Below, piece by piece: positions 1 to 64,000 of a DNA stretch of 64,000 nt. The notes beneath the pieces are model-generated. The model was not told the origin of the DNA, did no database searches, and was given only the letters and a program-made list of their open reading frames with translations. Positions within the stretch are counted from its first letter, which is position 1. Each line of letters opens with the position of its first letter. A program made the translations under genes and the position numbers. Source of the DNA: Haloterrigena alkaliphila (GTDB lineage: Archaea; Halobacteriota; Halobacteria; Halobacteriales; Natrialbaceae); contig NZ_CP071462.1 in the NCBI RefSeq assembly GCF_017352155.2, positions 2,480,001 to 2,544,000 on the forward strand. Direction: 5' to 3'.

Positions 1-623
1 ACGACGACGGCATCGGGGCGGTGCTTCGAGAGTCCGTGGAGCGTGTCCTCGAGCGTCGGCTCCGTGACGCCGATGAACGATGCCTCCAGGCGGTCGAACG
101 CGCGGCCCTCGTAGAGCAGGCGGGCCAGCTTGTGTACGTCGCCGTTAGCGTCCGGATCGCTCGAGCCGCGGCCACAGAGGACGACGGCGACGTCGTCCGC
201 CTCGCGGTCGACGCCCAGTTGATCCTCGACCGCGGCTGCGCGGTCGTCCAGCAGGTCCACGATTGCGGGATGGATCCCCAGATGCGCGCCGTTGTTGATC
301 TCGATGTCGTGGGTCGCCCGAGCCTGCTCGATCGCCAGCGGCACGTCGTTTTTGACGTGGCTCGCGGCGAACAGCGAGCAGTGGACGACGGTCACCTGTG
401 AGGCGATCGGTTCGAGCGCGTCGAAGGCCTCGTCGATGGCCGGCTCCGCGAGTTCGAGGAAGGCGGCGTCGACCGGGATGCCGAGCCGGGACTCGAGGTC
501 GGCGGCCAGTTCGCGGACCTGTTCGTTGGACTTCTCGCGCCTGGAGCCGTGGCCTACCAGCAGGACGGCCTCGTCGTCGAACGCGGCCGCGGGCGCGGAC
601 GTGGAGTCGTCGGGTGTACTCAT
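1..623 (-). CDS. cbiX: Sirohydrochlorin cobaltochelatase CbiX (3' end beyond window)
   Basis: About 207 codons are visible; the gene starts with ATG at 623 and runs off the left edge. It should insert Co2+ into sirohydrochlorin, the first committed step of the cobalt-early cobalamin route. The N-terminal metal-chelatase signature LLVGHGSRRE lies at residues 21-30 and its His is the usual metal ligand; a second LCGRGSSDPDANGD stretch marks the repeated half-domain of the CbiX/SirB fold. It is the last visible gene of a leftward cob operon, 16 bases after its upstream neighbour. It could in principle chelate another metal, but the operon makes cobalt the obvious substrate. Confidence 0.9.
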   Translation of the reverse strand, partial: MSTPDDSTSAPAAAFDDEAVLLVGHGSRREKSNEQVRELAADLESRLGIPVDAAFLELAEPAIDEAFDALEPIASQVTVVHCSLFAASHVKNDVPLAIEQARATHDIEINNGAHLGIHPAIVDLLDDRAAAVEDQLGVDREADDVAVVLCGRGSSDPDANGDVHKLARLLYEGRAFDRLEASFIGVTEPTLEDTLHGLSKHRPDAVV

Positions 624-639
624 GGTGGGGCTCAGTCGA

Positions 640-1362
640 TCACTCGTCGTAGGCGTCGGCCTGCTCGAGGCTGCGCTCCAACTTGCGCCGGCGACTCGGC
701 GCGAACAGGCCGGTCGCCTCGCAGTCCTCGTAGAGCCACGTGCCGAACGCGGGCGCGGCGTCGTCGTCGACGCCGAACCAGTAGCCGCCCGACGAGGTCT
801 CCGAGAGGTCGTCGAAGGGCGCTTCGACCGGACAATCGGCGATCAGTTCCTGTGCGAGTTCGAGCAGGTCCGCGTCGTCGTGAACGAACGAGATCCCGAC
901 GGTGCCGCTCGAGGACTTGAAGCAGACGGTGCCACAGCCCTCGAGCAGGCCCCGCAGGAGTTCCCGGTCGTACTCGGAGAACGCGCCGAAGCGGTAGTTG
1001 CCGCGGCCGTCGACGGGCAGGCCGAGCGCGCCGCTTCGCCCCAAGAGGCCCGTTTCATCGTCGTCGCCGATCGTCAGCGTGTACTCGTCCTCCGTCCGCG
1101 TGATCGACGTATCGTGGGCGTAGTCGCGCGTCGTCGTCTCGTGCTCGAGGTCGCCGCCGGCGACGGCGGCCAGCACCTGCGCCGATTCCTCGTCGTTGGC
1201 GACGACCTCGATGCGGTCGTCGGAAACGTCACCACTGCCGGCGACGTGGCCCCAGAAGTACGCCGTAGCGGGGTGGCCCGCGAGCGGATCGGACGGGACC
1301 GCGATCTCGAGCGACTCTTCCGCCGCGGCCTCACCGTCGGATTTCGGCCGACTCTCGCTCAT
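640..1362 (-). CDS. LAGLIDADG-fold protein of the cob operon, probably non-nuclease
   Basis: A 240-residue protein of unknown role. Two LAGLIDADG-like helices are visible: YFWGHVAGSGDV (residues 35-46) and LLRGLLEGCGTV (135-146). Each is followed by a beta-rich stretch and a helix ending in a basic RRRKLERS tail, as in homing endonucleases. The catalytic acid at the eighth motif position is replaced by Ser43 and Cys143, so DNA cleavage is unlikely. It lies inside the cob operon and overlaps the ferredoxin stop by four bases (ATGA), so it is translated with cobalamin genes and probably acts as a binding or scaffold protein. Function is not known; the fold assignment is by eye. Confidence 0.75.
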   Translation of the reverse strand: MSESRPKSDGEAAAEESLEIAVPSDPLAGHPATAYFWGHVAGSGDVSDDRIEVVANDEESAQVLAAVAGGDLEHETTTRDYAHDTSITRTEDEYTLTIGDDDETGLLGRSGALGLPVDGRGNYRFGAFSEYDRELLRGLLEGCGTVCFKSSSGTVGISFVHDDADLLELAQELIADCPVEAPFDDLSETSSGGYWFGVDDDAAPAFGTWLYEDCEATGLFAPSRRRKLERSLEQADAYDE

Positions 1363-1625
1363 TCGCCCACCTCCTCGACGATGATCGCGTCCGTCGGACA
1401 GGCCGCGGCGGCCTGCTGGGCCTCGCCGATGCGGTCGTCGTCGAACGTCGCGACGACGCGCTCGGTGGTGTCCGTCACTTCGCCCTCGCAGTCGTAGACC
1501 GGGTCCGCGCCGGGATCGATCGTCGCGAGGCCGTCCTCACCCTCGACGAACCGCGGGTCGCGGGTCAGGCAGGCGAAGATGCCGTCGCAGGCGTCCTTCT
1601 CGATGGTGACTTCGTATCGTGGCAT
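1359..1625 (-). CDS. Small iron-sulfur ferredoxin of the cob operon
   Basis: An 88-residue acidic ferredoxin. Cluster ligands appear to be Cys13, Cys19 and Cys76 (the last in a CPTDAI motif). The usual middle Cys of CxxCxxC is Ile16, as in single-cluster 3Fe-4S ferredoxins; Cys46 could be an extra ligand. Ring contraction and precorrin reduction need electrons, so it probably serves CbiH or another cob enzyme. It starts two bases after the cbiH stop and overlaps the next gene. The exact redox partner is an inference from position. Confidence 0.85.
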   Translation of the reverse strand: MPRYEVTIEKDACDGIFACLTRDPRFVEGEDGLATIDPGADPVYDCEGEVTDTTERVVATFDDDRIGEAQQAAAACPTDAIIVEEVGE

Positions 1626-1627
1626 CG

Positions 1628-2707
1628 TTAGTAATCGTACTTCGTCTCGTAGCCTCGAGGCGTGACCATCCGGTCGTCCCAGACGTAGGTGTCCTCGGTG
1701 CCGACGACGATCGTCGTCGTCATGTCGATGATCTCGCTCTCGCCGAGCTCCTCGAGTTCGGCGAGTTCGGTGATCATCACCTGTTCGTCCTCGCGGCCGG
1801 CGCCGTGGACGATGCCGACCGGCGTGTCGGGGTCGCGGTGGGTCAGCAGGATCTCGCAGGCCTTCTGGAAGTTCTCCCGGCGCTTGCGGCTCCAGGGGTT
1901 GTAGATGGTGATCGTGAAGTTCTCGCTCGCGACGGAGTGGAGCCGCGACTCGATCTCGGGCATCGGCACGAGGTGGTCCGACAGCGATACGGAGACGGTG
2001 TCGTTCACGAGGGGGGCACCGAGGCGAGCCGCGCAGGACTGCGCCGCGGGGACGCCCGGCACGACTTCGAAATCGACCATCGAGGCCGTTGCGCTCTTCG
2101 ACTCGAGGATCTCGAGCGCCAGCCCCGCCAGCGCGTAGACGTTGGGGTCGCCGCTGCCGACGATGGCGACGTCGTTGCCCGCCAGCGCGCGGTCGATCGA
2201 CTCCTCGGTGCGGGAGACCTCGCCGCACATCGGGGTGTCGTAGATCTCGTCGGCCTGTTCGGTGATCTCGTCCGGAATCAGTTCGATGTACGTCGTGTAG
2301 CCGACGATGTGGTCGGCCTCGAGCAGCGCGTCCTTGGCGCGCTCGGTCATCCCCTCCGGGTGGCCGGGGCCGAGTCCGACGGCGATCAGCTGACCGGGTT
2401 CGGCGTCGAAATCTTCGATGGTGGCGCCGACCTCCTTTTCGTTGCTACTCGAGTCGTCGTCGGAACTCGAGGCGCCGCAACTCGAGGACGACGAGGAACT
2501 CGAGGAGGCACCGCACGTGGAGCTACTCGAGTCGCCCGTATCGCTCGAGGACGCACCGCATTTCGAGCCGGAGCTCGAGGCTTCGGTAGTGCTACTCGAG
2601 GCCCCGCATTTGGAGGTGCTCGACGTCTCGGTTTCGTCGTCGGTCGTGGACGCACCGCATTTGGAAGTCGATTCGGCGTCGGCGTCTGCGTCGGTGTCAG
2701 TACTCAT
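1628..2707 (-). CDS. cbiH: Precorrin/cobalt-factor III C17-methyltransferase CbiH with CGA-repeat tail
   Basis: CbiH (CobJ family) methylates C17 and contracts the macrocycle with S-adenosylmethionine. The methylase domain starts near residue 105 with the SAM loop GLGPGHPE (111-118); GSGDPNVYALAG and VPGVPAAQSCAA are typical family motifs. Before it is a Ser/Asp-rich tail of about 95 residues holding five CGA tripeptides with Cys at 17, 34, 50, 65 and 77. The ATG at 2707 is preferred because it leaves a 7-base gap to the upstream gene; an in-frame ATG at 2734 would overlap it. It is one of two adjacent cbiH paralogues. The tail's role, perhaps metal or thiol chemistry, is unknown. Confidence 0.9.
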   Translation of the reverse strand: MSTDTDADADAESTSKCGASTTDDETETSSTSKCGASSSTTEASSSGSKCGASSSDTGDSSSSTCGASSSSSSSSSCGASSSDDDSSSNEKEVGATIEDFDAEPGQLIAVGLGPGHPEGMTERAKDALLEADHIVGYTTYIELIPDEITEQADEIYDTPMCGEVSRTEESIDRALAGNDVAIVGSGDPNVYALAGLALEILESKSATASMVDFEVVPGVPAAQSCAARLGAPLVNDTVSVSLSDHLVPMPEIESRLHSVASENFTITIYNPWSRKRRENFQKACEILLTHRDPDTPVGIVHGAGREDEQVMITELAELEELGESEIIDMTTTIVVGTEDTYVWDDRMVTPRGYETKYDY

Positions 2708-2714
2708 TGTGGTA

Positions 2715-3593
2715 TCAGAAGTCGTCGACGTCACGCCCGCCGCGCGGGGTGACGAGGTACGTTCGGTCGTCGTTACTCCACGTTTCGGTCTCGTGGTTGC
2801 CGATGATCAGCGAGGTGCCCATGCCGGAGACCTTGTCGTCGTGATCGGCGGCCTCGCCGAGGGTGGTGATGAACTGGCTCTCGCCGTTGCGGCCGGCGTC
2901 CTCGCGGCCGGCGTCGTTGACGATGGCCACGTAGGCGTCGTCGGTTCGCTCCTCGCGGACGATCTCGACGGCCTGCTCGTAGTTGCGCCAGCAGTTGTAG
3001 AGGACGATCACGAAGTCCGAGATCGCTGCGGCACGCAGTTTTTCCTCGATCTCGTCCCAGCCGCGCCACTTGTCCGAGAGTGAGACCGTACAGAAGTCGT
3101 TGCACAGCGGCGCGCCGACGTTGGCTGACCCACCGAGTGCCGCCGTCAGGCCGGGAACGATCTCGATCGGGATGTCCGTCGCGTCCTCCTCCTCGGCCAT
3201 CTTGAAGATCAGGTCCGACTTGCCGTAGACCGACGGGTCGCCGCCCGAAACGTGAGCCACGTCTTTCCCCTCGCGGACGTAGTCGAACGCCGCGCGGGCG
3301 AGTTCGATCTGGCGGCCCATCGTCGAACGGACGATCTCCTGCTCGAAGCCGTCGTCTCGAGTCGCGACCCCGTCTTCGTCCGTCTGCTTCTCCGAGGGGA
3401 TCGTCCCGTCGGCCCGGAGGAACTCCTGGTAGAGGCTCGAGGCGATGACCACGTCCGCGGACTCGATGACCTCCTTCGCTCGCTTGGTCATGTGGTCGGG
3501 GAGGCCGGGGCCGATGCCGACGACGTAGAGGGTGCCGTGATCGTCGGGGGTACCTCCAGTCGTCGCGCCGGTCGATTCGGCGCCCGAACTCAT
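2715..3593 (-). CDS. cbiH: Precorrin/cobalt-factor III C17-methyltransferase CbiH, second copy
   Basis: A 292-residue CbiH/CobJ paralogue without the Cys-rich tail. The SAM-binding loop GIGPGLPDHM is at residues 26-35, followed by VSGGDPSVYGKS and PGLTAALGGSANVG, all typical of the tetrapyrrole methylase fold. Tandem cbiH genes are known in haloarchaeal cob clusters; which copy contracts the ring cannot be told from sequence. Its ATG overlaps the cbiG stop by four bases, so the two are probably translationally coupled. Confidence 0.9.
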   Translation of the reverse strand: MSSGAESTGATTGGTPDDHGTLYVVGIGPGLPDHMTKRAKEVIESADVVIASSLYQEFLRADGTIPSEKQTDEDGVATRDDGFEQEIVRSTMGRQIELARAAFDYVREGKDVAHVSGGDPSVYGKSDLIFKMAEEEDATDIPIEIVPGLTAALGGSANVGAPLCNDFCTVSLSDKWRGWDEIEEKLRAAAISDFVIVLYNCWRNYEQAVEIVREERTDDAYVAIVNDAGREDAGRNGESQFITTLGEAADHDDKVSGMGTSLIIGNHETETWSNDDRTYLVTPRGGRDVDDF

Positions 3594-4582
3594 CGGCCGA
3601 TCGCCACCGTGACCTCGTTTTCGTAGCTGATCTTCTCGAGGACCAGTTCCTGTTCACGGCCACCCGCGATGGCGGAGGCCTCGGAGACGCCCGGCCAGCC
3701 GATCAGCTCCTTCGATTTCGACGGCGTCGGCCCCTCGTGCTCGAGCAGGGTCTCCTTGTCGAAGGCGACCACTCCGAGATCGAGTTCCTGGGCGGCCTCG
3801 AGCAGTCCCTCCTCGTCTTCCTTTCGCGTCGCGGTGCCGACGAACTCCACGTCGTCGAAGCCGTAGTCGGTCCGCTCGAGGGCCTCCTCCCAGGCCTCGA
3901 GGAAGGCGTCCTTGCTGGCCCCCGAAACGCTTCCGGTACCGAGGACGACGCCGTCGTCTTTGTTGCGCTTGAGCACCGTCACGTCGTCGCCGACGAGGAC
4001 GGCTTTGGGGCCGTCGAGCCGGGCCACGGGGCCGAGGTTCTCGTCGAGGACGGCGAGGTTCGTCTTCACGGTCGAGTCGCCGTTGACGACGTGGGCGTCC
4101 ATCGCCTTCGCCTTGGACTCGACGCCCTGCTTGCCGGCCGCCTCCGAAGCGGTGGTCATCGCCGGGACGGCCCCCATCGTCGCGAGATCCTGTGCGACCT
4201 GATTCGCGCCGTGGTGGCCGCCGGTGATCGGGATGGCCCACGTCAGTTCCTCGTCGACGACGCAGATCGCGGGGTCGTCCCACTTGTCGTCGAGCAGGTG
4301 GGCCGTCTTCCGCATCGCGATGCCCGAGGCCATGAGACCGATGAAGCAGTCGTACTCGCCCCAGTGCTCCTCGAAGACGTCGCCGTGGTACTCGATGATG
4401 TCGATCGCCTCGTAGCGATCGCCGATCTCTGCCTTGATCTCCTCGGCGGTGTTCATCTTCCGGCCGAAGGAGATAATCGCGATCTCCTCCGCGACCTCGC
4501 CGTCCGAATCCGGCGTCGCACAGTGGCCGCCGTCGGAATCCGATTCGTTCGTCGTGTCCGTGTTCTCAGTTCCTGAACTCAT
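3590..4582 (-). CDS. cbiG: Cobalt-precorrin-5A hydrolase CbiG
   Basis: CbiG (330 aa) opens the delta-lactone of cobalt-precorrin-5A and releases acetaldehyde. The N-terminal domain carries FIGLMASGIAMRKTAHLL and ITGGHHGANQVA; the C-terminal CobE-like domain has VGTATRKEDEEGLLEAA and WPGVSEASAIAGG. Full family length. It follows a 225-base structured spacer after cbiF and overlaps cbiH. Confidence 0.93.
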   Translation of the reverse strand: MSSGTENTDTTNESDSDGGHCATPDSDGEVAEEIAIISFGRKMNTAEEIKAEIGDRYEAIDIIEYHGDVFEEHWGEYDCFIGLMASGIAMRKTAHLLDDKWDDPAICVVDEELTWAIPITGGHHGANQVAQDLATMGAVPAMTTASEAAGKQGVESKAKAMDAHVVNGDSTVKTNLAVLDENLGPVARLDGPKAVLVGDDVTVLKRNKDDGVVLGTGSVSGASKDAFLEAWEEALERTDYGFDDVEFVGTATRKEDEEGLLEAAQELDLGVVAFDKETLLEHEGPTPSKSKELIGWPGVSEASAIAGGREQELVLEKISYENEVTVAIGR

Positions 4583-4807
4583 GCTGAAACCTCCGTCGTA
4601 CTCGTAGCGAAATCGTCCTGTCCACGTTCTTTCGACCCGTTCAGACCACCACGGGGGTGGGACTGAAAGGGGCCAGTCCCGTCGGCGAAGGCGGGCGACG
4701 CAAGCACCGCAGGGAGGGAGCCCTGCGACTGACCGAGGCGCGCAGCGAGCCCCCCGAGTCGACGGGGCTGGGGGCTTTCACCGTGTTTGCGGCCATTGCA
4801 CTGCGTT
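4583..4807. repeat. Hairpin-rich spacer between cbiF and cbiG, probable interspersed element
   Basis: A 225-base non-coding gap inside an otherwise overlapping operon. It holds at least three dyads: TTCAG/CTGAA around CCACC-ACGGG-GGTGG (4640-4667); GGGACTG with CAGTCCC (4659-4665, 4674-4680), which competes with the first; and CGCAGGG-AGGGAG-CCCTGCG (4708-4727). The first looks like a single haloarchaeal CRISPR-type repeat (GTTCAGAC...GTGGGACTGAAAG), but there is no array. An ORF across it (4579-4815) overlaps both neighbours and is not believed. It may be a dispersed element, an attenuator or an RNA processing site. Confidence 0.55.
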
Positions 4808-5704
4808 TCAGTCATCGCCCGCCTCCGTTTCAGCCGAACTTTCCGGAGAACCCCGATTAGCCCAGTCGCCGTAGAGGAAGGAGCGCTCGTAGCCCGCGCC
4901 GGTCACGGCGTCGCCGATGACGACCAGCGCCGACGCCCGGTAACCGGCTTCTTCGACCTTGTCGGCGATATTCTCAACTGAACCGATAATGACGTCCTCA
5001 TCCGGCCACGAGGCGTGGTAGATCACCGCGACCGGCGTCTCGGGGTCGTGACCGTCCTCGAGCAACCGATCCATCGTATCGCGGACCGCGTGGGTCCCGA
5101 GGTAGATGCAGGTCGTCACGTCGCCCATCTCGACGAAGTCGGAGATGTGGTCCTCCTCCGGGCTCAGGGTCTTCCCCTGCGGCCGAGTGAACGCGACGTG
5201 ATTCGAGACCTCGTTGAGCGTCAACTGGGTCCGCAGCGTCGCGCTCGCGGCAAAAGCGGACGTGACGCCCGGGACGAAGTAGGTCGGGACGCCCTCGTGT
5301 TCGAGCGCGTCCATCTGCTCGAGCGCCGCCCCGTAGATCGCGGGATCGCCGCTGTGCAGGCGGACCACGTTCCGGCCCTCCTCGTAGGCGTCCCGCATCA
5401 GGGGGATCAGTTCCTCGAGGTCCTTGCCCACCGAATTGACCAACTCGGCGTGGCCGCAGTACTCGTCCAACAGTTCGCTGTTGACCAGCGAGCCCGCGTG
5501 GACCACGAGGTCGGCCGCCTCGAGCAGTTCCTTTCCGGCGACGGTCAGCAACCGCGGGTTGCCGGGGCCGGCGCCGACGAAGGGGATCCCCTCCTGTTCG
5601 TCGCCGGCGCTGTGCTCGAAGATCCGGTCGTCGAGTTCCTCGCGGCGCCGTTCGCCCTGGGAATCGATCGCGTCTTGTGGGTCGTTCTGCGTGTCGTCGG
5701 TCAT
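4808..5704 (-). CDS. cbiF: Cobalt-precorrin-4 C11-methyltransferase CbiF
   Basis: CbiF/CobM family, 298 aa, transfers the SAM methyl group to C11. The methylase core begins at PFVGAGPGNPRLLT (residues 41-54) after a 40-residue acidic haloarchaeal extension; LVVHAGSLVN, RLHSGDPAIYGA and VPGVTSAFAASA are diagnostic. The start overlaps the cbiL stop by four bases. The stop is followed by the structured spacer instead of the next gene. Confidence 0.94.
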   Translation of the reverse strand: MTDDTQNDPQDAIDSQGERRREELDDRIFEHSAGDEQEGIPFVGAGPGNPRLLTVAGKELLEAADLVVHAGSLVNSELLDEYCGHAELVNSVGKDLEELIPLMRDAYEEGRNVVRLHSGDPAIYGAALEQMDALEHEGVPTYFVPGVTSAFAASATLRTQLTLNEVSNHVAFTRPQGKTLSPEEDHISDFVEMGDVTTCIYLGTHAVRDTMDRLLEDGHDPETPVAVIYHASWPDEDVIIGSVENIADKVEEAGYRASALVVIGDAVTGAGYERSFLYGDWANRGSPESSAETEAGDD

Positions 5705-6567
5705 CGGTGGCCTCCACAGTCGCCGTGCGCACAGCCCTCGGCGATCTCTTCGGTAACGACGGCCCCGCCGTCTGCGACGGGCTCGCTGCTCGTCGCCGAT
5801 TCGTCGTCGCTCGCCTCACCGGTCCCGTCGCTCGAGGTCGCGTCGTCGGTCCCATCGCTCGCAGTCCCATCGCCGTCTTCGTCCTCGAGGAACGCCTTGG
5901 TCGCCTGCTCGACCTCGAGATCCGCCTTCTCGGCGTATGCGAGGGTGTAATAGTCCCGCTCGTCGATTGCCTCGGGGTCGTCCGTCACTACGGTCTCGCC
6001 CTGCTCCATGAACAGCCGCCGGCCGTAGGTCACGTCGTAGCCGGCCTCGAGGAGCCCTTCGTGGGTCGCCGGCGCATCGGTGACCTTGAACAGGATCATC
6101 CGATCCGGTCCGGCGGGACTCGCACCGTTCGCGGCCTCCCGGAGCGACAGTCCCGCGCCGGCCTCGATCTCGACCCCCATCGCGGTCGCGAAGGCCGTGA
6201 CGGCGCTCACGCCGGGGACGATCTCCAGTTCGACGTCGGGGTGGAAGGCGTCGATCGTCCGGCGCAGGTGGCCGAACGTCGAGTAGACGTTCGGGTCGCC
6301 CAGCGTGACGAAGGCGACGTCGCCGTCGCGCGCGTTCGGCGCGATCTCCGCCGCGGCCTCCTTCCAGGCCGCTCGAAGCTTCTCCTCGTCTCTCGTCATC
6401 GGAAAGTCCAGCTCCCCGATCTTCGACTCGTCGACGTGCTCGAGCGCGACGGATCGCGACAGGCGACCGGGCGAGTAAACCACGTCGGCGCGCTCGAGGA
6501 CCTCCTTCCCGCGGACGGTCACGAGGTCGGCCTCGCCGGGGCCGAGTCCGACGCCGTAGAGCGTCAT
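5701..6567 (-). CDS. cbiL: Cobalt-factor II C20-methyltransferase CbiL
   Basis: CbiL/CobI family, 288 aa, methylates C20 of cobalt-factor II. It begins directly with the SAM loop YGVGLGPGEADLVT; TLGDPNVYSTFGHL and VPGVSAVTAFATAMG are family motifs. The last 70 residues are an acidic Ser/Thr-rich linker ending in CAHGDCGGHR, a short Cys/His tail that could bind cobalt. It overlaps both neighbours by four bases. Substrate is assigned from the motifs and from the presence of CbiX. Confidence 0.93.
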   Translation of the reverse strand: MTLYGVGLGPGEADLVTVRGKEVLERADVVYSPGRLSRSVALEHVDESKIGELDFPMTRDEEKLRAAWKEAAAEIAPNARDGDVAFVTLGDPNVYSTFGHLRRTIDAFHPDVELEIVPGVSAVTAFATAMGVEIEAGAGLSLREAANGASPAGPDRMILFKVTDAPATHEGLLEAGYDVTYGRRLFMEQGETVVTDDPEAIDERDYYTLAYAEKADLEVEQATKAFLEDEDGDGTASDGTDDATSSDGTGEASDDESATSSEPVADGGAVVTEEIAEGCAHGDCGGHR

Positions 6568-7196
6568 CGCTCGTCACCTCTCGTCGTTTCGCCGCTTCCA
6601 TCGGCTGCGACTTTCTCGCCGCCGTCTTCGTCCGCATTGTCTTCGTCCGGCGTCGCGCTCCCGACCAGCATGTAGACCGGATTGTCCGAGTTAAAGCTCG
6701 TCGCCCCGGCCAACTCGTAGCCGTGGCTCACCTGAAACTGGACGACCTCCTCGAGAATCTGGCGCTCGCGGAACGCTTCGGTCGCCTTCCCGGCGACCTC
6801 GAGTCGCGAGACGTTCATCACGATGCGGTCGACCGCGGTCTCGACGGCGTGGTCGAGGACGGCCTCGAAGTTCCGGCTCCCGCCCAGGAACAGCGCGTCG
6901 GCGTCGTCGGGCAGCCCTTCGGGAGCTTCCGCGTTGCGCAACTCGACGTCGGCCCGTACCGACTCCGCGTTGGCCGCGAGGTTCTGCTCGGTCGTCTCGA
7001 GCCGGTCGGCCTTCCGCTCGAGGGCGGTCACCCGCCCGGCTCGCTGTGCGGCTTCGATGGTGACGGCCCCCGTACAGGAGCCGACCTCCGCGAAGTGGTC
7101 GTCCGGCTCGAGGGCGAGCTTCGAGCGGACGACGGCCCGGACCTCCGACTTGGTCGGGCCGGCCTTCGCGTCGTGTGGAAGCGCGATGGGTGGCAT
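6564..7196 (-). CDS. cbiT: Cobalt-precorrin-6B C15-methyltransferase (decarboxylating) CbiT
   Basis: CbiT (210 aa) methylates C15 and decarboxylates the C12 acetate. The Rossmann SAM-binding motif is EVGSCTGAVTIEAA, followed by an acidic ERKADRL strand. The C-terminal extension is an acidic low-complexity tail. The ATG at 7196 is chosen over a TTG at 7208, because a TTTTA box lies 26-30 bases upstream of it, as expected for a leaderless haloarchaeal message. It is the first gene of the cob operon. Confidence 0.93.
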   Translation of the reverse strand: MPPIALPHDAKAGPTKSEVRAVVRSKLALEPDDHFAEVGSCTGAVTIEAAQRAGRVTALERKADRLETTEQNLAANAESVRADVELRNAEAPEGLPDDADALFLGGSRNFEAVLDHAVETAVDRIVMNVSRLEVAGKATEAFRERQILEEVVQFQVSHGYELAGATSFNSDNPVYMLVGSATPDEDNADEDGGEKVAADGSGETTRGDER

Positions 7197-7221
7197 CACC
7201 CGTGGCAACAGCAGCCTCCCC

Positions 7222-7284
7222 TAAAACAATTTTGTTTGGAGTAGGGCAACTGTAATTGCCCAGATATGGTTGGGGTAGTCCAAC
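7222..7284 (-). promoter_or_regulatory. Promoter of the cbiT-cbiX operon with three stacked dyads
   Basis: Upstream of cbiT there is a TTTTA box (7222-7226, minus strand) and three inverted repeats in a row: AAACAA-TT-TTGTTT (7224-7237), GGGCAA-6-TTGCCC (7244-7261) and GTTGG-6-CCAAC (7269-7284). The first overlaps the box, so a repressor bound there would block TBP. No cobalamin riboswitch was recognised. The box position is seen; regulation is inferred. Confidence 0.5.
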
Positions 7285-7376
7285 GAAATTTGCTCACGGA
7301 CGGCTGCCCGCTGGTCACTGAAAAACTGGGTCGAGAGCGGTCGGCGCCGATCAGGTTCGGCGCGCGGGACGCGAGG

Positions 7377-8159
7377 CTACCACTCCATGCCGCCGTTGAT
7401 CCCGAGCACCTGACCGGTCATGTACTCCGCCTGATCGCCGACGAGGAACCGGACCATCCCGACGATGTCCTCGGTCGTCGCGAACCGACCCAGCGGGATG
7501 TCCTCGCGGATCTTCTCCTGGACCCGCTCGGGGACCTTCTCGAGCATGTCCGTCTCCGTGAACCCGGGTGCGACGCAGTTGGCCGTCGAGCCGTGGCTGG
7601 CCAACTCGAGGGCGAGCGTCCGCGTGAAGGCGAAGAGGCCGCCCTTCGATGTCGCGTAGTTGGCCTGCCCGTAGTTGCCCTGCTGGCCGACCACGCTCGA
7701 GATGTTGATGAGGCGACCGTGGTCGGAGGTCTTGATGTCCTCGTAGAACGCCTTCGTGCAGTTGAACGTGCCGTTGAGGTTGACGTCGATCACCGTCTGC
7801 CAGTCCTCGTAGGTCATGTCCTCGAACGTCCGGTCGATGGTGATCCCCGCGTTGTTGACGAGGACGTCGATCTCGCCCAGTTCCTCGCGGATCGTTTCGG
7901 CCATTCGCTCGACATCCTGCGGTTCGGAGATGTCCGCCTGCACGGGGACGGCGTTCTCGCCGTTCTCCTCGATCGTCTCCGTGACCTGGAGGGCGCGGTC
8001 CTCGGCCGAGCGGTAGTTGACGGCCACGTCGGCGCCGGCGCGGGCGAATTCGAAGGCGATCTCGCGGCCGATCCCGCGCGAGGATCCCGTGACGAGACAG
8101 GTGCGGTCGGTCAGTGGTCTTCGCTCCAGCGGCTCGAGTCGTTGGACGGTTTCGGACAT
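7377..8159 (-). CDS. phaB: SDR-family acetoacetyl-CoA / 3-oxoacyl reductase, PhaB-like
   Basis: A 260-residue short-chain dehydrogenase. The NADPH site TGSSRGIG lies near residue 24, NNAG follows near the middle, and the catalytic Ser-Tyr-Lys is visible as ISS...YATSK; it ends INGGMEW as in 3-oxoacyl reductases. In haloarchaea such enzymes (PhaB) reduce acetoacetyl-CoA for polyhydroxyalkanoate synthesis, and a MaoC/PhaJ-like gene lies at 23,211. Fatty-acid-type 3-oxoacyl reduction is the alternative. Single gene, in the cob orientation but separated by 180 bases. Confidence 0.85.
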   Translation of the reverse strand: MSETVQRLEPLERRPLTDRTCLVTGSSRGIGREIAFEFARAGADVAVNYRSAEDRALQVTETIEENGENAVPVQADISEPQDVERMAETIREELGEIDVLVNNAGITIDRTFEDMTYEDWQTVIDVNLNGTFNCTKAFYEDIKTSDHGRLINISSVVGQQGNYGQANYATSKGGLFAFTRTLALELASHGSTANCVAPGFTETDMLEKVPERVQEKIREDIPLGRFATTEDIVGMVRFLVGDQAEYMTGQVLGINGGMEW

Positions 8160-8284
8160 GCGAGAGACAGTACACCGGCATTCGTGTTAACTATTTGACT
8201 ACACGTCAGAATTCGTGAATACTACCTCGTGATAGGGTGTCGAGTCGGGAATCATCGACGCGGCAGCGGATCCTCGACACCCGC

Positions 8285-8310
8285 GATCAGTTCGCGATCG
8301 ACTCGAGAAA
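8285..8310. repeat. Direct repeat of the cbiA 3' end (left copy, att-like)
   Basis: These 26 bases are identical to 9726-9751, which hold the last codons and the stop of cbiA; the next ten bases match at seven positions. Read on the minus strand this orphan copy encodes DRFLESIAN and a stop. The two copies bracket the nucleotidyltransferase/HEPN pair, as expected when an element integrates into the 3' end of a gene and regenerates it. Confidence 0.75.
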
Positions 8311-8328
8311 TCGGTCGGACTGCTCCAC

Positions 8329-8847
8329 TCACTCGAACGAGGAGCAGCGGCGGAACCGTTCGATATCGTGGTCGAACGAAACGATGTGGTCGTGAACGGT
8401 CGTCGCTACCGAACGCATAGTCCGTGCCTGCGCTTTCGTCGTGACAGTCGTTCCGTAGTAGTGTTCCGTTCGTCTCGCATCGTACAGCGTTTTCAGCGAC
8501 TCGATCGTCTCGTCCTCGAGTAGGACCTGTCCTTTCGCAAATTCGTAGGGGGACGTGTGATCCCGTAACTCGCTCGCGTCAGTGTCGGTTACCGCCAACA
8601 GGTATCCCTGGAAGGTGTGTTCGATAACGATGAACGAGTGTTCTAGAATCGCACCGTAGTAGTCACCGAGGTCGTCGATCTCGTGGATCAATTCGAGGAG
8701 TCGACACGCCTTCTGAACCTGGACCTCACCGGCGTCAGCGTCGGACGCTGCGTTCAGCTCCGGTTCGAACGTCGGTCGCCCGTGTGCGTGCCCGAACGCG
8801 TCCTCAGCGGCGTCGATACGCTCGAGTAGTTCGGCCGGATCACTCAT
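8329..8847 (-). CDS. HEPN-domain-like partner of a minimal nucleotidyltransferase
   Basis: A 172-residue, mainly helical acidic protein. The ATG at 8847 overlaps the end of the nucleotidyltransferase gene by eight bases; an upstream in-frame start would lie deep inside that gene. A HEPN-like reading rests on the helical content, the stretch DARRTEHYYG (an RxxxxH-type arrangement with a nearby Tyr) and gene order, because MNT and HEPN genes form toxin-antitoxin pairs in which the nucleotidyltransferase modifies the HEPN RNase. A function beyond this pairing is not established. Confidence 0.6.
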   Translation of the reverse strand: MSDPAELLERIDAAEDAFGHAHGRPTFEPELNAASDADAGEVQVQKACRLLELIHEIDDLGDYYGAILEHSFIVIEHTFQGYLLAVTDTDASELRDHTSPYEFAKGQVLLEDETIESLKTLYDARRTEHYYGTTVTTKAQARTMRSVATTVHDHIVSFDHDIERFRRCSSFE

Positions 8848-9642
8848 CGCGCAGAACCTCCAACTTGACTCGTTCGAGCGTCTCCGTGGAGTAGAGCGTA
8901 ATGCCGTCACCGAATAGCCGTTCGGCGTCGACTCGGTCCGATTGATTGACGATCGATCGAGGAGTTTCGACGATCATTTCGAAGGAATGCCGCTCTGCCG
9001 AGGTCCACGCCTGGTCGTCGTCCTCGAGTCGCGCCCTGATTTCCGCCCAGTTCGATTCGAAGTCGGCTTCCGCGGCGTCTGCGGCCGCAACTGTTCGCGG
9101 AATCCGGAGGTCGGCGAGCCGCTTCTCGAGTTTGTTTGCGTTGTGCCGTTGTTGCATGTGGTCGCCGCCGACGAGAACCCACAGGTCGATGTCAGACTGG
9201 CGGTCGGCCGTTCCGCGAGCGACGCTGCCGAAGAGGACGATTCCCTTCACGTCGTCGAGTTCGTCTTCGATGTAGTGTCGTCCCACTCGAACGGGAGTCC
9301 GAAACTGGACCTGCGGAACGCTCTGTATCGGATCGCTCGGTCTGTCGAGTCGCGTTCTGTTGATGTGGACCCGTCGTGCGTTCCCCTCGTGGAACGTTTC
9401 CACGAGTTCGTTGGCCTCGAGCGTATTGACGGCTTCGCGGGTCGCTCGCTCATCGGCGTCACCGCGGAGAGTTGACGGATGGAGACATCGATATCCGGAT
9501 TGTCACCGAGAAAGTTGAGGATGTGCGGGCTGGCGCCGTGTTTGAAGAGTTCCGAGTCCCGTATGGGGAGCGTCAGCCCGATAGCTGCCCCGGACGATCG
9601 GTCGGTGCGGACCGACTGATCTCCCGAACTACTGTGCCGCAT
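8840..9642 (-). pseudogene. Winged-helix minimal nucleotidyltransferase, frameshifted
   Basis: The ORF from 9642 encodes an N-terminal HTH (DVSIRQLSAVTPMSER), and the expected continuation TREAVNTLEANELVETFHEG is found in another frame. The frame change lies at about 9438-9450 and fits loss of one base. The second frame then carries the nucleotidyltransferase core with VLFGSVARGTADRQSDID, the GSx10DxD motif. Intact, it would be about 267 residues and would act as antitoxin to the HEPN neighbour. It could be decay, a sequencing error or a programmed frameshift; the 9403 ATG could still yield a shortened MNT protein. Confidence 0.75.
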
Positions 9643-9657
9643 ACGGCATGATACTGC

Positions 9658-9672
9658 GCCAATATATAGTTT
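9658..9672 (-). promoter_or_regulatory. TATA-like promoter of the MNT/HEPN pair
   Basis: On the minus strand the sequence AACTATATATTGG lies about 17-30 bases before the ATG at 9642, the right place for a leaderless haloarchaeal promoter. It stands out as AT-rich in GC-rich surroundings. Confidence 0.6.
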
Positions 9673-9725
9673 ATTAGTACAGTGGTCTCGATACTCCGAC
9701 GAGGAACACGACCTCGACTCGAGGA

Positions 9726-9751
9726 GATCAGTTCGCGATCGACTCGAGAAA
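9726..9751. repeat. Direct repeat at the true cbiA 3' end (right copy, att-like)
   Basis: The copy within functional cbiA, covering its last seven or so codons and the stop. It is identical over 26 bases to 8285-8310. Insertion of the 1.4 kb MNT/HEPN segment next to this site leaves cbiA intact. Confidence 0.75.
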
Positions 9752-11047
9752 CCGATCGAACGCGCCGCTCTCGGCGTGGACGTGGACGTAGGTCCCCAGC
9801 GACTCGTACTCGGTCAGGCCGTCGTGCTCGCCGTCGATCCCGTCGCCCCGTACGGTCTCGAAGGCGAAGCGAGCGTCGTCGTCGACCGCCGCGCTCGAGT
9901 AGTGAAACTCGTGACCGCGAATCGACTCGCCGCTGCGGGCGGTCAGGGTCCCCTCGCTGGCCTCGCACTCGACGTGATCGAGCGCCTGATAGCGGTCGTG
10001 CATCGTCACGTCGGCAGGCAGGATGCCGGCCATCTCGTGGCGGTCGCCCTCGGCGGTGGTCAGCGACCGACTCATGGCCATCAGTCCGCCGCACTCTCCG
10101 AGGACGGGCAGGCCCTCGCTCGCGAGGCGTCCGAGTTCGTCGAGCGCGTCGCTCGACTCGAGTTCGGCCGCGTGGAGTTCGGGGTAGCCGCCGGGGAGGT
10201 AGACGCCGTCGCAGTCGGGGACGGGATCGCCCGCGACGGGCGAGAACGTGGCGAGTTCGGCCCGGTCGCGGAACCGCTCGATCGTCGCCGGATACCGGAA
10301 GCAGAAGGCGGAGTCGCTGGCGACGGCGACGGTAGCGTCGACCGGCTCGGCGGCCCCGTCGGTCCGCGACGGCGTCACCGGTGCGGGCGGTTCGCTCGCG
10401 ACGGCGGCCAGCCGTTCGGCCTCGAGCGACTCGGCGGCCTCCCGTAGCGCGTCCCGCGGCAGTGCCGCCTCCTCGCCCATCTCGAGGCCCAGATGTCGGT
10501 CGGGGATCTCGAGGTCCGAATTGGGCGGAATCCGACCGAAGAACTCGAGGCCGTCCGGCAGCGCGTCGCGGATCCCTTGCTCGTGACGGCCGCCGTGGGC
10601 GCGCTGGGCGACGACGCCGGCGACCTCGATATCGCGGCCGATGGTCTCGGCGTACTCGCGGAATCCGAGCGCGGTCGCCGCGACGCTTTCCATCCCCGCC
10701 TTGGCGTCGACCACGAGGACGACCGGCAGGTCGAGCGCTTCGGCGACCATCGCCGTACTCGAGCCGTCGCCGTCGTAAAGACCCATGACGCCCTCGACGA
10801 CGCAGATGTCTCCCTCGCCGCGCTGGTAGTTGCGCCGCAGGCCGTCCTCGCCGCAGAGCCACAGGTCGAGCGTCCGTGAGGGCAGGCCCGCGATCGCCTC
10901 GTGGTGACTCGGATCGATGAAGTCCGAGCCAGCCTTGGCGGGTTGGACCGCGTAGCCGGCGTCCTCGAGGGCCTGAATTATCGACAGCGTCGCGACCGTC
11001 TTCCCGACGCCGGAACTGACGCCGCCGAGGACGAATCCGTCCATCAT
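9728..11047 (-). CDS. cbiA: Cobyrinate a,c-diamide synthase CbiA (CobB family)
   Basis: The 439-residue enzyme amidates side chains a and c of the corrin ring with glutamine and ATP. The N-terminal P-loop is GGVSSGVGKT; the C-terminal glutamine amidotransferase domain shows LPGGYPEL and the nucleophile Cys in VLGECGGLMAM; His in GHEFHYS is also typical. A second ATG three bases downstream could be used. It is divergent from the DUF1802 gene and separated from the main cob operon by phaB and the MNT/HEPN insert. Confidence 0.94.
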   Translation of the reverse strand: MMDGFVLGGVSSGVGKTVATLSIIQALEDAGYAVQPAKAGSDFIDPSHHEAIAGLPSRTLDLWLCGEDGLRRNYQRGEGDICVVEGVMGLYDGDGSSTAMVAEALDLPVVLVVDAKAGMESVAATALGFREYAETIGRDIEVAGVVAQRAHGGRHEQGIRDALPDGLEFFGRIPPNSDLEIPDRHLGLEMGEEAALPRDALREAAESLEAERLAAVASEPPAPVTPSRTDGAAEPVDATVAVASDSAFCFRYPATIERFRDRAELATFSPVAGDPVPDCDGVYLPGGYPELHAAELESSDALDELGRLASEGLPVLGECGGLMAMSRSLTTAEGDRHEMAGILPADVTMHDRYQALDHVECEASEGTLTARSGESIRGHEFHYSSAAVDDDARFAFETVRGDGIDGEHDGLTEYESLGTYVHVHAESGAFDRFLESIAN

Positions 11048-11155
11048 TGTCCTTTCGTTCGCACAACTGGACTTGAATCCGTCGGTGAGGTGACCGTGGG
11101 CCTCGAGCGACCGAAACCGAATTGGGAATCGTCCACGTTCAGGAGACTGAGATCA

Positions 11156-11716
11156 ATGAGCGACGCGACGACCGCCACCGAAACGGTGCCGGCGCTGAAG
11201 GAGCGCGCCGGCGTCGTCAACGCCCTGCTCGACGGCGCCCAGACCGTCCTCGTCCGCCACCCGACGCTCGATCCTGGAACGATCGACGATCGGTTCGTCC
11301 TCTATCCGGCGTACAGCCATCAGGATCCGGCCCGCTACCAGTCCCGGTACGAGGAGTATTACCATCGCTCGAGCGCGAAGCCGGACGCCGGCGTGCCGAT
11401 CCGCGCCGTCGCCGACGTCCGCGAGGAGTACACCGTCTCGAGTGACGCTCTCGAGGCGCTGGCGCGTCACTACGTCTACACGCCCGACGGTCTGCGCGAC
11501 AAGTACGACCCGGATGACGACCTGCGCGTGCTGTTGCTTCGGGTGTCGGCGCTCGCGTCACCACCGCTCGTCGAAGAGCGGGGCAGCTACCGCGGCTGTC
11601 GCGCGTGGATCGATCTCGAGGCGGACGTCGAGATCGACACCGCCGCGGCGACGCCGGTCCTCGACGACGCGACGTTCGCAGAGCGGCGGGCCGCGGTTCG
11701 GGACGCGCTCGAGTGA
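11156..11716 (+). CDS. DUF1802 family protein
   Basis: A 186-residue protein with the DUF1802 start KERAGVVNALLDGAQTVLVR and the later AYSHQDPARYQ and LASPPLVEERGSYRGC blocks. The ATG at 11156 is used, because earlier in-frame codons overlap the divergent cbiA promoter. No function is known for the family. A dyad GTCGGT-7-ACCGAC (11728-11746) follows the stop and could help transcription to end. Confidence 0.8.
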   Translation: MSDATTATETVPALKERAGVVNALLDGAQTVLVRHPTLDPGTIDDRFVLYPAYSHQDPARYQSRYEEYYHRSSAKPDAGVPIRAVADVREEYTVSSDALEALARHYVYTPDGLRDKYDPDDDLRVLLLRVSALASPPLVEERGSYRGCRAWIDLEADVEIDTAAATPVLDDATFAERRAAVRDALE

Positions 11717-11788
11717 CGGCTCTATCGGTCGGTTCAAACCACCGACGAACTTAACCGCTCGAGTCGGTTACGAACGCCGGATCGAATC

Positions 11789-11971
11789 ATGAACGGGGAC
11801 CACGCCAGTGGGGACGACGGGACCGAGACCGAACAGCACCTCCGCGACGCGCTGCAGCACCTGAGCGCGGCGCGCGACGCAGACGATATCAGGAAGACAA
11901 ACGCCGTCGCGCTCGAGGAAGTCGAAAACACCGTCTCGACGGTGCTGCGCGAGTACGAACAGGACGAATAG
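11789..11971 (+). CDS. Small acidic haloarchaeal protein
   Basis: A 60-residue protein, strongly acidic and helical, with the centre DALQHLSAARDADDIRKTN. Codon use resembles its neighbours. A dyad TAACCG-7-CGGTTA (11752-11770) lies just before the start and may be an operator. I do not recognise the family. Confidence 0.6.
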   Translation: MNGDHASGDDGTETEQHLRDALQHLSAARDADDIRKTNAVALEEVENTVSTVLREYEQDE

Positions 11972-12143
11972 GAGGCGAGCGCTGATTCGGTTGACCGAGC
12001 GGCTGTTGTTCGGACACGTAGTTTCAGTGCTACCGTCACCAGTTCACAGCGTCGTTATCGGGTATCCGCATACGGAACGGTGACCTCGCGAGGAGGCGAT
12101 CTCGAGAAGCGTCCTGCTGTCGTGGCAACGGGGAGTACCACAC

Positions 12144-12252
12144 CCTCCCCAACCGATTCGCTCATTCACTGTGTTCATTCACTCATCCCTCGCACGGCTT
12201 TGGGACGCGGTTCGTTCACCACTCACCGCGTCCCAGCGCGCGCCACCGCACG
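12144..12252 (+). repeat. Interspersed repeat, copy A
   Basis: The segment starts CCTCCCCAACCGATTCGCTC and ends CAGCGCGCGCCACCGCACG. The same two ends, in reverse, bound 21865-22025, while the interior differs in length and sequence. There is no coding sign. It fills most of the 314-base gap between the small protein at 11789 and cbiE. It looks like a non-autonomous haloarchaeal element. Confidence 0.65.
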
Positions 12253-12285
12253 GCGGATGGATCCTTGGAGCGGAACGGAGAGCGA

Positions 12286-13125
12286 CTATACCGGCTGTCT
12301 CACCGCGAGGACGACCAGATCCGAGAACGGCGTGTCCTCTCGTCCGCTGCCGCCGGCGTGCTCGGACAGTTCCGCCAGCGTGAACCGATGGATCTCCTCC
12401 TCGTCGTGGGTCAACTTCTCGAGGACCAGCGCCTCGAGGTCCGGGTCGGCCCCTTCCTCGAGCAGGAACGCGGCGATGTCGCCGGGCATCCGATCGTAGG
12501 GGCGGGGGAGCACGAGCAGGTGTCGCTCGTCGACCGTCGCTGCAGTCGCGAGGCGGTCCATGTCGGCCTCGAGGTCGCCGCTCTTGTGCAGCGTGACGAA
12601 CTCGGTGTCCTCCATCGGCGTCCGGGCCCGGCTGGCGGCCAGCTGGAGCGAGGAGATGCCAGGGATCACGCGAACCGGCGTATCGGAATCCGCCCGCTCG
12701 ACCGCATCCTGACGAGCTTGTGAGTCAGGGCTCGTCGAGCTTTGCTCGACGGCGTCCTGGACCTTTCCGACGAACTGGTAGCCCGAGTGGTTGGGGTCGC
12801 CCATCGCGACGGCAGTCCCGGACTCGCCGGCGGCGACGCGCTCGCCGAACGCCTCGAGCGCCTCGGCCTCGTCCTTGTAGCCACAGGTCAGCAGGTCGGC
12901 GTCGGTCAGGTCCTCGACGAACTCGACGACGGTCGTGAAGCCGACGACGACGTCGGCCTCGCGGATCGCGCGCTCGCCGCGGGGGGTAAGATACTCCTGG
13001 TTTCCGGGCCCGACGCCAACGGCGTAGACCGGATCGTCTGCCCGCTCGTCGATATCGGGTTCCGCCGCTCCCGCGGCGAACGTCGCCGGGTCCGGTCCCG
13101 AATCGAGGTCGTACTCGCCACTCAT
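12286..13125 (-). CDS. cbiE: Cobalt-precorrin-7 C5-methyltransferase CbiE with an in-frame insert
   Basis: CbiE (279 aa) methylates C5 late in corrin synthesis. The SAM loop is YAVGVGPGNQEYLTPRG (about residues 34-50); MGDPNHSGYQFVGK and VIPGISSLQLAASRART are family motifs. Between them the protein carries the unusual piece QSSTSPDSQARQDAVE, produced by a 48-base palindromic insertion with a duplicated QDAVE. The piece falls in a surface linker, so the enzyme is probably active. It overlaps cbiC by four bases. Confidence 0.92.
   Translation of the reverse strand: MSGEYDLDSGPDPATFAAGAAEPDIDERADDPVYAVGVGPGNQEYLTPRGERAIREADVVVGFTTVVEFVEDLTDADLLTCGYKDEAEALEAFGERVAAGESGTAVAMGDPNHSGYQFVGKVQDAVEQSSTSPDSQARQDAVERADSDTPVRVIPGISSLQLAASRARTPMEDTEFVTLHKSGDLEADMDRLATAATVDERHLLVLPRPYDRMPGDIAAFLLEEGADPDLEALVLEKLTHDEEEIHRFTLAELSEHAGGSGREDTPFSDLVVLAVRQPV
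12696..12759. mobile_element. Palindromic mini-insertion within cbiE
   Basis: Two 16-base direct repeats (12696-12711 and 12744-12759, 14 of 16 identical) flank nested dyads: CGTCGAGC-TTT-GCTCGACG (12733-12751) and GACGAGC/GCTCGTC (12711-12717, 12730-12736). The 48-base period keeps the reading frame. It resembles bacterial palindromic elements that insert into coding sequence and are tolerated. Confidence 0.7.
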
Positions 13126-13856
13126 CGGTTCCGGCCGTCCGCGCCCCGCGTTTCGGCGTCGAGGTCGAGGTCGATTTCGTCGGTTCGCACGTCCTTCGCG
13201 ACGTGGATCAGTTCGTTCGTCAGCGCCGCCGCCAGCCCGCTGCCGCCGCGGCGGCCGACGTTCGTAATGGCTGGAACGTCGTATTCGTCGCTGACCTCGC
13301 GGATCCGCTGGCGGCTCTCCTCGGCCTTGACGAAGCCGACGGGCGTCGCGACGATGGCGGCGGGTCGGGTGCCGTTCTCGATGCAGTCGGCCAGCGCGAA
13401 GGCGGCCGTCGGCGCGTTGCCGATCGTGGCGATCGCGCCGTCGTAGACGCCCCGCTTGTCGAGTTCGAGCACCGAGGCGGCGGTACGGGTCATCCCGGTC
13501 TCCTCGGCCAGTTCGGCGCCGTTACCGATCGCCTTGCGCTTCTCGCAGTTGTGTCCGCGGCCGGTGATTCCAGCTTTGGACATGGTAATGTCAGTAACGA
13601 TCGTGGCCTCGTCGAGGACCGCTCGAGCGCCGGCCCGGACGGGCGCGTCCTCGTCGTCGCTCCCGGTGAACTCGATCAAGTGCTGGAATTCAATGTCGCC
13701 CATTGAATGGACCGCCTTTTGTCGGATGCGGTCTCCAAGAGTCTCGTCCGGCACGAACTGCCGGACGATGTCCATGCTCGTCTCCGCGATGTCCATCGCG
13801 TTCTGCGTCGTTGCACCCAGATCAGCGTACTCGTTCTCAAACTCTTGTTCAGTCAT
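13122..13856 (-). CDS. cbiC: Precorrin-8X methylmutase CbiC
   Basis: CbiC (244 aa) moves a methyl group from C11 to C12 to give cobyrinic acid. The catalytic His lies in QKAVHSMGD; TDITMSKAGI, TIGNAPTAAFAL and PVGFVKAEESR are conserved. It overlaps cobN by eight bases and cbiE by four, so the three form one operon. Confidence 0.94.
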   Translation of the reverse strand: MTEQEFENEYADLGATTQNAMDIAETSMDIVRQFVPDETLGDRIRQKAVHSMGDIEFQHLIEFTGSDDEDAPVRAGARAVLDEATIVTDITMSKAGITGRGHNCEKRKAIGNGAELAEETGMTRTAASVLELDKRGVYDGAIATIGNAPTAAFALADCIENGTRPAAIVATPVGFVKAEESRQRIREVSDEYDVPAITNVGRRGGSGLAAALTNELIHVAKDVRTDEIDLDLDAETRGADGRNR

Positions 13857-16800
13857 CGTTGGTCACCCCCACGGCCTCGTTGGTCGTCCGCGCCTCGAGG
13901 TCACCCTCGACCTCGAGGTTCAGATCGCGCAGGCGATCGACCGTTTCGTCATCTGCGTCCCACAGGTCGCGCTCGATCGCCTCGAGCAGCGTGTCCGTGA
14001 TGGACTCGAGCGCCCACGGGTTGACGTCTCGCATCCAGTCCTGGCGATCCGCGTCGAAGGCGAACTTCTCCGCGACCTCCTCCCAGAGCGTGTCGCTCAC
14101 GACGCCCGTCGTGGCGTCCCATCCAAGGGTTACGTCGACGGTCGTCGAGAGATCGCCCGCACCCTTGTAGCCGTGGTCCTCCATGGACTCGAGCCAGTCG
14201 GGGTTCAAAACCCGGGAGCGCATGGCCTTGCGGACCTTCTCCTCGTTCGTGTAGACGTCGACGTTGTCGGGATCCGAGGAGTCCCCGACGTAGGAGGCCG
14301 GTTCCTCGCCCGAGATCTCGGACACGGCGGAGATGAAGCCGCCGTGGAAGGCGTACCAGTCCGAGGAGTCGAACTCGTCCTGTTCCATCGTGTCTTCGAT
14401 CTTCACCGTCGCGTCGACGCTCGAGAGGCGCCGTTCGAAGGCGTCGTGGGCGTCCGAGACGCGCCCTCTCGAGCCCATCGCGTAGCCGCCCCACTGGACG
14501 TAGACGCTCGCGAGATCGGAGCGGTCGTCCCAGTTGCCCTCGTCGACGGCCTTGTTCGTCCCGGCGCCGTAGCCGCCGGGCTTGGTGGTGAAGACGCGAT
14601 GCTTCGCGGCCTTGCGGGCGTCGGACTCGTCGAGGCCTTCGTCCGCCTCGAGTTCCGCCTGCTCTTCCTCGACGTGCTTCTTCACGTAGTTCATCTCGGG
14701 GGGTTCGTCGAGGTCGACGACCGCGTCCACGGCGTCGTGGATGACCCCCGCTGCTGCGGGGAAGGCGTCGCGGAACAGGCCGGAGACGCGCGTCGTCACG
14801 TCGACGCGCGGGCGATCCAACTCGTCGAGCGGAATCGGCTCGACGTCGTCGATCCGACCGGCGTCGGTCCACTGCGGTTCGACGCCCATCATGGCCAGCA
14901 CCTGTGCGATCGTTTCGCCGCGGGTACGGACGGTGGGTGTCCCCCACGCGACGACGCCGACCTCCTCGGGGTACTCCCCGTTTTCGCTATGGTGGCGCTC
15001 GAGGACGCCCCCAGCCACTTCGCTACCGACCTGCCAAGCTGCCTTGACCGGGACCTTCCGCGGGTCGAGCGTGTAGAAGTTTCGGGCCGTCGGCAGCAGG
15101 TCGACGCCGCCGCGGGTCGGCGCGCCCGACCCGCCCGGCGGCACGTACTCGCCCGAGAGCGCGTCCGCGGTGCGCGGAATCTCGTCTTCGGCCCCCTGCA
15201 CGCGGGGCTGGGCCTCCTCGCAGATGTAGGCCAGCACCTCGCGTAGGTCGTCGTGGGCCCGCGATTTGGCTCGCGCGTCGCCGATCGTCTCGAGGTCGAC
15301 CACGAGCAGGTTCATGTTCACCTCGTCGTCGGGACCGGCTTCCCGCTCCGATTCCGGCACGTCGAAGTCGTGCTCGGCGAGCGTCTCGATCAAATCGACG
15401 CTCGTCTCGTAGACGACGTCGGCGGCCTCAGCGTAGGTCATTCCGAGATCGTCATCGTATTCGCCGGGCGCATTCAGCATCTTCTCGTAGTCGACGCCCA
15501 GCGCACCCGCCACGCTCTCGCGCAGGCTCGGCGCGCCGGGGTTCTCGAGCCGGGTCAGCGCGACGAGGTACTCTACGAGGCGTTCGTCGGCTGGCGGCTC
15601 GGACATCGTGTGCAGTCCCAGCCGGATCTGGGTGGTCTTGACGTCGGTGAGGTACTCGTGGACGCGTTCGACGAGTTCGTCGATTGCGAGGTCGTCGCCA
15701 TCGACCTCGCCTTCCGCGAGGCTCGAGCCGGCCTCGTCCGGACCGCGAACGTCTGCCTTCTCGTCGATCGTCCCCGAAATGCCGAGTTCCACGGCGAGAT
15801 CCAGTTCCTCGACTTTCTCGCGGATGAGGGCCTCGAGGTGTTCGCCGTCATCGGCGCGGGCGTCCTCCATCCCAGCCTCGCGATACTGATTCGCGAGTTC
15901 CTCGAGCTCCGACAGTTCGTCGTACGTCCCGGCGTTCCGCATCACTGGCGTGAGATAGTCGACGATGGCCGCGTACGAACGCCGCTTCGCCTGCGTTCCT
16001 TCCCCCGGATTATTGACGATGTACGGGTAGACGTTCGGGATATCGTCGATCAACTGGTCGGGCGCGCTCTCGCCGTTGAGGCCGACGGTTTTGCCTGGGA
16101 GCCACTCGAGGCTGCCGTGGGTCCCCAGATGCACCACGGCGTCGGTCTCGAACGTATTCCGTAGCCAGCCGTAGAACGCGTAGTAGTCGTGTGGCGGCTG
16201 GAGATCGGAGTCGTGGTAGACTTTCGAGGGGTCCATCCCGAATCCGCGGGGTGGTTGGACCGTCACGAGCACGTTGCCGAACTCGACGCCCGGAATCGCG
16301 AACGGACGGTCCGGCACGTCGCCCCATTCGTCGATAATATTCTCTTGGAAGCGCTCGTCGACCTCCGAGAACCACTCCTCGTAGGTGTCGGGAGAGACGA
16401 CGTCGACGGAGAGGTCGCGGACGTCCTCGGGGGCGACCCAGCGGTCCTCGAGCGTGAGCTGGGCGGTCAGTTTCTCCACGAGGGACTGTCCGCTATCGGG
16501 CATATCATCGCCTAAATCGTAGTTGCGGGCCTCGAGTTCCTCGAGCAGATTGACGGTCGATTCGGGACTGTCGAGGCCGAACGCGGTGCCGATCCCGTCG
16601 TCGCTCGGCGGGTAGTTGTGCAGGACGACGGCGATCTGTTTCTCCTCGTTGGGTGTGTGACGCAGTTCGGCCCAGTTGACCGCGAGGCGGGTCGCGTGGT
16701 CGATGCGGTCCTCGATCGGGAAGTGGTGTTTCGGCGCGGAGCCGATGCCGGCCTCGTCGTCGGTGCGTTCCTTACCCGAGATCGGATGCGTGATGACGTT

Positions 16801-17739
16801 GCCGTCGAACTCCGGCAGGGCGACGGAGAGGGCGAGTTCGAAGCCCATCACGCCCGTGTCGCTGGACTCGTACCGGGATCGAGAGCGCATCGTGGTGACC
16901 GTCTGGAGGACCGGCACGCCGAGGCGGTCGAGGAAGACGTCTTCCGCGGAACTGCCCTCGTCGTCGGCGCTGCGGCCGCGCTCGTCCATCGAGAGGGAGA
17001 ACATAAAAGAGGAGAGCACGGCGTCGACGACGGGCCGTCCATCGTCGGCGATGAGCCAGTTGTCCGTCACCCACTCGGCGTCTTCCTGCTCGTCGGTGTC
17101 CGTCGCGGGGTTACAGAAGATCGGGAGGGCGTTAGCACCCCGTTCCTCGAGCGCACGGACCTGCGCGTCGACGTAGCGGGTGTTCTCGTGGGTCCAGTGG
17201 GATTCGTAGAACCAGATCGCGACCGTCGGCAGGTCGGGGTCGTGAGTCTCGAGCAGTTCTTCGTACTCGATCCCCGGATGGTCCGGGTGGTAGACGCCCT
17301 CCGTCGGCAGTTCGGTGGGGTCATCGTATTCGATATCGCGGCCCTCGTACTCCGCGGCCAGAAATCGGCACAGGTTGGCGACGTTGATCGTGCCCCCCTT
17401 CTCCAGAAACTCGTAGGCGAGGTCGCGATGGCCCTCCGCGACGGTCGTGTCCTCGAACGCGAAGGCGTCGCCGGTCGCCTTGACGATCAGCGGGACGCCC
17501 GCGTCCTCGAGCGCGCCCGTCGCGTACTCGTAGCCCGGCATGCTGTCCTCGGCCCCGTGCAGCCAGAAGACGGCCGCCGCGGCGTCGTGCAATTCCTCGA
17601 CGAACTCCTCGATATCGGCCTCCCCGTCCAGATCGCTCTCCGAGCGAACGACGAGGTCGATCCCCTCGAGACGGTCGGCTGCCCGGCCGATCGAGCCGAG
17701 TTCGTTCTCCGTGGCGGTATAGATCCCGATCGTAGTCAT
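13849..17739 (-). CDS. cobN: Cobaltochelatase large subunit CobN
   Basis: A 1,296-residue CobN/BchH family protein, the porphyrinoid-binding subunit of the ATP-dependent cobalt chelatase. The CobN domain shows MGFELALSVALPEFDGNVI, HNYPPSDDGIG, and VVHLGTHGSLEWLPGKTVG with its conserved His and Glu. Start at ATG 17739 (MTTIGIYTATENELG); the open frame continues upstream but runs into the divergent ATPase gene. It heads the cobN-cbiC-cbiE operon and is divergent from the likely partner ATPase. Co-occurrence with CbiX means two possible cobalt entry points. Confidence 0.93.
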   Translation of the reverse strand: MTTIGIYTATENELGSIGRAADRLEGIDLVVRSESDLDGEADIEEFVEELHDAAAAVFWLHGAEDSMPGYEYATGALEDAGVPLIVKATGDAFAFEDTTVAEGHRDLAYEFLEKGGTINVANLCRFLAAEYEGRDIEYDDPTELPTEGVYHPDHPGIEYEELLETHDPDLPTVAIWFYESHWTHENTRYVDAQVRALEERGANALPIFCNPATDTDEQEDAEWVTDNWLIADDGRPVVDAVLSSFMFSLSMDERGRSADDEGSSAEDVFLDRLGVPVLQTVTTMRSRSRYESSDTGVMGFELALSVALPEFDGNVITHPISGKERTDDEAGIGSAPKHHFPIEDRIDHATRLAVNWAELRHTPNEEKQIAVVLHNYPPSDDGIGTAFGLDSPESTVNLLEELEARNYDLGDDMPDSGQSLVEKLTAQLTLEDRWVAPEDVRDLSVDVVSPDTYEEWFSEVDERFQENIIDEWGDVPDRPFAIPGVEFGNVLVTVQPPRGFGMDPSKVYHDSDLQPPHDYYAFYGWLRNTFETDAVVHLGTHGSLEWLPGKTVGLNGESAPDQLIDDIPNVYPYIVNNPGEGTQAKRRSYAAIVDYLTPVMRNAGTYDELSELEELANQYREAGMEDARADDGEHLEALIREKVEELDLAVELGISGTIDEKADVRGPDEAGSSLAEGEVDGDDLAIDELVERVHEYLTDVKTTQIRLGLHTMSEPPADERLVEYLVALTRLENPGAPSLRESVAGALGVDYEKMLNAPGEYDDDLGMTYAEAADVVYETSVDLIETLAEHDFDVPESEREAGPDDEVNMNLLVVDLETIGDARAKSRAHDDLREVLAYICEEAQPRVQGAEDEIPRTADALSGEYVPPGGSGAPTRGGVDLLPTARNFYTLDPRKVPVKAAWQVGSEVAGGVLERHHSENGEYPEEVGVVAWGTPTVRTRGETIAQVLAMMGVEPQWTDAGRIDDVEPIPLDELDRPRVDVTTRVSGLFRDAFPAAAGVIHDAVDAVVDLDEPPEMNYVKKHVEEEQAELEADEGLDESDARKAAKHRVFTTKPGGYGAGTNKAVDEGNWDDRSDLASVYVQWGGYAMGSRGRVSDAHDAFERRLSSVDATVKIEDTMEQDEFDSSDWYAFHGGFISAVSEISGEEPASYVGDSSDPDNVDVYTNEEKVRKAMRSRVLNPDWLESMEDHGYKGAGDLSTTVDVTLGWDATTGVVSDTLWEEVAEKFAFDADRQDWMRDVNPWALESITDTLLEAIERDLWDADDETVDRLRDLNLEVEGDLEARTTNEAVGVTNDD

Positions 17740-17773
17740 CGCGTTTTTAAACCTCTGTTGTATTAGCGCAAGT
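17740..17773. promoter_or_regulatory. Overlapping divergent promoters of cobN and the chelatase ATPase
   Basis: Only 34 bases separate the two starts. For the rightward gene a TTTTTAAA box (17744-17751) lies about 23-30 bases before its ATG; for cobN the minus strand reads GCTAATAC, with its centre about 24 bases upstream. Each box lies close to the start of the other gene, so the promoters probably compete or are co-regulated. Confidence 0.55.
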
Positions 17774-19918
17774 ATGGTTGCAGAGTCCGAAGACAAAAAG
17801 CTGTCGTCACTCCCCTTTCCGGCCATCGTCGGACAGGCGGAGTTGAAGCGCGTCTTGCTGGCCGTCGCGGCCAACGACGGCCTCGACGGCGCGCTGATCG
17901 TCGGCGAGAAGGGGACCGCCAAGTCGACCGCCGTCCGGGCGCTCGTGGACCTTCTGCCCGAACAGCGAGCCGTCGCCGACTGTCCGTACGGCTGTGCGCC
18001 CGACGACTCGAGCCTGCAGTGCGAGGACTGCCGCGAGCGCGACCGCGAGGAACTGCCCGTCGAGAGCCGCCCCGTCCCCCTCGTCACCCTCCCGCTGGGG
18101 GCGACCCGCGATCGAGTCGTCGGCACCCTCTCGGTCGAGGACGCCCTCGCGGGGGACGCGGATTTCGATCCCGGCCTGCTCGCCCGCGCCCACCGGGGCA
18201 TCCTCTACGTCGACGAGGTCAACCTGCTGGACGACCACCTCGTCGACGTCATCCTCGACGCGGCCGCCAGCGGCGTCAACACCGTCGAGCGCGACGGGAT
18301 TAGCGTCTCCCACCCCGCAGAGTTCACCCTGATCGGGACGATGAACCCCGAGGAGGGCGATCTCCGGCCCCAACTCCGGGACCGCTTCGCCCTGCAGGCG
18401 ACCGTCGAGGGCTGTCGGGAGATCGACCAGCGCGTGGAGATCATCGATCGGGCGCTCGAGTCCGGTGGCGGCGGTCCCGACGGTTCCGACCCGTGGACCG
18501 AGTACGCCGACGAGACGGCCTCGCTCCGGGACGAACTGGCGGCGGCTCGCGAACGACTCTCCCAGGTCACCCTCCCCGCCGAGTTCAAAGCTAATATCGC
18601 CGAACTCTGCCTCGAGGCCGGCGTCGACGGCCACCGCGGCGACGTGGCCACCGCACGAACCGCGATGACCCTCGCGGCGCTCGAGGGCCGAACCACGGTT
18701 ATCGAATCGGACGTCCACGAGGCCGCCAGCTACACCCTGCCCCACCGGCTCCGGAGCACGCCGTTCGAGGACGAACCCGACCTCGAGGACCTGCTCGAGG
18801 ACCGGTTCGACGAGGAATCGCCGGAGGAGGGGGACGGGGACGATGAGACCGGTGAAGACGCCGACGGCGACGGTGACGAGGCGGAGACGGAGCGTCGGGA
18901 GGACGATGCGGGAAACGAGTCCGGCGGCGGTAACGATGACGACCGTGGCAGCGAGGACGGCGATGGCAGACCGGACGACTCGAGCAGCGGGGGCGATCCC
19001 GACGCCAATCCCGGCTCGGATGAGTCCGGTCCCGAACGCGGACCGGACGAGGGCGACGACTCGACCGGCGGCGAGGAAGACGAGGAAGCCAACCCGCTCG
19101 TTCCGGGCCAGCAGCGCGCCGAGGTCGCGGAAGTGGGCGAGGCGACGGCGCCGGACCTCGAGACGCCCGACGTCGAGAACCGCACAGCGACGGCGTCCGG
19201 TGGCGCTCGAGCGAGCACGGCCCCTAGTACGGACAACCGCGGCGCTCGAGTCAGAACGGAACCCGCCTCCGGCGACGGCTCGATCGACGCGGCGGCGTCG
19301 GTTCGCTCCGCCGCCGCACGCGGCGACTCACGCGTACAGAAGCGGGACCTCCGGCAGTCGGTGCGAAGCGGCGAGACGTCGGTGACGATCGTCTTCGCCG
19401 TCGACGCCAGCGCCTCGATGCGACCCGCGATGCGGACCGCCAAGGGCGTCGTGCTGGATCTCCTGCGCGATAGCTACGAACAGCGCGATCAGGTGGCCTT
19501 CGTCGCCTTCGCCGGCGCGGACGCCGAGGTCCTCCTGCCGCCGACCGACAGCGTCTCGCTGGCCGCGCGCCACCTCAAGGAACTGCCCTCTGGCGACCGC
19601 ACGCCCCTGCCAGCGGGCCTCGAGACCTCCCGGCGGGTCCTCGAGCGCGCCGAGACGGACGCCGCGGTCGTCGTTCTGGTGACCGACGGTCGGGCGAACG
19701 TCGCCGACGGGAGCCCGACCGAGGCGACCCGGCAAGCCGCGCGGGGGCTCGCGGCCGACGACGCGACCGTGGTCGTCGTCGATGCCGGCGACGACTCCCG
19801 GGCCGGCCTCTCGGAACTGGTCGCCGGCGAGACGGGGGGCGAGGTGGTCGCCCTCGAGGCCCTGTCGCCCGAGACGGTCCGCGCGGCGGCCGATCGCGCC
19901 GCGTCGGACGAGCGGTGA
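17774..19918 (+). CDS. Chelatase ATPase, fused AAA and VWA subunits (ChlI-ChlD / CobS-CobT type)
   Basis: A 714-residue motor for metal insertion. The AAA domain has Walker A GEKGTAKST (44-52), Walker B YVDEVN (145-150) and a Cys insertion (C70, C74, C83, C86) that could bind zinc. A very acidic Gly/Asp/Glu linker (about 330-430) leads to a von Willebrand A domain from about 537 with the MIDAS motif DASAS at 544. The gene sits divergently next to cobN, so it probably drives the CobN cobalt chelatase. Archaeal I-D fusions replace separate subunits. Confidence 0.88.
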   Translation: MVAESEDKKLSSLPFPAIVGQAELKRVLLAVAANDGLDGALIVGEKGTAKSTAVRALVDLLPEQRAVADCPYGCAPDDSSLQCEDCRERDREELPVESRPVPLVTLPLGATRDRVVGTLSVEDALAGDADFDPGLLARAHRGILYVDEVNLLDDHLVDVILDAAASGVNTVERDGISVSHPAEFTLIGTMNPEEGDLRPQLRDRFALQATVEGCREIDQRVEIIDRALESGGGGPDGSDPWTEYADETASLRDELAAARERLSQVTLPAEFKANIAELCLEAGVDGHRGDVATARTAMTLAALEGRTTVIESDVHEAASYTLPHRLRSTPFEDEPDLEDLLEDRFDEESPEEGDGDDETGEDADGDGDEAETERREDDAGNESGGGNDDDRGSEDGDGRPDDSSSGGDPDANPGSDESGPERGPDEGDDSTGGEEDEEANPLVPGQQRAEVAEVGEATAPDLETPDVENRTATASGGARASTAPSTDNRGARVRTEPASGDGSIDAAASVRSAAARGDSRVQKRDLRQSVRSGETSVTIVFAVDASASMRPAMRTAKGVVLDLLRDSYEQRDQVAFVAFAGADAEVLLPPTDSVSLAARHLKELPSGDRTPLPAGLETSRRVLERAETDAAVVVLVTDGRANVADGSPTEATRQAARGLAADDATVVVVDAGDDSRAGLSELVAGETGGEVVALEALSPETVRAAADRAASDER

Positions 19919-19945
19919 CGTCGAGGGAACCGAACTACGGTGGAG

Positions 19946-20122
19946 ATGACGACAGATACTCCCGGTCCAAATCGGACGGCAATGAGCCGTGTGAGAGACG
20001 TGCGGTGTCCGTCGTGTTTGACCGGCGCCGGCACTGAGACCGGACGGGAGACGCTCGCGTCCGATCTGAAGCCAACCGTCGAATGCGGAGCGTGCGGGCA
20101 CGTCTGGAACGTCCTCTCCTGA
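19946..20122 (+). CDS. Small CxxC zinc-finger protein
   Basis: A 58-residue protein with two CxxC pairs, VRCPSCLTG and VECGACGHVWNVLS, making one zinc ribbon. A GTG six bases upstream is an alternative start. Such small zinc-finger proteins are common and conserved in haloarchaea; roles are mostly unknown. It stands alone between the chelatase ATPase and a permease. Confidence 0.65.
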   Translation: MTTDTPGPNRTAMSRVRDVRCPSCLTGAGTETGRETLASDLKPTVECGACGHVWNVLS

Positions 20123-20270
20123 GACGTTCGTCCGTTCTTCTCGGACTCGGTCGCGATGAGACCGTCGCGGCTGGCGCACGTCATCTCGGGGTTATTTTCG
20201 CGCCGTCTCGAGGGAATCGGCGGCGGTGGATCAGTATCAATATGATCCCCCTCGCTCGTTATCCGACGAG

Positions 20271-21851
20271 ATGACCGAACAGGGGGACCACGTCGCTGAC
20301 GGGTGCAGTGATGGCGGACTCGAGCGGGACGTCACCGTCAGCGACGAGATCGAGTACGGTATCGACGACCGACCACCGGCGGCCGAATCGTTCGTTCTCG
20401 GCGTCCAGCACTACCTGACGATGGTCGGGGCGAACATCGCGGTCCCGCTGATTCTGGCGGGTGCGATGGGAATGCCGCCCGACGTGACCGCCCGGTTCAT
20501 CGGGACCTTCTTCGTCGTCTCGGGGATCGCGACGCTGGCCCAGACGACCTTCGGGAACCGCTACCCCATCGTGCAGGGGGCGCCGTTCTCGATGCTCGCG
20601 CCGGCGCTGGCGATCATCGCCGTCGTCACGTCCGGCGGCGTCGGCGGGGGCGGGTGGGAGGCCGCCCTGCTCCAGTTACAGGGCGCGATCATCGTCGCGG
20701 CGACGGTACAGGTACTGATGGGGTATCTCGGCCTCGTCGGCAAACTCCGGCGCTTCCTCTCGCCGGTCGTCATCGCGCCGACCATCGCGCTGATCGGGCT
20801 GGCGCTGTTCAACGCGCCCCAGATCACCGCCGCGAACCAGAGCTGGCCCCTGCTCGGGCTGACGCTCGGCCTGATCCTGCTGTTCTCGCAGTACCTCGAC
20901 GTCAAAGCTCGAGCGTTCCGGCTCTATCCCGTTATCCTCGCGCTCGTGATCGCGTGGGTCGTCGCCGCGGCGCTCTCGACGACCGGCGTCATCGGCAGTT
21001 CCCACCCGGGCCACGTGGCGCTGGGGCAGATCACCGATACGCAGTTCCTGCTGCCGATCTATCCGTTCCAGTGGGGGACGCCCCAACTCACTATCGCGTT
21101 CGTCGTCGGGATGTTCGCCGGCGTGCTCGCCTCGATCGTCGAGAGCATCGGCGACTACTACGCCGTGGCGAACCTGACCGGCTCCGCGGCGCCCAGCGAG
21201 AAGCGGATCAACCACGGCATCGGGATGGAGGGGCTGATGAACGTCTTCTCCGGGATCATGGGCACCGGCGGTTCGACCTCCTACTCGGAGAACATCGGCG
21301 CGATCGGGCTGACCGGCGTCGCCTCGCGGTACGTCGTCCAGCTCGGCGCCGTCGTCATGCTCGTGGTCGGCTTCCTCGGTCCCTTCGGCCAACTGGTCGC
21401 GACCATTCCGGACCCGATCGTCGGCGGACTGTTCATCGCCATGTTCGCCCAGATCGTCGCCGTCGGCGTCTCGAACCTCCGCCACGTCGATCTGGACTCC
21501 TCGAGGAACACCTTCGTCGTCGGCTTCGCGCTGTTCGTCGGGCTGGCCATTCCGGCTTACATGGGGAACTTCGAGAGCACGATCGCGTTCCGCGAGGCGA
21601 TCGGGCTCGAGGCCGCCCTCGCCTCGTTCCCGGTCTGGCTCGAGGCCGCGGCACAGGCCGTCGTCGACACCGTCTATATCATCGGTTCGACGGGGATGGC
21701 CGTCGGCGGCCTCGCGGCGCTAGTACTGGACAACACGATCCCGGGCAGCCGCGAGGAGCGCGGACTGGCCCACTGGGACCGGATCACCGAAGACGAGTCC
21801 GAGTTCGATAGCTTCTGGGACCGGTGGGTCGGCACCGATCGGGGCCAGTGA
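20271..21851 (+). CDS. NCS2-family uracil/xanthine permease
   Basis: A 526-residue integral membrane protein with about 12-14 hydrophobic segments, importing a nucleobase with a cation. The N-terminal LGVQHYLTMVGANIAVPL and the later GTGGSTSYSENIGAIGLTG are NCS2 signatures. The ATG at 20271 follows an AT-rich box (around 20233-20241). Whether the substrate is uracil, xanthine or guanine cannot be told by eye. No linked purine or pyrimidine genes. Confidence 0.88.
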   Translation: MTEQGDHVADGCSDGGLERDVTVSDEIEYGIDDRPPAAESFVLGVQHYLTMVGANIAVPLILAGAMGMPPDVTARFIGTFFVVSGIATLAQTTFGNRYPIVQGAPFSMLAPALAIIAVVTSGGVGGGGWEAALLQLQGAIIVAATVQVLMGYLGLVGKLRRFLSPVVIAPTIALIGLALFNAPQITAANQSWPLLGLTLGLILLFSQYLDVKARAFRLYPVILALVIAWVVAAALSTTGVIGSSHPGHVALGQITDTQFLLPIYPFQWGTPQLTIAFVVGMFAGVLASIVESIGDYYAVANLTGSAAPSEKRINHGIGMEGLMNVFSGIMGTGGSTSYSENIGAIGLTGVASRYVVQLGAVVMLVVGFLGPFGQLVATIPDPIVGGLFIAMFAQIVAVGVSNLRHVDLDSSRNTFVVGFALFVGLAIPAYMGNFESTIAFREAIGLEAALASFPVWLEAAAQAVVDTVYIIGSTGMAVGGLAALVLDNTIPGSREERGLAHWDRITEDESEFDSFWDRWVGTDRGQ

Positions 21852-21864
21852 GGACGACCGAACA

Positions 21865-22025
21865 CGTGCGGTGGCGCGCGCTGGTGGCGGCTCCGAGCAT
21901 TGCGAGGGGCCGCCACCATTGCGCGAGGTCTTCGCGAGTGCAACGAGCGAACGGCTCGGAAGACGCGAGCGTCTTCCGGTGGATGAGCGAACGACTGAAA
22001 GGAGTGAGCGAATCGGTTGGGGAGG
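21865..22025 (-). repeat. Interspersed repeat, copy B
   Basis: Read on the minus strand it begins CCTCCCCAACCGATTCGCTC and ends CAGCGCGCGCCACCGCACG, the same ends as copy A at 12144-12252. The interior carries a perfect palindrome GGAAGACGC-GA-GCGTCTTCC (21958-21977). Together with flanking sequence it fills the 329-base gap between the permease and the hydrolase. No coding sign. Confidence 0.65.
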
Positions 22026-22180
22026 ACGTGGAAATCACAGTTGCCAGCGGTAGCAGCACGCTCGTCCGTCTGGGCTCCGTTCGAAAACAGGTCCAGTCCT
22101 CGGTTCGAGAACCGCAAGACCGCGATTCGCCCGCCCTGCAACCCGACCATCTTTACCCGTGCCGACCCCACTACCTGTCA

Positions 22181-23008
22181 ATGGCAGAACTATCCCTCGA
22201 GGACGGAACCCTCTGGTACGAGACGCGAGGCGACGGCCACCCGCTGGTGTTCATCCACGGCGGCTGGATGAACGGACAGTCCTGGCGGCCCCAGGTCGAC
22301 CGCTTCGCCGACGACTACGAGGTCGTCACGCTCGACGTCCGCGGCCACGGCCAGACCGGCGCGACCGAGCCGAATCAGTACTCGATCGAACTCTTCACCG
22401 ACGACCTCGAGGCGCTGCTCGCGCACCTCGGCCTCGAGGACCCGATCCTCTGTGGGCTCTCGCTGGGCTCGATGGTCGTCCAGGAGTACATGGACCGCCA
22501 CCCCGACCGCGCCGCGGGAGCGATTCTCGGCGGTGCGGTGCGCTCGATGCCCCCGATGGAGCTGCCGGCGGGGATGAAACCCTTCCTTTCGCCGCTACCG
22601 GCCCTGACGACGTCGCTGTCGCTGACCGGTTCGAAGACGACGTTCCGATCGATGCTGTGTTCGATCCGGGCGACGACCGGCGAGCGGTGGTTGACGGTAA
22701 AGCCGGAGGTTCAGGCCCGGGCGATGGACGCCGTCGACGAGATCGAACGCGACGAGTTCCGCAAGGTGTTCGGTGCGCTCTACCGGTACGATCCCTCGGA
22801 CCTCTCGCACGTCCGGACGCCGACGCTCGTCGTCCACGGCGAGCAGGAGGCGCCGCTGGTCAAACGACAGGGCCGACAACTCGTCTCGGAAGTCGCCGAC
22901 GGCGACCGACTCGAGCTCTCGGAATCGGGCCATCTGGTCAACCTCGACCGGCCGAACGCGTTCAACGTCGCGAGCGAGACGTTCCTCGAGGGCTGTCGCG
23001 CAGCCTAG
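22181..23008 (+). CDS. Alpha/beta hydrolase
   Basis: A 275-residue cytoplasmic hydrolase. The oxyanion region is VFIHGGWMNG, the nucleophile Ser94 lies in GLSLG, and the catalytic His is in ESGHLVNLDRP; the acid position is Glu in HGEQEAPL, where Asp is usual. Start at ATG 22181. Likely an esterase or related hydrolase; the substrate is unknown. It follows interspersed repeat copy B. Confidence 0.85.
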   Translation: MAELSLEDGTLWYETRGDGHPLVFIHGGWMNGQSWRPQVDRFADDYEVVTLDVRGHGQTGATEPNQYSIELFTDDLEALLAHLGLEDPILCGLSLGSMVVQEYMDRHPDRAAGAILGGAVRSMPPMELPAGMKPFLSPLPALTTSLSLTGSKTTFRSMLCSIRATTGERWLTVKPEVQARAMDAVDEIERDEFRKVFGALYRYDPSDLSHVRTPTLVVHGEQEAPLVKRQGRQLVSEVADGDRLELSESGHLVNLDRPNAFNVASETFLEGCRAA

Positions 23009-23210
23009 CGTGTCCCAGAGTGACACGTACCCTCGAGCAGAGCCCCTATCTTCTCGAACGAATCGCTCTCTCGACGTTCTGCGGGCGATGATAGTCGGGC
23101 CGTCTCACCCAACGCATTTTGGCGATGACACAAAGGGGTGCGAGCGCGAACGGATGACGTAGGTCGGTCCGATTCGGTTATCGGCCGCGACCCGACGAAC
23201 TCGAGTACTC

Positions 23211-23927
23211 ATGAGCAGTAACTGTCCGGAGTCCGACGCCAGCGATACCGCGGTAGCACCGAATAACCAGTGGTCGAGCGCCTCGAGTAACCAGTGGTCG
23301 AGCGTCTCGAAACACGTCGTCAACAGCTACGTGGAAGCGAACAACGCCCTCCTGGCGGCGATGGGGTTCTCGCCGTCCCGGTCGTCGGAACCGAACGGTG
23401 AGCCGTCGGAATCCACCGAAGAGCCGGTCACCCCGGGCCGGCAGCCGGAAACCGCCGACGCGCCGGTCGCCGAGGTCGCCTTCGGCGACGAGACGTGGTT
23501 CATGGAGCGATCGACCGATAGCTGCGAGGACCTCGCGGTCGGCGACTACGTCCGGTTCACGAAACCGATCGAAGACACCGACGTCTCCGCGTTCGCACAG
23601 GTCTCCGGCGATACGAACCGCCTCCACCTCGTCGAGGAGTTCGCCGACGAGACGCAGTTCGGCGGGCGGATCGCTCACGGAACGCTCGTCGCCGGGACGA
23701 TCAGCGCCGCGCTGGCTCGCTTCCCCGGCCTGACGGTGTACCTCTCGCAGGACCTCGAGTTCCAGGCCCCCGTCGAGATCGGCGAGACGGTCACCGCCAC
23801 CTGCGAAATCGTCGAACTGCTCGGCGACACCCGCTACCGACTGCACACGACGGTCGAAACGGCCGACGGAGAAACGGTGATCGACGGTGAAGCAATCGTC
23901 ATCATCGAGACCCAGTCCGACGCCTGA
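23211..23927 (+). CDS. MaoC-like (R)-enoyl-CoA hydratase, PhaJ type
   Basis: A 238-residue protein. Residues about 105-235 form a MaoC hot-dog fold with the hydratase site SGDTNRLHLVEEFA (Asp and His) and GGRIAHGTLVAG. The N-terminal 90 residues include a phasin-like helix (VVNSYVEANNALLAAMG) and a tandem 8-residue repeat NQWSS, matched by a 23-base DNA repeat at 23264-23286 and 23288-23310. It probably supplies 3-hydroxyacyl-CoA for polyhydroxyalkanoate, in line with phaB at 7377. Confidence 0.85.
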   Translation: MSSNCPESDASDTAVAPNNQWSSASSNQWSSVSKHVVNSYVEANNALLAAMGFSPSRSSEPNGEPSESTEEPVTPGRQPETADAPVAEVAFGDETWFMERSTDSCEDLAVGDYVRFTKPIEDTDVSAFAQVSGDTNRLHLVEEFADETQFGGRIAHGTLVAGTISAALARFPGLTVYLSQDLEFQAPVEIGETVTATCEIVELLGDTRYRLHTTVETADGETVIDGEAIVIIETQSDA

Positions 23928-24168
23928 TCCGGACCCGCGAGCGACGATGAATTTTCGCCGAACGCGTTCTGACGACCCGTGAGCGATTCGACCGTCCAGA
24001 GCGCGAGGGCCGCACCCTGAGAATTCAGGTTCCGGTCGGTGACCGACGGTATCGGCCTCGAGAGCGTTGCTCGAGGCCGGTCGATTCGCCGTCACCGTCG
24101 GCGCGTCGCGAGCGGGCCAAAACACCTTGGAACAATTGTGATACCTGTTCGTGCTGTTTTTCTTCTCG

Positions 24169-24366
24169 ATGAGCAGGTCAGAATCCGAGACGAGGATCGT
24201 CGCAGTGTGTCGTTCCTGTGAATCGGTGTTCGTCTCCAAACAGAAACCGGACGGCACGATCAGACCGATCGGTGTCTCGGAAGAGTGCACCTGCGGTGAC
24301 GGGGACTTCCGTCGGGTCTCCCCGTCGGGAGACGCCGGTTCGGCGGCGGCCCCGCCGTCGGACTGA
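24169..24366 (+). CDS. Small Cys-pair haloarchaeal protein
   Basis: A 65-residue protein with VCRSCESVFV and ECTCGDGDF, four cysteines that likely hold zinc. The ATG at 24169 gives the start MSRSESETRI. An AT-rich stretch (around 24130-24160) lies upstream. Function unknown; such proteins are common single-domain zinc proteins in haloarchaea. Confidence 0.6.
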   Translation: MSRSESETRIVAVCRSCESVFVSKQKPDGTIRPIGVSEECTCGDGDFRRVSPSGDAGSAAAPPSD

Positions 24367-24525
24367 GACGGTCGACGGCGCCGCGACGGCATCGAGTTCG
24401 AGTACCCGCGGATCGTCCGCCGGTCACTGATTTTCCGCCGTTCGTCGCAGCCGACCGCCGCTCAGCGAACAGCCCGACGACTGCCCGCTCCACCCCCTCA
24501 GCGGCCAGCCCGTCGACCGCCCCGC

Positions 24526-27500
24526 TCAGTCGTCGGCCTGCCGTCCGCCGACGTCCTCGGGGTCGCCGCCCTGGCCCTCGAGCTGCCCCGGCGTCGGGTG
24601 AACGTCCGCGCTCACCTCCTCGGGATCGGCCTCGAGCGGCGAGATGCGAACGCTCGTCACCTTGTACTGCGGGATGAACGACGTCGGGTCGAGTTCGTGC
24701 TGGGTGAGCTTGTTGATCGCCCCCTGCGGGAAGTGCATCGGGATGAAGACGACGCCGGGATCGGAGGTGTCCTCGACGGTGGCCTTCACGACGATTTCTC
24801 CCTGTCGCGACTCGACGCGGACGTACTCCGCGTCCTCGACGCCTAATTGGTCGGCCATCTCGGGATGGATCGTCACGAAGCTCTCGGGGACGTGGTTCAT
24901 CAGCGTCCCGACCCGGCGAGTCATCGTGCCGGTGTGCCAGTGGTACAGTACTCGACCCGAAGAGAGCGTCAGCGGATACTCCTCGTCCGGCATGTCCGGC
25001 GGCTGGGCGTAGTCGGCGGGGACGAAGCGAGCCTTCCCGTCCTCGAAGTTGAACTCGTCCTCGTAGAGGTAGGGGGTGCCGGGGTGGTCCTCGTCGAAGC
25101 AGGGCCACTGGATGCCCTTGGTCTGTTCCTCGAGGCGCTCGTAGGTGACGCCGCCGTAGATGGGAACGAGGTCGTTGATCTCGTCCATCACGTCGGCCGG
25201 CTCGTCGTAGTCCCAGTCGTAGCCGAACCGGCGGGCGAGTTGGATGAGGATCTCCTGGTCCGGTTTCGCTTTTCCGGGCGAGTCGACCGCGGGACGGACG
25301 CGCTGAATGCGCCGTTCAGTGTTCGTGAACGTGCCCGACTTCTCGGCGGCGGAGGCTGCCGGGAGGACGACGTCGGCGTACTCGGCCGATTCCGTCAGGA
25401 AGATGTCCTGGACGGCGAGGAAGTCGATGTTCTCGAGCCCCTCCTCGGCGTTGTCGACGTCCGGTTCCGAGAGGACCGGATTCTCGCCCATGATGAACAT
25501 GCCCCGGAGCTCCCCGTCGTTGATCGCGTGGAACATCTCCGGGAGCCGGAGCCCGATCTCGTTGGGCGGACGCTCCCCCCACGCGTCGCCGAACTTGTCC
25601 AGGACCTCCTCGTCGGCGAGGTCCTGGTATCCCGGGAGCGTGTGCGGCGCCGGTCCCATGTCGCCCCCGCCGCCCTGGACGTTGTTCTGGCCGCGGAACG
25701 CCGAGAGACCGGCCCGGGGCTTGCCGAGGTTGCCCGTCAGCAGCGCGAGGTTGGCGATCGACATCACGTTGCGCGTCCCGGTGTTGTGCTGGGTCAACCC
25801 CATCGCCCAGCCGAAGATGCAGGTGTCCGCGGTGGCGATCGTCTCCGCGGCCTCCTTCAGTTCCTCGGCGGGGACGGCCGTCAGCTCCTCGACCTGCTCG
25901 GGCGTGAACGGCTCGACCTTCTCCTTCAACTCGTCGAAGTGCTTCGTCCGCTCCTCGATGAACGCCTCGTCGTGGAGGTCGTTCTCGATGATGTACCGCA
26001 TCATCCCGTTCATCCAGGCCACGTCCTCGCCGGGCGTCGTCCGGATGTACTGGTCGGCGTGCTCGGCCAGCCCCATCTCGCGGGGGTCGATGACGATGAG
26101 GTCGGCGCCCTCCCGGACGTTCTGCTTGATCCGCGTCGCGAGGACGGGGTGGGACTCGGTCGTGTTCGAACCGGTGATGAGATAGCAGTCGGTCTCCGCG
26201 ATGTCCTCGTTGATCCGGTTGGTCATCGCGCCGTAGCCGACCGTCTGCTGCAGCGCGGCGACGGTCGAGGAGTGACAGAGCCGCGCGCAGTTGTCGACGT
26301 GGGGCGTCCCCAGGACCTGCCGGGCGAACTTCTGGCAGAGGAAGTTCTCCTCGTTGGTCGTCTTCGACGAGGAGATGACCGAGAGGGACTCGCTGCCGTG
26401 CTCCTCCTTGATTTCGGAGAGGCCCTCGTAAACGCGCTCGAGGGCTTCTTTCCACGTGGCCTCGCGGAATCCGTCGCGGCCGACCGGGCCGTCCGGCGCG
26501 TCCTCCTTCCGGATCAGCGGTTTCTCGAGGCGGTCGTCGGCGTCGACGTAGTCGTAGCCGAACTTCCCCTTGACGCACGTCGAGAAGTCGTTGGCCGGCG
26601 CCGAGTCGGGCTCGGCGGGTCGGACGCCGAGCACCTCGCCGTCCTTCCCGTAGAGTTCGAACCGACAGCCCACGGCGCAGTAGTTGCAGGTCGTCTCCGC
26701 TTTGTCGACCCGCGAGAGGCGCGCGTCGCCGATGGTCGTCGCGACGTCGAACAGCCGGCCGGCCGGCATCGCCTCGCTGGCGATCCCCTCGGCGACGTGT
26801 TCGAACTCCTCGAGCGCGCGGTCGCCGGTCCGCTGTAGAGACTCGCTCGCGTGGCGCCTCGCGTCGCCGGCGCGGGCCTTCGCGATCGACATGAAGCGGG
26901 CGACGCCCGATAGGTCCTCCTCCGGCTCACCTCGCCCGTCCACATCGTAGGGGAGGTCCCGGTTCGGCGCCTCCGTCTGATCGGCCGTCTCGGCCTTGGG
27001 GCTCTCGAGGACTTTGCCGATCGAGTTCTCCTGGGTGAAGCCAGGGAGAGGGATCGTCGCGGCGTCGGTCAGCCCCTGCTCGACCAGGGCGCCGGTCGGG
27101 CAGACGGTCGCGCAGTGGCCACAGGAGACGCAGGTGGACTCGTCGAAGGTGTCCTCGCCGTTCTGGAAGGCGATGCGGGTGTCCTGCCCGTTGCCCTCCA
27201 TGCGGAGGACGCCCTCGACCTGCACGTCGTTGCAGGCCTCGACGCAGCGGTTACAGAGGATGCACTTGTTGCGATCGATCTGGATGGCCGACGAGGTGTC
27301 GTCGAGCGGATCGTACTGGTCGCGATCCTCGAAGACGCCCCAGCGGGGCTCCTCGACGCCCTGCTCGATGGAGGTGTCCTGGAGTTCGCAGCGGCCGTTC
27401 TGACCGCAGGTCGTACAGCGGAGGTTGTGGTCGGAGAGCTGGAGGTCCAGGTTGACCTCGCGCGCTTCGGCCGCGTCGTCCTCGTCGGTCCGGACCGTCA

Positions 27501-27927
27501 TCCCCTCCTCGACGGGGTGCGAGCAGGACGTCACGAGTCCGTGTTCGTCCGTGTGGACGGTGCAGGTCCGACACTCACCGCGCGGCCCGATCGCGTCGGC
27601 CTGTTCGGTGTCGCGGTCGTAGTAGCAGAGCGCGGCGATCTCGTCGGCCGGTTCGACGGACTCGATCGCGTCGATGATCGTCGAGCCGGGCGGTACCGAA
27701 ACGAGCGTCCCGTCGACCGTGAGCCGAGTCATTCCGTCCTCGCCGTCTCCGGAACGGACGTCCGGATCGTTGGCGGTCCCGGTCTCGAACTGTTCCGTAA
27801 GGGGCGTGCTCGGCCGCGGATCGGTCACGTTCGGCACCGAGGGGAGTCGCTCGACCGCGGTCGGCCGCCGTTCGGCCTCCACGTCGTCGACGTGACTCGC
27901 TACCTCGTCGCTGCCCTCGCTGCTCAT
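24526..27927 (-). CDS. fdhA: Formate dehydrogenase catalytic subunit (NuoG-like N-terminus, Cys type)
   Basis: A 1,133-residue molybdopterin oxidoreductase. In order: a 2Fe-2S domain (GECRTCTVHTD), a NuoG-type HNLRCTTCGQNGRCELQ segment, two 4Fe-4S motifs (CILCNRCVEAC and CVSCGHCATVCP), the CNYCAVGC cluster of the catalytic domain, then ARLCHSSTVAALQQTVGYGA. Cys-His in that last motif aligns with the Sec/Cys-His active site of formate dehydrogenases. Start at ATG 27927, sharing ATGA with the NuoF-like gene. It probably oxidises formate and passes electrons to the beta subunit and NAD+. Confidence 0.88.
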   Translation of the reverse strand: MSSEGSDEVASHVDDVEAERRPTAVERLPSVPNVTDPRPSTPLTEQFETGTANDPDVRSGDGEDGMTRLTVDGTLVSVPPGSTIIDAIESVEPADEIAALCYYDRDTEQADAIGPRGECRTCTVHTDEHGLVTSCSHPVEEGMTVRTDEDDAAEAREVNLDLQLSDHNLRCTTCGQNGRCELQDTSIEQGVEEPRWGVFEDRDQYDPLDDTSSAIQIDRNKCILCNRCVEACNDVQVEGVLRMEGNGQDTRIAFQNGEDTFDESTCVSCGHCATVCPTGALVEQGLTDAATIPLPGFTQENSIGKVLESPKAETADQTEAPNRDLPYDVDGRGEPEEDLSGVARFMSIAKARAGDARRHASESLQRTGDRALEEFEHVAEGIASEAMPAGRLFDVATTIGDARLSRVDKAETTCNYCAVGCRFELYGKDGEVLGVRPAEPDSAPANDFSTCVKGKFGYDYVDADDRLEKPLIRKEDAPDGPVGRDGFREATWKEALERVYEGLSEIKEEHGSESLSVISSSKTTNEENFLCQKFARQVLGTPHVDNCARLCHSSTVAALQQTVGYGAMTNRINEDIAETDCYLITGSNTTESHPVLATRIKQNVREGADLIVIDPREMGLAEHADQYIRTTPGEDVAWMNGMMRYIIENDLHDEAFIEERTKHFDELKEKVEPFTPEQVEELTAVPAEELKEAAETIATADTCIFGWAMGLTQHNTGTRNVMSIANLALLTGNLGKPRAGLSAFRGQNNVQGGGGDMGPAPHTLPGYQDLADEEVLDKFGDAWGERPPNEIGLRLPEMFHAINDGELRGMFIMGENPVLSEPDVDNAEEGLENIDFLAVQDIFLTESAEYADVVLPAASAAEKSGTFTNTERRIQRVRPAVDSPGKAKPDQEILIQLARRFGYDWDYDEPADVMDEINDLVPIYGGVTYERLEEQTKGIQWPCFDEDHPGTPYLYEDEFNFEDGKARFVPADYAQPPDMPDEEYPLTLSSGRVLYHWHTGTMTRRVGTLMNHVPESFVTIHPEMADQLGVEDAEYVRVESRQGEIVVKATVEDTSDPGVVFIPMHFPQGAINKLTQHELDPTSFIPQYKVTSVRISPLEADPEEVSADVHPTPGQLEGQGGDPEDVGGRQADD

Positions 27928-29537
27928 CGTTCCCCCCCGCGGTGGCCGGCGGTCTGGGTCAGCGCGGCCTCGCACTCGCCGCTGGGACAGCGCCCCTCCG
28001 CGTGGGCGGCCACTTCCCGCTCGAACTCGCGCATCCCCGTGACGGCCGGTCGGATCGCCGTGCGGCCGAAGTGGCAGATGCTGGTCTTGCCCATCACGCG
28101 GGTCAGTTCGCGGATCTTCGCGTCTCGAAACCGTCCGTCGTAGATCTCTCGAAGCATGTTCGTGAGTTGCTGACTTCCCTCGCGGCAGGAGACGCAACGC
28201 CCGCAGTTCGACTCCATCGCGAAGTTCGCTCGCCGCCCGGCCGTCGCGAGGACGCAGGTGTCCTCGTCGAGCAGTTCGACGACGCCCTCCGTCCCGAGTC
28301 CCGCACCCTCGAGGGCGGGCGCCGACGGCGAGTGGGAGAGATCGGGGGTGAAGCCGCCGAACTGGCCGCCGACGCAGGCCATCTTGAACCGCCCCTCGAG
28401 GTCGACGGTCTCGCGGACGTCGGCGAGACTCCCGCCGGTCGGCAGTTCCACGGTCGCCGCCGCGTCGACGTCGCCCGTCACCGTGAACAGTCGGGTGCCG
28501 GGATCCGCGTCGTCGGCGTCGAACTCGTCGGGGGCGAGCAACGCGCGGCGGACCTGCGCCATCGTCCGCGGCGTGTGAACGACGGTCGGCCGTCCGTACA
28601 GCCCGTGTTCCGCGGGCGATGGCGGTCGAAGCCGCGCCTCGAGGCGGTCGTTGCCCTCCATGGCCTCGAGTGCCATCGTCGGCTCGCCGGCGATGTAGCG
28701 GTCCGGGCCGACGACGACCTCCGGACGCACCTCGCGATCGAGGCGCTCGTCGAGGGTCTCCTCGGCGTTCCGTGCGGCCTCGTGGATCCGCTCGCGGCCC
28801 CGGTCGTCGTTCTCGTTGCAGTAGACGACGACGTCGTCGGCACCGACCAGTTCGGCGACCGCCAGCGCCCCGTCGAGGACCTCGCCCGGCGCCGACTCGA
28901 GGAGGAGCCGGTCGGTTCCGTTGCGGTCGTCACTCTCGTTGGCGTTGACCACGACGACCGGGTCGCGACCCTCGTCCGCGTCCCCCGCGGCGGCCTCGTA
29001 GGCGATCCCCCACTCCTCGGTGACGGGGTCGTCGGCGCACCAATCGCCGCGTCCGCGGCCGAGCACCCCGATGTCGCGGACTCGCGACAGGGCCGTCTCG
29101 GGCTCGTCGCCGGCCAGTTCAGCCGCCGATTCGCCGGGGATCGACGCGGGTTCGGCCCAGCCACACCGGCCGAGGACGCGACGTCGACCGACCGCGAGCG
29201 GTCCGTCCTCGGGCGTCGGGAGCGACGACGGCGTCGGCTCGTGCTCGACGACCGCGATCGCGTCGTCGGTCGGGAGCTCCCCGCGCTCGAACGTCTCCAC
29301 CAGCGACTCGAGTCGGCCCGTGACCGAGCCCGGGTAGAACGCCGTTCGGTCCTCGCGGGTGAACAGCACCAGCGGCTCGAGCGCCCTGATGCCTGTCGGC
29401 CCCGTCTCGGCGACGGGCGTGTCGGCGGCCGCCGAGCGGATCTCCTCGAGGGCGCGGCGCTTGCGCCGTCGGCTCCGCGAACCGCCGGCGACCCGGATCA
29501 CCGTCTCTTCGTCGGTCGGATCGCTCCGTTCAGCCAT
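27924..29537 (-). CDS. Formate dehydrogenase beta subunit (NuoF-like)
   Basis: A 537-residue NuoF homologue. The cluster-binding signature ESNCGRCVSCREGSQQL is near the C-terminus, and PDRYIAGEPTMALEAMEG with HTPRTMAQVRRALL matches the NADH/FMN-binding region. The N-terminal half is more divergent and acidic. Start at ATG 29537 (MAERSDPTDEE). It overlaps fdhA by four bases. In NAD-linked formate dehydrogenases this subunit transfers electrons to NAD+. Confidence 0.85.
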   Translation of the reverse strand: MAERSDPTDEETVIRVAGGSRSRRRKRRALEEIRSAAADTPVAETGPTGIRALEPLVLFTREDRTAFYPGSVTGRLESLVETFERGELPTDDAIAVVEHEPTPSSLPTPEDGPLAVGRRRVLGRCGWAEPASIPGESAAELAGDEPETALSRVRDIGVLGRGRGDWCADDPVTEEWGIAYEAAAGDADEGRDPVVVVNANESDDRNGTDRLLLESAPGEVLDGALAVAELVGADDVVVYCNENDDRGRERIHEAARNAEETLDERLDREVRPEVVVGPDRYIAGEPTMALEAMEGNDRLEARLRPPSPAEHGLYGRPTVVHTPRTMAQVRRALLAPDEFDADDADPGTRLFTVTGDVDAAATVELPTGGSLADVRETVDLEGRFKMACVGGQFGGFTPDLSHSPSAPALEGAGLGTEGVVELLDEDTCVLATAGRRANFAMESNCGRCVSCREGSQQLTNMLREIYDGRFRDAKIRELTRVMGKTSICHFGRTAIRPAVTGMREFEREVAAHAEGRCPSGECEAALTQTAGHRGGER

Positions 29538-29702
29538 TACGCCTTCGGACGGCACCCCGGCCCGAAAAGGCACGGCCTGAAAGGGTATGGAACGGTTCGC
29601 CGGCGTGTCGGGCGTCTGACGGGCGCCGGCGGGCGGTTCGGACGAAGAGCCGCCGCGATAGCTCGGGCCACGAACGCCGGGTTCCGGCGGACCCGTCGGC
29701 GA

Positions 29703-29867
29703 TCAGAACGGCGGTTCTAGCTTCGGCGCCGCGGTGCGACGACGCCAGAGAATGAGTCCCGCGGCCGCGATCGCGATCGCGAGGAGCGTCAGGAACGCCG
29801 GCCGAACGCGTCGACCGCTTTCCGGTCGTGACTGGGGTTCTTCGGACGGTGTGGGATCACCGAACAT
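29703..29867 (-). CDS. Small single-pass membrane protein
   Basis: A 54-residue protein starting with ATG at 29867 (MFGDPTPSEEPQSRPESGRR) with one transmembrane helix, FLTLLAIAIAAAGLILW, and a basic RRR stop. It lies between the formate dehydrogenase genes and the transporter in the same orientation. Its size and single helix could suit a small accessory membrane subunit, but this is a guess from position. Confidence 0.5.
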   Translation of the reverse strand: MFGDPTPSEEPQSRPESGRRVRPAFLTLLAIAIAAAGLILWRRRTAAPKLEPPF

Positions 29868-29979
29868 GCGTCACGGTTCGCCGGCGCGACGGATAGGCTT
29901 TCGCACGGCACCGGTAACGCGGCGCGATCACGGCGGCGAGCCCGCCGCGTGCCGGTCCCGTCGCGGGACCCGTCGCCGA

Positions 29980-31281
29980 TCAGTCGGTCGCCTGCTCGGA
30001 CGGCCGGCGACTCGGACCGCCGCGGGCGTCGCGAACGGACTCGATCCGGAAGTAGAGGACGGCCACGGCAGCCAGTCCGACGACCAACGCTCCGGTGATG
30101 ATGTAGAACGCCATCCGGTAGCTGTTCGTCCGCTCGACGATCTCCGAGACGAGCATCGGACCGGCGACGCCGGCGGCCCCCCACGCCGTCAGGGTGTAGC
30201 CGTGGATGGCGCTGAGTTCTTTCGTCCCGAACAGGTCGCCCAGGTACGCCGGCAGGCAAGCGAACCCGCCGCCGTAGGCGGTGATGATGAGGAACATCAG
30301 TCCCGAGAACAGCCAGAGGTGACTGATCTGGGGCATCAGGACGAACGCGACGATCTGGAGGCCGAAGAACGCCCCGTACGTGGTCGTCCGCCCGATGTAG
30401 TCGGAGGCGGTCGCCCAGAAGATTCGACCCCCGCCGTTGAAGACGCCGATGAGTCCGACGACCGACGCCGCGGTCGCCGCGTCGACGTTGGTGATCGCCT
30501 GAGTCATCGGCGACGCGACGGACAACAGCATGATCCCGGCCGAGACGTTGATGAACATGATCAGCCAGACGAGGTAAAACCGCGGCGTCCGCAGCGCCTC
30601 GCTGCCGGTGAGTTCCGCGAGGTCGGTGTTGATGGAGACGCCTTTCGCATTGTCCGCGGTGTCGATCTCGCTCTCGTCGATTCCCTCCGGGACCCAGTCG
30701 GTCGGCGGCTTCTTCAGGTAGCTCGCGCCGGCGACCATCAGGAGGAAGTAGCCGACCCCGAGCGCGTAGAACGTGACCGGAATGCTCACGGTCTCGATGA
30801 TGTAGTTCGCGACCGGGCCGGTCACGAGCGCGCCGGCGCCGAAGCCCATGACGGCCATCCCGGTGGCCATCCCCCGGCGGTCGGGGAACCACTGGACGAG
30901 CGTCGAGATCGGGGTGATGTAGCCGATCCCGATGCCGATCCCGCTGATCACGCCGAACGTGAGGACGAAGCCGGCGTACGTCTCGAGCTGGACGCTGAGG
31001 CCGGCGCCGATGATACCGAGCCCGAAGGTCCCGGCGGCGATCAGTCCCGAGATCCGCGGTCCGCGGTTCTCGACGAACCCCCCGAGGAACGCCGCCGAGA
31101 GCGCGAGGAAGACGATCGCGACGGTGAACGCGAGGGACACGTCCGAGATCGCCCAGCCCAACTCGTCGCGTAACGGGTTCTGATACACACTGTACGCGTA
31201 AATCGATCCGATCGATAGGTGGATCGCGATCGCCGAGAGCGCGATCAACCAGCGATTTCTGTCGGCGTCGGTTCGGACCAT
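29980..31281 (-). CDS. OFA-family (oxalate/formate antiporter) MFS transporter
   Basis: A 433-residue protein with about 12 membrane segments. The start LSIGSIYAYSVYQNPL and the loop WFPDRRGMATGMAVMGFGAGA are typical of the oxalate:formate antiporter family. The ATG at 31281 (MVRTDADRN) is chosen over an earlier in-frame codon because it directly precedes the first helix. Next to formate dehydrogenase, formate uptake or exchange is the likely role. Confidence 0.88.
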   Translation of the reverse strand: MVRTDADRNRWLIALSAIAIHLSIGSIYAYSVYQNPLRDELGWAISDVSLAFTVAIVFLALSAAFLGGFVENRGPRISGLIAAGTFGLGIIGAGLSVQLETYAGFVLTFGVISGIGIGIGYITPISTLVQWFPDRRGMATGMAVMGFGAGALVTGPVANYIIETVSIPVTFYALGVGYFLLMVAGASYLKKPPTDWVPEGIDESEIDTADNAKGVSINTDLAELTGSEALRTPRFYLVWLIMFINVSAGIMLLSVASPMTQAITNVDAATAASVVGLIGVFNGGGRIFWATASDYIGRTTTYGAFFGLQIVAFVLMPQISHLWLFSGLMFLIITAYGGGFACLPAYLGDLFGTKELSAIHGYTLTAWGAAGVAGPMLVSEIVERTNSYRMAFYIITGALVVGLAAVAVLYFRIESVRDARGGPSRRPSEQATD

Positions 31282-31635
31282 CACTGCCGGGTATCTGACT
31301 GGAGAGTAAAGGTCCGTGGCCCGCGTTTGCACCGTCGGCGTCGCGTCCGACGGCGACTGCAGGTCTTCTCGAGTCTCGATCAGGGGGTATCTTTGTATCG
31401 TTTCGAACGGTGTCGCGGTGTCGATACCCGGTTTCCGGAGTCGAATGGAACGGGCTCCGGGTCGCGCAAGTAGAATTTAGATTGTCTGTTATCGCGCAGC
31501 GATTTTTCACCTCGTTCCGTCAACGTTTGGAGACCGTCGCAAAATGATGGGTGTTGCAGCCTCTCGGTCATCCATCGAACGATTTGACCTCTCAGGAGTA
31601 TGGTGTCCCGAATCGAGGAGCTGAAATCTACCGGA
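31282..31635. other. Long intergenic region with a decayed leftward ORF
   Basis: No convincing gene. On the minus strand (31571 to 31380) a short frame reads MTERLQHPSFCDGLQTLTER, which looks like the tail of a winged-helix (PhiH1 repressor-like) protein without its DNA-binding part. It marks the start of the accessory region. Confidence 0.4.
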
Positions 31636-31655
31636 AGACACAGTATTCTGTGTCT
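31636..31655 (+). promoter_or_regulatory. Perfect dyad operator before vapB
   Basis: AGACACAG-TATT-CTGTGTCT is a perfect inverted repeat with 8-base arms, ending 14 bases before the vapB start. VapB antitoxins usually repress their own operon by binding such dyads, so this is the likely autoregulatory operator. Confidence 0.7.
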
Positions 31656-31669
31656 ACATAGATTTCTGT

Positions 31670-31900
31670 ATGCCCAGTATCACGGTCAACGTGGACGACG
31701 ACCTCAAAGAGCGAATGGAAAACCACCCGGAGATCAACTGGAGTGAGGTCACACGACAGGCCATTCAGGAGAAGATCGAGGCGCTCGAAATGATGGACGA
31801 ACTCACTAGCGAGAGCGAACTCACCGAGCACGACGTTCAGGAAATCGCCGACAAGATAAACGAACGTGGACGCAAGCGCGCCGAAGAAGAATCGAAGTAG
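31670..31900 (+). CDS. vapB: VapB-type antitoxin (ribbon-helix-helix)
   Basis: A 76-residue protein. The N-terminal ribbon-helix-helix is ITVNVDDDLKERMENHPEI followed by NWSEVTRQAIQEKIEAL; the acidic C-terminus (SELTEHDVQEIADKINERG) would wrap the toxin. It lies nine bases before the PIN gene and carries a dyad operator in front, the classic VapBC layout. Confidence 0.88.
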   Translation: MPSITVNVDDDLKERMENHPEINWSEVTRQAIQEKIEALEMMDELTSESELTEHDVQEIADKINERGRKRAEEESK

Positions 31901-31909
31901 GCTCGACGA

Positions 31910-32326
31910 ATGAAGCTGGTCATCGACGCTAACGTCGTCATCTCCGCGCTCATCGCTGATTCGAAAACGCGGGAACTCATCGTTACACTTGAATCGGATC
32001 TTTTGACGCCCGCGTTCGTCCACGACGACGTCGAGAACTACGAAGACGTGATCGTGGAAGAATTCGGGATGAAACCGGATCGAGTGGCACAGTTCATCGA
32101 CCTCCTGTTTCAGTACATCGAGGTTGTTCCTGTCGACGACTTCTATCCGGCTATCGAGAACGCGGACGCTGTGATCGGCGACACCGACCCCGACGATGTG
32201 CTCTATCTCGCGTGTGCGATCGCCAACGATGCGGCCATCTGGAGTGATGATTCCGATTTCGACGAACAGAATCTGGTCGAGAGGTACTCGACGAGCGACG
32301 TGATCGACTCCTTCGACACGTTCTAG
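31910..32326 (+). CDS. vapC: VapC-type PIN-domain ribonuclease toxin
   Basis: A 138-residue PIN protein. Acidic metal ligands are visible: Asp6 in VIDANVVISAL, the DTDPDDVLYLACAI cluster and WSDDSDF near the end. It probably cuts RNA when VapB is lost. Intact length. Confidence 0.9.
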   Translation: MKLVIDANVVISALIADSKTRELIVTLESDLLTPAFVHDDVENYEDVIVEEFGMKPDRVAQFIDLLFQYIEVVPVDDFYPAIENADAVIGDTDPDDVLYLACAIANDAAIWSDDSDFDEQNLVERYSTSDVIDSFDTF

Positions 32327-32537
32327 CTCAGAGTGATCTCCTCTAGAGTGGCCATATCAACTGAACACTGATCACATGCCGTCTCTTTACTCTCTCGTCT
32401 TCGAGTTGAGGGCGTCAGCGAGTCCCTTGCTTCTACAATTCTATTAGCGATATTACCTCAAAATACTACTGTAGAGCAACAGCTTGTACTACATGACAGT
32501 CATAACCATTATCATAATAGGGTGACCAGTGAGAGCT

Positions 32538-34214
32538 ATGGAAGCTCGGTTTAAACGGATACGGGACCTTTACGGGAAGTCGGGGTCGAAATTCGAAGTT
32601 CCTGAGTACCAGCGAGGGTATGAGTGGGAGCAGAAACACTTCGAGGACTTATGGTCAGACCTGAAGCGGGTTGGCGACAGGGTCAACATGCACTACCTCG
32701 GGAACATCATCATCCTACTTGAAGAGGACGAGGATACGAAGCGCTTCAGTATCGTTGACGGCCAGCAGCGGATGGTAACCATATCCACTCTAATGATGGC
32801 GATTCGAGACCGCCAGGATATGGGCAACGCCGATGATAAAATCATCGAGGACATTCTGAATACGTATCCCACAGGGGGTGCGGAGCGGAAACTGCATCTC
32901 TACAACGACGACCAGGACGCTCGATTCGAAGCACTCTGGCAAGGGGAGACAGATGATGTTGATGGCACTATCGGCGACGCGTACAATTTCTTCTCGCGGA
33001 AACTGATAAGCTGCGACGAGGATGAGGTCGAGGAACTCAAGACAAACTTGGTAAACAAGATGCGAGTGGTCGAGACCACGTCTGAGGACACGAGTCTCGC
33101 CTACATGGTCTTCCAGTCCCAGAACGAGCGAGGGAAGGACGTCGAACCTCAGATTCTCGCGAAAGCACGTATCTTCGGCGAAGCAGAGAAGTTCGATGAC
33201 ATCGCGAAACAGCGCGAGGTGAAAGGGCGCTGGAAGAAAATATATCAGCAGCTTGAAAGCGAACTGGGCAGTCCGAGATTCCGCGATGAATTCCGTGTTC
33301 GCCGACCGATGTCACAGATTCTGGTGAATTCGGATACGGCCACGCCGACACAGATAGACAAATCCGCTCTGTATCGCAACTTCGACGAGACCTTGCAGAA
33401 CCATGATGATGTCCACGAATTCGTCAAGTGGTTCGACGGGCAGACCGATGAATACCTGAAACTGAGTAGCTCAGGCTACGATGTTAACGGTGGAGATTTT
33501 CCGAACGATGCGAAACGCCACCTCCAGTACTTTAACTCTATCTCTACTCATGCGGAAGTGCTCACGCTCGCTATCCTGAACAACACGGATAACGAAAAGC
33601 TCCTGAAAGAGTACTTCAGACTCGCCTCTATCATCGGCATGCGATCGGAATTAGCGGGCCGTCGCTCCGAGGACAAGCGCAAGACCATTTACAGAACTGC
33701 GAAGGCAGTCCGTGGGAGTGATGATATCCGAAGCACGCTTGTCGACTCAATCAACGATAGAACGCCCGAGGATTCCGAAATTATCGAATATCTAAAGGCA
33801 AACGACATGACCATTCGCGGTCAATGGGGCTTCCGAACTGCACTTATCCTCTCCAGCATTGAAGAAGAGCGTCGTGGCCCGTGGCGTATCGACTTCGACG
33901 ACCTCCACATCGAACACGTTGCACCGCGTCGAACCTTCGAGAGTTCGGATTACACGACTTGGCAGCACGACCTCGATATCGAGAAAAGCGAGTTTGAGGA
34001 CTACAAGAACAGGCTCGGGAACCTCACGCTCCTCTCACCGACCGACCACGGACGACTGGATGAATCGTCCTTCGAAAAGAAACGGAGAACGTACAGAAAG
34101 TCTGACATCAAGATTACCGAAGAGCTGAGTGATTACGACGAGTGGACGAGCGAGAAAATCAAAGACCGTACTGAGAACCTTGCGAAGGAACTGACCAACC
34201 GCTGGTCAGTCTAA
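32538..34214 (+). CDS. DUF262/DUF1524 protein (GmrSD-like type IV restriction)
   Basis: A 558-residue protein from ATG 32538 (a GTG nine bases earlier is possible). The N-terminal DUF262 domain has VPEYQRGYEW (21-30) and DGQQR (74-78); the C-terminal DUF1524 HNH-like nuclease has HIEHVAPRR and RLGNLTLLSP. Single-chain proteins of this layout belong to the GmrSD family, which cuts modified foreign DNA using NTP. An AT-rich box around 32507-32520 fits a leaderless promoter. It follows VapBC and precedes an integrase, so a defence setting is likely. Confidence 0.85.
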   Translation: MEARFKRIRDLYGKSGSKFEVPEYQRGYEWEQKHFEDLWSDLKRVGDRVNMHYLGNIIILLEEDEDTKRFSIVDGQQRMVTISTLMMAIRDRQDMGNADDKIIEDILNTYPTGGAERKLHLYNDDQDARFEALWQGETDDVDGTIGDAYNFFSRKLISCDEDEVEELKTNLVNKMRVVETTSEDTSLAYMVFQSQNERGKDVEPQILAKARIFGEAEKFDDIAKQREVKGRWKKIYQQLESELGSPRFRDEFRVRRPMSQILVNSDTATPTQIDKSALYRNFDETLQNHDDVHEFVKWFDGQTDEYLKLSSSGYDVNGGDFPNDAKRHLQYFNSISTHAEVLTLAILNNTDNEKLLKEYFRLASIIGMRSELAGRRSEDKRKTIYRTAKAVRGSDDIRSTLVDSINDRTPEDSEIIEYLKANDMTIRGQWGFRTALILSSIEEERRGPWRIDFDDLHIEHVAPRRTFESSDYTTWQHDLDIEKSEFEDYKNRLGNLTLLSPTDHGRLDESSFEKKRRTYRKSDIKITEELSDYDEWTSEKIKDRTENLAKELTNRWSV

Positions 34215-34922
34215 CTAACCACCTACGACCGAAGAATCGTCGCTGAAATCTCTATCCCCTCTACAACGCGCATAGCTGCTTCCTCTAACGGAAACCATCC
34301 ACACAAGGTACTTCCACGAGAACAACGAGCGCTTCTAGTGCAGACACGGCCCACCATTTGAACCGTGTAACGAGCGTGTTTTCATGTCACCATATGTCAA
34401 ACGTTTCAGATAGTTTCTCGAGAGTGAATCCGCGCTCAGCGAAACCCTCTATGGAGGGACCCTGCACTGAGAGATTCTCCACACGGTTTCCTGCTACCAG
34501 TGGGTGATCTAAATATTTCAGTTAGAAGATAGTATTTTGCGCAGTGGAATTAACTGCGATGCGTACTCGTGGAGCTGTCAAACCCGTCGCATAATGAGTA
34601 TAGAGTCCGCACGTCGTGACGTAGGGCCGAATTCCGAGACGAGAGTTGCTGGCGCGGCTACTGTTCTTGGCTCGGGAATGGTTATTATTTCTGGAGAAGG
34701 TTGCAGGATTTGAACTACGCCAGCGGCTCACTTCGCTCGCCGCTGTCTCCTTCAAATCCTTCGCGGTCCCGTTTCTGTCGCTCACGAGTTTGTTCGCGAT
34801 AGAAACATGGGCGCTGCAGGCTTGCTTTCGACCGACGAAAGCATCGACCTCTCACGGTTTCCACCGTATGAGGCGCATCCTGTAAAAGGTTCCTGATAGG
34901 TTCTGGATCGCCACCACGAACC
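34215..34922. other. 708-base intergenic region before integrase 1
   Basis: No gene is supported. The first 450 bases show nothing clear. From 34705 to 34760 there is an imperfect palindrome: AGGATTTGAA (34705-34714) pairs with TTCAAATCCT (34751-34760), with AGCGGC/GCCGCT (34722-34727, 34739-34744) inside. The downstream arm continues into TCGCGGTCCC, which resembles a tRNA T-arm and acceptor end, so it may be an attachment-site remnant for the integrase. Confidence 0.45.
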
Positions 34923-35933
34923 ATGAGTCTGGAACCAATCGAACCCGACACCGCGTTGGAACTCTACCTCGCGGACAAGGACAACGAACTCGCCGAAGCA
35001 TCGCTTGAAGCTCACGAGTACCGACTCGGCCACTTCGTCCGCTGGTGCGACCACCAGGACATCGAGAACCTCAACAATCTCAGCGGACGGCAGCTCCAGC
35101 GCTACCGCGTCTGGAGGCGAGATGAGGGCGACCTCTCGCCGGTCTCGGAGAAAACCCAGATGGATACGCTACGAGTGTTCATCCGGTGGCTCGAAACTGT
35201 TGATGGCGTTGAGCAGGATCTCAGCCAGAAGGTCCTTTCACCGGACATCACACCCGAGCAGAACTCTCGCGACGTGATGCTCGATACTGATCGCGCCGCT
35301 AAAGTTCTGGCCCACCTTGAGAAGTACCACTACGCGTCTATCGAGCACGTCACGATCGCGCTCATGTGGCATACGATGATGCGTGTTGGGGCGGTCCACG
35401 CTCTCGACCTGAAAGACTATCATCCCAGCGAGCAGTATGTCGAAGTTCGCCACCGTCCCGAAGCCGGGACACCAATCAAGAATCAAGGCGATGGCGAACG
35501 GCTGGTTGCCCTCTCCAACGACCTCTGCAAACTGCTCGACGACTGGATTGATAATCAGCGTCGCAACATGACTGACGATAACGACCGAAGTCCACTGTTG
35601 ACGACTGCTCAGGGGCGACCGTGCAAGACGACGCTCAGAGCATACGTCTACCGCTGGACGCAGCCCTGCCGATACGATGGGGAATGTCCGCATGATCGTG
35701 ATCCTGACGAATGTGAAGCTACTGATCGCGATCACCTCTCAAAATGCCCGTCATCGGTCAGTCCGCACGCGATTCGTCGTGGGAGCATTACACACAGTCT
35801 AAACAGCGATATGCCAGATAAAGTCGTGAGCGATCGAGCTAATGTAAGTCAGGAGGTCATCGATACGCACTATGACCGTAGAACTGAACGAGAACGGATG
35901 GAACAACGACGTGATTACTTAGACGATCTATAG
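34923..35933 (+). CDS. Tyrosine recombinase / integrase 1
   Basis: A 336-residue phage-type integrase. Residues 1-100 form a SAM-like core-binding domain; the catalytic domain shows the first Arg in HTMMRVGAVHAL, HxxR in SPHAIRRGS and the nucleophile Tyr in THYDRRTERER. A Cys-rich insert (C-x5-CPHDRDPDEC-x10-C) sits before the HxxR motif and may bind zinc. It is a paralogue of the recombinase at 39357. Likely integrates a plasmid or virus relic. Confidence 0.9.
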   Translation: MSLEPIEPDTALELYLADKDNELAEASLEAHEYRLGHFVRWCDHQDIENLNNLSGRQLQRYRVWRRDEGDLSPVSEKTQMDTLRVFIRWLETVDGVEQDLSQKVLSPDITPEQNSRDVMLDTDRAAKVLAHLEKYHYASIEHVTIALMWHTMMRVGAVHALDLKDYHPSEQYVEVRHRPEAGTPIKNQGDGERLVALSNDLCKLLDDWIDNQRRNMTDDNDRSPLLTTAQGRPCKTTLRAYVYRWTQPCRYDGECPHDRDPDECEATDRDHLSKCPSSVSPHAIRRGSITHSLNSDMPDKVVSDRANVSQEVIDTHYDRRTERERMEQRRDYLDDL

Positions 35934-36052
35934 AGAAGTTCTACGGTTATCGCACAGAACTACGACCGGTGCATAGAGAAAGCGTTCATTGGCCGGTCGT
36001 ACGAGACATAATAACTTATCTTACCTGGCTGGTTATATACAAGTCATATATT

Positions 36053-37600
36053 ATGTCCACTCAACTGACTGGGTTTCTCGACAGTTACGATATTCTCGGG
36101 AAAGCAGTCCCAGGGGTCGCTTGGTTCTTTGGACTTATCCTACTCCTGCCTGCTGAGCTATTTTCATTCGGCTCGACAGCATCTAGTGGGGGAGACGTAA
36201 CATTTTCGTTCAGCCGTATTGTCGGACTTCTTGCGGTTGCAATCATTGCAGGGTTGATATTTGGACAAGGAATCGATACTTTAGCTCGTCTCACAGAACA
36301 CATTGTCGCCTGGGTCCGACGTCAGATTGGTGCTGTCGCAGCAATTCTCATATTGGCAAAGGATCTTATAGTGAATTGGGCACTATACTTTGTTGAATCT
36401 AACCTCCCTTCTTTTGACGAGAGACAACAACAAGCGACACTTGCTGTCTTACTCGGCATTACTCTTGCTGCTATTATCACTGGAGTTCTACAAGCCCTCA
36501 TGATTCTTAGTGGTTTTTTCTCTCCTGAGAGAATTTTACTAGTTGCCTTTCTATTTGTTATCATTGCAGGAATCTCCGTATATATTACGTATAGATATGG
36601 GATAGAATCACGCATCGTAGAGGCACTCTCTGCTGATCTTGATGAGGAAGTTCCTGCATTCGTTCCACGAACTGTACTCAAACAAACGCAACAGAAGGTG
36701 ATCACACTGATTCGTATCTTAAATACTGGGCTCACATCTCATCGTGAACTATTTGAATCTTATCTCTATACTACAGGGAGCTACTATCTTACTCCAAGAG
36801 ATCCAGATGAGATAGGGTACAATCACCTTGAAGCAGTTGCTGAACCGTACTACAGTGTAGAATTTGACGAATTCGGTCCTGAGGCAGAAGATTCTTCATT
36901 CTCTGATCTGTATCCATTCTTCCGAAGTAAACTGGATTCTGAGGGGTTAACACGAGCAACAGGGTTTCAAGCCCGATATTCATTTTGTCGCAGCATGTGG
37001 TTAACCACTCTTGTCTTCTTTCTCGCTTTTGGGGGTGTCTATACCCGGGCTAATGAGATTGATACCTCCTCAGCCACTGATACTATCTTCTCGATTTTGC
37101 CTCTACAAGCTGTTAGCGAAGTATTGGCAATTGTCTTTATAATCACTCTCTCAGCTACCCTTTTTGGTCAATCCTTTGAAAGACTCTTTAATGGAGTTCC
37201 ACTTATCCTGACATGGGGTGCCGCTGTTGGAATTGGAATTCTCGCAATCAACTCACTTCTCGGCAAATGGTTGGCTGAATCACTCTTGATTCTATTCACG
37301 GTTTCTGTAGAGTACAGTGTCGGGTTCAGTCTCGATTTATTCACTCAGATAGGGGAATTCTGTACAGCGCTCTTTGGCTATGCTTCCCCGCCAGAGCCAC
37401 TCGTGATTGAAATATTCGGTGATTCATTACCAGGGATCATCTTTTTCATTGGTCTATCGGCAGTCGCCTTCTTCAGTGCGACCAGTTCCTACAAAGCAAA
37501 CTATGTTGAGTATCTTATTACCGACACTTGGGAAAGTCTCCGAGAAGATGACGGGACCACAGATGATGACGGGACCACAGATGATGACGGGACCACATAA
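36053..37600 (+). CDS. AT-rich multi-pass membrane protein with DDGTT tail repeats
   Basis: A 515-residue protein from ATG 36053 (an earlier in-frame codon at 35969 is less likely). It has two N-terminal hydrophobic helices, two more near residues 130-180, a soluble middle domain of about 170 residues, then four or more helices. It ends in three DDGTT units encoded by perfect 15-base tandem repeats (about 37549-37597). Base composition is far more AT-rich than the core chromosome, a sign of transfer. Family not recognised. Confidence 0.8.
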   Translation: MSTQLTGFLDSYDILGKAVPGVAWFFGLILLLPAELFSFGSTASSGGDVTFSFSRIVGLLAVAIIAGLIFGQGIDTLARLTEHIVAWVRRQIGAVAAILILAKDLIVNWALYFVESNLPSFDERQQQATLAVLLGITLAAIITGVLQALMILSGFFSPERILLVAFLFVIIAGISVYITYRYGIESRIVEALSADLDEEVPAFVPRTVLKQTQQKVITLIRILNTGLTSHRELFESYLYTTGSYYLTPRDPDEIGYNHLEAVAEPYYSVEFDEFGPEAEDSSFSDLYPFFRSKLDSEGLTRATGFQARYSFCRSMWLTTLVFFLAFGGVYTRANEIDTSSATDTIFSILPLQAVSEVLAIVFIITLSATLFGQSFERLFNGVPLILTWGAAVGIGILAINSLLGKWLAESLLILFTVSVEYSVGFSLDLFTQIGEFCTALFGYASPPEPLVIEIFGDSLPGIIFFIGLSAVAFFSATSSYKANYVEYLITDTWESLREDDGTTDDDGTTDDDGTT

Positions 37601-37604
37601 GACA

Positions 37605-37766
37605 ATGAGTACCCAGCTACTAGATCGACAACCCTCGATAAGATACTTTAGTGATCACAGTGGTATCCAAATCCATGAGCACATATGGACGAACCAGGGG
37701 CAGAAGACAACATGTTCGTGTGTCGAAAAGCTATTAGGGCATACTGGTGAACTTCGAAGTACCTGA
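37605..37766 (+). CDS. Possible small protein downstream of the membrane protein
   Basis: A 53-residue frame beginning MSTQLLDRQPSIRYFSDHSG, four bases after the membrane gene. Its first residues resemble those of the two flanking genes (MSTQ), which may mean translation coupling or chance. No known domain. Weak support. Confidence 0.35.
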   Translation: MSTQLLDRQPSIRYFSDHSGIQIHEHIWTNQGQKTTCSCVEKLLGHTGELRST

Positions 37767-37819
37767 AAGAGCGTGAGGACCTCGCTAGCAAAACATACGC
37801 TGATACTCAGACAACAAAA

Positions 37820-38350
37820 ATGAGTACGCAATCAAGTGGTGAAAGTGCTGCTTTAGAACGGTCAGTCAAAAACCCGAATAGCAATTGTGAATATGCAATT
37901 AAGACTCGACCCGCAGTGCAATATGTCCTCGCGAAATCTAGTGACAACTACGTCTCTGAGCGACGTGTTCAAGCAATTCTGTTCTCTGCCGAGGTCAATT
38001 GGCAGTCGAATAATGACTATTCACTTCTTGATGCAACCTTCGAAAAAATCCGGCGAGGAGTCTATTCCAAGGAAATTCGGAAAGCGTTCCAATCTTTAGG
38101 GCTCCGAAGTCGTCGTGCATATCATGACGGTTATCAGACGCGAAAATTCGATACCCGACCAGTCGATACTCCAGACCAGAATGAAGTCGATGGAAAGGAA
38201 GTGGAAGAAGCATTTGACATGCTCGACGCTGTATTAGATGATGTTAGGGATGTTCCAGAGGACGATATTATGGGCTGGTGCTTGAACTTAGAGGATGTGA
38301 GATCGCTCAACTCTGGTACGGTAATTACGCTTGACTCACTGTCTGCTTAG
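37820..38350 (+). CDS. Hypothetical protein, faint Panacea/DUF4065-like pattern
   Basis: A 176-residue protein. The segment ERRVQAILFSAEVNWQSNN followed by a helical FEKIRRGVYSKEIRKAF recalls antitoxin domains of the Panacea (SocA/DUF4065) type, but the match is weak. The acidic C-terminal half has no visible motif. It lies in the same orientation as the AT-rich membrane protein and could be its partner. Confidence 0.55.
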   Translation: MSTQSSGESAALERSVKNPNSNCEYAIKTRPAVQYVLAKSSDNYVSERRVQAILFSAEVNWQSNNDYSLLDATFEKIRRGVYSKEIRKAFQSLGLRSRRAYHDGYQTRKFDTRPVDTPDQNEVDGKEVEEAFDMLDAVLDDVRDVPEDDIMGWCLNLEDVRSLNSGTVITLDSLSA

Positions 38351-38482
38351 ACCTACGAACGTACTGCCACGAACAAGTCTCTAGGTCTCTCGGTCTGAAT
38401 TGAATGGGGTTTCTGAGGTTTAATCACAGGTCTTGGCTGTATTGAGTACCTAGGTGAAGCAGTCACAACAGAACTCGTTAGA

Positions 38483-38953
38483 TCAGCCTACTGCCTCGAT
38501 CGTCTCACTCTCGCTGATTCTCTCGTAGTAGAGCTGACCGTTCTCGAACGCAGTCACACGGTAGTAGCGATGTTTACGGTTGTTGTGGCTGCCTCCACTA
38601 ATCTTGATGATGTCTTCCTGTTTGAGGTCAGAGACATCCATGTGGTACTCGCCATCGATCTGCTGTTTGTCGAGCCAATCGCCATCGACGCCGTACTTGT
38701 CGTGCAGACCAGTGACACGAAGAATCCACGGCTTGACGGCCTTCAGGTTGGGATGGGCACTCAGCTCTCGCCAACTGACCCACTGATCGTTGACGAGATC
38801 GATAGTACGGCTATCGGCGAGATCAGCATCCTGCATTCGATTTTCGAGTTCAGTCTCGATTTCGTCGTGAATCGTTTCGAGCTGTTCATCTGATAGCTGT
38901 TCGATGTCGAGTTCGTCGACCCAGTTGTCACTGTGAGTGTCGTCAGCGGTCAT
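38483..38953 (-). CDS. Hypothetical protein at the end of the integrase 2 operon
   Basis: A 156-residue acidic protein with an N-terminal coiled-coil-like stretch (IEQLSDEQLETIHDEIETEL) and a beta-rich C-terminal half (IIKISGGSHNNRKHRYYRVT). It reads leftward after two other small genes downstream of integrase 2. No family recognised. Confidence 0.6.
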   Translation of the reverse strand: MTADDTHSDNWVDELDIEQLSDEQLETIHDEIETELENRMQDADLADSRTIDLVNDQWVSWRELSAHPNLKAVKPWILRVTGLHDKYGVDGDWLDKQQIDGEYHMDVSDLKQEDIIKISGGSHNNRKHRYYRVTAFENGQLYYERISESETIEAVG

Positions 38954-38979
38954 ATCTTGCTAAGGGTGATTTCGATGAG

Positions 38980-39354
38980 TTAGTTGGATTCCTGCTGAGC
39001 CTGCTTCACGTCCCTGTACTGGCTCAGGAGTTCTGGCTCCCGGTTGAGCAGTTCCTTGAATGTGTCGAGGCCACGCTTCTCGAGATAGCGGTGAACGGCG
39101 TCAGCAAACTCTATAGCGGTGTGAGCCTCTGCATCCGGATTGTGATCTCGAGCCTCAGAGTAGACCTGCCCAGGGACTACTAGCGGCTCGTTCCAGTCAT
39201 CTCGGAGCATCACCAGATGTGCTCGGAGGGCCGTATCGAATAACGTTTGATCCGACTCTCCGACTGGCTCTCCCAGGAGATCGGCTTCTAGACGGACGAG
39301 TTCAGCCATATCAGGGCCTGAACCGTCTTCTTCCGAAGGATACCCACGATCCAT
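38980..39354 (-). CDS. Hypothetical protein following integrase 2
   Basis: A 124-residue acidic helical protein starting two bases after the integrase stop; a later ATG at 39309 (MAELVRLEADLLG) is an alternative start. The tight spacing says it is co-transcribed. No known domain; perhaps an accessory of the element. Confidence 0.6.
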   Translation of the reverse strand: MDRGYPSEEDGSGPDMAELVRLEADLLGEPVGESDQTLFDTALRAHLVMLRDDWNEPLVVPGQVYSEARDHNPDAEAHTAIEFADAVHRYLEKRGLDTFKELLNREPELLSQYRDVKQAQQESN

Positions 39355-39356
39355 GG

Positions 39357-40532
39357 TTAGCTCAGATACCCTCCTCGGCTATCGCCGTAGACTTCTTCGT
39401 AAATTTCCTGACGCAGTTCGCGTCGATCGGTCTTGTCACGCTGATCATAGTGCTTTTTGATAACCTCTGGGCTGACGTCGCAGCGATCAGCCAGCATTTC
39501 GATCGGGATATTGTTCGACCTCTCAGCTGTCAGATAGCCCTTTCTGACGTTGTGAGTCGGTTGGGAAGACGGGCAGTTGGAGGCGCTGTCGATGGTTTGT
39601 GCATCTTCGCACTCGTCTGGGTCACGGTCGTGTGGACAGTCCTTGCCGATCTCGCACGGGCGAGTCCACTTGTAGATGTACTTGCTGATCGTCGACTTTG
39701 CCATCCGGCCGTGCGTGGTCGTGATCAAGGGTTCACGACCGTGGTCATCAGTTACTTCGATCCGGTTGTGTTCGATGTAATCATCGATCACCTCAGCGAC
39801 CTCTTCGGAGACATTCACTTCTCGCTCTCCCGCTTTCTTGTTCTTCAGAGTCGTTCCTCCTTTGGGTCGATGGTGGAATTCGATGAAGAGTTCGCTGCGA
39901 TCAGTGTGGACGTCCTCAAGGTCAAGTGAGTGGACGCCGCCTCGACGACAACCCAAGGCGCCGAGCAGAAGCCAGATAACGTGTTCGGCCGTAGCATACT
40001 CGTACTCTTCCAGATGCTGGATGATCTCATTCGCGCGGTCTTTCGACAGGTGTCCTTCCCGGACTTCGTCTTCGTAGCTGAGTTCGGGAGTCTGGACTTT
40101 GTTGGCCAAGCCTGTTTCGACTCCTTCGATGTCTTCGAGGAACCCAAGGAAGTTTCTCATCAGGTACATCTCGTCACGCATCGTCTTGGGACTGAGCGTC
40201 TTGTGTGACGATTTAGATCGTCGCCAGGCCCGGTATTCGCGCATTGTCCGACCGCTGAGGTTATTGAGGTTGTCGATACCTTCGAGATCGCAGAACTTGA
40301 CGAAGAAATCTAAACTTCGACGATAGTCCTGAACTGTCGATTCGACGAGATCCTCGCGGCGATCTTCCAAGTAGATTTCTGCTGCCTCCTCGGGAGTGAT
40401 CGGTTCAAGATCAGACTCTGTCGAGAGTCGCTCTTGGATTGCGTTTAATTCTGATCGAAGGCTGGCAAGGTCCTGTGACTCATCTTTAGTAGATGAATCA
40501 GAAGTCTCCTCAAGCGGGGAGTTAGCACTCAT
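39357..40532 (-). CDS. Tyrosine recombinase / integrase 2
   Basis: A 391-residue recombinase related to integrase 1: shared blocks include the GIDNLNNLSGR core and the Cys-rich CPHDRDPDEC insert. Catalytic residues visible are Arg in GALGCRRGGVHSL, HxxR in THNVRKGYLT and Tyr in KKHYDQRD. An extra acidic N-terminal arm of about 45 residues is present. It overlaps the upstream DNA-binding gene by four bases, so it is expressed with it. Confidence 0.9.
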   Translation of the reverse strand: MSANSPLEETSDSSTKDESQDLASLRSELNAIQERLSTESDLEPITPEEAAEIYLEDRREDLVESTVQDYRRSLDFFVKFCDLEGIDNLNNLSGRTMREYRAWRRSKSSHKTLSPKTMRDEMYLMRNFLGFLEDIEGVETGLANKVQTPELSYEDEVREGHLSKDRANEIIQHLEEYEYATAEHVIWLLLGALGCRRGGVHSLDLEDVHTDRSELFIEFHHRPKGGTTLKNKKAGEREVNVSEEVAEVIDDYIEHNRIEVTDDHGREPLITTTHGRMAKSTISKYIYKWTRPCEIGKDCPHDRDPDECEDAQTIDSASNCPSSQPTHNVRKGYLTAERSNNIPIEMLADRCDVSPEVIKKHYDQRDKTDRRELRQEIYEEVYGDSRGGYLS

Positions 40533-41143
40533 TCGTTATCCCCCGCCCAGATTTCTTGATTACTTTCTAACCAATCATCGAATGACTTCTTTACCTCATT
40601 TGGGTACTGGCTTAGAACCTCATCGGTGTTACGTGTTCTAACTAGTCTATTAAATAATATCTCTTCTTTGAGATACCATAGCGGGGGCTCACCAGGATCT
40701 TCGAAGGCATGACCCTCTGCCTTCAACTCTGATTTATATCGTCTGAGAGTCTGGGGATTCGCCCCTGCAACGTGCTTGATCGCCCTTTCGACGTGTTCTT
40801 CTTTTACTGACTCGCCATTAGTAGCCTGATCCTGAATCCGAGAGAAGATTTCTTCCAATTTCTGTATTGTCTCCGGTGGTCTATCGCTAGCAGGCGACGT
40901 CTGTGTGTGTACACTGCTTTCCTGATCGAGGAGGGCTTTCACCTCTTGAATTTCGTCAAGAAGAATATCGAGGTTCGCTTCGATTCTGGCTGCCTGGTCG
41001 TTGTCCATGTATTCCCGCAATGCATTTTCTGTTTCTTTACCGAGAGCGCCCCGACGATCACCACGGTGATCCTGTACAAACGAACGGAACCGCTTTGCAA
41101 CTGATTCGTCAATTCGCACGTTAAATTGATCTCGATCGCTCAT
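40529..41143 (-). CDS. DNA-binding-like coiled-coil protein upstream of integrase 2
   Basis: A 204-residue protein. The N-terminus FNVRIDESVAKRFRSFVQDH resembles a ribbon-helix-helix motif; the middle (IEANLDILLDEIQEVKALLD) is a coiled coil; the C-terminal half has a helical bundle with NPQTLRRYKSELKAEG. It may be a regulator or recombination factor for integrase 2, with which it is coupled by an ATGA overlap. Confidence 0.65.
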   Translation of the reverse strand: MSDRDQFNVRIDESVAKRFRSFVQDHRGDRRGALGKETENALREYMDNDQAARIEANLDILLDEIQEVKALLDQESSVHTQTSPASDRPPETIQKLEEIFSRIQDQATNGESVKEEHVERAIKHVAGANPQTLRRYKSELKAEGHAFEDPGEPPLWYLKEEILFNRLVRTRNTDEVLSQYPNEVKKSFDDWLESNQEIWAGDNE

Positions 41144-41442
41144 TCGTGATCACCCTGGAAGCTGCCAGAAATCGACTCCGATTCAACCAGAGACTGTTCG
41201 TTATCACGATGATAGCAACAAAGCGTTCTAGAACTAGTTCGAAACCGTCGCTGTCCTCTAAATAGCTGAGAACAAGTTGAGACATCTCCCATCGTTGCAG
41301 AACAACCGAGTATAGATACACACGACTTCGGCGTTGCTATCACGGAACCTGGCTGTTCGAAGGTGGTTGTATTGCTCTCAGTCAGAATATCGCGTTTGAT
41401 CGTTCGATACGCCTCTATCGAAGTCTGAATCGCTTCAGTCAT
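41140..41442 (-). CDS. Possible small Cys-containing protein, first in the integrase 2 operon
   Basis: A 100-residue frame from ATG 41442 (MTEAIQTSIEAYRTIKRDIL) whose stop overlaps the next start by four bases. The second half (LFRGQRRFRTSSRTLCCYHR) has little protein character. It might be real because of the overlap, or chance. No family seen. Confidence 0.35.
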   Translation of the reverse strand: MTEAIQTSIEAYRTIKRDILTESNTTTFEQPGSVIATPKSCVSILGCSATMGDVSTCSQLFRGQRRFRTSSRTLCCYHRDNEQSLVESESISGSFQGDHE

Positions 41443-41501
41443 CTTTATCTCGGAAGTCCGGTTTCCCGACCGGATCAGCGATAATCGGAACACCGCTGCC
41501 G

Positions 41502-41551
41502 CCCGGGGCGCGACGCTTCCGCCCCCTCACTTGGGGGCGTCGCGCCCCGGG
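41502..41551. other. Long GC-rich hairpin
   Basis: Arms CCCGGGGCGCGACGC (41502-41516) and GCGTCGCGCCCCGGG (41537-41551) are perfectly complementary over 15 bases, with a 20-base loop that itself holds CCCCC and GGGGG. It lies between the helicase stop and the next leftward gene. It could be a terminator for the helicase message, a replication or nick site, or a recombination target. Confidence 0.6.
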
Positions 41552-41685
41552 TATCAGAAGTAGAAACTACGGAACTCGATCTGTAGTTGAAGACGCCGCC
41601 TCTCCTCCTCCATTATAGTAATAGTGGAAGTCCCAATCTAATAGTTCTAGAATTGGCTACTTCTGAAGAGTTAGCACACAACTCA

Positions 41686-43704
41686 CTAAACGGCGTCGGA
41701 CGACAGGATCCAACTGTAGTCGTCCTTAGCGAGAACGACCTCTCCACCAATCTTCGATACGAACTCGTCTCCATCCCACTGGAATAAGTCTGCCCCACCG
41801 CGACCCGCATTCTCACGCACGGTGATAAGATTACGATCGTGAAGTCTTCTTAGAGTCTCCCGAACGTGCTCTTCACTAATTTCTCCTATGTCATCTCGGC
41901 TCTTGAGTAGTTCGACGAGAGTATTCACAGTCTGTTGGGAGAGTGGTTTACGGGAATCAGTGTGGCTGGCGTGAATGAGTGTCTCCACGATTGCGGTCTG
42001 CTTTTTGTCTGTCTGTATCTCGATTTCGGTAGTAGGGGAAAACCAAGCGGGGACAGCCTTCGTGTTCACGTAAATCGTCGAACCACCGTCATTTATCACT
42101 GATTTGTGTCGCCCGAACCGGAGAACCGCCTGAATGACCTGGTGATGAGTGAAATATCGAAAAACCTCCTCGCCGATGCCTTCGAACGACTTCTCTATTC
42201 CTGACCCTTCTGACGACGTCGGCTGGCCGCAGAGGCCGCTCCACAGTTCGACAATATCGTCTCCTGGATACGGTGTCCCGGAAACAACCCCTAGCCTCTC
42301 TTTCTCGAACTCATTCGAGCTACGAACTGTTGCGTAGTTCTTTGCAACTGGGCTGAGGTCGGTTTCACTGTGTCCATTCTTTACATACTTCTCGATTAGT
42401 CCTCTCCTTTCGTACTCCTTCAGTGCCTTTTTTGTAGAAATGAGTGTGAAACGGCCCTGTTCAAGGGCCTGTACTGTTCTGAATCTCTGTTCATCTCGGT
42501 TACTGATTCGTCCACCTGCGTAGTGGTGCATTCCATCCCCGATCTGAACAAGGGTCATATTGAGAGCCGAATCGAGGTACGTAGCCAAATCTTCCCGTGG
42601 AATGATCGTTTCGTGCTGGAACTCCTCGTCAGCACCGAAAACGAGATTCCACAACTCGAGAGAGGGAAGGGCATCTAATCCGATAACCTGTGCCGCCCCC
42701 TCCAGGAGTGGTGGTTTCAGAACGTACATTTCTCCAGTGTTCCGATCACGGATGCATTTCCAGTTTCTTCGCACACCAGTTTCAATCCATTCGTCGTAGA
42801 GCTCCTGATTGTCGGTTGGAGGGGCACGTTCTATACCTGGACTGAGTTTCTCCATACAGAGGATACTGAGTGTCAGAAAGGGCGCGATAAGGTTGGCTGC
42901 ATCATGGCGGTACGTAGTCACGTCCAGAAAATCGAAATCACGTGCAGCACGTTGGCTTGCCCCGTTTTCTTTGAACCAGTCCAATGCCTCCTGTCTCACC
43001 TCGCTGTCGTGACGTTTCACAATGAGGTCGGTTAGGTCATTTAGTTCAGCTGGGAAATCTTCATCTTCTTCAGCAATCCGTTCAAGGAAGTGTCGTACGA
43101 TGTCGCCGGGGTGGTTAGGACTTCTCTTCGTTTCTGGAGATGGGTAACGTTCCAGAAATGGATCGGGATTGAATTCGTCGAGTATGACAACACGACCTTT
43201 TACGTAACTTGGCCGCTGGCTGTGCTTATGATGCCCTACTAGCAGGTCGATCTCGGATAGCTCGCGGTCAATTTTCCGAAGCCGCTGGATGTATTCACAC
43301 CGGCCCTGACCATCGTTACAGGGAGTATCTGCTACACTTGATGGGAGCGAGTGAACTTTTCTTCCCGAGTATCCCTTGTTGTACAACTGTGCCACAGAGC
43401 CCTCATCGCCCGCATTCTCACCTCTAAAGGTAGGGCAATGACGATGAGGACTGGGAATAACCTCATATCTGAGATCGAGATCATCGCACAACTGTTTCGC
43501 CTCTTCGTACAAGTCCGTGCGACCTGCAAGATATGTGACTGGCTTATCAGACGAAACAGCGGCTTCGATCGCAGAAGTCGTTTTACCGCTATTAGGAGGG
43601 GCTTCGATTAGAACGGGTTTTGCTTTGTCGTAAGCATCATCAACCAGTTTCTTTGTCGCTTTTCGAACCTTGTTGATGCTTTTCTGCTCTTGTGTAGATA
43701 ACAT
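41686..43704 (-). CDS. SF2-helicase-like ATPase of a plasmid or provirus
   Basis: A 672-residue protein. Walker A is IEAPPNSGKTTS (33-44) and the Walker B-like box is VVILDEFNPD. A cysteine-containing region (HRHCPTF, DTPCNDGQGRCEY) lies before it. The C-terminal 100 residues form a winged-helix-like unit (SEEHVRETLRRLHDRNLI). Such DEFN-box proteins occur in haloarchaeal mobile elements and may act in replication, but the exact role is not known. A single gene, between the hairpin at 41502 and the leader at 44007. Confidence 0.75.
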   Translation of the reverse strand: MLSTQEQKSINKVRKATKKLVDDAYDKAKPVLIEAPPNSGKTTSAIEAAVSSDKPVTYLAGRTDLYEEAKQLCDDLDLRYEVIPSPHRHCPTFRGENAGDEGSVAQLYNKGYSGRKVHSLPSSVADTPCNDGQGRCEYIQRLRKIDRELSEIDLLVGHHKHSQRPSYVKGRVVILDEFNPDPFLERYPSPETKRSPNHPGDIVRHFLERIAEEDEDFPAELNDLTDLIVKRHDSEVRQEALDWFKENGASQRAARDFDFLDVTTYRHDAANLIAPFLTLSILCMEKLSPGIERAPPTDNQELYDEWIETGVRRNWKCIRDRNTGEMYVLKPPLLEGAAQVIGLDALPSLELWNLVFGADEEFQHETIIPREDLATYLDSALNMTLVQIGDGMHHYAGGRISNRDEQRFRTVQALEQGRFTLISTKKALKEYERRGLIEKYVKNGHSETDLSPVAKNYATVRSSNEFEKERLGVVSGTPYPGDDIVELWSGLCGQPTSSEGSGIEKSFEGIGEEVFRYFTHHQVIQAVLRFGRHKSVINDGGSTIYVNTKAVPAWFSPTTEIEIQTDKKQTAIVETLIHASHTDSRKPLSQQTVNTLVELLKSRDDIGEISEEHVRETLRRLHDRNLITVRENAGRGGADLFQWDGDEFVSKIGGEVVLAKDDYSWILSSDAV

Positions 43705-43976
43705 AGAGATAGGTCCTTCCCTGCTGACACCAGTTAGCCATTTCCAGTTTAGTCTGTCGCTCGATGTTCTACAGATGCAGATAGAAGATGATATTGATAG
43801 CAGCAGTTCTGTTCCGGAGAATTGATGATGGAATGACTGTCTAGATGCCTACCAGCAGCGGGAAAATCAAGAACGGGAACTCACAGAGAAACCTCCGGCG
43901 AACAGAACGATGAGTACCTTCGCTGACGGGTGAAGACAGAAGTTGTTTCGACCCCAGTAGCGCAAGATACAATTGC
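43705..43976. other. Intergenic region between divergent accessory genes
   Basis: No gene is supported. The region is moderately AT-rich and should contain the promoter of the helicase-like gene; I see no clear palindrome or repeat in it. Confidence 0.4.
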
Positions 43977-44081
43977 TTATTTTATACAAGGACACAGGAT
44001 TACTCAGACCGCACGACTGGAACGCTGTCGGATCAAAACCCGCGGTGGTGCGCGGGTTGTCGTGCGGTCCGCTTGGAGGCA
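43977..44081 (+). promoter_or_regulatory. Promoter and hairpin 5' leader of the DUF7344 operon
   Basis: A TTATTTTATA box lies at 43977-43986. About 25 bases later starts a nested dyad: GACCGCACGAC (44007-44017) with GTCGTGCGGTC (44059-44069), enclosing ACCCGCG-6-CGCGGGT (44038-44057). It is followed by a strong ribosome binding site GGAGG (44075-44079). So the message should begin with a large hairpin just before the binding site, unlike the leaderless genes elsewhere in the window. Confidence 0.6.
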
Positions 44082-44087
44082 AACCGC

Positions 44088-44192
44088 ATGATCGAATCAG
44101 ACGCTGCGAGACTAAAATGTCTCGCTCGAGTCGAGAGGCATCGGACTATCATTGCAGACGAGCCAGACTGGGAGGTCACCCATGCCAGATAG
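44088..44192 (+). CDS. Small leader-type protein overlapping the DUF7344 gene
   Basis: A 34-residue frame (MIESDAARLKCLARVERHRT at the start) with GGAGG eight bases upstream. Its end overlaps the next gene's start by 11 bases, so it may couple translation. Real or not, the ribosome binding site is convincing. Confidence 0.45.
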   Translation: MIESDAARLKCLARVERHRTIIADEPDWEVTHAR

Positions 44193-44532
44193 CGACGGCA
44201 CGATCAAGTGGGGAGACCTTCTGAGTAGTCGACGACGTGCCCTGATCGCCATGGTCCTGCTTGAGAACTGTGGTGGCGATCCGATCGACGTAGGAGAACT
44301 CGCTACGGAAGTAGCAAGACTCGAATCCCAGACTCAAGGACCCGTCGACAAGAAATCCCGTCAGTCAGTTTATACAACGAGCACTCAATACCATCTCCCG
44401 AAGCTTGACTCGGCGAACGTCGTCAACTACGACTCCACCACTGTTGCCCCTGGGGAGAACCTTCGTCGCTACTACGCTTTTGCAGTTCTCCTACCTGGAT
44501 CTGGGATCGAGTCACGCCCGTTAAGTCCGTGA
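44182..44532 (+). CDS. DUF7344-type winged-helix protein
   Basis: A 116-residue haloarchaeal regulator-like protein. LLSSRRRALIAMVLLENCGG followed by VGELATEVARLE and a QSVYTTSTQYHLPKLDSANV segment is the typical DUF7344 winged-helix pattern. The start at 44182 is set by GGGAGGT five bases upstream. Probably a DNA-binding regulator of the mobile region; targets unknown. Confidence 0.75.
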   Translation: MPDSDGTIKWGDLLSSRRRALIAMVLLENCGGDPIDVGELATEVARLESQTQGPVDKKSRQSVYTTSTQYHLPKLDSANVVNYDSTTVAPGENLRRYYAFAVLLPGSGIESRPLSP

Positions 44533-44631
44533 CTAAAGAGACACGGGATCTAACAGAGAAAACTACCTGTAGAGCACATCTACGTGTATTATAGAGACCT
44601 CGATTTTAGCCAGCATATAGACTAATACCAT

Positions 44632-45639
44632 GGGCGCTCTTGTGTAGCACTTTGTTGATTTCACAGCGTAGCTTTGACAGCATGTTTGAGGGCTTCTCTC
44701 CCTGGTTTCCGCAGTAGCTTGCGTCGAAGTTGAAACGCTCGGAGATACTGTGTAAGCTTATCTTTTGAGATGCCTCGATGAGGCGAGAGCCACGGTCGCA
44801 GCAGCGATCCGTGGCTCTCGCAGGTGTTGACGTGTACGTTTTCGTCAGCGTATTCGCCGTCGCCGTGGACGACGTATTCGCGGTCGAATGCGTCGTCCTC
44901 GGCAAGTGGATCGTAGGCGCGAAATCCGTCAGTGTAGACGGTCAGTGGCTCCTTCTCGCGGTTTGCGAGAAGGAGCCGAATCGTCGATTCATCGGCTGAT
45001 TTCGCTGGGATCACGTATCGATCGCCGGTGCCACGATCGACGATCGTGAACACCGGCGGTTTGTCCTGATCGTACGATCCTCGTCCACGTGTGGACAGGC
45101 CACGCGAGCGCGACTCTTGGTCGCGCTCGCGGCCTTTTAGCCCTGCAGAAACGTAGACTTCGTCGATTTCGACCGGACCAACGAGGTCGAGCGAAGGCGC
45201 GTCGAGCGCCTTCGTAAAGCGCTCGACGCGCTGGTAGATCGTTTTGTACTGGACGTCGATCTCTAGCTGAAGTTGGCGAAGACTCGTGTTAAACCGAAGA
45301 AACGCATAAATCGAGAACAGCCACTTTCTGAGTGCGACTTTCGAGTGGGCGAAGATTGTGCCGGTCTTATCGTTGAACGTGCGGTCGCAATTCTTACAGA
45401 GATAGCGCTGAAAGTGCCCATAGCTGCCGTTCTTGACCGCCAGGTCAGAACGGCAGCGAGGGCAAGTAACACCGTTACGCCAGCGAACCTGCGCCAACAG
45501 GTCCGCTGCGACCGATTCCGACCCAAACACATCTAGCGGAATCATGCTTAACGGACACCGCTGACGCGGTGTCCTTGCTCTCTTCGATTCCACAGCGATA
45601 GCTGAGCAGTATCAACAATCTCCTACAGAAGAGCGTACC
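44632..45639 (-). mobile_element. IS1595-family insertion sequence
   Basis: About 1,008 bases with imperfect terminal inverted repeats: the left end begins GGGCGCTCTTGTGTAG and the right end, read inwards, GGTACGCTCTTCTGTAG; both arms then reach TTGTTGAT. CCATGG is present at both junctions. I found no clear target duplication, so the ends may be a few bases off or the flank has changed. Confidence 0.75.
44661..45545 (-). CDS. IS1595-family transposase
   Basis: A 294-residue DDE-type transposase. It has a zinc ribbon (CPRCRSDL ... YLCKNCDRTF), the ISXO2-like catalytic domain with EIDEVYVSAGLKG, YTDGFRAYDPL and the NTCESHGSLLRPWLSPHRG block. Start at ATG 45545; an in-frame GTG at 45593 is an alternative. 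Full length, so it may be active. Confidence 0.9.
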   Translation of the reverse strand: MIPLDVFGSESVAADLLAQVRWRNGVTCPRCRSDLAVKNGSYGHFQRYLCKNCDRTFNDKTGTIFAHSKVALRKWLFSIYAFLRFNTSLRQLQLEIDVQYKTIYQRVERFTKALDAPSLDLVGPVEIDEVYVSAGLKGRERDQESRSRGLSTRGRGSYDQDKPPVFTIVDRGTGDRYVIPAKSADESTIRLLLANREKEPLTVYTDGFRAYDPLAEDDAFDREYVVHGDGEYADENVHVNTCESHGSLLRPWLSPHRGISKDKLTQYLRAFQLRRKLLRKPGREALKHAVKATL

Positions 45640-45659
45640 ATGGGTTTGTAGACTGATCC

Positions 45660-46529
45660 ATGATCGAATCATTGGAAGAATCTCCCGAACGATTACCTAC
45701 TGTATCAGAGTTCGAATCAGCGATTAAGTCACTCAAAACGGCTATCAAAGACCTCCCAACGAGTGCTCCGTCATTCCAAGATCAATCGCTTGACTTTGCC
45801 CAACTTCGTGATGGAACTGGAGGCTCAGCTCAGACCTGGCAAGAGATTGAGTCAGTAGTACGCTCTCAATTTGACCATCACCAACTGTATTCCGTTGATG
45901 GGGACGGGTCAGTGAGGCTAGCGAGAGCTATCGGCCGGTCACCAGAAGCCAAACAACCGATCATCAATCTGGAGGTCGAATTTCGGAAGAACGGCAAAGT
46001 GAGTGTTGTGTCGAGCTACTACCTTGATGAAGAGGAATATCCGTTCTTTCTCGGTGAACCCTCCTCAGCAACTAACGCGGCAGTGGTGGCAGCAGAGCTA
46101 ACTGCATATCTCACTTTTATTACGGCAATCAAGAAAGGAGAAGAGAACCACTCATCGCCTATCTCGATCTCTGGAAGCGCTCCGAAAGCACACCAGCAGA
46201 TGCGAAACGAACTAGATACCGTGTGCGAGCAGATCGACCCAGTAAGAGAGGTAGCGATGCGACTCAAACATCGACCAGAGTGGCGGTACTTGGATACGCC
46301 TATGGCTCAGCGATCTTCTAGTGATACCCATTCGACGTCATGTCGAACCGATGGTGGAGAGTCAGTACAATGTCTCATTTGCGGCGACGTACCTGTCCAG
46401 GGTCCGACGCTGAAATATAAAAATTGGGAGGGGAAGCTGATGTTCTGCGAGCCGTGTCTCAGGCTCGTCAAAAAATCGATCGAAGAAGAGCAAACGATAC
46501 TAAAGGCGATCGCTGATGATTTAGGATAA
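45660..46529 (+). CDS. Hypothetical protein with C-terminal zinc finger
   Basis: A 289-residue protein that starts 21 bases after the IS. The middle is a mixed alpha/beta domain (LEVEFRKNGKVSVVSSYYLD); the end holds two Cys pairs, CLICGDV and CEPCLRL, likely a treble-clef or HNH-type zinc site. No catalytic residues that I recognise. The IS could disrupt or replace its promoter. Confidence 0.6.
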   Translation: MIESLEESPERLPTVSEFESAIKSLKTAIKDLPTSAPSFQDQSLDFAQLRDGTGGSAQTWQEIESVVRSQFDHHQLYSVDGDGSVRLARAIGRSPEAKQPIINLEVEFRKNGKVSVVSSYYLDEEEYPFFLGEPSSATNAAVVAAELTAYLTFITAIKKGEENHSSPISISGSAPKAHQQMRNELDTVCEQIDPVREVAMRLKHRPEWRYLDTPMAQRSSSDTHSTSCRTDGGESVQCLICGDVPVQGPTLKYKNWEGKLMFCEPCLRLVKKSIEEEQTILKAIADDLG

Positions 46530-46540
46530 CGTATAGGAAT

Positions 46541-46560
46541 GACGTGCTGAATACAGGGCG
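46541..46560 (+). repeat. GACGTGCTG-ATACAG dispersed repeat, copy 1
   Basis: GACGTGCTGAATACAGGGCG. It is a near-identical direct repeat of copy 2 at 46664, and related copies occur inverted at 52652 and 55078. Probably ends of a small mobile element. Confidence 0.5.
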
Positions 46561-46663
46561 CAAATCGGTCACAGATGGTTGGAATCGACGTTGCTCGAAT
46601 CGGTAGATACAGACGAAGTAGGTAACGGAGCCGAAATTGATCCCACCGATAGTTGTCAAGAAC

Positions 46664-46683
46664 GACGTGCTGTATACAGAGCA
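46664..46683 (+). repeat. GACGTGCTG-ATACAG dispersed repeat, copy 2
   Basis: GACGTGCTGTATACAGAGCA, 123 bases after copy 1 in the same orientation; it contains the palindrome CTGTATACAG. The spacer between the copies has no gene. Confidence 0.5.
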
Positions 46684-46751
46684 CGAGATTAGCACGAACG
46701 TTTTACTCGGGATGAACTGACGGGATCACGAAACATCGAATAAGTCTACCG

Positions 46752-47696
46752 TTATCCCAAATTCCCGACAGTTCGATTACCAACCAGCGGTGCACCAACG
46801 ACACTACCGACGGCAATAGTAGCACCGGAAAACGTGACTAGCAACGACGGTTTGAGGGAATACAAGAGCGCGAAGAAGCCGCCAGCGAGTCCGAAGACGA
46901 CGAGACCCGCAACGACCTCGGGGCGATTCGAGGGGTGAGCTGGAATCAAATCACCGACGGCACGCCAAGCGAACCACGCACCAACAGCGCTCCCGGCTGC
47001 AGCTACGCTATCGAAGGTAGCTCCGTGAATCAATCCCAGTATTCCGATACCCGCGGCGAACACGAGTACCCGACCAGGGTCAGTACCGTGATCAGTGACC
47101 TTATAAAGGGCACCCAGAACTACTATCCCGATGACGGCTCCGACTACGACGTCAACGAGGTAATGAACCCCCAAGATGACTCTCGAAAGCGAGACGATGA
47201 CGATTACGACACCCGCAAGGGCGAGCCACATATTCGAAATTTTATCTTTTCCGACAACGAGTGCGAATCCACCCCACACCAGCGTACTCCCAAGGGCGTG
47301 GCCGCTCGGAAAACCATACCCCCCTCCCGTCGAAATACTAGCGAACACCCCTTGAAGGGCAGACGGGATCCATTGAATGTCCGGTGGGGTACCCGCTCCC
47401 GGCGGTCGTGCGAGCATGAAGGACTGCTTGAGGATTCCGACGAGAACCACGTAGGTCAGCAAGAGTCCGAGAACGAACAGTCCACGTCGTCGGTCGATCC
47501 CCCACTGCGGGAACTTGTCACCGACGACGTAGTGTACGCCGCCCAGCAAAAAGAGAAACCAGACATCGCCGAGTTGGGTCAACAGCGCAAAGATGACGAG
47601 AACCGGATCCTGTGCCAACCCGTGGAGTGCCTCGCTGATCCCGATTCCCCGGTAATCGCTGAGCATCTTTTTGCGGCAGTGTGCGGCTCCGGTCAT
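46752..47696 (-). CDS. PAP2-family membrane phosphatase
   Basis: A 314-residue integral membrane protein. The three phosphatase motifs are visible: KQSFMLARPP, PSGHALGS and SRVILGVHYLVDVV, and about eight hydrophobic segments surround them. It probably removes phosphate from a lipid phosphate such as an isoprenyl pyrophosphate. A start at 47666 (MLSDYRG) is also possible. Monocistronic. Confidence 0.88.
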   Translation of the reverse strand: MTGAAHCRKKMLSDYRGIGISEALHGLAQDPVLVIFALLTQLGDVWFLFLLGGVHYVVGDKFPQWGIDRRRGLFVLGLLLTYVVLVGILKQSFMLARPPGAGTPPDIQWIPSALQGVFASISTGGGYGFPSGHALGSTLVWGGFALVVGKDKISNMWLALAGVVIVIVSLSRVILGVHYLVDVVVGAVIGIVVLGALYKVTDHGTDPGRVLVFAAGIGILGLIHGATFDSVAAAGSAVGAWFAWRAVGDLIPAHPSNRPEVVAGLVVFGLAGGFFALLYSLKPSLLVTFSGATIAVGSVVGAPLVGNRTVGNLG

Positions 47697-48063
47697 TGTT
47701 AATACTTCGACCTGGCCTTGGTGAATCTCTTAGTCGGTAATAAGTCTCAGAATCCGTTCTAAAAAAGAGCGCATATTTTGCAATAATTTTACCTATATAG
47801 TGAATTCGGAATAAACGGGTGTTTCTAATGGAACTCTACAGTGGCCTACTAACAGAAGGGACCAGACGATGGATGGCCTCCGGTCGCTATCTACTGGCAT
47901 CGCCGCCGAACTAAGTAGCCAGATCACTGTCGAGAGGGTCGGAAGCATAGTTCCCTCGACCTGCCGTCGTCGCCGGTTGTGTAGCGGCGTCTAGCCGCGT
48001 TGGACGAGACAGCATCCACCCTCTGGTAGTCGTGCCTCCCCTACTACTGTTTTTGGAGACGCA
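47697..48063. other. Intergenic region before the metal transporter operon
   Basis: About 370 bases without a credible gene. It is AT-rich near 47760-47830 (divergent promoter side of the PAP2 gene). I see no known repeat in it. Confidence 0.4.
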
Positions 48064-48109
48064 AGATATAGGTGTGGCCGGGGAAAACTATGAATTAGAC
48101 ACATCTAAT
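48064..48109 (+). promoter_or_regulatory. Promoter and dyad operator of the zinc/manganese transporter operon
   Basis: A GATATAG box (48065-48071) is followed after about 25 bases by ATTAGA-CACA-TCTAAT (48094-48109), a perfect dyad with 6-base arms placed where transcription should begin. DtxR/MntR-type repressors bind such dyads, and one is encoded as the last gene of this operon. Confidence 0.6.
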
Positions 48110-48129
48110 CAATTGGTTTGAGAACCACT

Positions 48130-49212
48130 ATGTTATCAGATTTTCGCAACAAACGACCGGTGACACGACGGGACGCGCTACGGGCCGGCGGTGCGACGGC
48201 GCTGGCAGGACTGGCTGGGTGCACGGCGCTGCCGAGCCCACCGGTAGAGGCCAGGAATGACAGTGATGACGAAAACGACGGGCCGGTTGCCGTGGCCTCG
48301 TTCTTCAGCTTCTTCGACTTCGGCCGGCAGATCGCCGATGGGTCCCCACTGACGGTGGAGAACCTCGTCCCGGCGGGCCTGCACGGCCACGGTTGGGAGC
48401 CCAACGCCAGTATCACACAGCGCATCATCGAGGCGGACGCGTTCGTCCATGTCGGTGAGGACTTCCAACCCTGGGCCGACCGCGCCATTCAAACAATCAA
48501 AGGTGACAACATCGATACGGCACTCATCAACGCCCGCAAGGACATCGATCTAGTGGACCTCGCCGCGACCCTCGACCGCGACGAGGAGGGCGTCGGCGCT
48601 CAGCGCGGAAAGGATCCGCACTTCTGGCTGGATCCCCGGCGTGCAAAGCAGTCTGTGGACAACATCGCTGACGGGTTCGCCGAGGTTGTCCCCGAGTACG
48701 CCGACGTGTTCCGCGAGAACGCCGAGACGTACAAGTCAGAGGTACTCGACCGCATCGACGCAGATTACGAGGCCATCTTCGACCGAGCCGAACGCGACAT
48801 CGTCCAACTGGCTGCGCACAATGCCTTCCAGTACATCGGCGTCAGATACGGCGTTCGGATGAGACCATTGGTGACTAACCTCGCGGCGAGCGGCGACGTC
48901 AAACCCGCGGACATCCGCGAAGCGGAGGCGGTCATCCGCGAGAACGACATCGAGTACATCGCCAACGGTGTCTTCGAATCCCAGCGTCCAGCCCAACAGC
49001 TCGTCCGTGAGACGGCCGTAGAGGCGTACTTCCCCGTGACGCCGTACGCCGGCGTCCGCGAAGAGTGGGTCGAGGAGAACTGGGGCTACGAGGAGATCGC
49101 CTACCAGATCAATATGCCTACATTCGAGATCGTCGTCGGGAACAAGACGCCCCAGGAGGCGGCCCCGTCGGAAGGGTGGGTCGAACAGTGGCGGAACTTC
49201 AAACCAATATGA
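48130..49212 (+). CDS. Zinc/manganese ABC transporter solute-binding protein (TroA/ZnuA type)
   Basis: A 360-residue lipoprotein. The N-terminus has a twin-arginine signal (TRRDALRAGGATALAGLAG) ending in a lipobox Cys, so it is exported folded and anchored. Metal-binding histidines appear in HGHGWEPNAS, DPHFWLDPRRA and AHNAFQYIGVRYG. Start at ATG 48130; a TTG twelve bases before is in frame. It delivers Zn2+ or Mn2+ to the permease; which metal is not clear. Confidence 0.9.
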   Translation: MLSDFRNKRPVTRRDALRAGGATALAGLAGCTALPSPPVEARNDSDDENDGPVAVASFFSFFDFGRQIADGSPLTVENLVPAGLHGHGWEPNASITQRIIEADAFVHVGEDFQPWADRAIQTIKGDNIDTALINARKDIDLVDLAATLDRDEEGVGAQRGKDPHFWLDPRRAKQSVDNIADGFAEVVPEYADVFRENAETYKSEVLDRIDADYEAIFDRAERDIVQLAAHNAFQYIGVRYGVRMRPLVTNLAASGDVKPADIREAEAVIRENDIEYIANGVFESQRPAQQLVRETAVEAYFPVTPYAGVREEWVEENWGYEEIAYQINMPTFEIVVGNKTPQEAAPSEGWVEQWRNFKPI

Positions 49213-50033
49213 GAATGCAGGACACTGGCCCCACGACGGCGGCTGGCACAGGCGAGCAGGCATCCAGCGAGACTAACCTGGATGCCACAGCAAGCGAGCC
49301 CGTTATCGACCTCACGGGCGTCACCTTCGGCTATACGGCGACACCGGTGGTCGAGGACATCTCGCTGACCATCGAGCCAGGTGAGTACGTCGCCATCGTG
49401 GGGCCGAATGGATCGGGAAAGTCGACGCTGATGCAGTTGATGCTGGGGCTGCTTGAGCCCGACGCGGGCACAGCTCATCTGTTCGGCGAGCGCGCCGACC
49501 GCTTCGACGACGGCGAACGGGTCGGCTACGTCGCCCAGCAGGCCAGCGCCTCAAAGGAGATGCCTATCACCGTCCGCGAGGTGGTGAAGATGGGTCGGTT
49601 CCCGTACGTCGGGTTTGGCCGCCTGTCGAGCGAAGACTGGGCCATTGTCGACGACGCACTCGCGACCGTCGGGATGAGTGCGTTTGCCGACCGGCGCGTC
49701 ACGCAGCTCTCGGGTGGCCAACGCCAACGCGCGTTCATCGCGCGGGCGCTGGCGAGCGAGGCCGACCTACTCGTGCTGGATGAGCCGACCGTCGGCGTCG
49801 ACGCCGAGTCGGTCGACGCCTTCTACGATCTGCTGGCAGCGCTCAACGCCGAGGGCATCACCGTCCTCCTCATCGAGCACGACCTCGGGGCGGTTGTCGA
49901 GCACGCCGAACGAGTCGTCTGCCTGAACCGCGAGGTCTACTTTGACGGACCGACCGACGAGTTCGTGGAAAGCGACGCGCTGGCCCGGGCGTTTGGGACC
50001 GAGGCGCGGTTCCTCGCGGGGGTGGACGAATGA
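49209..50033 (+). CDS. Metal ABC transporter ATP-binding protein
   Basis: A 274-residue ATPase with Walker A GPNGSGKST, the signature LSGGQRQRAFIA and Walker B LLVLDEPTVGVD. It overlaps both the binding-protein gene and the permease by four bases, so subunits are made together. Family ZnuC/TroB. Confidence 0.93.
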   Translation: MRMQDTGPTTAAGTGEQASSETNLDATASEPVIDLTGVTFGYTATPVVEDISLTIEPGEYVAIVGPNGSGKSTLMQLMLGLLEPDAGTAHLFGERADRFDDGERVGYVAQQASASKEMPITVREVVKMGRFPYVGFGRLSSEDWAIVDDALATVGMSAFADRRVTQLSGGQRQRAFIARALASEADLLVLDEPTVGVDAESVDAFYDLLAALNAEGITVLLIEHDLGAVVEHAERVVCLNREVYFDGPTDEFVESDALARAFGTEARFLAGVDE

Positions 50034-51109
50034 GCGCTGAGGTTGCGACTACGCTCGTGACGAATGTTGGAGATCCGTTACTGCTGCTGCTCCCGATGCA
50101 GGGCGTACTCGGCGCCGTCGGCAACCTGGTCTTCGGCGTCCTCCTGTGGTTCCTGGAGCAGTGGTACTGGCTGATGGACTGGGCGTACTACTTCACGGGT
50201 CTGGAGATGCTGAACCCGCGCTACCGGTTCATGCACCGGGCGATACTCGTCGGGCTCTGCGTCGGCGTGATGGCGCCGCTCATCGGGACGTTCCTCGTCC
50301 ACCGACAGCTCGCGCTCATCGGCGACGCGCTGGCCCACACCGCCTTCGCCGGGGTGGCCATCGGCCTGTTCCTGAACGCCGTCATCGGCCTCGGCGTGTC
50401 CCCGTACCTCACCGCGGTCGTCGTGGCGATGATCGCCGCGCTGTTCATCGAACTCATCTCGGAGGTCACGGACGCCTACAACGACGTCTCGATGGCCATC
50501 GTCCTGTCGACGGGGTTCGCGCTGGGGACGACGCTCATCAGTCTCAACGCGGGCGGGCTCGCCGTCGGCGTCAACCAGTTCCTCTTCGGGAACCTCTCGA
50601 CCGTGTCGCCCCAGAGCGCAGCGATTCTGCTGGTGCTGTTCGCCGTCATCGTCGGGACGGTAGCGGTGACGCGCAACCAGCTCCTCTACGTCACCTTCGA
50701 CGAGACGGCGGCCGCCGTCTCCGGGCTCTCCGTCAACTGGTACAACCGGGTGATGGTGATGCTGACGGCGATGGTCGTCGTCGGCGCGATGCAGATCATG
50801 GGCGTCATCCTCGTCGCCGCGATGCTCGTGGTGCCGGTCGCGGGCGCGACCCAAGTGTCCCGGAGTTTCTCCGAATCGCTCGTGGTCTCGGTTGTCCTCG
50901 CGGAACTCGCGGTGTTGCTCGGCATCGCCGTCGCCTACTACGCCGGCGTCACGGCCGGCGGCGCCATAGTCTTGGTCGCCGTGGGCATCTACATCTGCGC
51001 CGTCGCGCTCGGCAAGGTTCAATCTGCCCGTGGAGAACAGGCCACGCCCGACATGGGTAGCATCAAGGCCGACAGCGTCGATGTCGGCGCGGGGACGGAG
51101 GATGACTGA
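50030..51109 (+). CDS. Metal ABC transporter permease (ZnuB/TroC type)
   Basis: A 359-residue permease with about nine membrane helices. GTFLVHRQLALIGDALAHTAF is the ABC-3 family signature and MQIMGVILVAAMLVVPVA is the conserved late helix. Extra hydrophobic N-terminal segment (residues 15-60). Its last base starts the regulator gene. Confidence 0.92.
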   Translation: MSAEVATTLVTNVGDPLLLLLPMQGVLGAVGNLVFGVLLWFLEQWYWLMDWAYYFTGLEMLNPRYRFMHRAILVGLCVGVMAPLIGTFLVHRQLALIGDALAHTAFAGVAIGLFLNAVIGLGVSPYLTAVVVAMIAALFIELISEVTDAYNDVSMAIVLSTGFALGTTLISLNAGGLAVGVNQFLFGNLSTVSPQSAAILLVLFAVIVGTVAVTRNQLLYVTFDETAAAVSGLSVNWYNRVMVMLTAMVVVGAMQIMGVILVAAMLVVPVAGATQVSRSFSESLVVSVVLAELAVLLGIAVAYYAGVTAGGAIVLVAVGIYICAVALGKVQSARGEQATPDMGSIKADSVDVGAGTEDD

Positions 51110-51894
51110 TGGTCACAGCCAATAATGGCGACTCGCCAAGCGGCGGTCGTGCCCGAAGTGGCAATGGAGGTCAGTCGGACGTGTCGGCAGGAATGCTGAG
51201 CGCGGTCATGGAAGACTACATCAAGGCGATTTACGCCATAGAAAGCGACAGCGGCGAGCGAGTGTCGACCTCAACTCTCGCCGACCATCTCGAGGTCACC
51301 GCGCCGACCGTCTCCTCCATGCTGAAAAAGCTCGAAGAACGCGGCCTGATCGACCGCAAGGAGTATAAGGGTGTGACGCTCACGGAGGAGGGCGAACTCG
51401 TCGCTCTCGAGATTATCCGGCACCACCGTCTTCTCGAAGCGTTCTTGACCGAACTGCTCGACTACGATTGGGCCGACGTCCACGACGAGGCCGACAGACT
51501 TGAGCACCACGTCTCCGAGGAACTGACCGACCGCATCGCCGAGGCGCTGGGCAACCCCCCAGTCGATCCGCACGGCGACCCGATCCCCGACGCCGACCTG
51601 TCCTTTCCCGCTGAGAGCGAAACCACCCGCCTCGCCGACGCCGACGAGGGCGAGCGCGTGACCGTCCGGCGTATTCGCCACCAAGGCGATACGGAACTAC
51701 GTTACCTCGCCGACGCCGGCGTCCGTCCGGAGGTCGAGCTCACGGTAGTCGACGTTGCGCCGTTCGGGATGGTGACCGTCGAGACGCAGGCGGGCGAGCA
51801 GAGCCTTCCGGAGGAGATCGCCCAGCTCATCGAGGTCGCCCCGGCGGCCGCCACGGAGGATAGGGCGGCTCACACCTCGGAGAAGGAATCCTGA
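51109..51894 (+). CDS. DtxR/MntR-family metal-dependent repressor
   Basis: A 261-residue regulator. Residues about 28-95 are the winged helix (LADHLEVTAPTVSSMLKKLE), then the metal-binding dimer domain (EIIRHHRLLEAFL, EADRLEHHVSEEL), and a C-terminal FeoA-like SH3 domain from about 180. Last gene of the transporter operon, so it probably represses the dyad at 48094 when metal is plentiful. A 28-residue low-complexity N-terminus precedes the fold. Confidence 0.9.
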   Translation: MVTANNGDSPSGGRARSGNGGQSDVSAGMLSAVMEDYIKAIYAIESDSGERVSTSTLADHLEVTAPTVSSMLKKLEERGLIDRKEYKGVTLTEEGELVALEIIRHHRLLEAFLTELLDYDWADVHDEADRLEHHVSEELTDRIAEALGNPPVDPHGDPIPDADLSFPAESETTRLADADEGERVTVRRIRHQGDTELRYLADAGVRPEVELTVVDVAPFGMVTVETQAGEQSLPEEIAQLIEVAPAAATEDRAAHTSEKES

Positions 51895-51943
51895 CAGATT
51901 CGATCTGGCGGTCTGGCAGGTTCTTCTCAATCTCTCTGTTTCA

Positions 51944-52264
51944 TTGCCCCCGACTAACGGTATTGTGGGGATTGACGCTTCGGGATTCGACCGTGGTCAC
52001 GCCTCGAAGCACTATACGAAACGGACGAAATTGGAGATTCAGCGGCTGAAAGTTGCGCTCTTAGCCGATACGAGATCAAACGCAACCCTCGATCTCCACG
52101 TCATAACGACCCGAAAGCACGATACACAGGTCACACTATCGCTCATCAACTGAAATGCAGCTGAAGTCGGAGTTCTGCTTGGAGACAAGGGATACGACGA
52201 TCAGCAGATTCGAGCGAGGCCCACGAGAACGGGCTTCGTCCACAATCTCGACCGATTCATCTAA
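51944..52264 (+). pseudogene. IS5-type transposase fragment
   Basis: The frame reads GIDASGFDRGHASKHYTKR, then a stop near 52151, and the same frame continues NAAEVGVLLGDKGYDDQQIR before a second stop. These are the first and second Asp regions of a DDE transposase of haloarchaeal IS5-like elements. Both ends are missing, so it is a relic. Confidence 0.8.
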
Positions 52265-52340
52265 CGATCAGTATAGGAGATTCATTTGCCGGGAGCTACC
52301 AACTGTCATAGTTGATGATCATCTACTTTAATTCACGGTC

Positions 52341-52350
52341 AAATTATAAC
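52341..52350 (+). promoter_or_regulatory. TATA-like box of the HalOD1 gene
   Basis: AAATTATAAC lies 25-34 bases before the ATG at 52375, matching a leaderless haloarchaeal promoter. Confidence 0.5.
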
Positions 52351-52374
52351 CGGGGCCGTCAAACTGAATCTCAA

Positions 52375-52593
52375 ATGGGGAATCTAACGAAGAGTACACG
52401 GCACAGTCCAGCCCTTGAAATTGTATATAGAGTGGCTGAAATGGAGGAACGGGATCCGCTGGACTTGCCACCTATCTATGATAGCGTTGACCCTGAGGCA
52501 CTGGACGATCTTGCTGAATCAAATGAGATCCAATTCGAGTATGTTGGACACAAAATAACTGTAGATAGCGGCACGATCAGGATCGATCAGTAA
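52375..52593 (+). CDS. HalOD1 output-domain protein
   Basis: A 72-residue stand-alone HalOD1 domain: SPALEIVYRVAEMEERDPLD followed by LPPIYDSVDPEALDDL and the ending FEYVGHKITVDSGTIRI. These domains are widespread in haloarchaea and thought to act in signalling; function is unknown. ATG 52375 is used for its promoter spacing; a longer in-frame start exists at 52312. Confidence 0.75.
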   Translation: MGNLTKSTRHSPALEIVYRVAEMEERDPLDLPPIYDSVDPEALDDLAESNEIQFEYVGHKITVDSGTIRIDQ

Positions 52594-52651
52594 GCACGCT
52601 CATCCTTGCGGCTGATTCGGTCAGATGTGCTTGCACAAAAGATCCTCTCGG

Positions 52652-52680
52652 TGCTGACTACATCCTCTGTATCCAGCACG
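52652..52680 (-). repeat. GTGCTG-ATACAG dispersed repeat, copy 3
   Basis: Read on the minus strand: CGTGCTGGATACAGAGGATG then TAGTCAGCA. It matches copy 4 at 55078 over the full length and copies 1 and 2 over the core. Confidence 0.55.
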
Positions 52681-52754
52681 ACTGTTAAAACAAACCCCTA
52701 CATTAGGATTTCAACGGGGATGATTGTTACTACATACCAGGGGAATGAGCGATG

Positions 52755-53030
52755 CTACCCGTCACTACGATCGTCGTTGGGTGACACTGAGTTGGCCGCC
52801 TCAATGAGCGATTCTCCGAGCGCGCGCATCCCGTCAGCGTCAGTACGCACGGTCACCTGCCGATTCTCACCGTCACGAGCCGCGTTAAGAACAACCGCGA
52901 CGTCTGCCGATGAACTCCCAGCAGGCGCAACTACCCGCGCTTGCGACAACGTTGGTCGAGAATCCTCACTAACGAGTTCGGTCCGGTCAATCACTGACAT
53001 GAGCTTCGGAAGTGTCTCGTCGTAGGTCAC
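52755..53030 (-). CDS. Small hypothetical protein of the recombinase cassette
   Basis: A 91-residue acidic protein with a central hydrophobic stretch (SSADVAVVLNAARD) and no recognised motif. It overlaps the recombinase stop by four bases, so it is the third gene of the AbrB-recombinase operon. Confidence 0.6.
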   Translation of the reverse strand: MTYDETLPKLMSVIDRTELVSEDSRPTLSQARVVAPAGSSSADVAVVLNAARDGENRQVTVRTDADGMRALGESLIEAANSVSPNDDRSDG

Positions 53031-53815
53031 GCTGCCTCACCCCCACTGGTGGCGGACAGATCGTCTCCCTCATAGTCGTCAATTGCGTCGTTCGGGGCGG
53101 CGTCGAGAAGCGCACGCGCGGTACCGTCATCTCGGCATGACCGCGCTCGGTCCTCAACGTGGTTGACCCACCGCTCGATCGCTCCGCGGGAGAGGCCAGT
53201 CTCGTCTGCGATCGAACGATATGACACGCCGTCGGCGCGCATCGCGAGCGCATCCACAACAGTGTCGAACCACTCACTTGCCACCAAATACTCGCGCGCG
53301 TCGTCGAACTCGAGACCAACCGGTGGCCGGGAGTTCCACATTGCTCGCTGTTCGCGGTCGTTCACGGCCTCACGAGCCTTCCTGATCTCCTCGCGTTTGA
53401 TCGCAGTCTCGACCGTACGGCGAACACCGTGCTCCATACTGTCGACATTAACGTCTCCAGCGACGAACGCGAACTCGGCGCCGCCCGAGGCAGCTGCACG
53501 CCGCCATTCCGCGAAAAAGTCGTCGCGGGCCAGTCGGGAGTCGTCCCAGGCGACCACGTGGTCGTACTCTCCAGTTCGCACCCGATCAATCGCGTTCAGG
53601 ATCTCGTCGTTATCGTCAATTCTCGAGTCATCCTTGTCCCGTGATAGTATGCTAAATCCGGTGTGGACACCTAGGTCGACGACATCGTATTCATCGGCAA
53701 GATCGCTCGCGAGCTCAGGTACCTGTTTGCGCTGGAGGCGGAGGCTGGCACCATCCTCGTCGCCTTGTGATCGTCGAATGACCGCGAGCGCCTTGCTGGT
53801 GGTAGCGTCACTCAT
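53027..53815 (-). CDS. Serine recombinase (resolvase family)
   Basis: A 262-residue protein. The catalytic Ser16 lies in AVIRRSQGDEDGASL, followed by AWDDSRLARDD, the resolvase Arg region. A C-terminal helix-turn-helix (SYRSIADETGLSRGAIERW) binds DNA. ATG 53815 is used; the longer frame covers the AbrB gene. It probably inverts or excises DNA. Confidence 0.85.
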   Translation of the reverse strand: MSDATTSKALAVIRRSQGDEDGASLRLQRKQVPELASDLADEYDVVDLGVHTGFSILSRDKDDSRIDDNDEILNAIDRVRTGEYDHVVAWDDSRLARDDFFAEWRRAAASGGAEFAFVAGDVNVDSMEHGVRRTVETAIKREEIRKAREAVNDREQRAMWNSRPPVGLEFDDAREYLVASEWFDTVVDALAMRADGVSYRSIADETGLSRGAIERWVNHVEDRARSCRDDGTARALLDAAPNDAIDDYEGDDLSATSGGEAA

Positions 53816-53996
53816 CGGTGATTGTGATTTCGAGTGTGTTCCCGCTCTTGATGTTCCACTCAACACGGGCTCCCGCGAGGTCCATCGCCTCGGCGATGCC
53901 CTTAGGAACAGTCGTTCGGTACTGCTCAACAGTTCGGTCTTCACCGTCGGAGTTGGTGGTGGTACTCGTGGTCTTCGTAACGGTCGTCTTGGGCAT
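53808..53996 (-). CDS. AbrB/MazE-like swapped-hairpin protein
   Basis: A 62-residue protein with VEQYRTTVPKGIAEAMDLAG, the SpoVT-AbrB fold, preceded by a Thr-rich arm. It overlaps the recombinase start by eight bases and lies next to twin palindromes at 54003 and 54027. Likely a repressor of its own operon, or an antitoxin. Confidence 0.75.
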   Translation of the reverse strand: MPKTTVTKTTSTTTNSDGEDRTVEQYRTTVPKGIAEAMDLAGARVEWNIKSGNTLEITITDE

Positions 53997-54002
53997 CAGT
54001 AG

Positions 54003-54036
54003 TTAGTGCTAAAGATTGCACTACACTTAGTGCTAA
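54003..54036 (-). promoter_or_regulatory. Twin TTAGTGCTAA operators of the AbrB operon
   Basis: TTAGTGCTAA occurs at 54003-54012 and 54027-54036; each is a palindrome of TTAG and CTAA. They lie within 41 bases of the AbrB start, overlapping the expected promoter, and are spaced 24 bases, so dimers could bind the same helix face. Confidence 0.6.
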
Positions 54037-54251
54037 TTACTGGTGTCTCGGAACCCCCGGGTAGTGGGACACACTGCGCAACCACCTACCACCAGTTCCT
54101 CTGTTTCTAACCATTTTGACTAGAGCCATCATCGCGGCTCACTTCCTCAAGTATGGTAAGTAGTTCAAGACTTGTTGTTCACCTAATAGTATCAAGAAAT
54201 CTCTTTTATATGTAGCTCACAAAGAAGCCTCTAACTACACTGGACACCAGT

Positions 54252-55007
54252 ATGGCTGATCAGGAAGAATACCGTGATGCAGCCTCCAAGTCCCTAGCTC
54301 AGGCTAATGAAGCTGAAACCTGGAGAGAATGGGTCTCCATCTACAGGGATTTTTTCAAAGCAATTCCTGGCCAGGTCAGAGACCGAGACGCCCCTGTAAC
54401 TGCCATCCTGATTCTAATCACCATAACCGTCTTCATACTCCAATCAGTCCTCTACCTCTACATAACCGAGAGTTTTCCCATCGGAATCCTCGTCATCCTC
54501 ACCCAACGCAGCGCCCTAACAGGTCTGACCGCCTACCTCTTCGTCGACTTCCCGTGGATAGCATGGCCTCTCGCAGAATTCCTCCACAAAGGAGTAGGCC
54601 ACTTCGTCGCCAATATCGCTCTCCTAGCGCTGTTCGGGAAAATAATCGAATCCCGATTTCAGACCCGTTACTACATCCTATGGTTCGTTGGAGTCGCGAT
54701 AATCGTCAAACCCATAGATGCACTTATCACTCTTTCAACGAGCCCGAAACCAAATGTCGCGGTATACGGTATCAGCGACTTCGTCTACTCTCTTGGAATC
54801 TACACTGTAATGACAGTATACAGTTCTGAACACGGAGATGAGATAGAATATCTGGGGATGCTGGTAGGAGTGGCTGCTATAATCCAGATCCTCGTTCAAG
54901 CGACGACGGCGGTACACCATATGTCAATACAACCCCTAAACACCGCTCACCTGTTTGGCGGACTCCTGGGAATAGTAGTATTTGGTATCGTCAGGAAGCA
55001 CGAATAG
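54252..55007 (+). CDS. Rhomboid-like intramembrane protease
   Basis: A 251-residue protein with about six membrane helices. The rhomboid pattern is present: LHKGVGHFVANIA (His112, His117, Asn121), the Ser175 in GISD (canonical GxSG/A is altered) and His233 in NTAHLFGG. Active-site Ser and His are in place, so it may be an active protease. It sits alone between two accessory operons. Confidence 0.75.
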   Translation: MADQEEYRDAASKSLAQANEAETWREWVSIYRDFFKAIPGQVRDRDAPVTAILILITITVFILQSVLYLYITESFPIGILVILTQRSALTGLTAYLFVDFPWIAWPLAEFLHKGVGHFVANIALLALFGKIIESRFQTRYYILWFVGVAIIVKPIDALITLSTSPKPNVAVYGISDFVYSLGIYTVMTVYSSEHGDEIEYLGMLVGVAAIIQILVQATTAVHHMSIQPLNTAHLFGGLLGIVVFGIVRKHE

Positions 55008-55077
55008 CGGGATCGAACTGGCAAGTTCTACCAAACAGTAGTTTCTGTCCGTCGGTGATAATTGGAATCTCCCTGTT

Positions 55078-55105
55078 GCTGACTATACCCTCTGTATGCA
55101 GCACG
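55078..55105 (-). repeat. GTGCTG-ATACAG dispersed repeat, copy 4
   Basis: On the minus strand it reads CGTGCTGCATACAGAGGG then TATAGTCAGC. It is almost the same as copy 3 and lies just downstream of the Argonaute relic. Confidence 0.55.
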
Positions 55106-55152
55106 CCATTCCTATCAGATTCAGAGGGTTTGAACAGAGCCAAATTAGACTA

Positions 55153-55455
55153 TCAGCCGTTTAATAAGACAGTCCGTCCTTGTGTGTCGAAGTCCTTGAC
55201 GTCTACGGCGATCGCCTTATCTGGAGTCGCGAATCCATCCTCCTGATTGACGGGTCGGGCAGGAGCCTGCTTGCACACTTCGACCACGTCGTAGGAGATA
55301 CCGCGGTTATCCAGGAACTCAAGGGCCGACTCAATTGGGTCGTTCATGAAGCCGTCACGATGGATTGCAATATGGTCGGGCGCGTTGCCGCGGCGCTCTT
55401 CGTACCCTAACAGCGACTGCCTGGCGATCCGGCAGAAGGCCGGTGTGAAAATGCG
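55153..55455 (-). pseudogene. Argonaute PIWI-domain relic (NgAgo-like)
   Basis: From about 55455 the minus frame reads SLLGYEERRGNAPD, then HIAIHRDGFMND, then LEFLDNRGISYDVVEVCKQ and ends at a stop after TVLLNG. This matches the PIWI domain of the Natronobacterium gregoryi Argonaute, including the HRDG motif and the following hydrophobic strands. An in-frame stop lies directly upstream, and the C-terminal end is missing, so it is a remnant of about 90 codons. An ATG at 55347 would give only 64 residues. Confidence 0.75.
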
Positions 55456-55525
55456 TTCCTATCGTGAAACAAATAATGGTTGGATAGCTATCACTCAATC
55501 ACGATAGTTCAGTACGTCCTGAATC

Positions 55526-56635
55526 ATGCCATTCACAGCAACCCGCGATGACGAACGTGTTCTTCCCCACGAAGCAGAATCTTCTGATGCGCTAGTCTGT
55601 CCCATCTGCGATGACGCGATGAGTGTTGTTGACGAGCATCGGCGACGCGGTAGTTTCGTTGCTCGGCACTTCCGTCATCAGACTAACGATGAATGCTCAG
55701 GTGAGTCAATTCCGCATCTACGAATGAAGGCGATCGCCTTCTCGAAACTCGTAGCCACCTACCCTGATGCGGACGTCAGTATCGAGAAATCAGTCGGTCC
55801 ACGCCGAGCAGATGTTCTCGTCGAATTTCCAGAACCACGGTCTCCTCTCGGGAAGGGAATCGCCGTCGAGGTTCAGCACCGGAACAACTCGAAAGACCTC
55901 TTTGCGACTGACCAAGATTACTACGACGAAGGTTTCAGTGTCCTCTGGCTATCCGAACAGCACTATGCCGAGTACGACGTCGCTATTGATCATGTCCAGC
56001 CCGTTTGGCCGAAAGCTCTTCCTCAGCTTCGAGGGTACGATGGGCTATCATGGCCAGTTGTAGACGAGCCTTCGACTCCTGAGATCCAAATTCCACTCCC
56101 CCCTGACTACCTGGATCACCACCAGTCATCGATTCGCGACGCCTTCGAACGGGGGCAGCGCCAGCGGTCAAACAGGTCTTGGACGACGCATCAGCAAGTG
56201 TGGCTAAGTAAACCACATCAACCCACCAACCGATCTCTGCAATTCGCTGAAGCACCTGCTGGAGGGTTCTACCTGAAGCTGAGTAAAGGCAAGAAAGGAC
56301 AGCGCCCCGAATTTGTCCACGTTCCGCTTAGAGAAGGTGACATCGACAGTTTTCAGCATGCCCCAGATATACTCAATTCGGCACTCGAAAAAAAGCTGGT
56401 CGAGGGAGAGTGGCAGGATCTGGATGTTTGCTGGATCAAAGCGTACGCCGATCCCATAACGGCCTGGCTGAAAGTCATTTCTACCCCTGATAACGGCTAT
56501 CTCTTAGAACTGGGAAAGAAGGATGCGAACGGGCAATCAAATCGGGTAAAAACGGCGTTTACGCCCTCAGAGAGGTTTCACTACCGCTTTCGTGACTTCT
56601 TCGATAGCCTCGAGCCGTACCTCTCGAAAGAATAA
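55526..56635 (+). CDS. CoiA-like nuclease domain protein
   Basis: A 369-residue protein. A zinc-finger-like VCPICDD, the HFRH box, ESIPHLRMKAIAFSKL and RRADVLVEF ... AVEVQH form the CoiA-family PD-(D/E)xK pattern in the first half. The second half is beta-rich without motifs. CoiA proteins occur with competence and mobile elements; this one may nick or repair DNA of the element. Distinct from the neighbours; start ATG 55526. Confidence 0.75.
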   Translation: MPFTATRDDERVLPHEAESSDALVCPICDDAMSVVDEHRRRGSFVARHFRHQTNDECSGESIPHLRMKAIAFSKLVATYPDADVSIEKSVGPRRADVLVEFPEPRSPLGKGIAVEVQHRNNSKDLFATDQDYYDEGFSVLWLSEQHYAEYDVAIDHVQPVWPKALPQLRGYDGLSWPVVDEPSTPEIQIPLPPDYLDHHQSSIRDAFERGQRQRSNRSWTTHQQVWLSKPHQPTNRSLQFAEAPAGGFYLKLSKGKKGQRPEFVHVPLREGDIDSFQHAPDILNSALEKKLVEGEWQDLDVCWIKAYADPITAWLKVISTPDNGYLLELGKKDANGQSNRVKTAFTPSERFHYRFRDFFDSLEPYLSKE

Positions 56636-56726
56636 CTCACTCTGGGCATCAATAGTCCAAGACGAACCGAGAGTCCTTGACGCCAACTATTGACGAGTTG
56701 CTTAGGGATGTCTGACAAGGGTTTAT

Positions 56727-56758
56727 CCTATAGGTTTCCCTATATCTGAGCATATAGG
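56727..56758. promoter_or_regulatory. CCTATAG repeats upstream of parA (putative parS/operator)
   Basis: CCTATAGG (56727-56734) and the dyad CCTATAT-6-ATATAGG (56739-56758) end nine bases before parA. The same units recur after the operon (57996-58038). They overlap the promoter, so ParA or its partner may repress here and also use them as a centromere. Confidence 0.6.
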
Positions 56759-56767
56759 AATACATAA

Positions 56768-57619
56768 ATGAGCGCAAGAGTGGCCAGTTTCCTCGATAAA
56801 GGAGGAACAGGAAAGACCACCAGTATCGCACATCTCGGCGTCGCACTTTCTGAGCAAGGACACGACGTCCTGCTCATCGATCTTGCCGGTAAACAGGGAG
56901 ACCTCGCAAAATCATTCGGCGTCTGGCAGGGCACACAGGCCGCCATCGAGAACGACGACGCCTGGCCGAACATCTCGACAGTCTTCGACGACGCCTGGGA
57001 GACGATCGTCGAAAAGCTCGGCGACGAGGCTGTTGAGGAACTCATCGTGCAGACCGACGAGGGCGTCGATCTAATCCCGGCACATCCTGGACTGGATACG
57101 CTTGACGCGGAACTTGCGAACATCGACGATGCTTCCGACCGGTACTCCCGGTTCAAGCAATTCCTTGACGACTACATTGACCCGCTTGGCTACGACGCCG
57201 TACTGATCGACCTGCCAGGAATGACGACGAACGTGACCTACAACGGACTCTGGGCAGCACAGAACGTGCTCGCCCCCGTCGAAATGGGACCGTTCGAGGC
57301 CGAACAAGTTGGCGCGTTACGTGACGATCTCGCGAAGGTCGAGGCCAACTTCAACATCAATGTCGACTTGGCGATGGTCCTCCCGAACAAAGTTGACTCA
57401 CGTACGAAACTCGCTGGCGAGTATCTTGATGCCTATCGCGAGGAGTACCCTAGAGCAATCGCGCCAAAGTATGTTCCCTCTTCGCAAGACATCCGGAACG
57501 CAACCGAGCAGGGACAGTCAATCTTTGCGCTGGACAATCCGAGTGGAACAGCCCGTAAAGCACGTGACGCATATCGTACCAACGCTGAAGCGCTCATAGA
57601 ACGCGTCAGTGGTAACTAA
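56768..57619 (+). CDS. parA: ParA-family partition ATPase
   Basis: A 283-residue P-loop ATPase. The Walker A is KGGTGKTT (11-18), with LLIDLAGKQGDLAKSF and VLIDLPGMTTN as the deviant switch regions. It segregates plasmids or integrated elements with its downstream partner, two bases later. Start at ATG 56768. Confidence 0.9.
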   Translation: MSARVASFLDKGGTGKTTSIAHLGVALSEQGHDVLLIDLAGKQGDLAKSFGVWQGTQAAIENDDAWPNISTVFDDAWETIVEKLGDEAVEELIVQTDEGVDLIPAHPGLDTLDAELANIDDASDRYSRFKQFLDDYIDPLGYDAVLIDLPGMTTNVTYNGLWAAQNVLAPVEMGPFEAEQVGALRDDLAKVEANFNINVDLAMVLPNKVDSRTKLAGEYLDAYREEYPRAIAPKYVPSSQDIRNATEQGQSIFALDNPSGTARKARDAYRTNAEALIERVSGN

Positions 57620-57621
57620 CC

Positions 57622-58002
57622 ATGGATGACGAAATTGAAGAGCTGAAACAGCAGACCAGCCAAGGAGACCGATTGGACGAAGTGAGTGCAGAACAGAAAC
57701 GGAATGACCTCAAAACCGCGATTCTTGAAGAACTGGAGAAAATCGACGAAGGAGATCAGCAGAAGGTCGTCAGTGTCTGGGACGGGCCAATGGCAGCATT
57801 AGTTCGTGCTCTCGAGAACCATCCCGAGCATCTGGATGATGTCGGTCATCGTCTTCAGGACGAGCTCGATGTCGACCAGGAGGACGTTGATCGGAGCGAG
57901 GTTATTCGGCTTGCGCTTCGGCTTGGACTTGGAACCGCCGCACCGGAGGCTATGAAAGCGACGCGCGAGGCGGTCAGCGATAAGGCGACAAAAAACCTAT
58001 AG
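57622..58002 (+). CDS. Small ParA partner (ParB-like, ribbon-helix-helix end)
   Basis: A 126-residue acidic protein with an N-terminal coiled coil (MDDEIEELKQQTSQG) and a C-terminal DRSEVIRLALRLGLG helix pair like ribbon-helix-helix DNA-binding proteins. Two bases after parA and next to the CCTATAG repeats, it is the best candidate for centromere binding. The family is not certain. Confidence 0.6.
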   Translation: MDDEIEELKQQTSQGDRLDEVSAEQKRNDLKTAILEELEKIDEGDQQKVVSVWDGPMAALVRALENHPEHLDDVGHRLQDELDVDQEDVDRSEVIRLALRLGLGTAAPEAMKATREAVSDKATKNL

Positions 58003-58038
58003 ATGCCTCTATATCGTATCCTATAGGAAAACCTATAT
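57996..58038. repeat. CCTATAG repeats downstream of the par operon
   Basis: CCTATAG (57996-58002), CCTATAGG (58020-58027) and CCTATAT (58032-58038) lie at the end of the operon, matching those before parA. The flanking set suggests a centromere split on both sides. Confidence 0.6.
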
Positions 58039-58156
58039 CCACATATTCTCGCCGTATATTGTCTCTCAGCCCATTCTAACTATAGATACAAGTGCTCGGA
58101 GAGGATCCGTCAGTGGGCTAGGGTATTTACCTGACCAATCAAAATCTCCACTTGCG

Positions 58157-58936
58157 ATGAGTCAATCAAACGCATCACCCACCGCTGACGATCACGGCTT
58201 CCACGATGGTGGAGGCCCCCTCGAGCTACCGGTGGAACTCGACGCAACCAAGATCAAGAACAGGTTTGTAAACGAGCCAGAGTACAAAATCCAGGGCCAG
58301 ATCCCAGTCGAGCAAGGATCCGACCTTGAAGTGGACCTGTCTGCTCTCTCCAGTACCAGTGGTTGGTACGTTGATCCTGACGCCGCCCTCTACATTCAGG
58401 GGACGGGCTACACGCAGGGGACGATAGACAGCTATCACGTCAAAATTCAACAAGTCGCGACGCAAAGGCCGCGTATCGTCCCGATCGAGTCAGCAAAGGT
58501 CCCGGTCGCCAGCATGGACATCGAAAAAAGTCTGAGCGATGTCGGTGTGTCGGCTTCCATCCCTGGATCCGCCGTCGTTGATCTCGTCGATCGCTACGTC
58601 ACTAGCGCGACCGAAGTCATCACGCAGAAACTGCTCAACGGTCGTGGTGGAATCGTTGACCTCCTCACTCACGCTGACGGCACCCGTGTCAGCATTGACG
58701 TCGAGAAACCCTACGCTGGATGGCAACACGACGTGCAGCAAATCAAAAACGACCACGATCTCCAAGCGCTTGACCCCGAAGACTACGAGCACGTACGCGC
58801 TATGGTGCGACCCGTTCTCGGTGCCACTTGGGGAGATAGCGAGTATGAGGCGAGAATAGAAGTGCCCGACCCAGACCTCGACCGCCTCTACGAACTCGCA
58901 GACGACGAGAGCTACGAAGCTCTTACTCGAGTCTGA
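58157..58936 (+). CDS. Hypothetical protein downstream of the partition genes
   Basis: A 259-residue acidic protein with an N-terminal beta-rich region (YIQGTGYTQGTIDSYHVK) and a helical C-terminal half. No motif recognised. Same strand as parA, after a 154-base gap, so it may belong to the same element. Confidence 0.6.
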   Translation: MSQSNASPTADDHGFHDGGGPLELPVELDATKIKNRFVNEPEYKIQGQIPVEQGSDLEVDLSALSSTSGWYVDPDAALYIQGTGYTQGTIDSYHVKIQQVATQRPRIVPIESAKVPVASMDIEKSLSDVGVSASIPGSAVVDLVDRYVTSATEVITQKLLNGRGGIVDLLTHADGTRVSIDVEKPYAGWQHDVQQIKNDHDLQALDPEDYEHVRAMVRPVLGATWGDSEYEARIEVPDPDLDRLYELADDESYEALTRV

Positions 58937-59200
58937 CCGCTACGCCTCCTGCTGATCTACGGTTCTATTGGGAGAAATTGATCTTGGTGAATCGAACAAA
59001 TGAAGATGGGTTTCCGAAATGTACGTAGGCGTATGCATGTATCGGATCATACGGTCTGGCTGCCGTATTGATGTCAGAGTGCCCATGAACCTAGCGGGAT
59101 GTGTTTCTCCTTCTGAAACTGCCCATCCTCGACGCGGTTCAAAATGGCTTGAGGGACAGAAACCCCATAACTAGTGGATGTTCGTTCGGTAGGCCCCGTT
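58937..59200. other. Gap before the Dpd-like operon
   Basis: 264 bases between the converging ends of the hypothetical gene at 58157 and the leftward operon. No gene and no clear repeat are seen. Confidence 0.4.
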
Positions 59201-60358
59201 TCACATTGATTCTTGAACGAATTCGGGTGTGACCCGCTCTTGGTTTTCCTCAACAGCAGAGTCCAATACGCGGCTACAGATAGCAAGGGCTTGGCGAACG
59301 TTACCCTGTGAACGTTGTAGGATCACATCCAACGCTTCATCAGTAAACGGGTCGATCGAAGAAGTTTCGGTCGGCCCATTGCGTTCTCGACTGAGGTAGT
59401 CTGATACCAGGTCGTTCAGATGCTCGTTTGTGAGGGGTTTCAGAGCGACCTCCTCGCCGATCCGCTCGCTAAAAGCATGATATTCACTCATGACGTCTTG
59501 CCAGACCTCGGGAGCACAGCCAAACAACATACACAACCCGGAACTATTCTGGTCCATCAGGTGTCGAATACTGTTGAGCGTGGCCTGCTCATTCTTTGGG
59601 CTGAGACGTGCGATACTCTCGAACTCGTCGACGAAAACGAATACGCCAGTGTAACCGAGTTCGAGTAGCATATTCTTGAAAGCGGTGAACGCCCGGACGC
59701 CCATCGTATCGTCATCGAGTGCGCTGTGGATTTCCATCTCCTTGCGCTGCTCATACCGGATACCCTCTGCGGTCAACCACTGCCAAGCATAGAGGTTGGT
59801 GTCTTCGTACACCATGTGTACGATCGCACGAGCAAAGTCGGCAAAGTGAGTCACATCGCTTAACCGTCGAACCGCCTCCGGGACGATCTCAGAGAGAAGG
59901 ACGTCTCCCTCATCGATGAGCGATTTCATTGCGCTCGCGCTAATTGGATTCGCATCTGTGACGTCACGAGCAACCGAGGCGAGGTACTCGTAGGCCAACT
60001 CTTGGACTCGATTGAAACCTAGGTCGTACACGAACTCATGATAGATGTCGAGAAAGCCCTCTCCCGGTTGAGCGACGTACCCAACGACGACATCGTCCCG
60101 GTCCCGTAACAGAGAGCGGGTATATTTGAGCGTATGCGACTTTCCGTTGCCGTATTTCCCAGTGATAACGAGATGCTTAGACTTTCCAGTCGAAAGCATC
60201 GTGGAGACTGTGGAACTAATCTTTTCGGAGACGTGTTGTTGACCACAGTATATTTCGGGGTCCTCTGCGGGAACCGGGCTGTACGGAAACGGATTGGCCT
60301 CGAGGTCGTACTGTGAGTAATCTTGCTGTTCGTCTGAAATGTCGAATGCGTCGGCCAT
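59201..60358 (-). CDS. AAA/STAND-type ATPase of the Dpd-like operon
   Basis: A 385-residue Orc/Cdc6-like P-loop protein. Walker A is GKYGNGKSH (67-75), Walker B is VFVFVDEFESIARLS, and RSQGNVRQALAICSRVL is a sensor-2-like element. It resembles DUF2791-type ATPases of BREX and related defence systems. Its ATG shares one base with the preceding gene's stop, so it is the last gene of a tight operon. It could be the motor for restriction or modification, with role inferred from context. Confidence 0.7.
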   Translation of the reverse strand: MADAFDISDEQQDYSQYDLEANPFPYSPVPAEDPEIYCGQQHVSEKISSTVSTMLSTGKSKHLVITGKYGNGKSHTLKYTRSLLRDRDDVVVGYVAQPGEGFLDIYHEFVYDLGFNRVQELAYEYLASVARDVTDANPISASAMKSLIDEGDVLLSEIVPEAVRRLSDVTHFADFARAIVHMVYEDTNLYAWQWLTAEGIRYEQRKEMEIHSALDDDTMGVRAFTAFKNMLLELGYTGVFVFVDEFESIARLSPKNEQATLNSIRHLMDQNSSGLCMLFGCAPEVWQDVMSEYHAFSERIGEEVALKPLTNEHLNDLVSDYLSRERNGPTETSSIDPFTDEALDVILQRSQGNVRQALAICSRVLDSAVEENQERVTPEFVQESM

Positions 60359-61254
60359 TATGTATCCTCCTGGTGGAACGTGACGTCGCGGTCGTGGACC
60401 GCGAGGTAGTAGTATTGTTTGTCGTACAATTCAACGCCAGACATCACCTGCTGTGTCGACTGCGACGTGGAGACTAACGTTCCCTCATCTGCCACGGAAA
60501 TCCGCTTGATTCCGAGAGCAGAATCTTTAGCCTCCGTATCCATTGGAGCTCCCGAAAGCTCGAGTTTGCCGACGTTTTGCTGGCAGAGAGCGACTAGTGC
60601 CTCGTCGAAACCCGCACGTGAACATCCAATTCGTTCACAGACTTCCTCCCGAAGTTTCGGTATCGACAGATAGCGCTGTCGTAAATCTACGCCTGCTGTC
60701 TGTTCGAGGTGGTCATAAGCGTCAAGCACCACGAAAGGGAAGTTGTCCGGAATGCTGGATTGGCTGGTCAAATAGTAGCTCCCAGTGAAGGCATTCCGCT
60801 GAACGCGACCTAATCGTTCGGCCCAGTCGCCGACGACCTCTATGCCGGTCTGGTTGAAGGAATAGGGTGTATACTTCTGGTCTTCTTCCAGGCTCTCCAG
60901 AAGGGTATCGAGGTCTGTAGGTTCGAGTCGCTCCAGAACCTCGAGAAATGTTCCGTAGTGGGGGCTACGAGTTGCGAGGATTGAACTCACCTGCTGCCAG
61001 CTCTCATCCCGAATCGCCTCTAAGAAGGCTTCGCCGATAGCGGTGGTCCCGTAATAGGAATCGTCATCTGATTCGCGTTCGTCCAGCAGATCGATTCGTT
61101 TCGCTTCTAGAACCGTTTCTCGCGCTCGCCGATGACTTACATCGAGAGCGGTCTCGAGATCCTCTGTCGTTTTCTCGTCGTCTTCACAGGCATGTGTGAG
61201 TTCAACCAAACGACTCAGTGTGACTGGACGGATCGTCGCTCGTTCGTCACTCAT
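60358..61254 (-). CDS. Winged-helix-like protein of the Dpd-like operon (DpdG candidate)
   Basis: A 298-residue protein. The N-terminus holds a helix-turn-helix-like part (LETALDVSHRRARETVLEAK) and a second one lies near residue 205 (CERIGCSRAGFDEALVALC). Four-base overlap with the transglycosylase and one-base overlap with the ATPase show that the genes work together. Size and layout recall DpdG, a protein of the Dpd cluster, but that identity is tentative. Confidence 0.6.
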   Translation of the reverse strand: MSDERATIRPVTLSRLVELTHACEDDEKTTEDLETALDVSHRRARETVLEAKRIDLLDERESDDDSYYGTTAIGEAFLEAIRDESWQQVSSILATRSPHYGTFLEVLERLEPTDLDTLLESLEEDQKYTPYSFNQTGIEVVGDWAERLGRVQRNAFTGSYYLTSQSSIPDNFPFVVLDAYDHLEQTAGVDLRQRYLSIPKLREEVCERIGCSRAGFDEALVALCQQNVGKLELSGAPMDTEAKDSALGIKRISVADEGTLVSTSQSTQQVMSGVELYDKQYYYLAVHDRDVTFHQEDT

Positions 61255-62285
61255 GTGAGCCTCCTCACTTGCTGTTTTGCGGTCTCATAGGCCCGTCTAG
61301 TAACTTCGTTGCCCTGGAAGCGAAGATCGAGATAATTCTCGACATCCCGATCAGACTCAGCTATGTATTTGAATCGTCGAAGCTCCGTTGCAAGCGCCCA
61401 GAGGTTATGCTGAGTGAGTGCAGTTCGGTCTTCCCGAATGTCTTCTAAACTCCGTTGACCACAGATCGGACAGGGGCAAGGCAACCGATCTAAGTCCTCG
61501 ATGTTGTGGAGTTCTTCCCCTCCAAAACCAGGTATCAAGTAATTACGATTGCCGGCACTTCTGATGAACGCCGACGAGTCGAAACTATCGACACCGAGAT
61601 AAAGTAAAAGTGGTTGATAGACTAATCCGCCGAGACCATAGACGTGTAGATGCTTCTCCGTCGCATTTCTTGCAGCAAGTACCAACTTTGTCACCTTTTT
61701 GTAATCTGTCCGGATCGGCACCATGCTCCCGAGTGCATATCCATCAAAATCTCCGCGGTTCTCTAGGTACTGGATATTGTTACGAATCGTTTCTGGATCG
61801 TACCCGTGAACGCTCGCGAAGAGTAGAGCATCACCAGTATGGAGATCACTTGCCTCGAGAGCAAACTCGATGCTTCGGTCGATACGCCGTTGATTCTCTG
61901 CTGCACGGTTTTCTCTGGACAAAGGGATGTCAATTGTCCCGTGTATGTCGCTATCTAATTTCTGTTGAGTTTTGATCGTCTTTTCCGGCGTAGTGTCGAT
62001 CTCCTGTTCCGAAAAATCGAATCCACCGCTATCAGCGAAGATGATGGTGTCTTCTGGAACGTCCATCTCTTCGCGGAGGGCCACACCATTCGTTAGCCGA
62101 TTCCACATCGGGTCCCGGTTCCGTATCGATCGAGCGTTAATCATCGCCGCGGAAAACTCCGGGATAGTGCCGACGTACTTGGGAGTGTTATCACTCGATC
62201 GCTTCCCCACGTTCCTAACTGGGAAGAGAACTGGTGTATCCAGTTCTCCGTGGGGAAGATCGAGTTTCCGTTGTCTGTACAGCAT
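61251..62285 (-). CDS. tRNA-guanine transglycosylase paralogue, DpdA-like
   Basis: A 344-residue TGT-fold protein. Both catalytic aspartates are present: Asp85 in FADSGGFDF (general base) and Asp236 in GVDSFDSS (nucleophile). The zinc site is Cys270, Cys272, Cys275 (CPCPIC) and His293. It lacks the PUA-type domain of archaeal tRNA TGT and lies with a helix-turn-helix protein and an ATPase, so insertion of a 7-deazaguanine into DNA (DpdA) is more likely than tRNA modification. Which base and substrate is not shown. Confidence 0.78.
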   Translation of the reverse strand: MLYRQRKLDLPHGELDTPVLFPVRNVGKRSSDNTPKYVGTIPEFSAAMINARSIRNRDPMWNRLTNGVALREEMDVPEDTIIFADSGGFDFSEQEIDTTPEKTIKTQQKLDSDIHGTIDIPLSRENRAAENQRRIDRSIEFALEASDLHTGDALLFASVHGYDPETIRNNIQYLENRGDFDGYALGSMVPIRTDYKKVTKLVLAARNATEKHLHVYGLGGLVYQPLLLYLGVDSFDSSAFIRSAGNRNYLIPGFGGEELHNIEDLDRLPCPCPICGQRSLEDIREDRTALTQHNLWALATELRRFKYIAESDRDVENYLDLRFQGNEVTRRAYETAKQQVRRLT

Positions 62286-62382
62286 CCCTCCCGCTCGGAT
62301 ATGCTGTTATCTTACTTAGATAATGGGGCGATAGACGATCAGAAGAGGTGAAGTATAGAGGTTCGCCTTAGTAATTTCTCGT

Positions 62383-64000
62383 CTAATACTTCTCGAAGGC
62401 CATCTGAGTAGGTTCCTCTTCTACACGACGACAGAGGCCCTCAATCGCTTCAGGTTCCAGTGATTCGACACTGTCTATACGGTGTGCGAAATTCTTCATA
62501 TAGTGTCCTTTCAACCCTACTACGATTGTGCCGTGGTTTTTCGCGTCTTCTGTGCGGGCAGGCACTGACACGATATTATCGAACTGGTCGTCGACGAGTT
62601 CCCGGTTGAAGACGACTCCAATACGATCAGAACGAACGTCCTGGACCATATTATCGATGTCAATGCTGGTGTAGTAATCCTTCCCGAGAGTGAAGAAGAC
62701 TACATCGTAGTCTGACTCGTTCAGCACCTGCTCTAAGTCGGCCTGAATGCTGAGTTGTTTAGATCGCTCCCTGATGTCGGCAACGCCCATCGAGCTGAAC
62801 GTCACTTCGTATGGCGGCAACGGTTCGTCCTCGGAAACGAGGCCGAAGCCTGCACTTATGAAGTACCGCTCGACATCGTGACCTTCTCCTTTGAGCCGTC
62901 TAACCGCTTCCTTCACGAACTCCTGCTGTCGGCCCGTGTAGAGATCCTTGGCGTTGATTGCAGGAACATTATCGCGCTCCAAGAGCTCTTCTCTCGAGAA
63001 TTGGAGCGTCTCTTTATCATCGAAGACGGGTGCACCTTCGGGGATGTCCTTCGAGCCAGAACATTGGTCGATAACCAAAATGTCGAGCCCATCCTGGACG
63101 TTGATTTTGGGTGGGTGAGGCAGGAAGTCATCCCCAGCTATGTAATTCTCTCCGCACGCTTCCAAAGCATTCTGGCGCAGTTTCGATGGATCTTGGAACG
63201 TCTGGATTGTGCAGTTACTTTCCTCCACGGCATCTACGATGTGCTCGTCGATTTCTCCGTCAGGTGTGTGGAGGAACACCTTCTGGTATCGCTCTGCTTG
63301 CTGACCAAGGTTTTCAGCCATGCGACTCCGGGCAAGCGAAACGCCGGTGGGGGTCTTGTCCCACCACTCTCGTACACCGCCGGCGTCCAAAACGCCAACT
63401 TCGGCAACTGGGAGATCATGCACCTGCTGCCAGAAGTCAGGATGCTCGGCTCGAAGGTAGTCCTCGATAGTTTCGTAGCCGTTCAGAGATGCCGTACCTC
63501 GAGTTCCGATGAGGATTTTCGGTAGCTCGTCGGTGAATTCGTCGTAGAACCGTCGGGTGTTATGGAATCCACGTCGACGGTTGCGGTCGTTACCACGGAA
63601 GATACAGACCTCAATACTGTTCTCGGTACAGATCGAGCAATCGCACTTCTCCCAAGGTCGGTTTTGCAGTGTACGCTGGTACTCTTCTAAGAGGTCTTCG
63701 TCGCCGATCCACGTCGCGTAATCGCGAACGACGGTCCAAATCGCGTCATAAGTAGTTTCAGGATCGTCGTTTTCAAGGATGGTAGTCATACGCGGGAAAG
63801 GCTCGAACTCCTGCTGTGCGACGGTTAGTAGATCAGAATACTCTTCGAAGCTAACCGGGTCCTCGGGATCGTCTTTCCGAAGAAGCTTGACCAGCTTTCC
63901 TCGAAGATTGTCGCTGAAACTCGCTTGTAGCTCTCGGGCGTACTCGAAATCGTCTCTAAAAGCGGTTTCGACTTCTTGGAGTAGCGAAGCGTCGTATTGC
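62383..64000 (-). CDS. Second TGT paralogue fused to a DUF6884-type domain (5' end beyond window)
   Basis: The open frame runs through the right edge without a stop, so the ATG at 63789 is probably internal; at least 538 residues are visible. A TGT-type zinc site, KCDCSICTENS followed by GFHNTRRFYDEF, lies near the left part of the visible sequence, so the catalytic barrel should be off the edge. The C-terminal 250 residues carry LVIDQCSGSKDIPEG, NAKDLYTGRQQEFV and FISAGFGLVSEDEPLPPYEV, a DUF6884-like (YaaA-related) domain. It lies 97 bases before the DpdA-like gene in the same orientation. Confidence 0.7.
   Translation of the reverse strand, partial: QYDASLLQEVETAFRDDFEYARELQASFSDNLRGKLVKLLRKDDPEDPVSFEEYSDLLTVAQQEFEPFPRMTTILENDDPETTYDAIWTVVRDYATWIGDEDLLEEYQRTLQNRPWEKCDCSICTENSIEVCIFRGNDRNRRRGFHNTRRFYDEFTDELPKILIGTRGTASLNGYETIEDYLRAEHPDFWQQVHDLPVAEVGVLDAGGVREWWDKTPTGVSLARSRMAENLGQQAERYQKVFLHTPDGEIDEHIVDAVEESNCTIQTFQDPSKLRQNALEACGENYIAGDDFLPHPPKINVQDGLDILVIDQCSGSKDIPEGAPVFDDKETLQFSREELLERDNVPAINAKDLYTGRQQEFVKEAVRRLKGEGHDVERYFISAGFGLVSEDEPLPPYEVTFSSMGVADIRERSKQLSIQADLEQVLNESDYDVVFFTLGKDYYTSIDIDNMVQDVRSDRIGVVFNRELVDDQFDNIVSVPARTEDAKNHGTIVVGLKGHYMKNFAHRIDSVESLEPEAIEGLCRRVEEEPTQMAFEKY

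What the first reader, a model, noticed from the sequence alone, without database searches (positions are those of the whole stretch)
55153..55455. Relic of an NgAgo-like Argonaute
About 90 codons reproduce the late PIWI region of the Natronobacterium gregoryi Argonaute: a LLGY lead-in, HIAIHRDGFMND with the catalytic-type HRDG, and the YDVVEVCKQ strand. It is flanked by stops and by a dispersed repeat. It shows that this locus once carried a prokaryotic Argonaute, close to a CoiA-like nuclease and later defence genes.
Basis: partly seen in the sequence, partly recalled or inferred. Interest (0 to 1): 0.75.

Follow-up and report, generated by a model that had tools for sequence, protein, structure and literature searches.

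The report
Remnant of an NgAgo-type Argonaute gene
A 252-base scrap of a DNA-defence gene (an Argonaute of the NgAgo type) survives in a salt-loving archaeon, and an intact copy at the matching place in a related genome shows that two deletions destroyed it, so it is a well-documented but ordinary case of a defence gene being lost.

Summary
On the minus strand, 55207-55458 (84 codons, no stop or frameshift) is a piece of the PIWI domain of an NgAgo-clade long-A Argonaute, from the glutamate finger (NgAgo E704) through HRDG (D738). It is 83-85% identical to intact genes in Halorhabdus amylolytica and genome G269, about 45% to NgAgo, and is the only Argonaute sequence in the genome. The interpretation also holds and can now be shown directly. 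G269, from another family of the same order, carries the same island (about 97% DNA identity) and, between the same flanks, a complete module: coiA, CARF-HTH regulator, DUF2797, Argonaute, ORF250. In the window one deletion joined the coiA promoter to Argonaute codon ~702; a second joined codon ~785 in frame to the end of ORF250, giving the 101-codon open frame. Relic-specific changes are mostly replacing (6 silent, 13 replacing), as expected without selection. The relic is an ordinary pseudogene fragment. The more interesting by-product: every NgAgo-clade locus checked (15 of 15), NgAgo included, has a DUF2797 gene directly upstream; the other haloarchaeal Argonaute clade has none (0 of 15).

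The parts
55207..55458 (-). Argonaute relic: 84 codons of PIWI domain, equivalent to codons ~702-785 of the 884-aa intact gene and NgAgo ~704-788; keeps the DEDX glutamate (NgAgo E704) and third aspartate (D738), lacks D663 and D863 equivalents
55459..55461 (-). TAG stop created at deletion junction A (Argonaute codon ~702 joined to coiA upstream DNA); junction at 55459/55460
55153..55206 (-). C-terminal codons and stop of the gene called ORF250 in G269, joined in frame to the relic at deletion junction B (55206/55207)
54143..55142 (.). ~1 kb insertion absent from G269, between ORF250 end and the resolvase gene; carries the rhomboid gene and ends in the dispersed repeat
54252..55007 (+). rhomboid-family membrane protease gene inside the insertion
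   Evidence: (PF01694 7e-11)
55077..55142 (.). dispersed haloarchaeal repeat (IS-end-like), at the end of the insertion
55526..56635 (+). CoiA-like gene, 95.4% identical to the coiA beside the intact Argonaute module in G269
53027..53944 (-). resolvase-like gene (longest frame) at the other flank of the Argonaute site, shared with G269

Best explanation
This is a dead fragment of a long-A, NgAgo-clade Argonaute gene, left in place by two deletions in an island shared between haloarchaeal families. The ancestral module, as seen in G269, was coiA and a CARF-HTH gene on one strand, then DUF2797, Argonaute and ORF250 on the other, with DUF2797 and Argonaute overlapping by 4 bp. Deletion A removed the CARF-HTH gene, DUF2797 and the first ~700 codons of Argonaute, joining codon ~702 to the coiA promoter region. 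Deletion B removed the last ~100 codons of Argonaute and most of ORF250, joining codon ~785 in frame to the end of ORF250. A rhomboid-plus-repeat insertion is a further difference. The fragment has no MID or PAZ domain, half the catalytic tetrad and no start codon before HRDGFM, so it makes no working Argonaute. Shown: homology, synteny, junctions, loss of the rest of the gene, and an excess of replacing changes. Inferred: the order of events, that it is not expressed, and that the ancestor worked as a guided nuclease against foreign DNA.
For: Homology: PADLOC pAgo 7e-35; closest intact genes 83-85% aa. Whole genome: no Piwi family match and no other Argonaute piece. Synteny: window 55460-64000 matches G269:C1 304744-296202 at 96.6%, the relic matches G269 309105-308854, window 52587-54142 matches G269 312504-310950; between these G269 has the full module. 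Junctions read base by base; in-frame fusion to ORF250's tail (DAQGWTVLLNH in G269, DTQGRTVLLNG in the window). Selection: relic-specific changes 6 silent to 13 replacing, against 7 to 2 in G269 (Fisher p=0.04); an earlier comparison gave 11:14 against 24:7 in the MAG; the relic branch is several times longer than its sister. The genome keeps only a single, distant DUF2797 copy.
Against: The relic frame is open over 84 codons plus the 17-codon tail, which a long-dead gene would not need to be. The relic is only 86% identical to G269's Argonaute, while the flanks are 91-99%: dS 0.41 for the relic against 0.19 for coiA. So the destroyed allele was not a very recent sister of G269's, and recombination may have homogenised the flanks. 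The rate tests rest on few changes.
Confidence: 0.94

Rival explanations
1. The fragment did not decay in place but was brought in by recombination or transposition as a short piece of a foreign Argonaute gene.
For: It is more diverged from G269's Argonaute (86%) than the flanks are (91-99%); an insertion with an IS-end-like repeat lies 64 bp away.
Against: It lies in the right order and orientation exactly between the same flanks as the intact gene, and one end is joined to the tail of ORF250, the gene that follows Argonaute in G269. A random capture would not do this.
Confidence: 0.05
2. The 64-101 codon frame is a small functional gene, for instance a decoy or fragment protein derived from PIWI.
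For: The frame is open and fused in frame to ORF250's end.
Against: The first start codon is inside the conserved HRDGFM motif, a stop lies directly upstream, no other genome searched has the same short frame, and relic-specific changes are mostly replacing.
Confidence: 0.02
3. Assembly chimera joining two loci.
For: Not examined with reads; none are available.
Against: There is only one Argonaute match in a 99.8% complete, three-contig genome, and a related genome, G080, holds a different Argonaute remnant beside the same resolvase/ORF250 block, so erosion at this site happens independently.
Confidence: 0.01

Closest known systems
NgAgo (Natronobacterium gregoryi Argonaute) and its clade of long-A prokaryotic Argonautes
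   Same: Same PIWI segment, alignable end to end; glutamate finger E704 and catalytic D738 retained
   Different: Only 84 of ~885 codons remain; no MID, PAZ or N-terminal domain, and two of the four catalytic residues are gone; ~45% identical to NgAgo itself and 83-85% to Halorhabdus and G269 genes
APAP systems (haloarchaeal long-A Argonaute with phospholipase D partner AgaP, PMC11442185)
   Same: Haloarchaeal long-A Argonautes in mobile or defence contexts
   Different: The relic groups with the NgAgo clade, whose upstream neighbour is DUF2797; that the other haloarchaeal clade is the PLD-associated one is my reading of the paper, not tested
Truncated or fragmentary pAgo genes noted in surveys (PMC2743648, PMC6299218)
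   Same: Patchy distribution, horizontal transfer, and fragmented or truncated members
   Different: Surveys noted or set aside such sequences; here the intact syntenic counterpart and the deletion junctions are identified

Membership tests
NgAgo-clade long-A prokaryotic Argonaute (as an origin) | PIWI-domain homology closest to this clade | tested here: met
NgAgo-clade long-A prokaryotic Argonaute (as an origin) | Lies where relatives carry the intact gene | tested here: met
   G269 synteny
Functional long-A Argonaute | Complete DEDX catalytic tetrad | tested here: not met
   Only E704 and D738 equivalents lie in the fragment; no other piece in the genome
Functional long-A Argonaute | N, PAZ and MID domains in one frame with PIWI | tested here: not met
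NgAgo-clade operon | DUF2797 gene directly upstream | tested here: not met
   Present in 15/15 clade loci but not in the window; the genome's only DUF2797 is far away at C1:2743369
APAP (pAgo-PLD) system | AgaP phospholipase D gene next to ago | not tested
   No PLD profile was run on the neighbours; the relic falls outside the other haloarchaeal clade in the tree

The most novel reading that the evidence does not exclude
Beyond the relic: NgAgo and its relatives are not stand-alone Argonautes but one half of a dedicated two-gene system with a DUF2797 protein, a probable zinc-binding and possibly GIY-YIG-like nuclease partner. In one subclade it stands beside a divergent CARF-HTH regulator, and in the window and G269 it is cargo of a Dpd-type DNA-modification island from which it is repeatedly lost.
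Probability: 0.55. Interest if true: 0.6.

Novelty: new member of a known kind. Interest (0 to 1): 0.3.

Why it matters
The relic itself is one more example of defence-gene turnover in haloarchaea, unusually well documented because intact and broken versions sit in the same island context. Chasing it exposed a near-perfect link between the NgAgo clade and an upstream DUF2797 gene. None of the open-access papers searched describes that link, and the NgAgo papers looked at study the protein by itself. If the partner is needed for activity, it could bear on why NgAgo's behaviour has been hard to pin down.

Tried and rejected
Pfam Piwi on the window genome and on the fragment: no match at threshold, because the piece is too short. 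Search of IMG/VR viral contigs: none; phage records gave one weak hit to an uncultured phage from human faeces. Same-genus genomes: no Argonaute and no shared locus DNA except the repeat. I first judged coiA unrelated to Argonaute because relatives of coiA on plasmids lie beside other genes; G269 overturned that for this locus. Repeat as the cause of the deletions: rejected, it sits at the end of the rhomboid insertion, not at either junction. Foldseek on the DUF2797 model: no significant match; the VIA-align re-ranking put Slx1 GIY-YIG entries on top at Z 5.0-5.8, which is only suggestive. G310's match to the Argonaute N-terminus is probably a different protein sharing that domain.

Full report
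What is there. The minus strand at 55207-55458 encodes 84 codons that align without stops to the PIWI domain of haloarchaeal Argonautes. The best matches are intact genes: Halorhabdus amylolytica (83% aa, 86% nt), genome G269 (84.5% aa, 86% nt over all 252 bases), a Natrialbaceae MAG (77%) and a Halocatena salina plasmid gene annotated 'Piwi domain-containing protein' (73%). NgAgo itself is about 45% identical (that L022 is NgAgo rests on its 887-aa length and my memory of the sequence). Among profile families the relic hits PADLOC pAgo at 7e-35; among solved structures it hits CpAgo and CbAgo around their catalytic aspartate. The reversed window gives no comparable match.

Which part of Argonaute. 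Aligned to NgAgo, the relic starts exactly at E704, the glutamate of the DEDX tetrad, and includes D738 in HRDG (D663 and D738 are the residues mutated in PMC9040764; E704 and D863 as tetrad members are from my own knowledge). The D663 and D863 equivalents lie outside it. No other Argonaute piece exists in the genome, and none of five same-genus genomes has a relative.

How it came about. A class-wide search found G269, in another family of the same order. G269 carries the same island: window 55460-64000 matches at 96.6%, and the next 16 kb at ~99%. Its order is coiA (95.4% identical), a CARF-HTH gene (PF19810 2.5e-41, PF22665), DUF2797, Argonaute and ORF250, then the resolvase block shared with window 52587-54142. 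In the window, G269's 4.1 kb between the coiA promoter and Argonaute codon ~702 is missing, and the relic's first base abuts the coiA upstream sequence with at most a base or two of ambiguity. On the other side ~1.8 kb is missing, and Argonaute codon ~785 is joined in frame to the last codons of ORF250 (relic tail DTQGRTVLLNG against ORF250 DAQGWTVLLNH). This explains both the 101-codon open frame and its non-Argonaute tail. A ~1 kb stretch with the rhomboid gene and the dispersed repeat is present only in the window, between the end of ORF250 and the resolvase block.

Is it dead. Changes specific to the relic, polarised with Halorhabdus, are 6 silent and 13 replacing; for G269 they are 7 and 2 (p=0.04). 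With the MAG as comparison the pattern is the same. The relic branch is about 4.6 times its sister's length in the tree. The frame has no start codon before the M of HRDGFM. The relic is more diverged from G269 (dS 0.41) than coiA is (dS 0.19), so the lost allele was not a near-identical twin of G269's; recombination has probably made the island a mosaic. This does not change the origin.

Erosion elsewhere. A second Natrialbaceae genome, G080, has the same resolvase/ORF250 block with a different Argonaute remnant, its last ~42 codons. G226 and G349 also hold only pieces, and G186 and G184 hold interrupted genes. Loss of Argonaute is therefore recurrent in the class.

By-product. All 15 NgAgo-clade loci of the class-wide search (L098-L112) have a DUF2797 gene directly upstream, and none of 15 loci of the other haloarchaeal clade (L113-L127) does. 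Of eight loci measured closely, the two genes overlap by 4 bp in four, by 31 bp in two, and are 42 bp apart in NgAgo and its Natrinema ejinorense relative. In Natrialbaceae the six genomes with NgAgo-clade Argonautes each have a second DUF2797, against 1 of 119 others (Fisher 1.5e-9). A model of NgAgo's DUF2797 neighbour (mean pLDDT 76) puts Slx1 GIY-YIG nucleases at the top of the VIA-align list at Z 5.0-5.8, while Foldseek finds nothing significant. Of the papers held, only two mention DUF2797, neither with Argonaute. The survey of haloarchaeal Argonautes describes PLD partners for about 44% of them.

Verdict. Observation confirmed, interpretation supported and sharpened. The relic is an ordinary gene remnant; the DUF2797 link is the part worth following.

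Noticed in passing
L098-L112 (upstream of Argonaute), L022:6137-7021: A DUF2797 gene lies directly upstream of every NgAgo-clade Argonaute checked (15/15), including NgAgo, and of none in the other haloarchaeal clade (0/15). Fold comparison weakly suggests a GIY-YIG-like domain.
   Followed up: partly
L132:6795-7622, L056:3941-4768, L020:5364-6182: A divergent CARF-HTH (HFX_2341/DUF6293, Csa3-like) gene stands next to DUF2797-Argonaute in the Halorhabdus/G269/MAG subclade only.
   Followed up: partly
window 55460-64000 and on to G000:C1:2560000: The island is 97-99% identical in DNA to G269, a genome of another family, which suggests recent transfer between families; GC drops from ~64% to ~52% at about 52000.
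   Followed up: partly
window 61251-63789: DpdA appears split and reordered: a TGT-like protein (61251-62285) and, upstream of it in transcription, a protein with the DpdA C-terminal part fused to a DpdC/DUF6884-like part (62383-63789); large helicase-like and PLD-like genes follow in L033.
   Followed up: no
L128:7935-9135: A second Argonaute relic (codons ~418-545, broken) in G226 lies beside DNA ~80% identical to window 31535-32325.
   Followed up: no
window 55463-55514: Nested palindromes (CTATCGTGA...TCACGATAG around GATAGCTATC) just upstream of the coiA start, possibly an operator.
   Followed up: no
window 49502-51858: The metal ABC transporter/regulator block has an 88% identical second copy at G000:C1:2829155-2831516.
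   Followed up: no
window 55077-55105, 52652-52680: A ~66 bp haloarchaeal repeat, mostly intergenic in many plasmids, resembling the end of an insertion sequence.
   Followed up: partly

What the first reader, a model, noticed from the sequence alone, without database searches (positions are those of the whole stretch)
59201..64000. Dpd-like DNA 7-deazaguanine modification cluster in a haloarchaeal accessory region
Four leftward genes, three of them overlapping by 1-4 bases, encode an AAA ATPase, a winged-helix-like protein, a transglycosylase with both catalytic Asp residues and a zinc site, and a second TGT-type protein fused to a DUF6884-like domain. Known Dpd islands insert preQ0-derived bases into DNA with a TGT paralogue (DpdA) and use helper ATPases for restriction. 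The gene set here is compact and not a standard bacterial Dpd layout.
Basis: partly seen in the sequence, partly recalled or inferred. Interest (0 to 1): 0.87.

Follow-up and report, generated by a model that had tools for sequence, protein, structure and literature searches.

The report
Haloarchaeal two-transglycosylase DNA-marking gene cassette
Four linked genes of a salt-loving archaeon look like the self-marking half of a mobile defence system that swaps guanine in DNA for a 7-deazaguanine, and they almost always come with two base-swapping enzymes where the best-known bacterial version has one.

Summary
The "second TGT + DUF6884" gene is cut by the window end; complete (967 aa) it passes NCBI's DpdA cut-off. 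The other transglycosylase (here sTGT, 344 aa) keeps all TGT catalytic and zinc residues but lacks archaeosine TGT's C-terminal part. DpdA, sTGT, a winged-helix protein (P2) and a BrxD-like ATPase (P1) form a cassette: of 391 haloarchaeal genomes 56 have sTGT, 56 DpdA, 55 both; one exception is decayed, the other also cut by a contig end. The cluster is not compact: a ~30 kb island, 95-99% identical across five genera, continues 25 kb past the window with two YprA-type helicases, a DpdH-like ATPase and a PLD-like protein. This fits BRIGADE, a Dpd-related class that a 2025 preprint reports only from halophilic archaea; its main text names no TGT. New here: the constant second TGT; dependence of the restriction module on the cassette (38 of 38 helicase genomes, 38 of 39 DpdH-like genomes); other effector modules beside the cassette in some genomes. 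No DpdB homologue was found in 20 cassette genomes. No nucleoside has been measured; the role of sTGT is inferred.

The parts
62383..64000 (-). DpdA with C-terminal DUF6884/DpdC-like domain; cut by the window end, the gene runs to 65286 (967 aa). Catalytic Asp89 and Asp337, Zn ligands Cys548, Cys550, Cys553, His575; DUF6884 Cys742
   Evidence: NCBIfam DpdA 271.5 bits, cut-off 200; 7ui4 1.2e-39; Asp conserved in 40/40 rows, Zn ligands in 39/39 rows that reach them; PADLOC DpdC models up to 7.3e-8 on residues 737-841
61251..62285 (-). sTGT: second, short protein of tRNA-guanine-transglycosylase fold (344 aa); Asp85, Asp236, Zn site Cys270/Cys272/Cys275/His293; no C-terminal arcTGT region
   Evidence: Pfam TGT 1.1e-28; 1iq8 6.1e-21; AlphaFold model pLDDT 86.4 aligned to 1iq8 residues 17-357, Z 37.1, rmsd 2.4, 328 aligned; six residues invariant in 46/46
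60358..61254 (-). P2: winged-helix protein (298 aa), overlaps sTGT by 4 bases
   Evidence: no family hit; AlphaFold pLDDT 87.5; MarR-like wHTH over residues 12-84, Z 13.1, rmsd 1.4, 73 aligned
59201..60358 (-). P1: AAA ATPase of BrxC/BrxD type (385 aa), overlaps P2 by 1 base; Walker A GKYGNGKS and Walker B DEFE
   Evidence: Pfam BrxC_BrxD 3.8e-17, PADLOC BrxD 5e-12; G70, G72-S74 and D244-E247 invariant in 24 aligned orthologues
59126..64000 (.). left part of the ~29.8 kb island (window numbering 59126-88887, limits set by the alignments with G162 and G005); past the window on the minus strand: PLD-like 69102-71078, helicases 71071-76530 and 76548-82076, 278-aa protein 82079-82915, DpdH-like 82917-85994, 309-aa protein 85991-86920, 311-aa protein 86917-87852
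   Evidence: 95-99% nucleotide identity with four genomes of other genera; gene content

Best explanation
This is the writer (modification) part of a mobile haloarchaeal Dpd-type restriction-modification island of the kind recently named BRIGADE. PreQ0 from the host's archaeosine pathway is exchanged for guanine in DNA by DpdA and sTGT, a second active TGT; my first guess is that the two work as a heteromer (about 0.4), with two parallel writers as a close second. P2 (winged helix) and P1 (AAA ATPase) choose the site and load the enzyme, doing the job of the DpdB that was not found. The DUF6884 domain of DpdA, weakly related to DpdC, then probably converts dPreQ0 to dADG. The mark shields the host genome; the module past the window (DpdH-like ATPase, two YprA-type helicases, PLD-like protein) attacks unmarked DNA. 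Shown here: gene content, homology, conserved active sites, linkage, horizontal transfer, dependence of the restriction module on the cassette. Inferred: the chemistry, the DNA target, the heteromer, and the roles of P1 and P2. The confidence given is for the writer-of-a-restriction-island reading.
For: DpdA over the curated cut-off, matches solved DNA transglycosylase 7ui4, clusters with bacterial DpdA. sTGT and DpdA coincide in 55 of 391 genomes; 1 has sTGT only (G034, decayed), 1 DpdA only (G166, stop codons inside and a contig end where sTGT would lie). Both TGTs keep all catalytic and zinc residues. sTGT and P2 lie within 7 bases of each other in 47/47 fetched regions (positions extrapolated from tblastn), with an overlap of 4 bases in 37; DpdA ends within about 0.75 kb upstream in 34 of the 40 regions that show it. 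Protein distances of the four are correlated over 36 loci (Spearman 0.61-0.81). J1-type helicase in 38 genomes, all with the cassette; DpdH-like in 39, 38 with the cassette, 32 of 38 within 35 kb of sTGT. ORFs that read as queD, queE and queC (named by sequence look) within 14 kb in 19, 18 and 17 of 47 regions. No DndB/DpdB family in 20 of 20 cassette genomes searched. Island 95-99% identical in nucleotides with G320, G162, G179, G005, while the TgtA of G005 is 81% identical in protein.
Against: No modified nucleoside has been measured in any carrier cell. The DpdC likeness of the DUF6884 domain is modest (7e-8) and found no solved structure. The DpdH-like and DpdJ-like proteins are far below NCBI's cut-offs (43.6 of 450 bits; 79.7 of 800) and the PLD match is just under Pfam's (24.7 of 27 bits). 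P2 and P1 show no detectable homology to the 309-aa and DpdH-like proteins of the restriction module, so their role is by position. sTGT's nearest solved relative is an RNA enzyme (arcTGT), and joining it with TgtA+ArcS is not rejected (p-AU 0.226). Phage 9g DpdA works in E. coli lacking its TGT (PMC6884629 passage), so a DpdA need not have a TGT partner. In G062, G225, G111 or G038 the trio sTGT-P2-P1 stands without DpdA next door, and G336 has a second DpdA-like gene (51%) but one sTGT at 1e-30. Co-occurrence counts are not corrected for relatedness. 18 of 56 sTGT genomes lack the J1/DpdH-type module.
Confidence: 0.72

Rival explanations
1. Sub-rival inside the main reading (its odds are part of the 0.72): DpdA alone writes one DNA mark; sTGT with P2 and P1 is a second, independent DNA-TGT machine that marks other sites or the other strand, not a partner of DpdA.
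For: sTGT-P2-P1 is the tightest unit: abutting or overlapping genes and the highest distance correlations (0.76-0.81, against 0.61-0.69 with DpdA); DpdA can lie elsewhere. Both enzymes keep full active sites.
Against: Presence of both in 55 of the 57 genomes with either would not be expected of two independent writers.
Confidence: 0.3
2. sTGT acts on tRNA or another RNA (a paralogue of archaeosine TGT), for instance as an RNA-side sensor or compensation for preQ0 drain, and only DpdA touches DNA.
For: Closest solved structure is arcTGT 1iq8; best NCBIfam model is TgtA although far under its cut-off, 143 of 350 bits; joining TgtA+ArcS is not rejected.
Against: The C-terminal arcTGT region is missing (model aligns to 17-357 of 577); own clade 100/100 outside a supported TgtA clade; the host has separate TgtA- and ArcS-like genes; near-constant link to DpdA.
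Confidence: 0.12
3. sTGT is an eraser or proofreader that swaps 7-deazaguanine back to guanine, keeping the mark sparse or off certain sites.
For: TGT chemistry is base exchange; a second active-looking TGT beside a writer is compatible.
Against: TGT incorporation of 7-deazapurines is usually treated as irreversible (recalled, not tested); nothing in the sequences points to it.
Confidence: 0.05
4. The cassette is not restriction-modification but a stand-alone DNA modification trait (or a viral-DNA modifier), and the restriction genes are only island neighbours.
For: 18 of 56 sTGT genomes lack the J1/DpdH-type module, and in most of these I identified no other module; Haloarcula vallismortis virus HVTV-1 is heavily modified without its own DpdA (PMC6884629, passages).
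Against: The J1-type helicase was found only with the cassette (38/38) and the DpdH-like ATPase almost only (38/39); of the 18, G110 and G026 carry other helicase modules beside it, with a PD-(D/E)XK or a PglZ-like protein, and G356 and G131 share ORF families with these.
Confidence: 0.08

Closest known systems
BRIGADE (Bell et al. 2025 preprint, PMC12458937; passages read)
   Same: Only halophilic archaea; two YprA-type helicases; typically a PLD nuclease; [quoted passage not shown] hybrid of Dpd and ARMADA features.
   Different: The main text mentions no TGT or transglycosylase (0 occurrences); the passages I read do not describe paired TGTs, the P2/P1 genes or exchange of the effector module. 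J1 and J2 here are 37% identical, whereas the text calls Type II pairs 'nearly identical'. Supplementary figures and tables could not be read.
Bacterial Dpd island (dpdA-C writer, dpdD-K restriction; described in PMC11888242 passages)
   Same: DpdA; DpdC-like domain; weakly DpdH-like and DpdJ-like proteins; PLD-like protein; preQ0 genes near some copies; horizontal spread.
   Different: No DpdB found; DpdC-like domain fused to DpdA or encoded next to it; second TGT; BrxD-like ATPase and winged-helix partner; helicases score at least as well with Druantia (DruE) models as with DpdJ.
Archaeosine TGT (TgtA, 1iq8)
   Same: sTGT has the same catalytic fold, both Asp residues and the CxCxxC...H zinc site.
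   Different: About 220 C-terminal residues missing; separate clade; linked to DpdA, patchy and horizontally moved.
Bacterial plasmid loci with DpdA and a second short TGT (Paenibacillus sp. 37 pART37, Nostoc sp. NIES-3756, Picosynechococcus sp. PCC 73109)
   Same: DpdA and, nearby, a second 307-315 aa TGT; in Paenibacillus also queE, a 6-carboxytetrahydropterin synthase, queC, a VUT transporter, dpdJ and dpdK as annotated.
   Different: Their second TGTs do not form one clade with sTGT (p-AU 0.015; long branches); helicase or NTPase partners differ; the DpdC/DUF6884-like part is N-terminal in the two DpdAs scanned.
BRC (BREX-related capture) systems (PMC12839542; passages read)
   Same: TGT homologue combined with BREX-type ATPases; in G026 a protein with a PglZ-like C-terminus.
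   Different: BRC centres on HerA/FtsK and GNAT; I did not search the haloarchaeal loci for HerA/FtsK.

Membership tests
DpdA (DNA-guanine transglycosylase) | passes NCBI's curated equivalog cut-off | tested here: met
   271.5 bits, cut-off 200; PADLOC DpdA 8.3e-73
DpdA (DNA-guanine transglycosylase) | two catalytic Asp and Zn site | tested here: met
   Asp89, Asp337 in 40/40; CxCxxC and His in 39/39 rows that reach them; aligned with 7ui4
DpdA (DNA-guanine transglycosylase) | inserts preQ0 into DNA | not testable with these tools
   needs enzyme assay or LC-MS
Dpd system (bacterial type) | DpdB (DndB/DGQHR family) | tested here: not met
   PF14072 at E <= 0.001 in 0 of 20 cassette genomes, window's genome included; control rings in 2 of 14 named genomes
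Dpd system (bacterial type) | DpdC | tested here: inconclusive
   DUF6884 domain of DpdA matches PADLOC DpdC models at 7.3e-8 and weaker; activity unknown
Dpd system (bacterial type) | restriction genes DpdD-K | tested here: inconclusive
   DpdH 1.4e-11 but 43.6 bits against 450; J2 DpdJ 79.7 bits against 800; DpdJ and, weakly, DpdF models (1.8e-6, 9.1e-6) hit the helicases; no DpdD, E, G, I or K among the rows shown, which were capped at 25 of 51 and 47 for the two helicases
BRIGADE | halophilic archaeal host | tested here: met
   all 34 sTGT loci returned from genome contigs carry haloarchaeal record titles; the scan used two strict peptide patterns
BRIGADE | two YprA-type helicases | tested here: met
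   tandem J1 (1842 aa) and J2 (1819 aa) match DruE (1.8e-35, 5e-31) and DpdJ (3.8e-34, 4.6e-29) models, both YprA-family members by PMC12458937; MrfA Zn-binding domain only in J2 and under its cut-off
BRIGADE | 7-deazaguanine gene cluster | tested here: met
   DpdA and sTGT; the one strong QueC match of this genome is 322 kb away
BRIGADE | PLD or PD-(D/E)XK nuclease | tested here: inconclusive
   658-aa protein, PLDc_2 2.3e-5 but 24.7 bits against a cut-off of 27
BRIGADE | helicase falls in the BRIGADE branch of the YprA tree | not tested
   no YprA tree was built; the paper's representative was not fetched
TgtA (archaeosine TGT), for sTGT | passes curated TgtA cut-off | tested here: not met
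   143.1 bits, cut-off 350
TgtA (archaeosine TGT), for sTGT | C-terminal arcTGT region (tRNA-binding, recalled) | tested here: not met
   whole sTGT model aligns to residues 17-357 of 1iq8 (577 residues)
TgtA (archaeosine TGT), for sTGT | groups inside the TgtA clade | tested here: not met
   TgtA one clade 97/98, sTGT one clade 100/100 outside it; joining sTGT with TgtA+ArcS as one larger clade is not rejected

The most novel reading that the evidence does not exclude
The first two-subunit (heteromeric) DNA transglycosylase: DpdA and sTGT together, steered by a winged-helix/AAA pair instead of DpdB, form a portable self-marking cassette that several different restriction machines (twin YprA helicases + PLD-like protein; split DpdJ-like helicase + PD-(D/E)XK protein; Druantia-like helicase + PglZ-like protein) have adopted independently. 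The same host cassette may also write the 7-deazaguanine in HVTV-1, a Haloarcula vallismortis virus that has about 30% of its G replaced but no DpdA of its own.
Probability: 0.33. Interest if true: 0.8.

Novelty: new variant of a known kind. Interest (0 to 1): 0.62.

Why it matters
It turns one line in a helicase survey ('7-deazaguanine derivative biosynthetic cluster') into a defined four-gene writer with a testable division of labour, and separates that writer from effectors that seem exchangeable. A second short TGT beside DpdA also occurs on Paenibacillus and cyanobacterial plasmids, in sequences that do not group with the archaeal one, so pairing may have arisen more than once and may tell how DNA transglycosylases gain specificity. 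Haloarcula vallismortis carries the cassette on the very contig (AOLQ01000002) that Hutinet et al. named for its DpdA, so the open question of how HVTV-1 gets its modified bases becomes testable by gene deletion.

Tried and rejected
Rejected: (1) 'compact four-gene system' - minus-strand genes continue past the window. (2) sTGT as the archaeosine enzyme of the host - the genome has TgtA- and ArcS-like genes elsewhere. (3) P2-P1 as a diverged copy of the 309-aa/DpdH-like pair - profile comparison gave probabilities of 2-5%. (4) sTGT and the bacterial second TGTs as one lineage - p-AU 0.015. (5) The DnaJ-domain gene (65541-66725) as a system part - the alignments with G162, G179 and G005 break around it (65479/65481 to 66839/66842); it is present in G000 and G320.

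Led nowhere: viral collections (none confirmed, five Sulfolobus virus records at 24%, one phage record at 31%); att repeat of the tRNA-Arg at 89144-89218 within 40001-98000 (one 14-base match outside the tRNA); PDB profile search of the DUF6884 part, of P1 (none at 0.01) and of P2 (one at 0.16). P2 outside residues 11-84 was barely tested by the fold comparison. 7ui4 (DpdA) is not among the 50 rows listed for the sTGT model, which is no evidence against kinship.

Limits: 46 of the 56 sTGT genomes had neighbourhoods fetched (47 regions, G263 twice; G171, G196, G341, G384, G301, G112, G348, G290, G387, G284 not), mostly with only 8 kb downstream and some cut by contig ends. From I dropped 5 of 61 genomes (G050, G113, G279, G298, G334) that match only the DUF6884 part, and one of 57 (G308, a 577-aa frame at 35%, TgtA-like by size). 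Distance correlations used the 36 loci with all four proteins after dropping G263a and G131. 45 of the 132 collected TGT proteins went into the tree. Helicase and ATPase counts depend on my E-value limits (1e-100, 1e-20), and the tool scored two candidates a genome. Of the 18 genomes without the J1/DpdH-type module I scanned proteins of only G110, G061, G026, G131 and G336. The PglZ likeness covers only residues 500-625 of 631 in G026; its G131 relative had no Pfam hit at 0.01.

Full report
What is there. One search confirms four leftward genes at 59201-64000. P1 (385 aa, BrxC/BrxD-type AAA ATPase, 3.8e-17), P2 (298 aa, no family) and sTGT (344 aa, TGT 1.1e-28) overlap by 1 and 4 bases; the fourth gene is cut by the window end. 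The window is G000:C1:2480001-2544000. Reading on, the fourth gene is a 967-aa DpdA with a C-terminal DUF6884 domain: NCBIfam DpdA 271.5 bits against a cut-off of 200, PADLOC DpdA 8.3e-73 and DpdC models up to 7.3e-8 on the C-terminal part, solved DNA-guanine transglycosylase 7ui4 at 1.2e-39.

The rest of the island. In window numbering (L004 + 58000, L005 + 78000), the minus strand continues with a DnaJ-domain gene (65541-66725), a PLD-like protein (69102-71078; 2.3e-5, just under Pfam's cut-off), two tandem YprA-type helicases (71071-76530, 76548-82076), a 278-aa protein, a 1025-aa ATPase with weak DpdH likeness (NCBIfam 1.4e-11, 43.6 bits against a cut-off of 450; PADLOC 1.2e-6), a 309-aa and a 311-aa protein without family. 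A CARF/Csa3-type regulator (88172-88873, plus strand, 3.3e-87) and a tRNA-Arg (89144-89218) follow. blastn shows 95-99% nucleotide identity with G320, G162, G179 and G005: G162 and G005 from 59126 to 88887, G179 from 55460 to 89218, G320 from 57790 to the end of the 20 kb fetched; the alignments of G162, G179 and G005 break only at the DnaJ gene. The TgtA of G005 is 81% identical in protein to the host's. All four genomes are in other genera, G162 and G179 in other families, so the island moves.

A two-TGT cassette. sTGT was searched in 391 genomes of the class: 57 matches at 1e-30, of which 56 are orthologues at 53-100% and one (G308) is TgtA-like. DpdA: 61 matches at 1e-15, of which 5 hit only the DUF6884 part, leaving 56. 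Both are in 55; Fisher p = 6e-65 without correction for relatedness. G034 has sTGT only, with P2 broken off; G166 has DpdA only, with stop codons and its DUF6884 part ending 230 bases from a contig end. In 47 fetched regions sTGT and P2 lie within 7 bases (overlap of 4 in 37), P2 and P1 within 44 bases in 46; these gaps are extrapolated from tblastn. DpdA is in 40 regions, 34 with it upstream on the same strand within about 0.75 kb. In the other seven: on another contig in G111, G087 and G104, further along the same one in G038, G061 and G331, absent in G034. By length DpdA carries the DUF6884 domain in 19 and lacks it in 17 of 36 loci; in 14 of those 17 one search matches the domain as a separate frame beside it.

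Active sites and fold. Asp85, Asp236, Cys270, Cys272, Cys275 and His293 of sTGT are invariant in 46/46; the DpdA equivalents in 40/40 (Asp) and 39/39 (Zn). The sTGT model (pLDDT 86.4) matches arcTGT 1iq8 residues 17-357 of 577 with Z 37.1, rmsd 2.4, 328 aligned: a whole TGT catalytic domain without the C-terminal part. P2 (pLDDT 87.5) starts with a MarR-like winged helix (residues 12-84, Z 13.1, rmsd 1.4, 73 aligned).

Tree. In a 45-row tree sTGT is one clade (100/100) outside a TgtA clade (97/98) and falls on the DpdA side with 94/82, below the starred level. Placing it with TgtA+ArcS is not rejected (p-AU 0.226), so its origin is open. Joining it with the second TGTs of Nostoc, Picosynechococcus and Paenibacillus is rejected (p 0.015; long branches are in play).

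Modules. The J1-type helicase (1e-100) is in 38 of 391 genomes, all with the cassette. The DpdH-like ATPase (1e-20) is in 39, 38 with the cassette; the exception is G003. By the two lists the 38 genomes are the same; the ATPase is within 35 kb of sTGT in 32, further on the same contig in 4, on another contig in 2. The other 18 sTGT genomes lack this module at these limits. In G110 the neighbours are a split DpdJ-like helicase (1.3e-55), a 710-aa protein with a weak MrfA Zn-binding match, a PD-(D/E)XK protein (1.5e-14) and a 1136-aa protein whose G061 relative matches AAA weakly; in G026 a Druantia/DpdJ-like helicase (1.3e-36), a 1254-aa protein (its G131 relative matches AAA at 0.007) and a 631-aa protein with a PglZ-like C-terminus (3.6e-7). 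The cassette thus looks portable across effectors. ORFs that read as queD, queE and queC lie within 14 kb in 19, 18 and 17 of 47 regions; the window's genome has one strong QueC match, about 322 kb away. No DndB/DpdB homologue in 20 of 20 genomes searched.

Mechanism. Shown: a DpdA, a second active-looking TGT, a protein with a DNA-binding-type fold and an ATPase, inherited together and present wherever the J1-type helicase was found. Inferred: preQ0 is exchanged into DNA by DpdA and sTGT; P1/P2 stand in for DpdB, whose ATPase activity is tied to insertion in the bacterial system (PMC12839542 passage, citing Gedara et al. 2023, which I could not read); the DUF6884 domain makes dADG. TGTs are active as dimers (Hutinet et al. 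2019, passage), which is why a heteromer is my first choice; the same passage says that phage 9g DpdA did not need the E. coli TGT, which speaks against a general need for a partner. Two parallel writers is a close second.

What is known. The preprint PMC12458937 (passages) defines BRIGADE in halophilic archaea with two YprA helicases, a PLD or PD-(D/E)XK nuclease and a 7-deazaguanine cluster. This island fits, though J1 and J2 are 37% identical while the text calls Type II pairs nearly identical, and I did not place them in the YprA tree. 'TGT' and 'transglycosylase' do not occur in its main text. PMC6884629 (passages) names a DpdA of Haloarcula vallismortis (EMA11768, contig AOLQ01000002) and reports HVTV-1 DNA with about 30% of G as dPreQ1 although the virus has no DpdA; that contig carries sTGT (L162), and G051:C2, of equal length 49842, carries the four genes and the module. 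GATOR-GC (PMC11888242, passages) surveyed dpd islands across bacteria. I found no paper describing the second TGT in the listings of searches; subscription papers and supplements are outside them.

Verdict. It is a new variant of a known kind, with one new element (sTGT) whose function can be tested directly.

Noticed in passing
L155 (Paenibacillus sp. 37 pART37), L153 (Nostoc sp. NIES-3756), L154 (Picosynechococcus sp. PCC 73109): Bacterial plasmid loci with DpdA and a second short TGT (307-315 aa); in the two cyanobacteria the second TGT overlaps two DEAD/DEAH helicase genes. Not one clade with sTGT.
   Followed up: partly
L005:10172-10873 (+), window numbering 88172-88873: CARF-domain Csa3-type regulator beside the restriction module; a similar ORF family near 8 of 47 regions (component 15) and csa3 on pBNX82-4. 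May link the island to CRISPR-type second messengers.
   Followed up: no
L050:2499-6347, L049:15827-18719 (G026); L102:98-10628 (G131): Cassette next to a Druantia/DpdJ-like helicase, a ~1255-aa protein, a ~340-aa protein and a ~631-aa protein, in G026 with a PglZ-like C-terminus: a possible cross of Dpd-type marking with BREX-type effectors.
   Followed up: partly
L044:10501-18589 and L043:1967-3952 (G110): Another module: split DpdJ-like helicase, 710-aa protein with weak MrfA Zn-binding match, PD-(D/E)XK protein, ~1136-aa protein; perhaps BRIGADE Type I.
   Followed up: partly
L111:7850-10715 (G061) and equivalents in G111, G038, G331, G225: In these genomes sTGT-P2-P1 lies beside ORFs that read as queD-queE-queC and a preQ0-transporter-like protein (named by sequence look, not by a family search).
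   Followed up: partly
G336:C4:74521-76647 and G263:C3: G336 has a second DpdA-like gene (51%) away from its cassette with only one sTGT at 1e-30; G263 has two whole or partial cassettes on one contig, one with a cut-short DpdA and P1.
   Followed up: no
window 65541-66725 (L004:7541-8725): DnaJ + DUF5797 gene between the PLD-like and DpdA genes; present in the window's genome and G320, missing where G162, G179 and G005 align.
   Followed up: yes
L004:9104-9496 (+), window numbering 67104-67496: Small ORF of about 117-130 aa, family found near the cassette in 15 of 47 regions on either strand (component 7); function not examined.
   Followed up: no
G003:C1:543582-546656: The only genome of 391 with the DpdH-like ATPase (82%) but no cassette and no J1-type helicase at the limits used.
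   Followed up: no
window 53027-53944 and 56768-57619: An ORF that looks like a serine recombinase and a ParA-like ORF left of the island (named by eye, no family search).
   Followed up: no
G002:C1:2473500-2474768 and G002:C1:2653517-2654350: One haloarchaeal genome has two further TGT-domain matches (681 and 421 aa frames) besides its TgtA-like and ArcS-like ones.
   Followed up: no
Sulfolobus viruses STSV1/STSV2 (NC_006268.1:19340-19834, NC_020077.1:14608-15102): Virus proteins annotated queuine tRNA-ribosyltransferase with 24% identity to sTGT over half its length.
   Followed up: no
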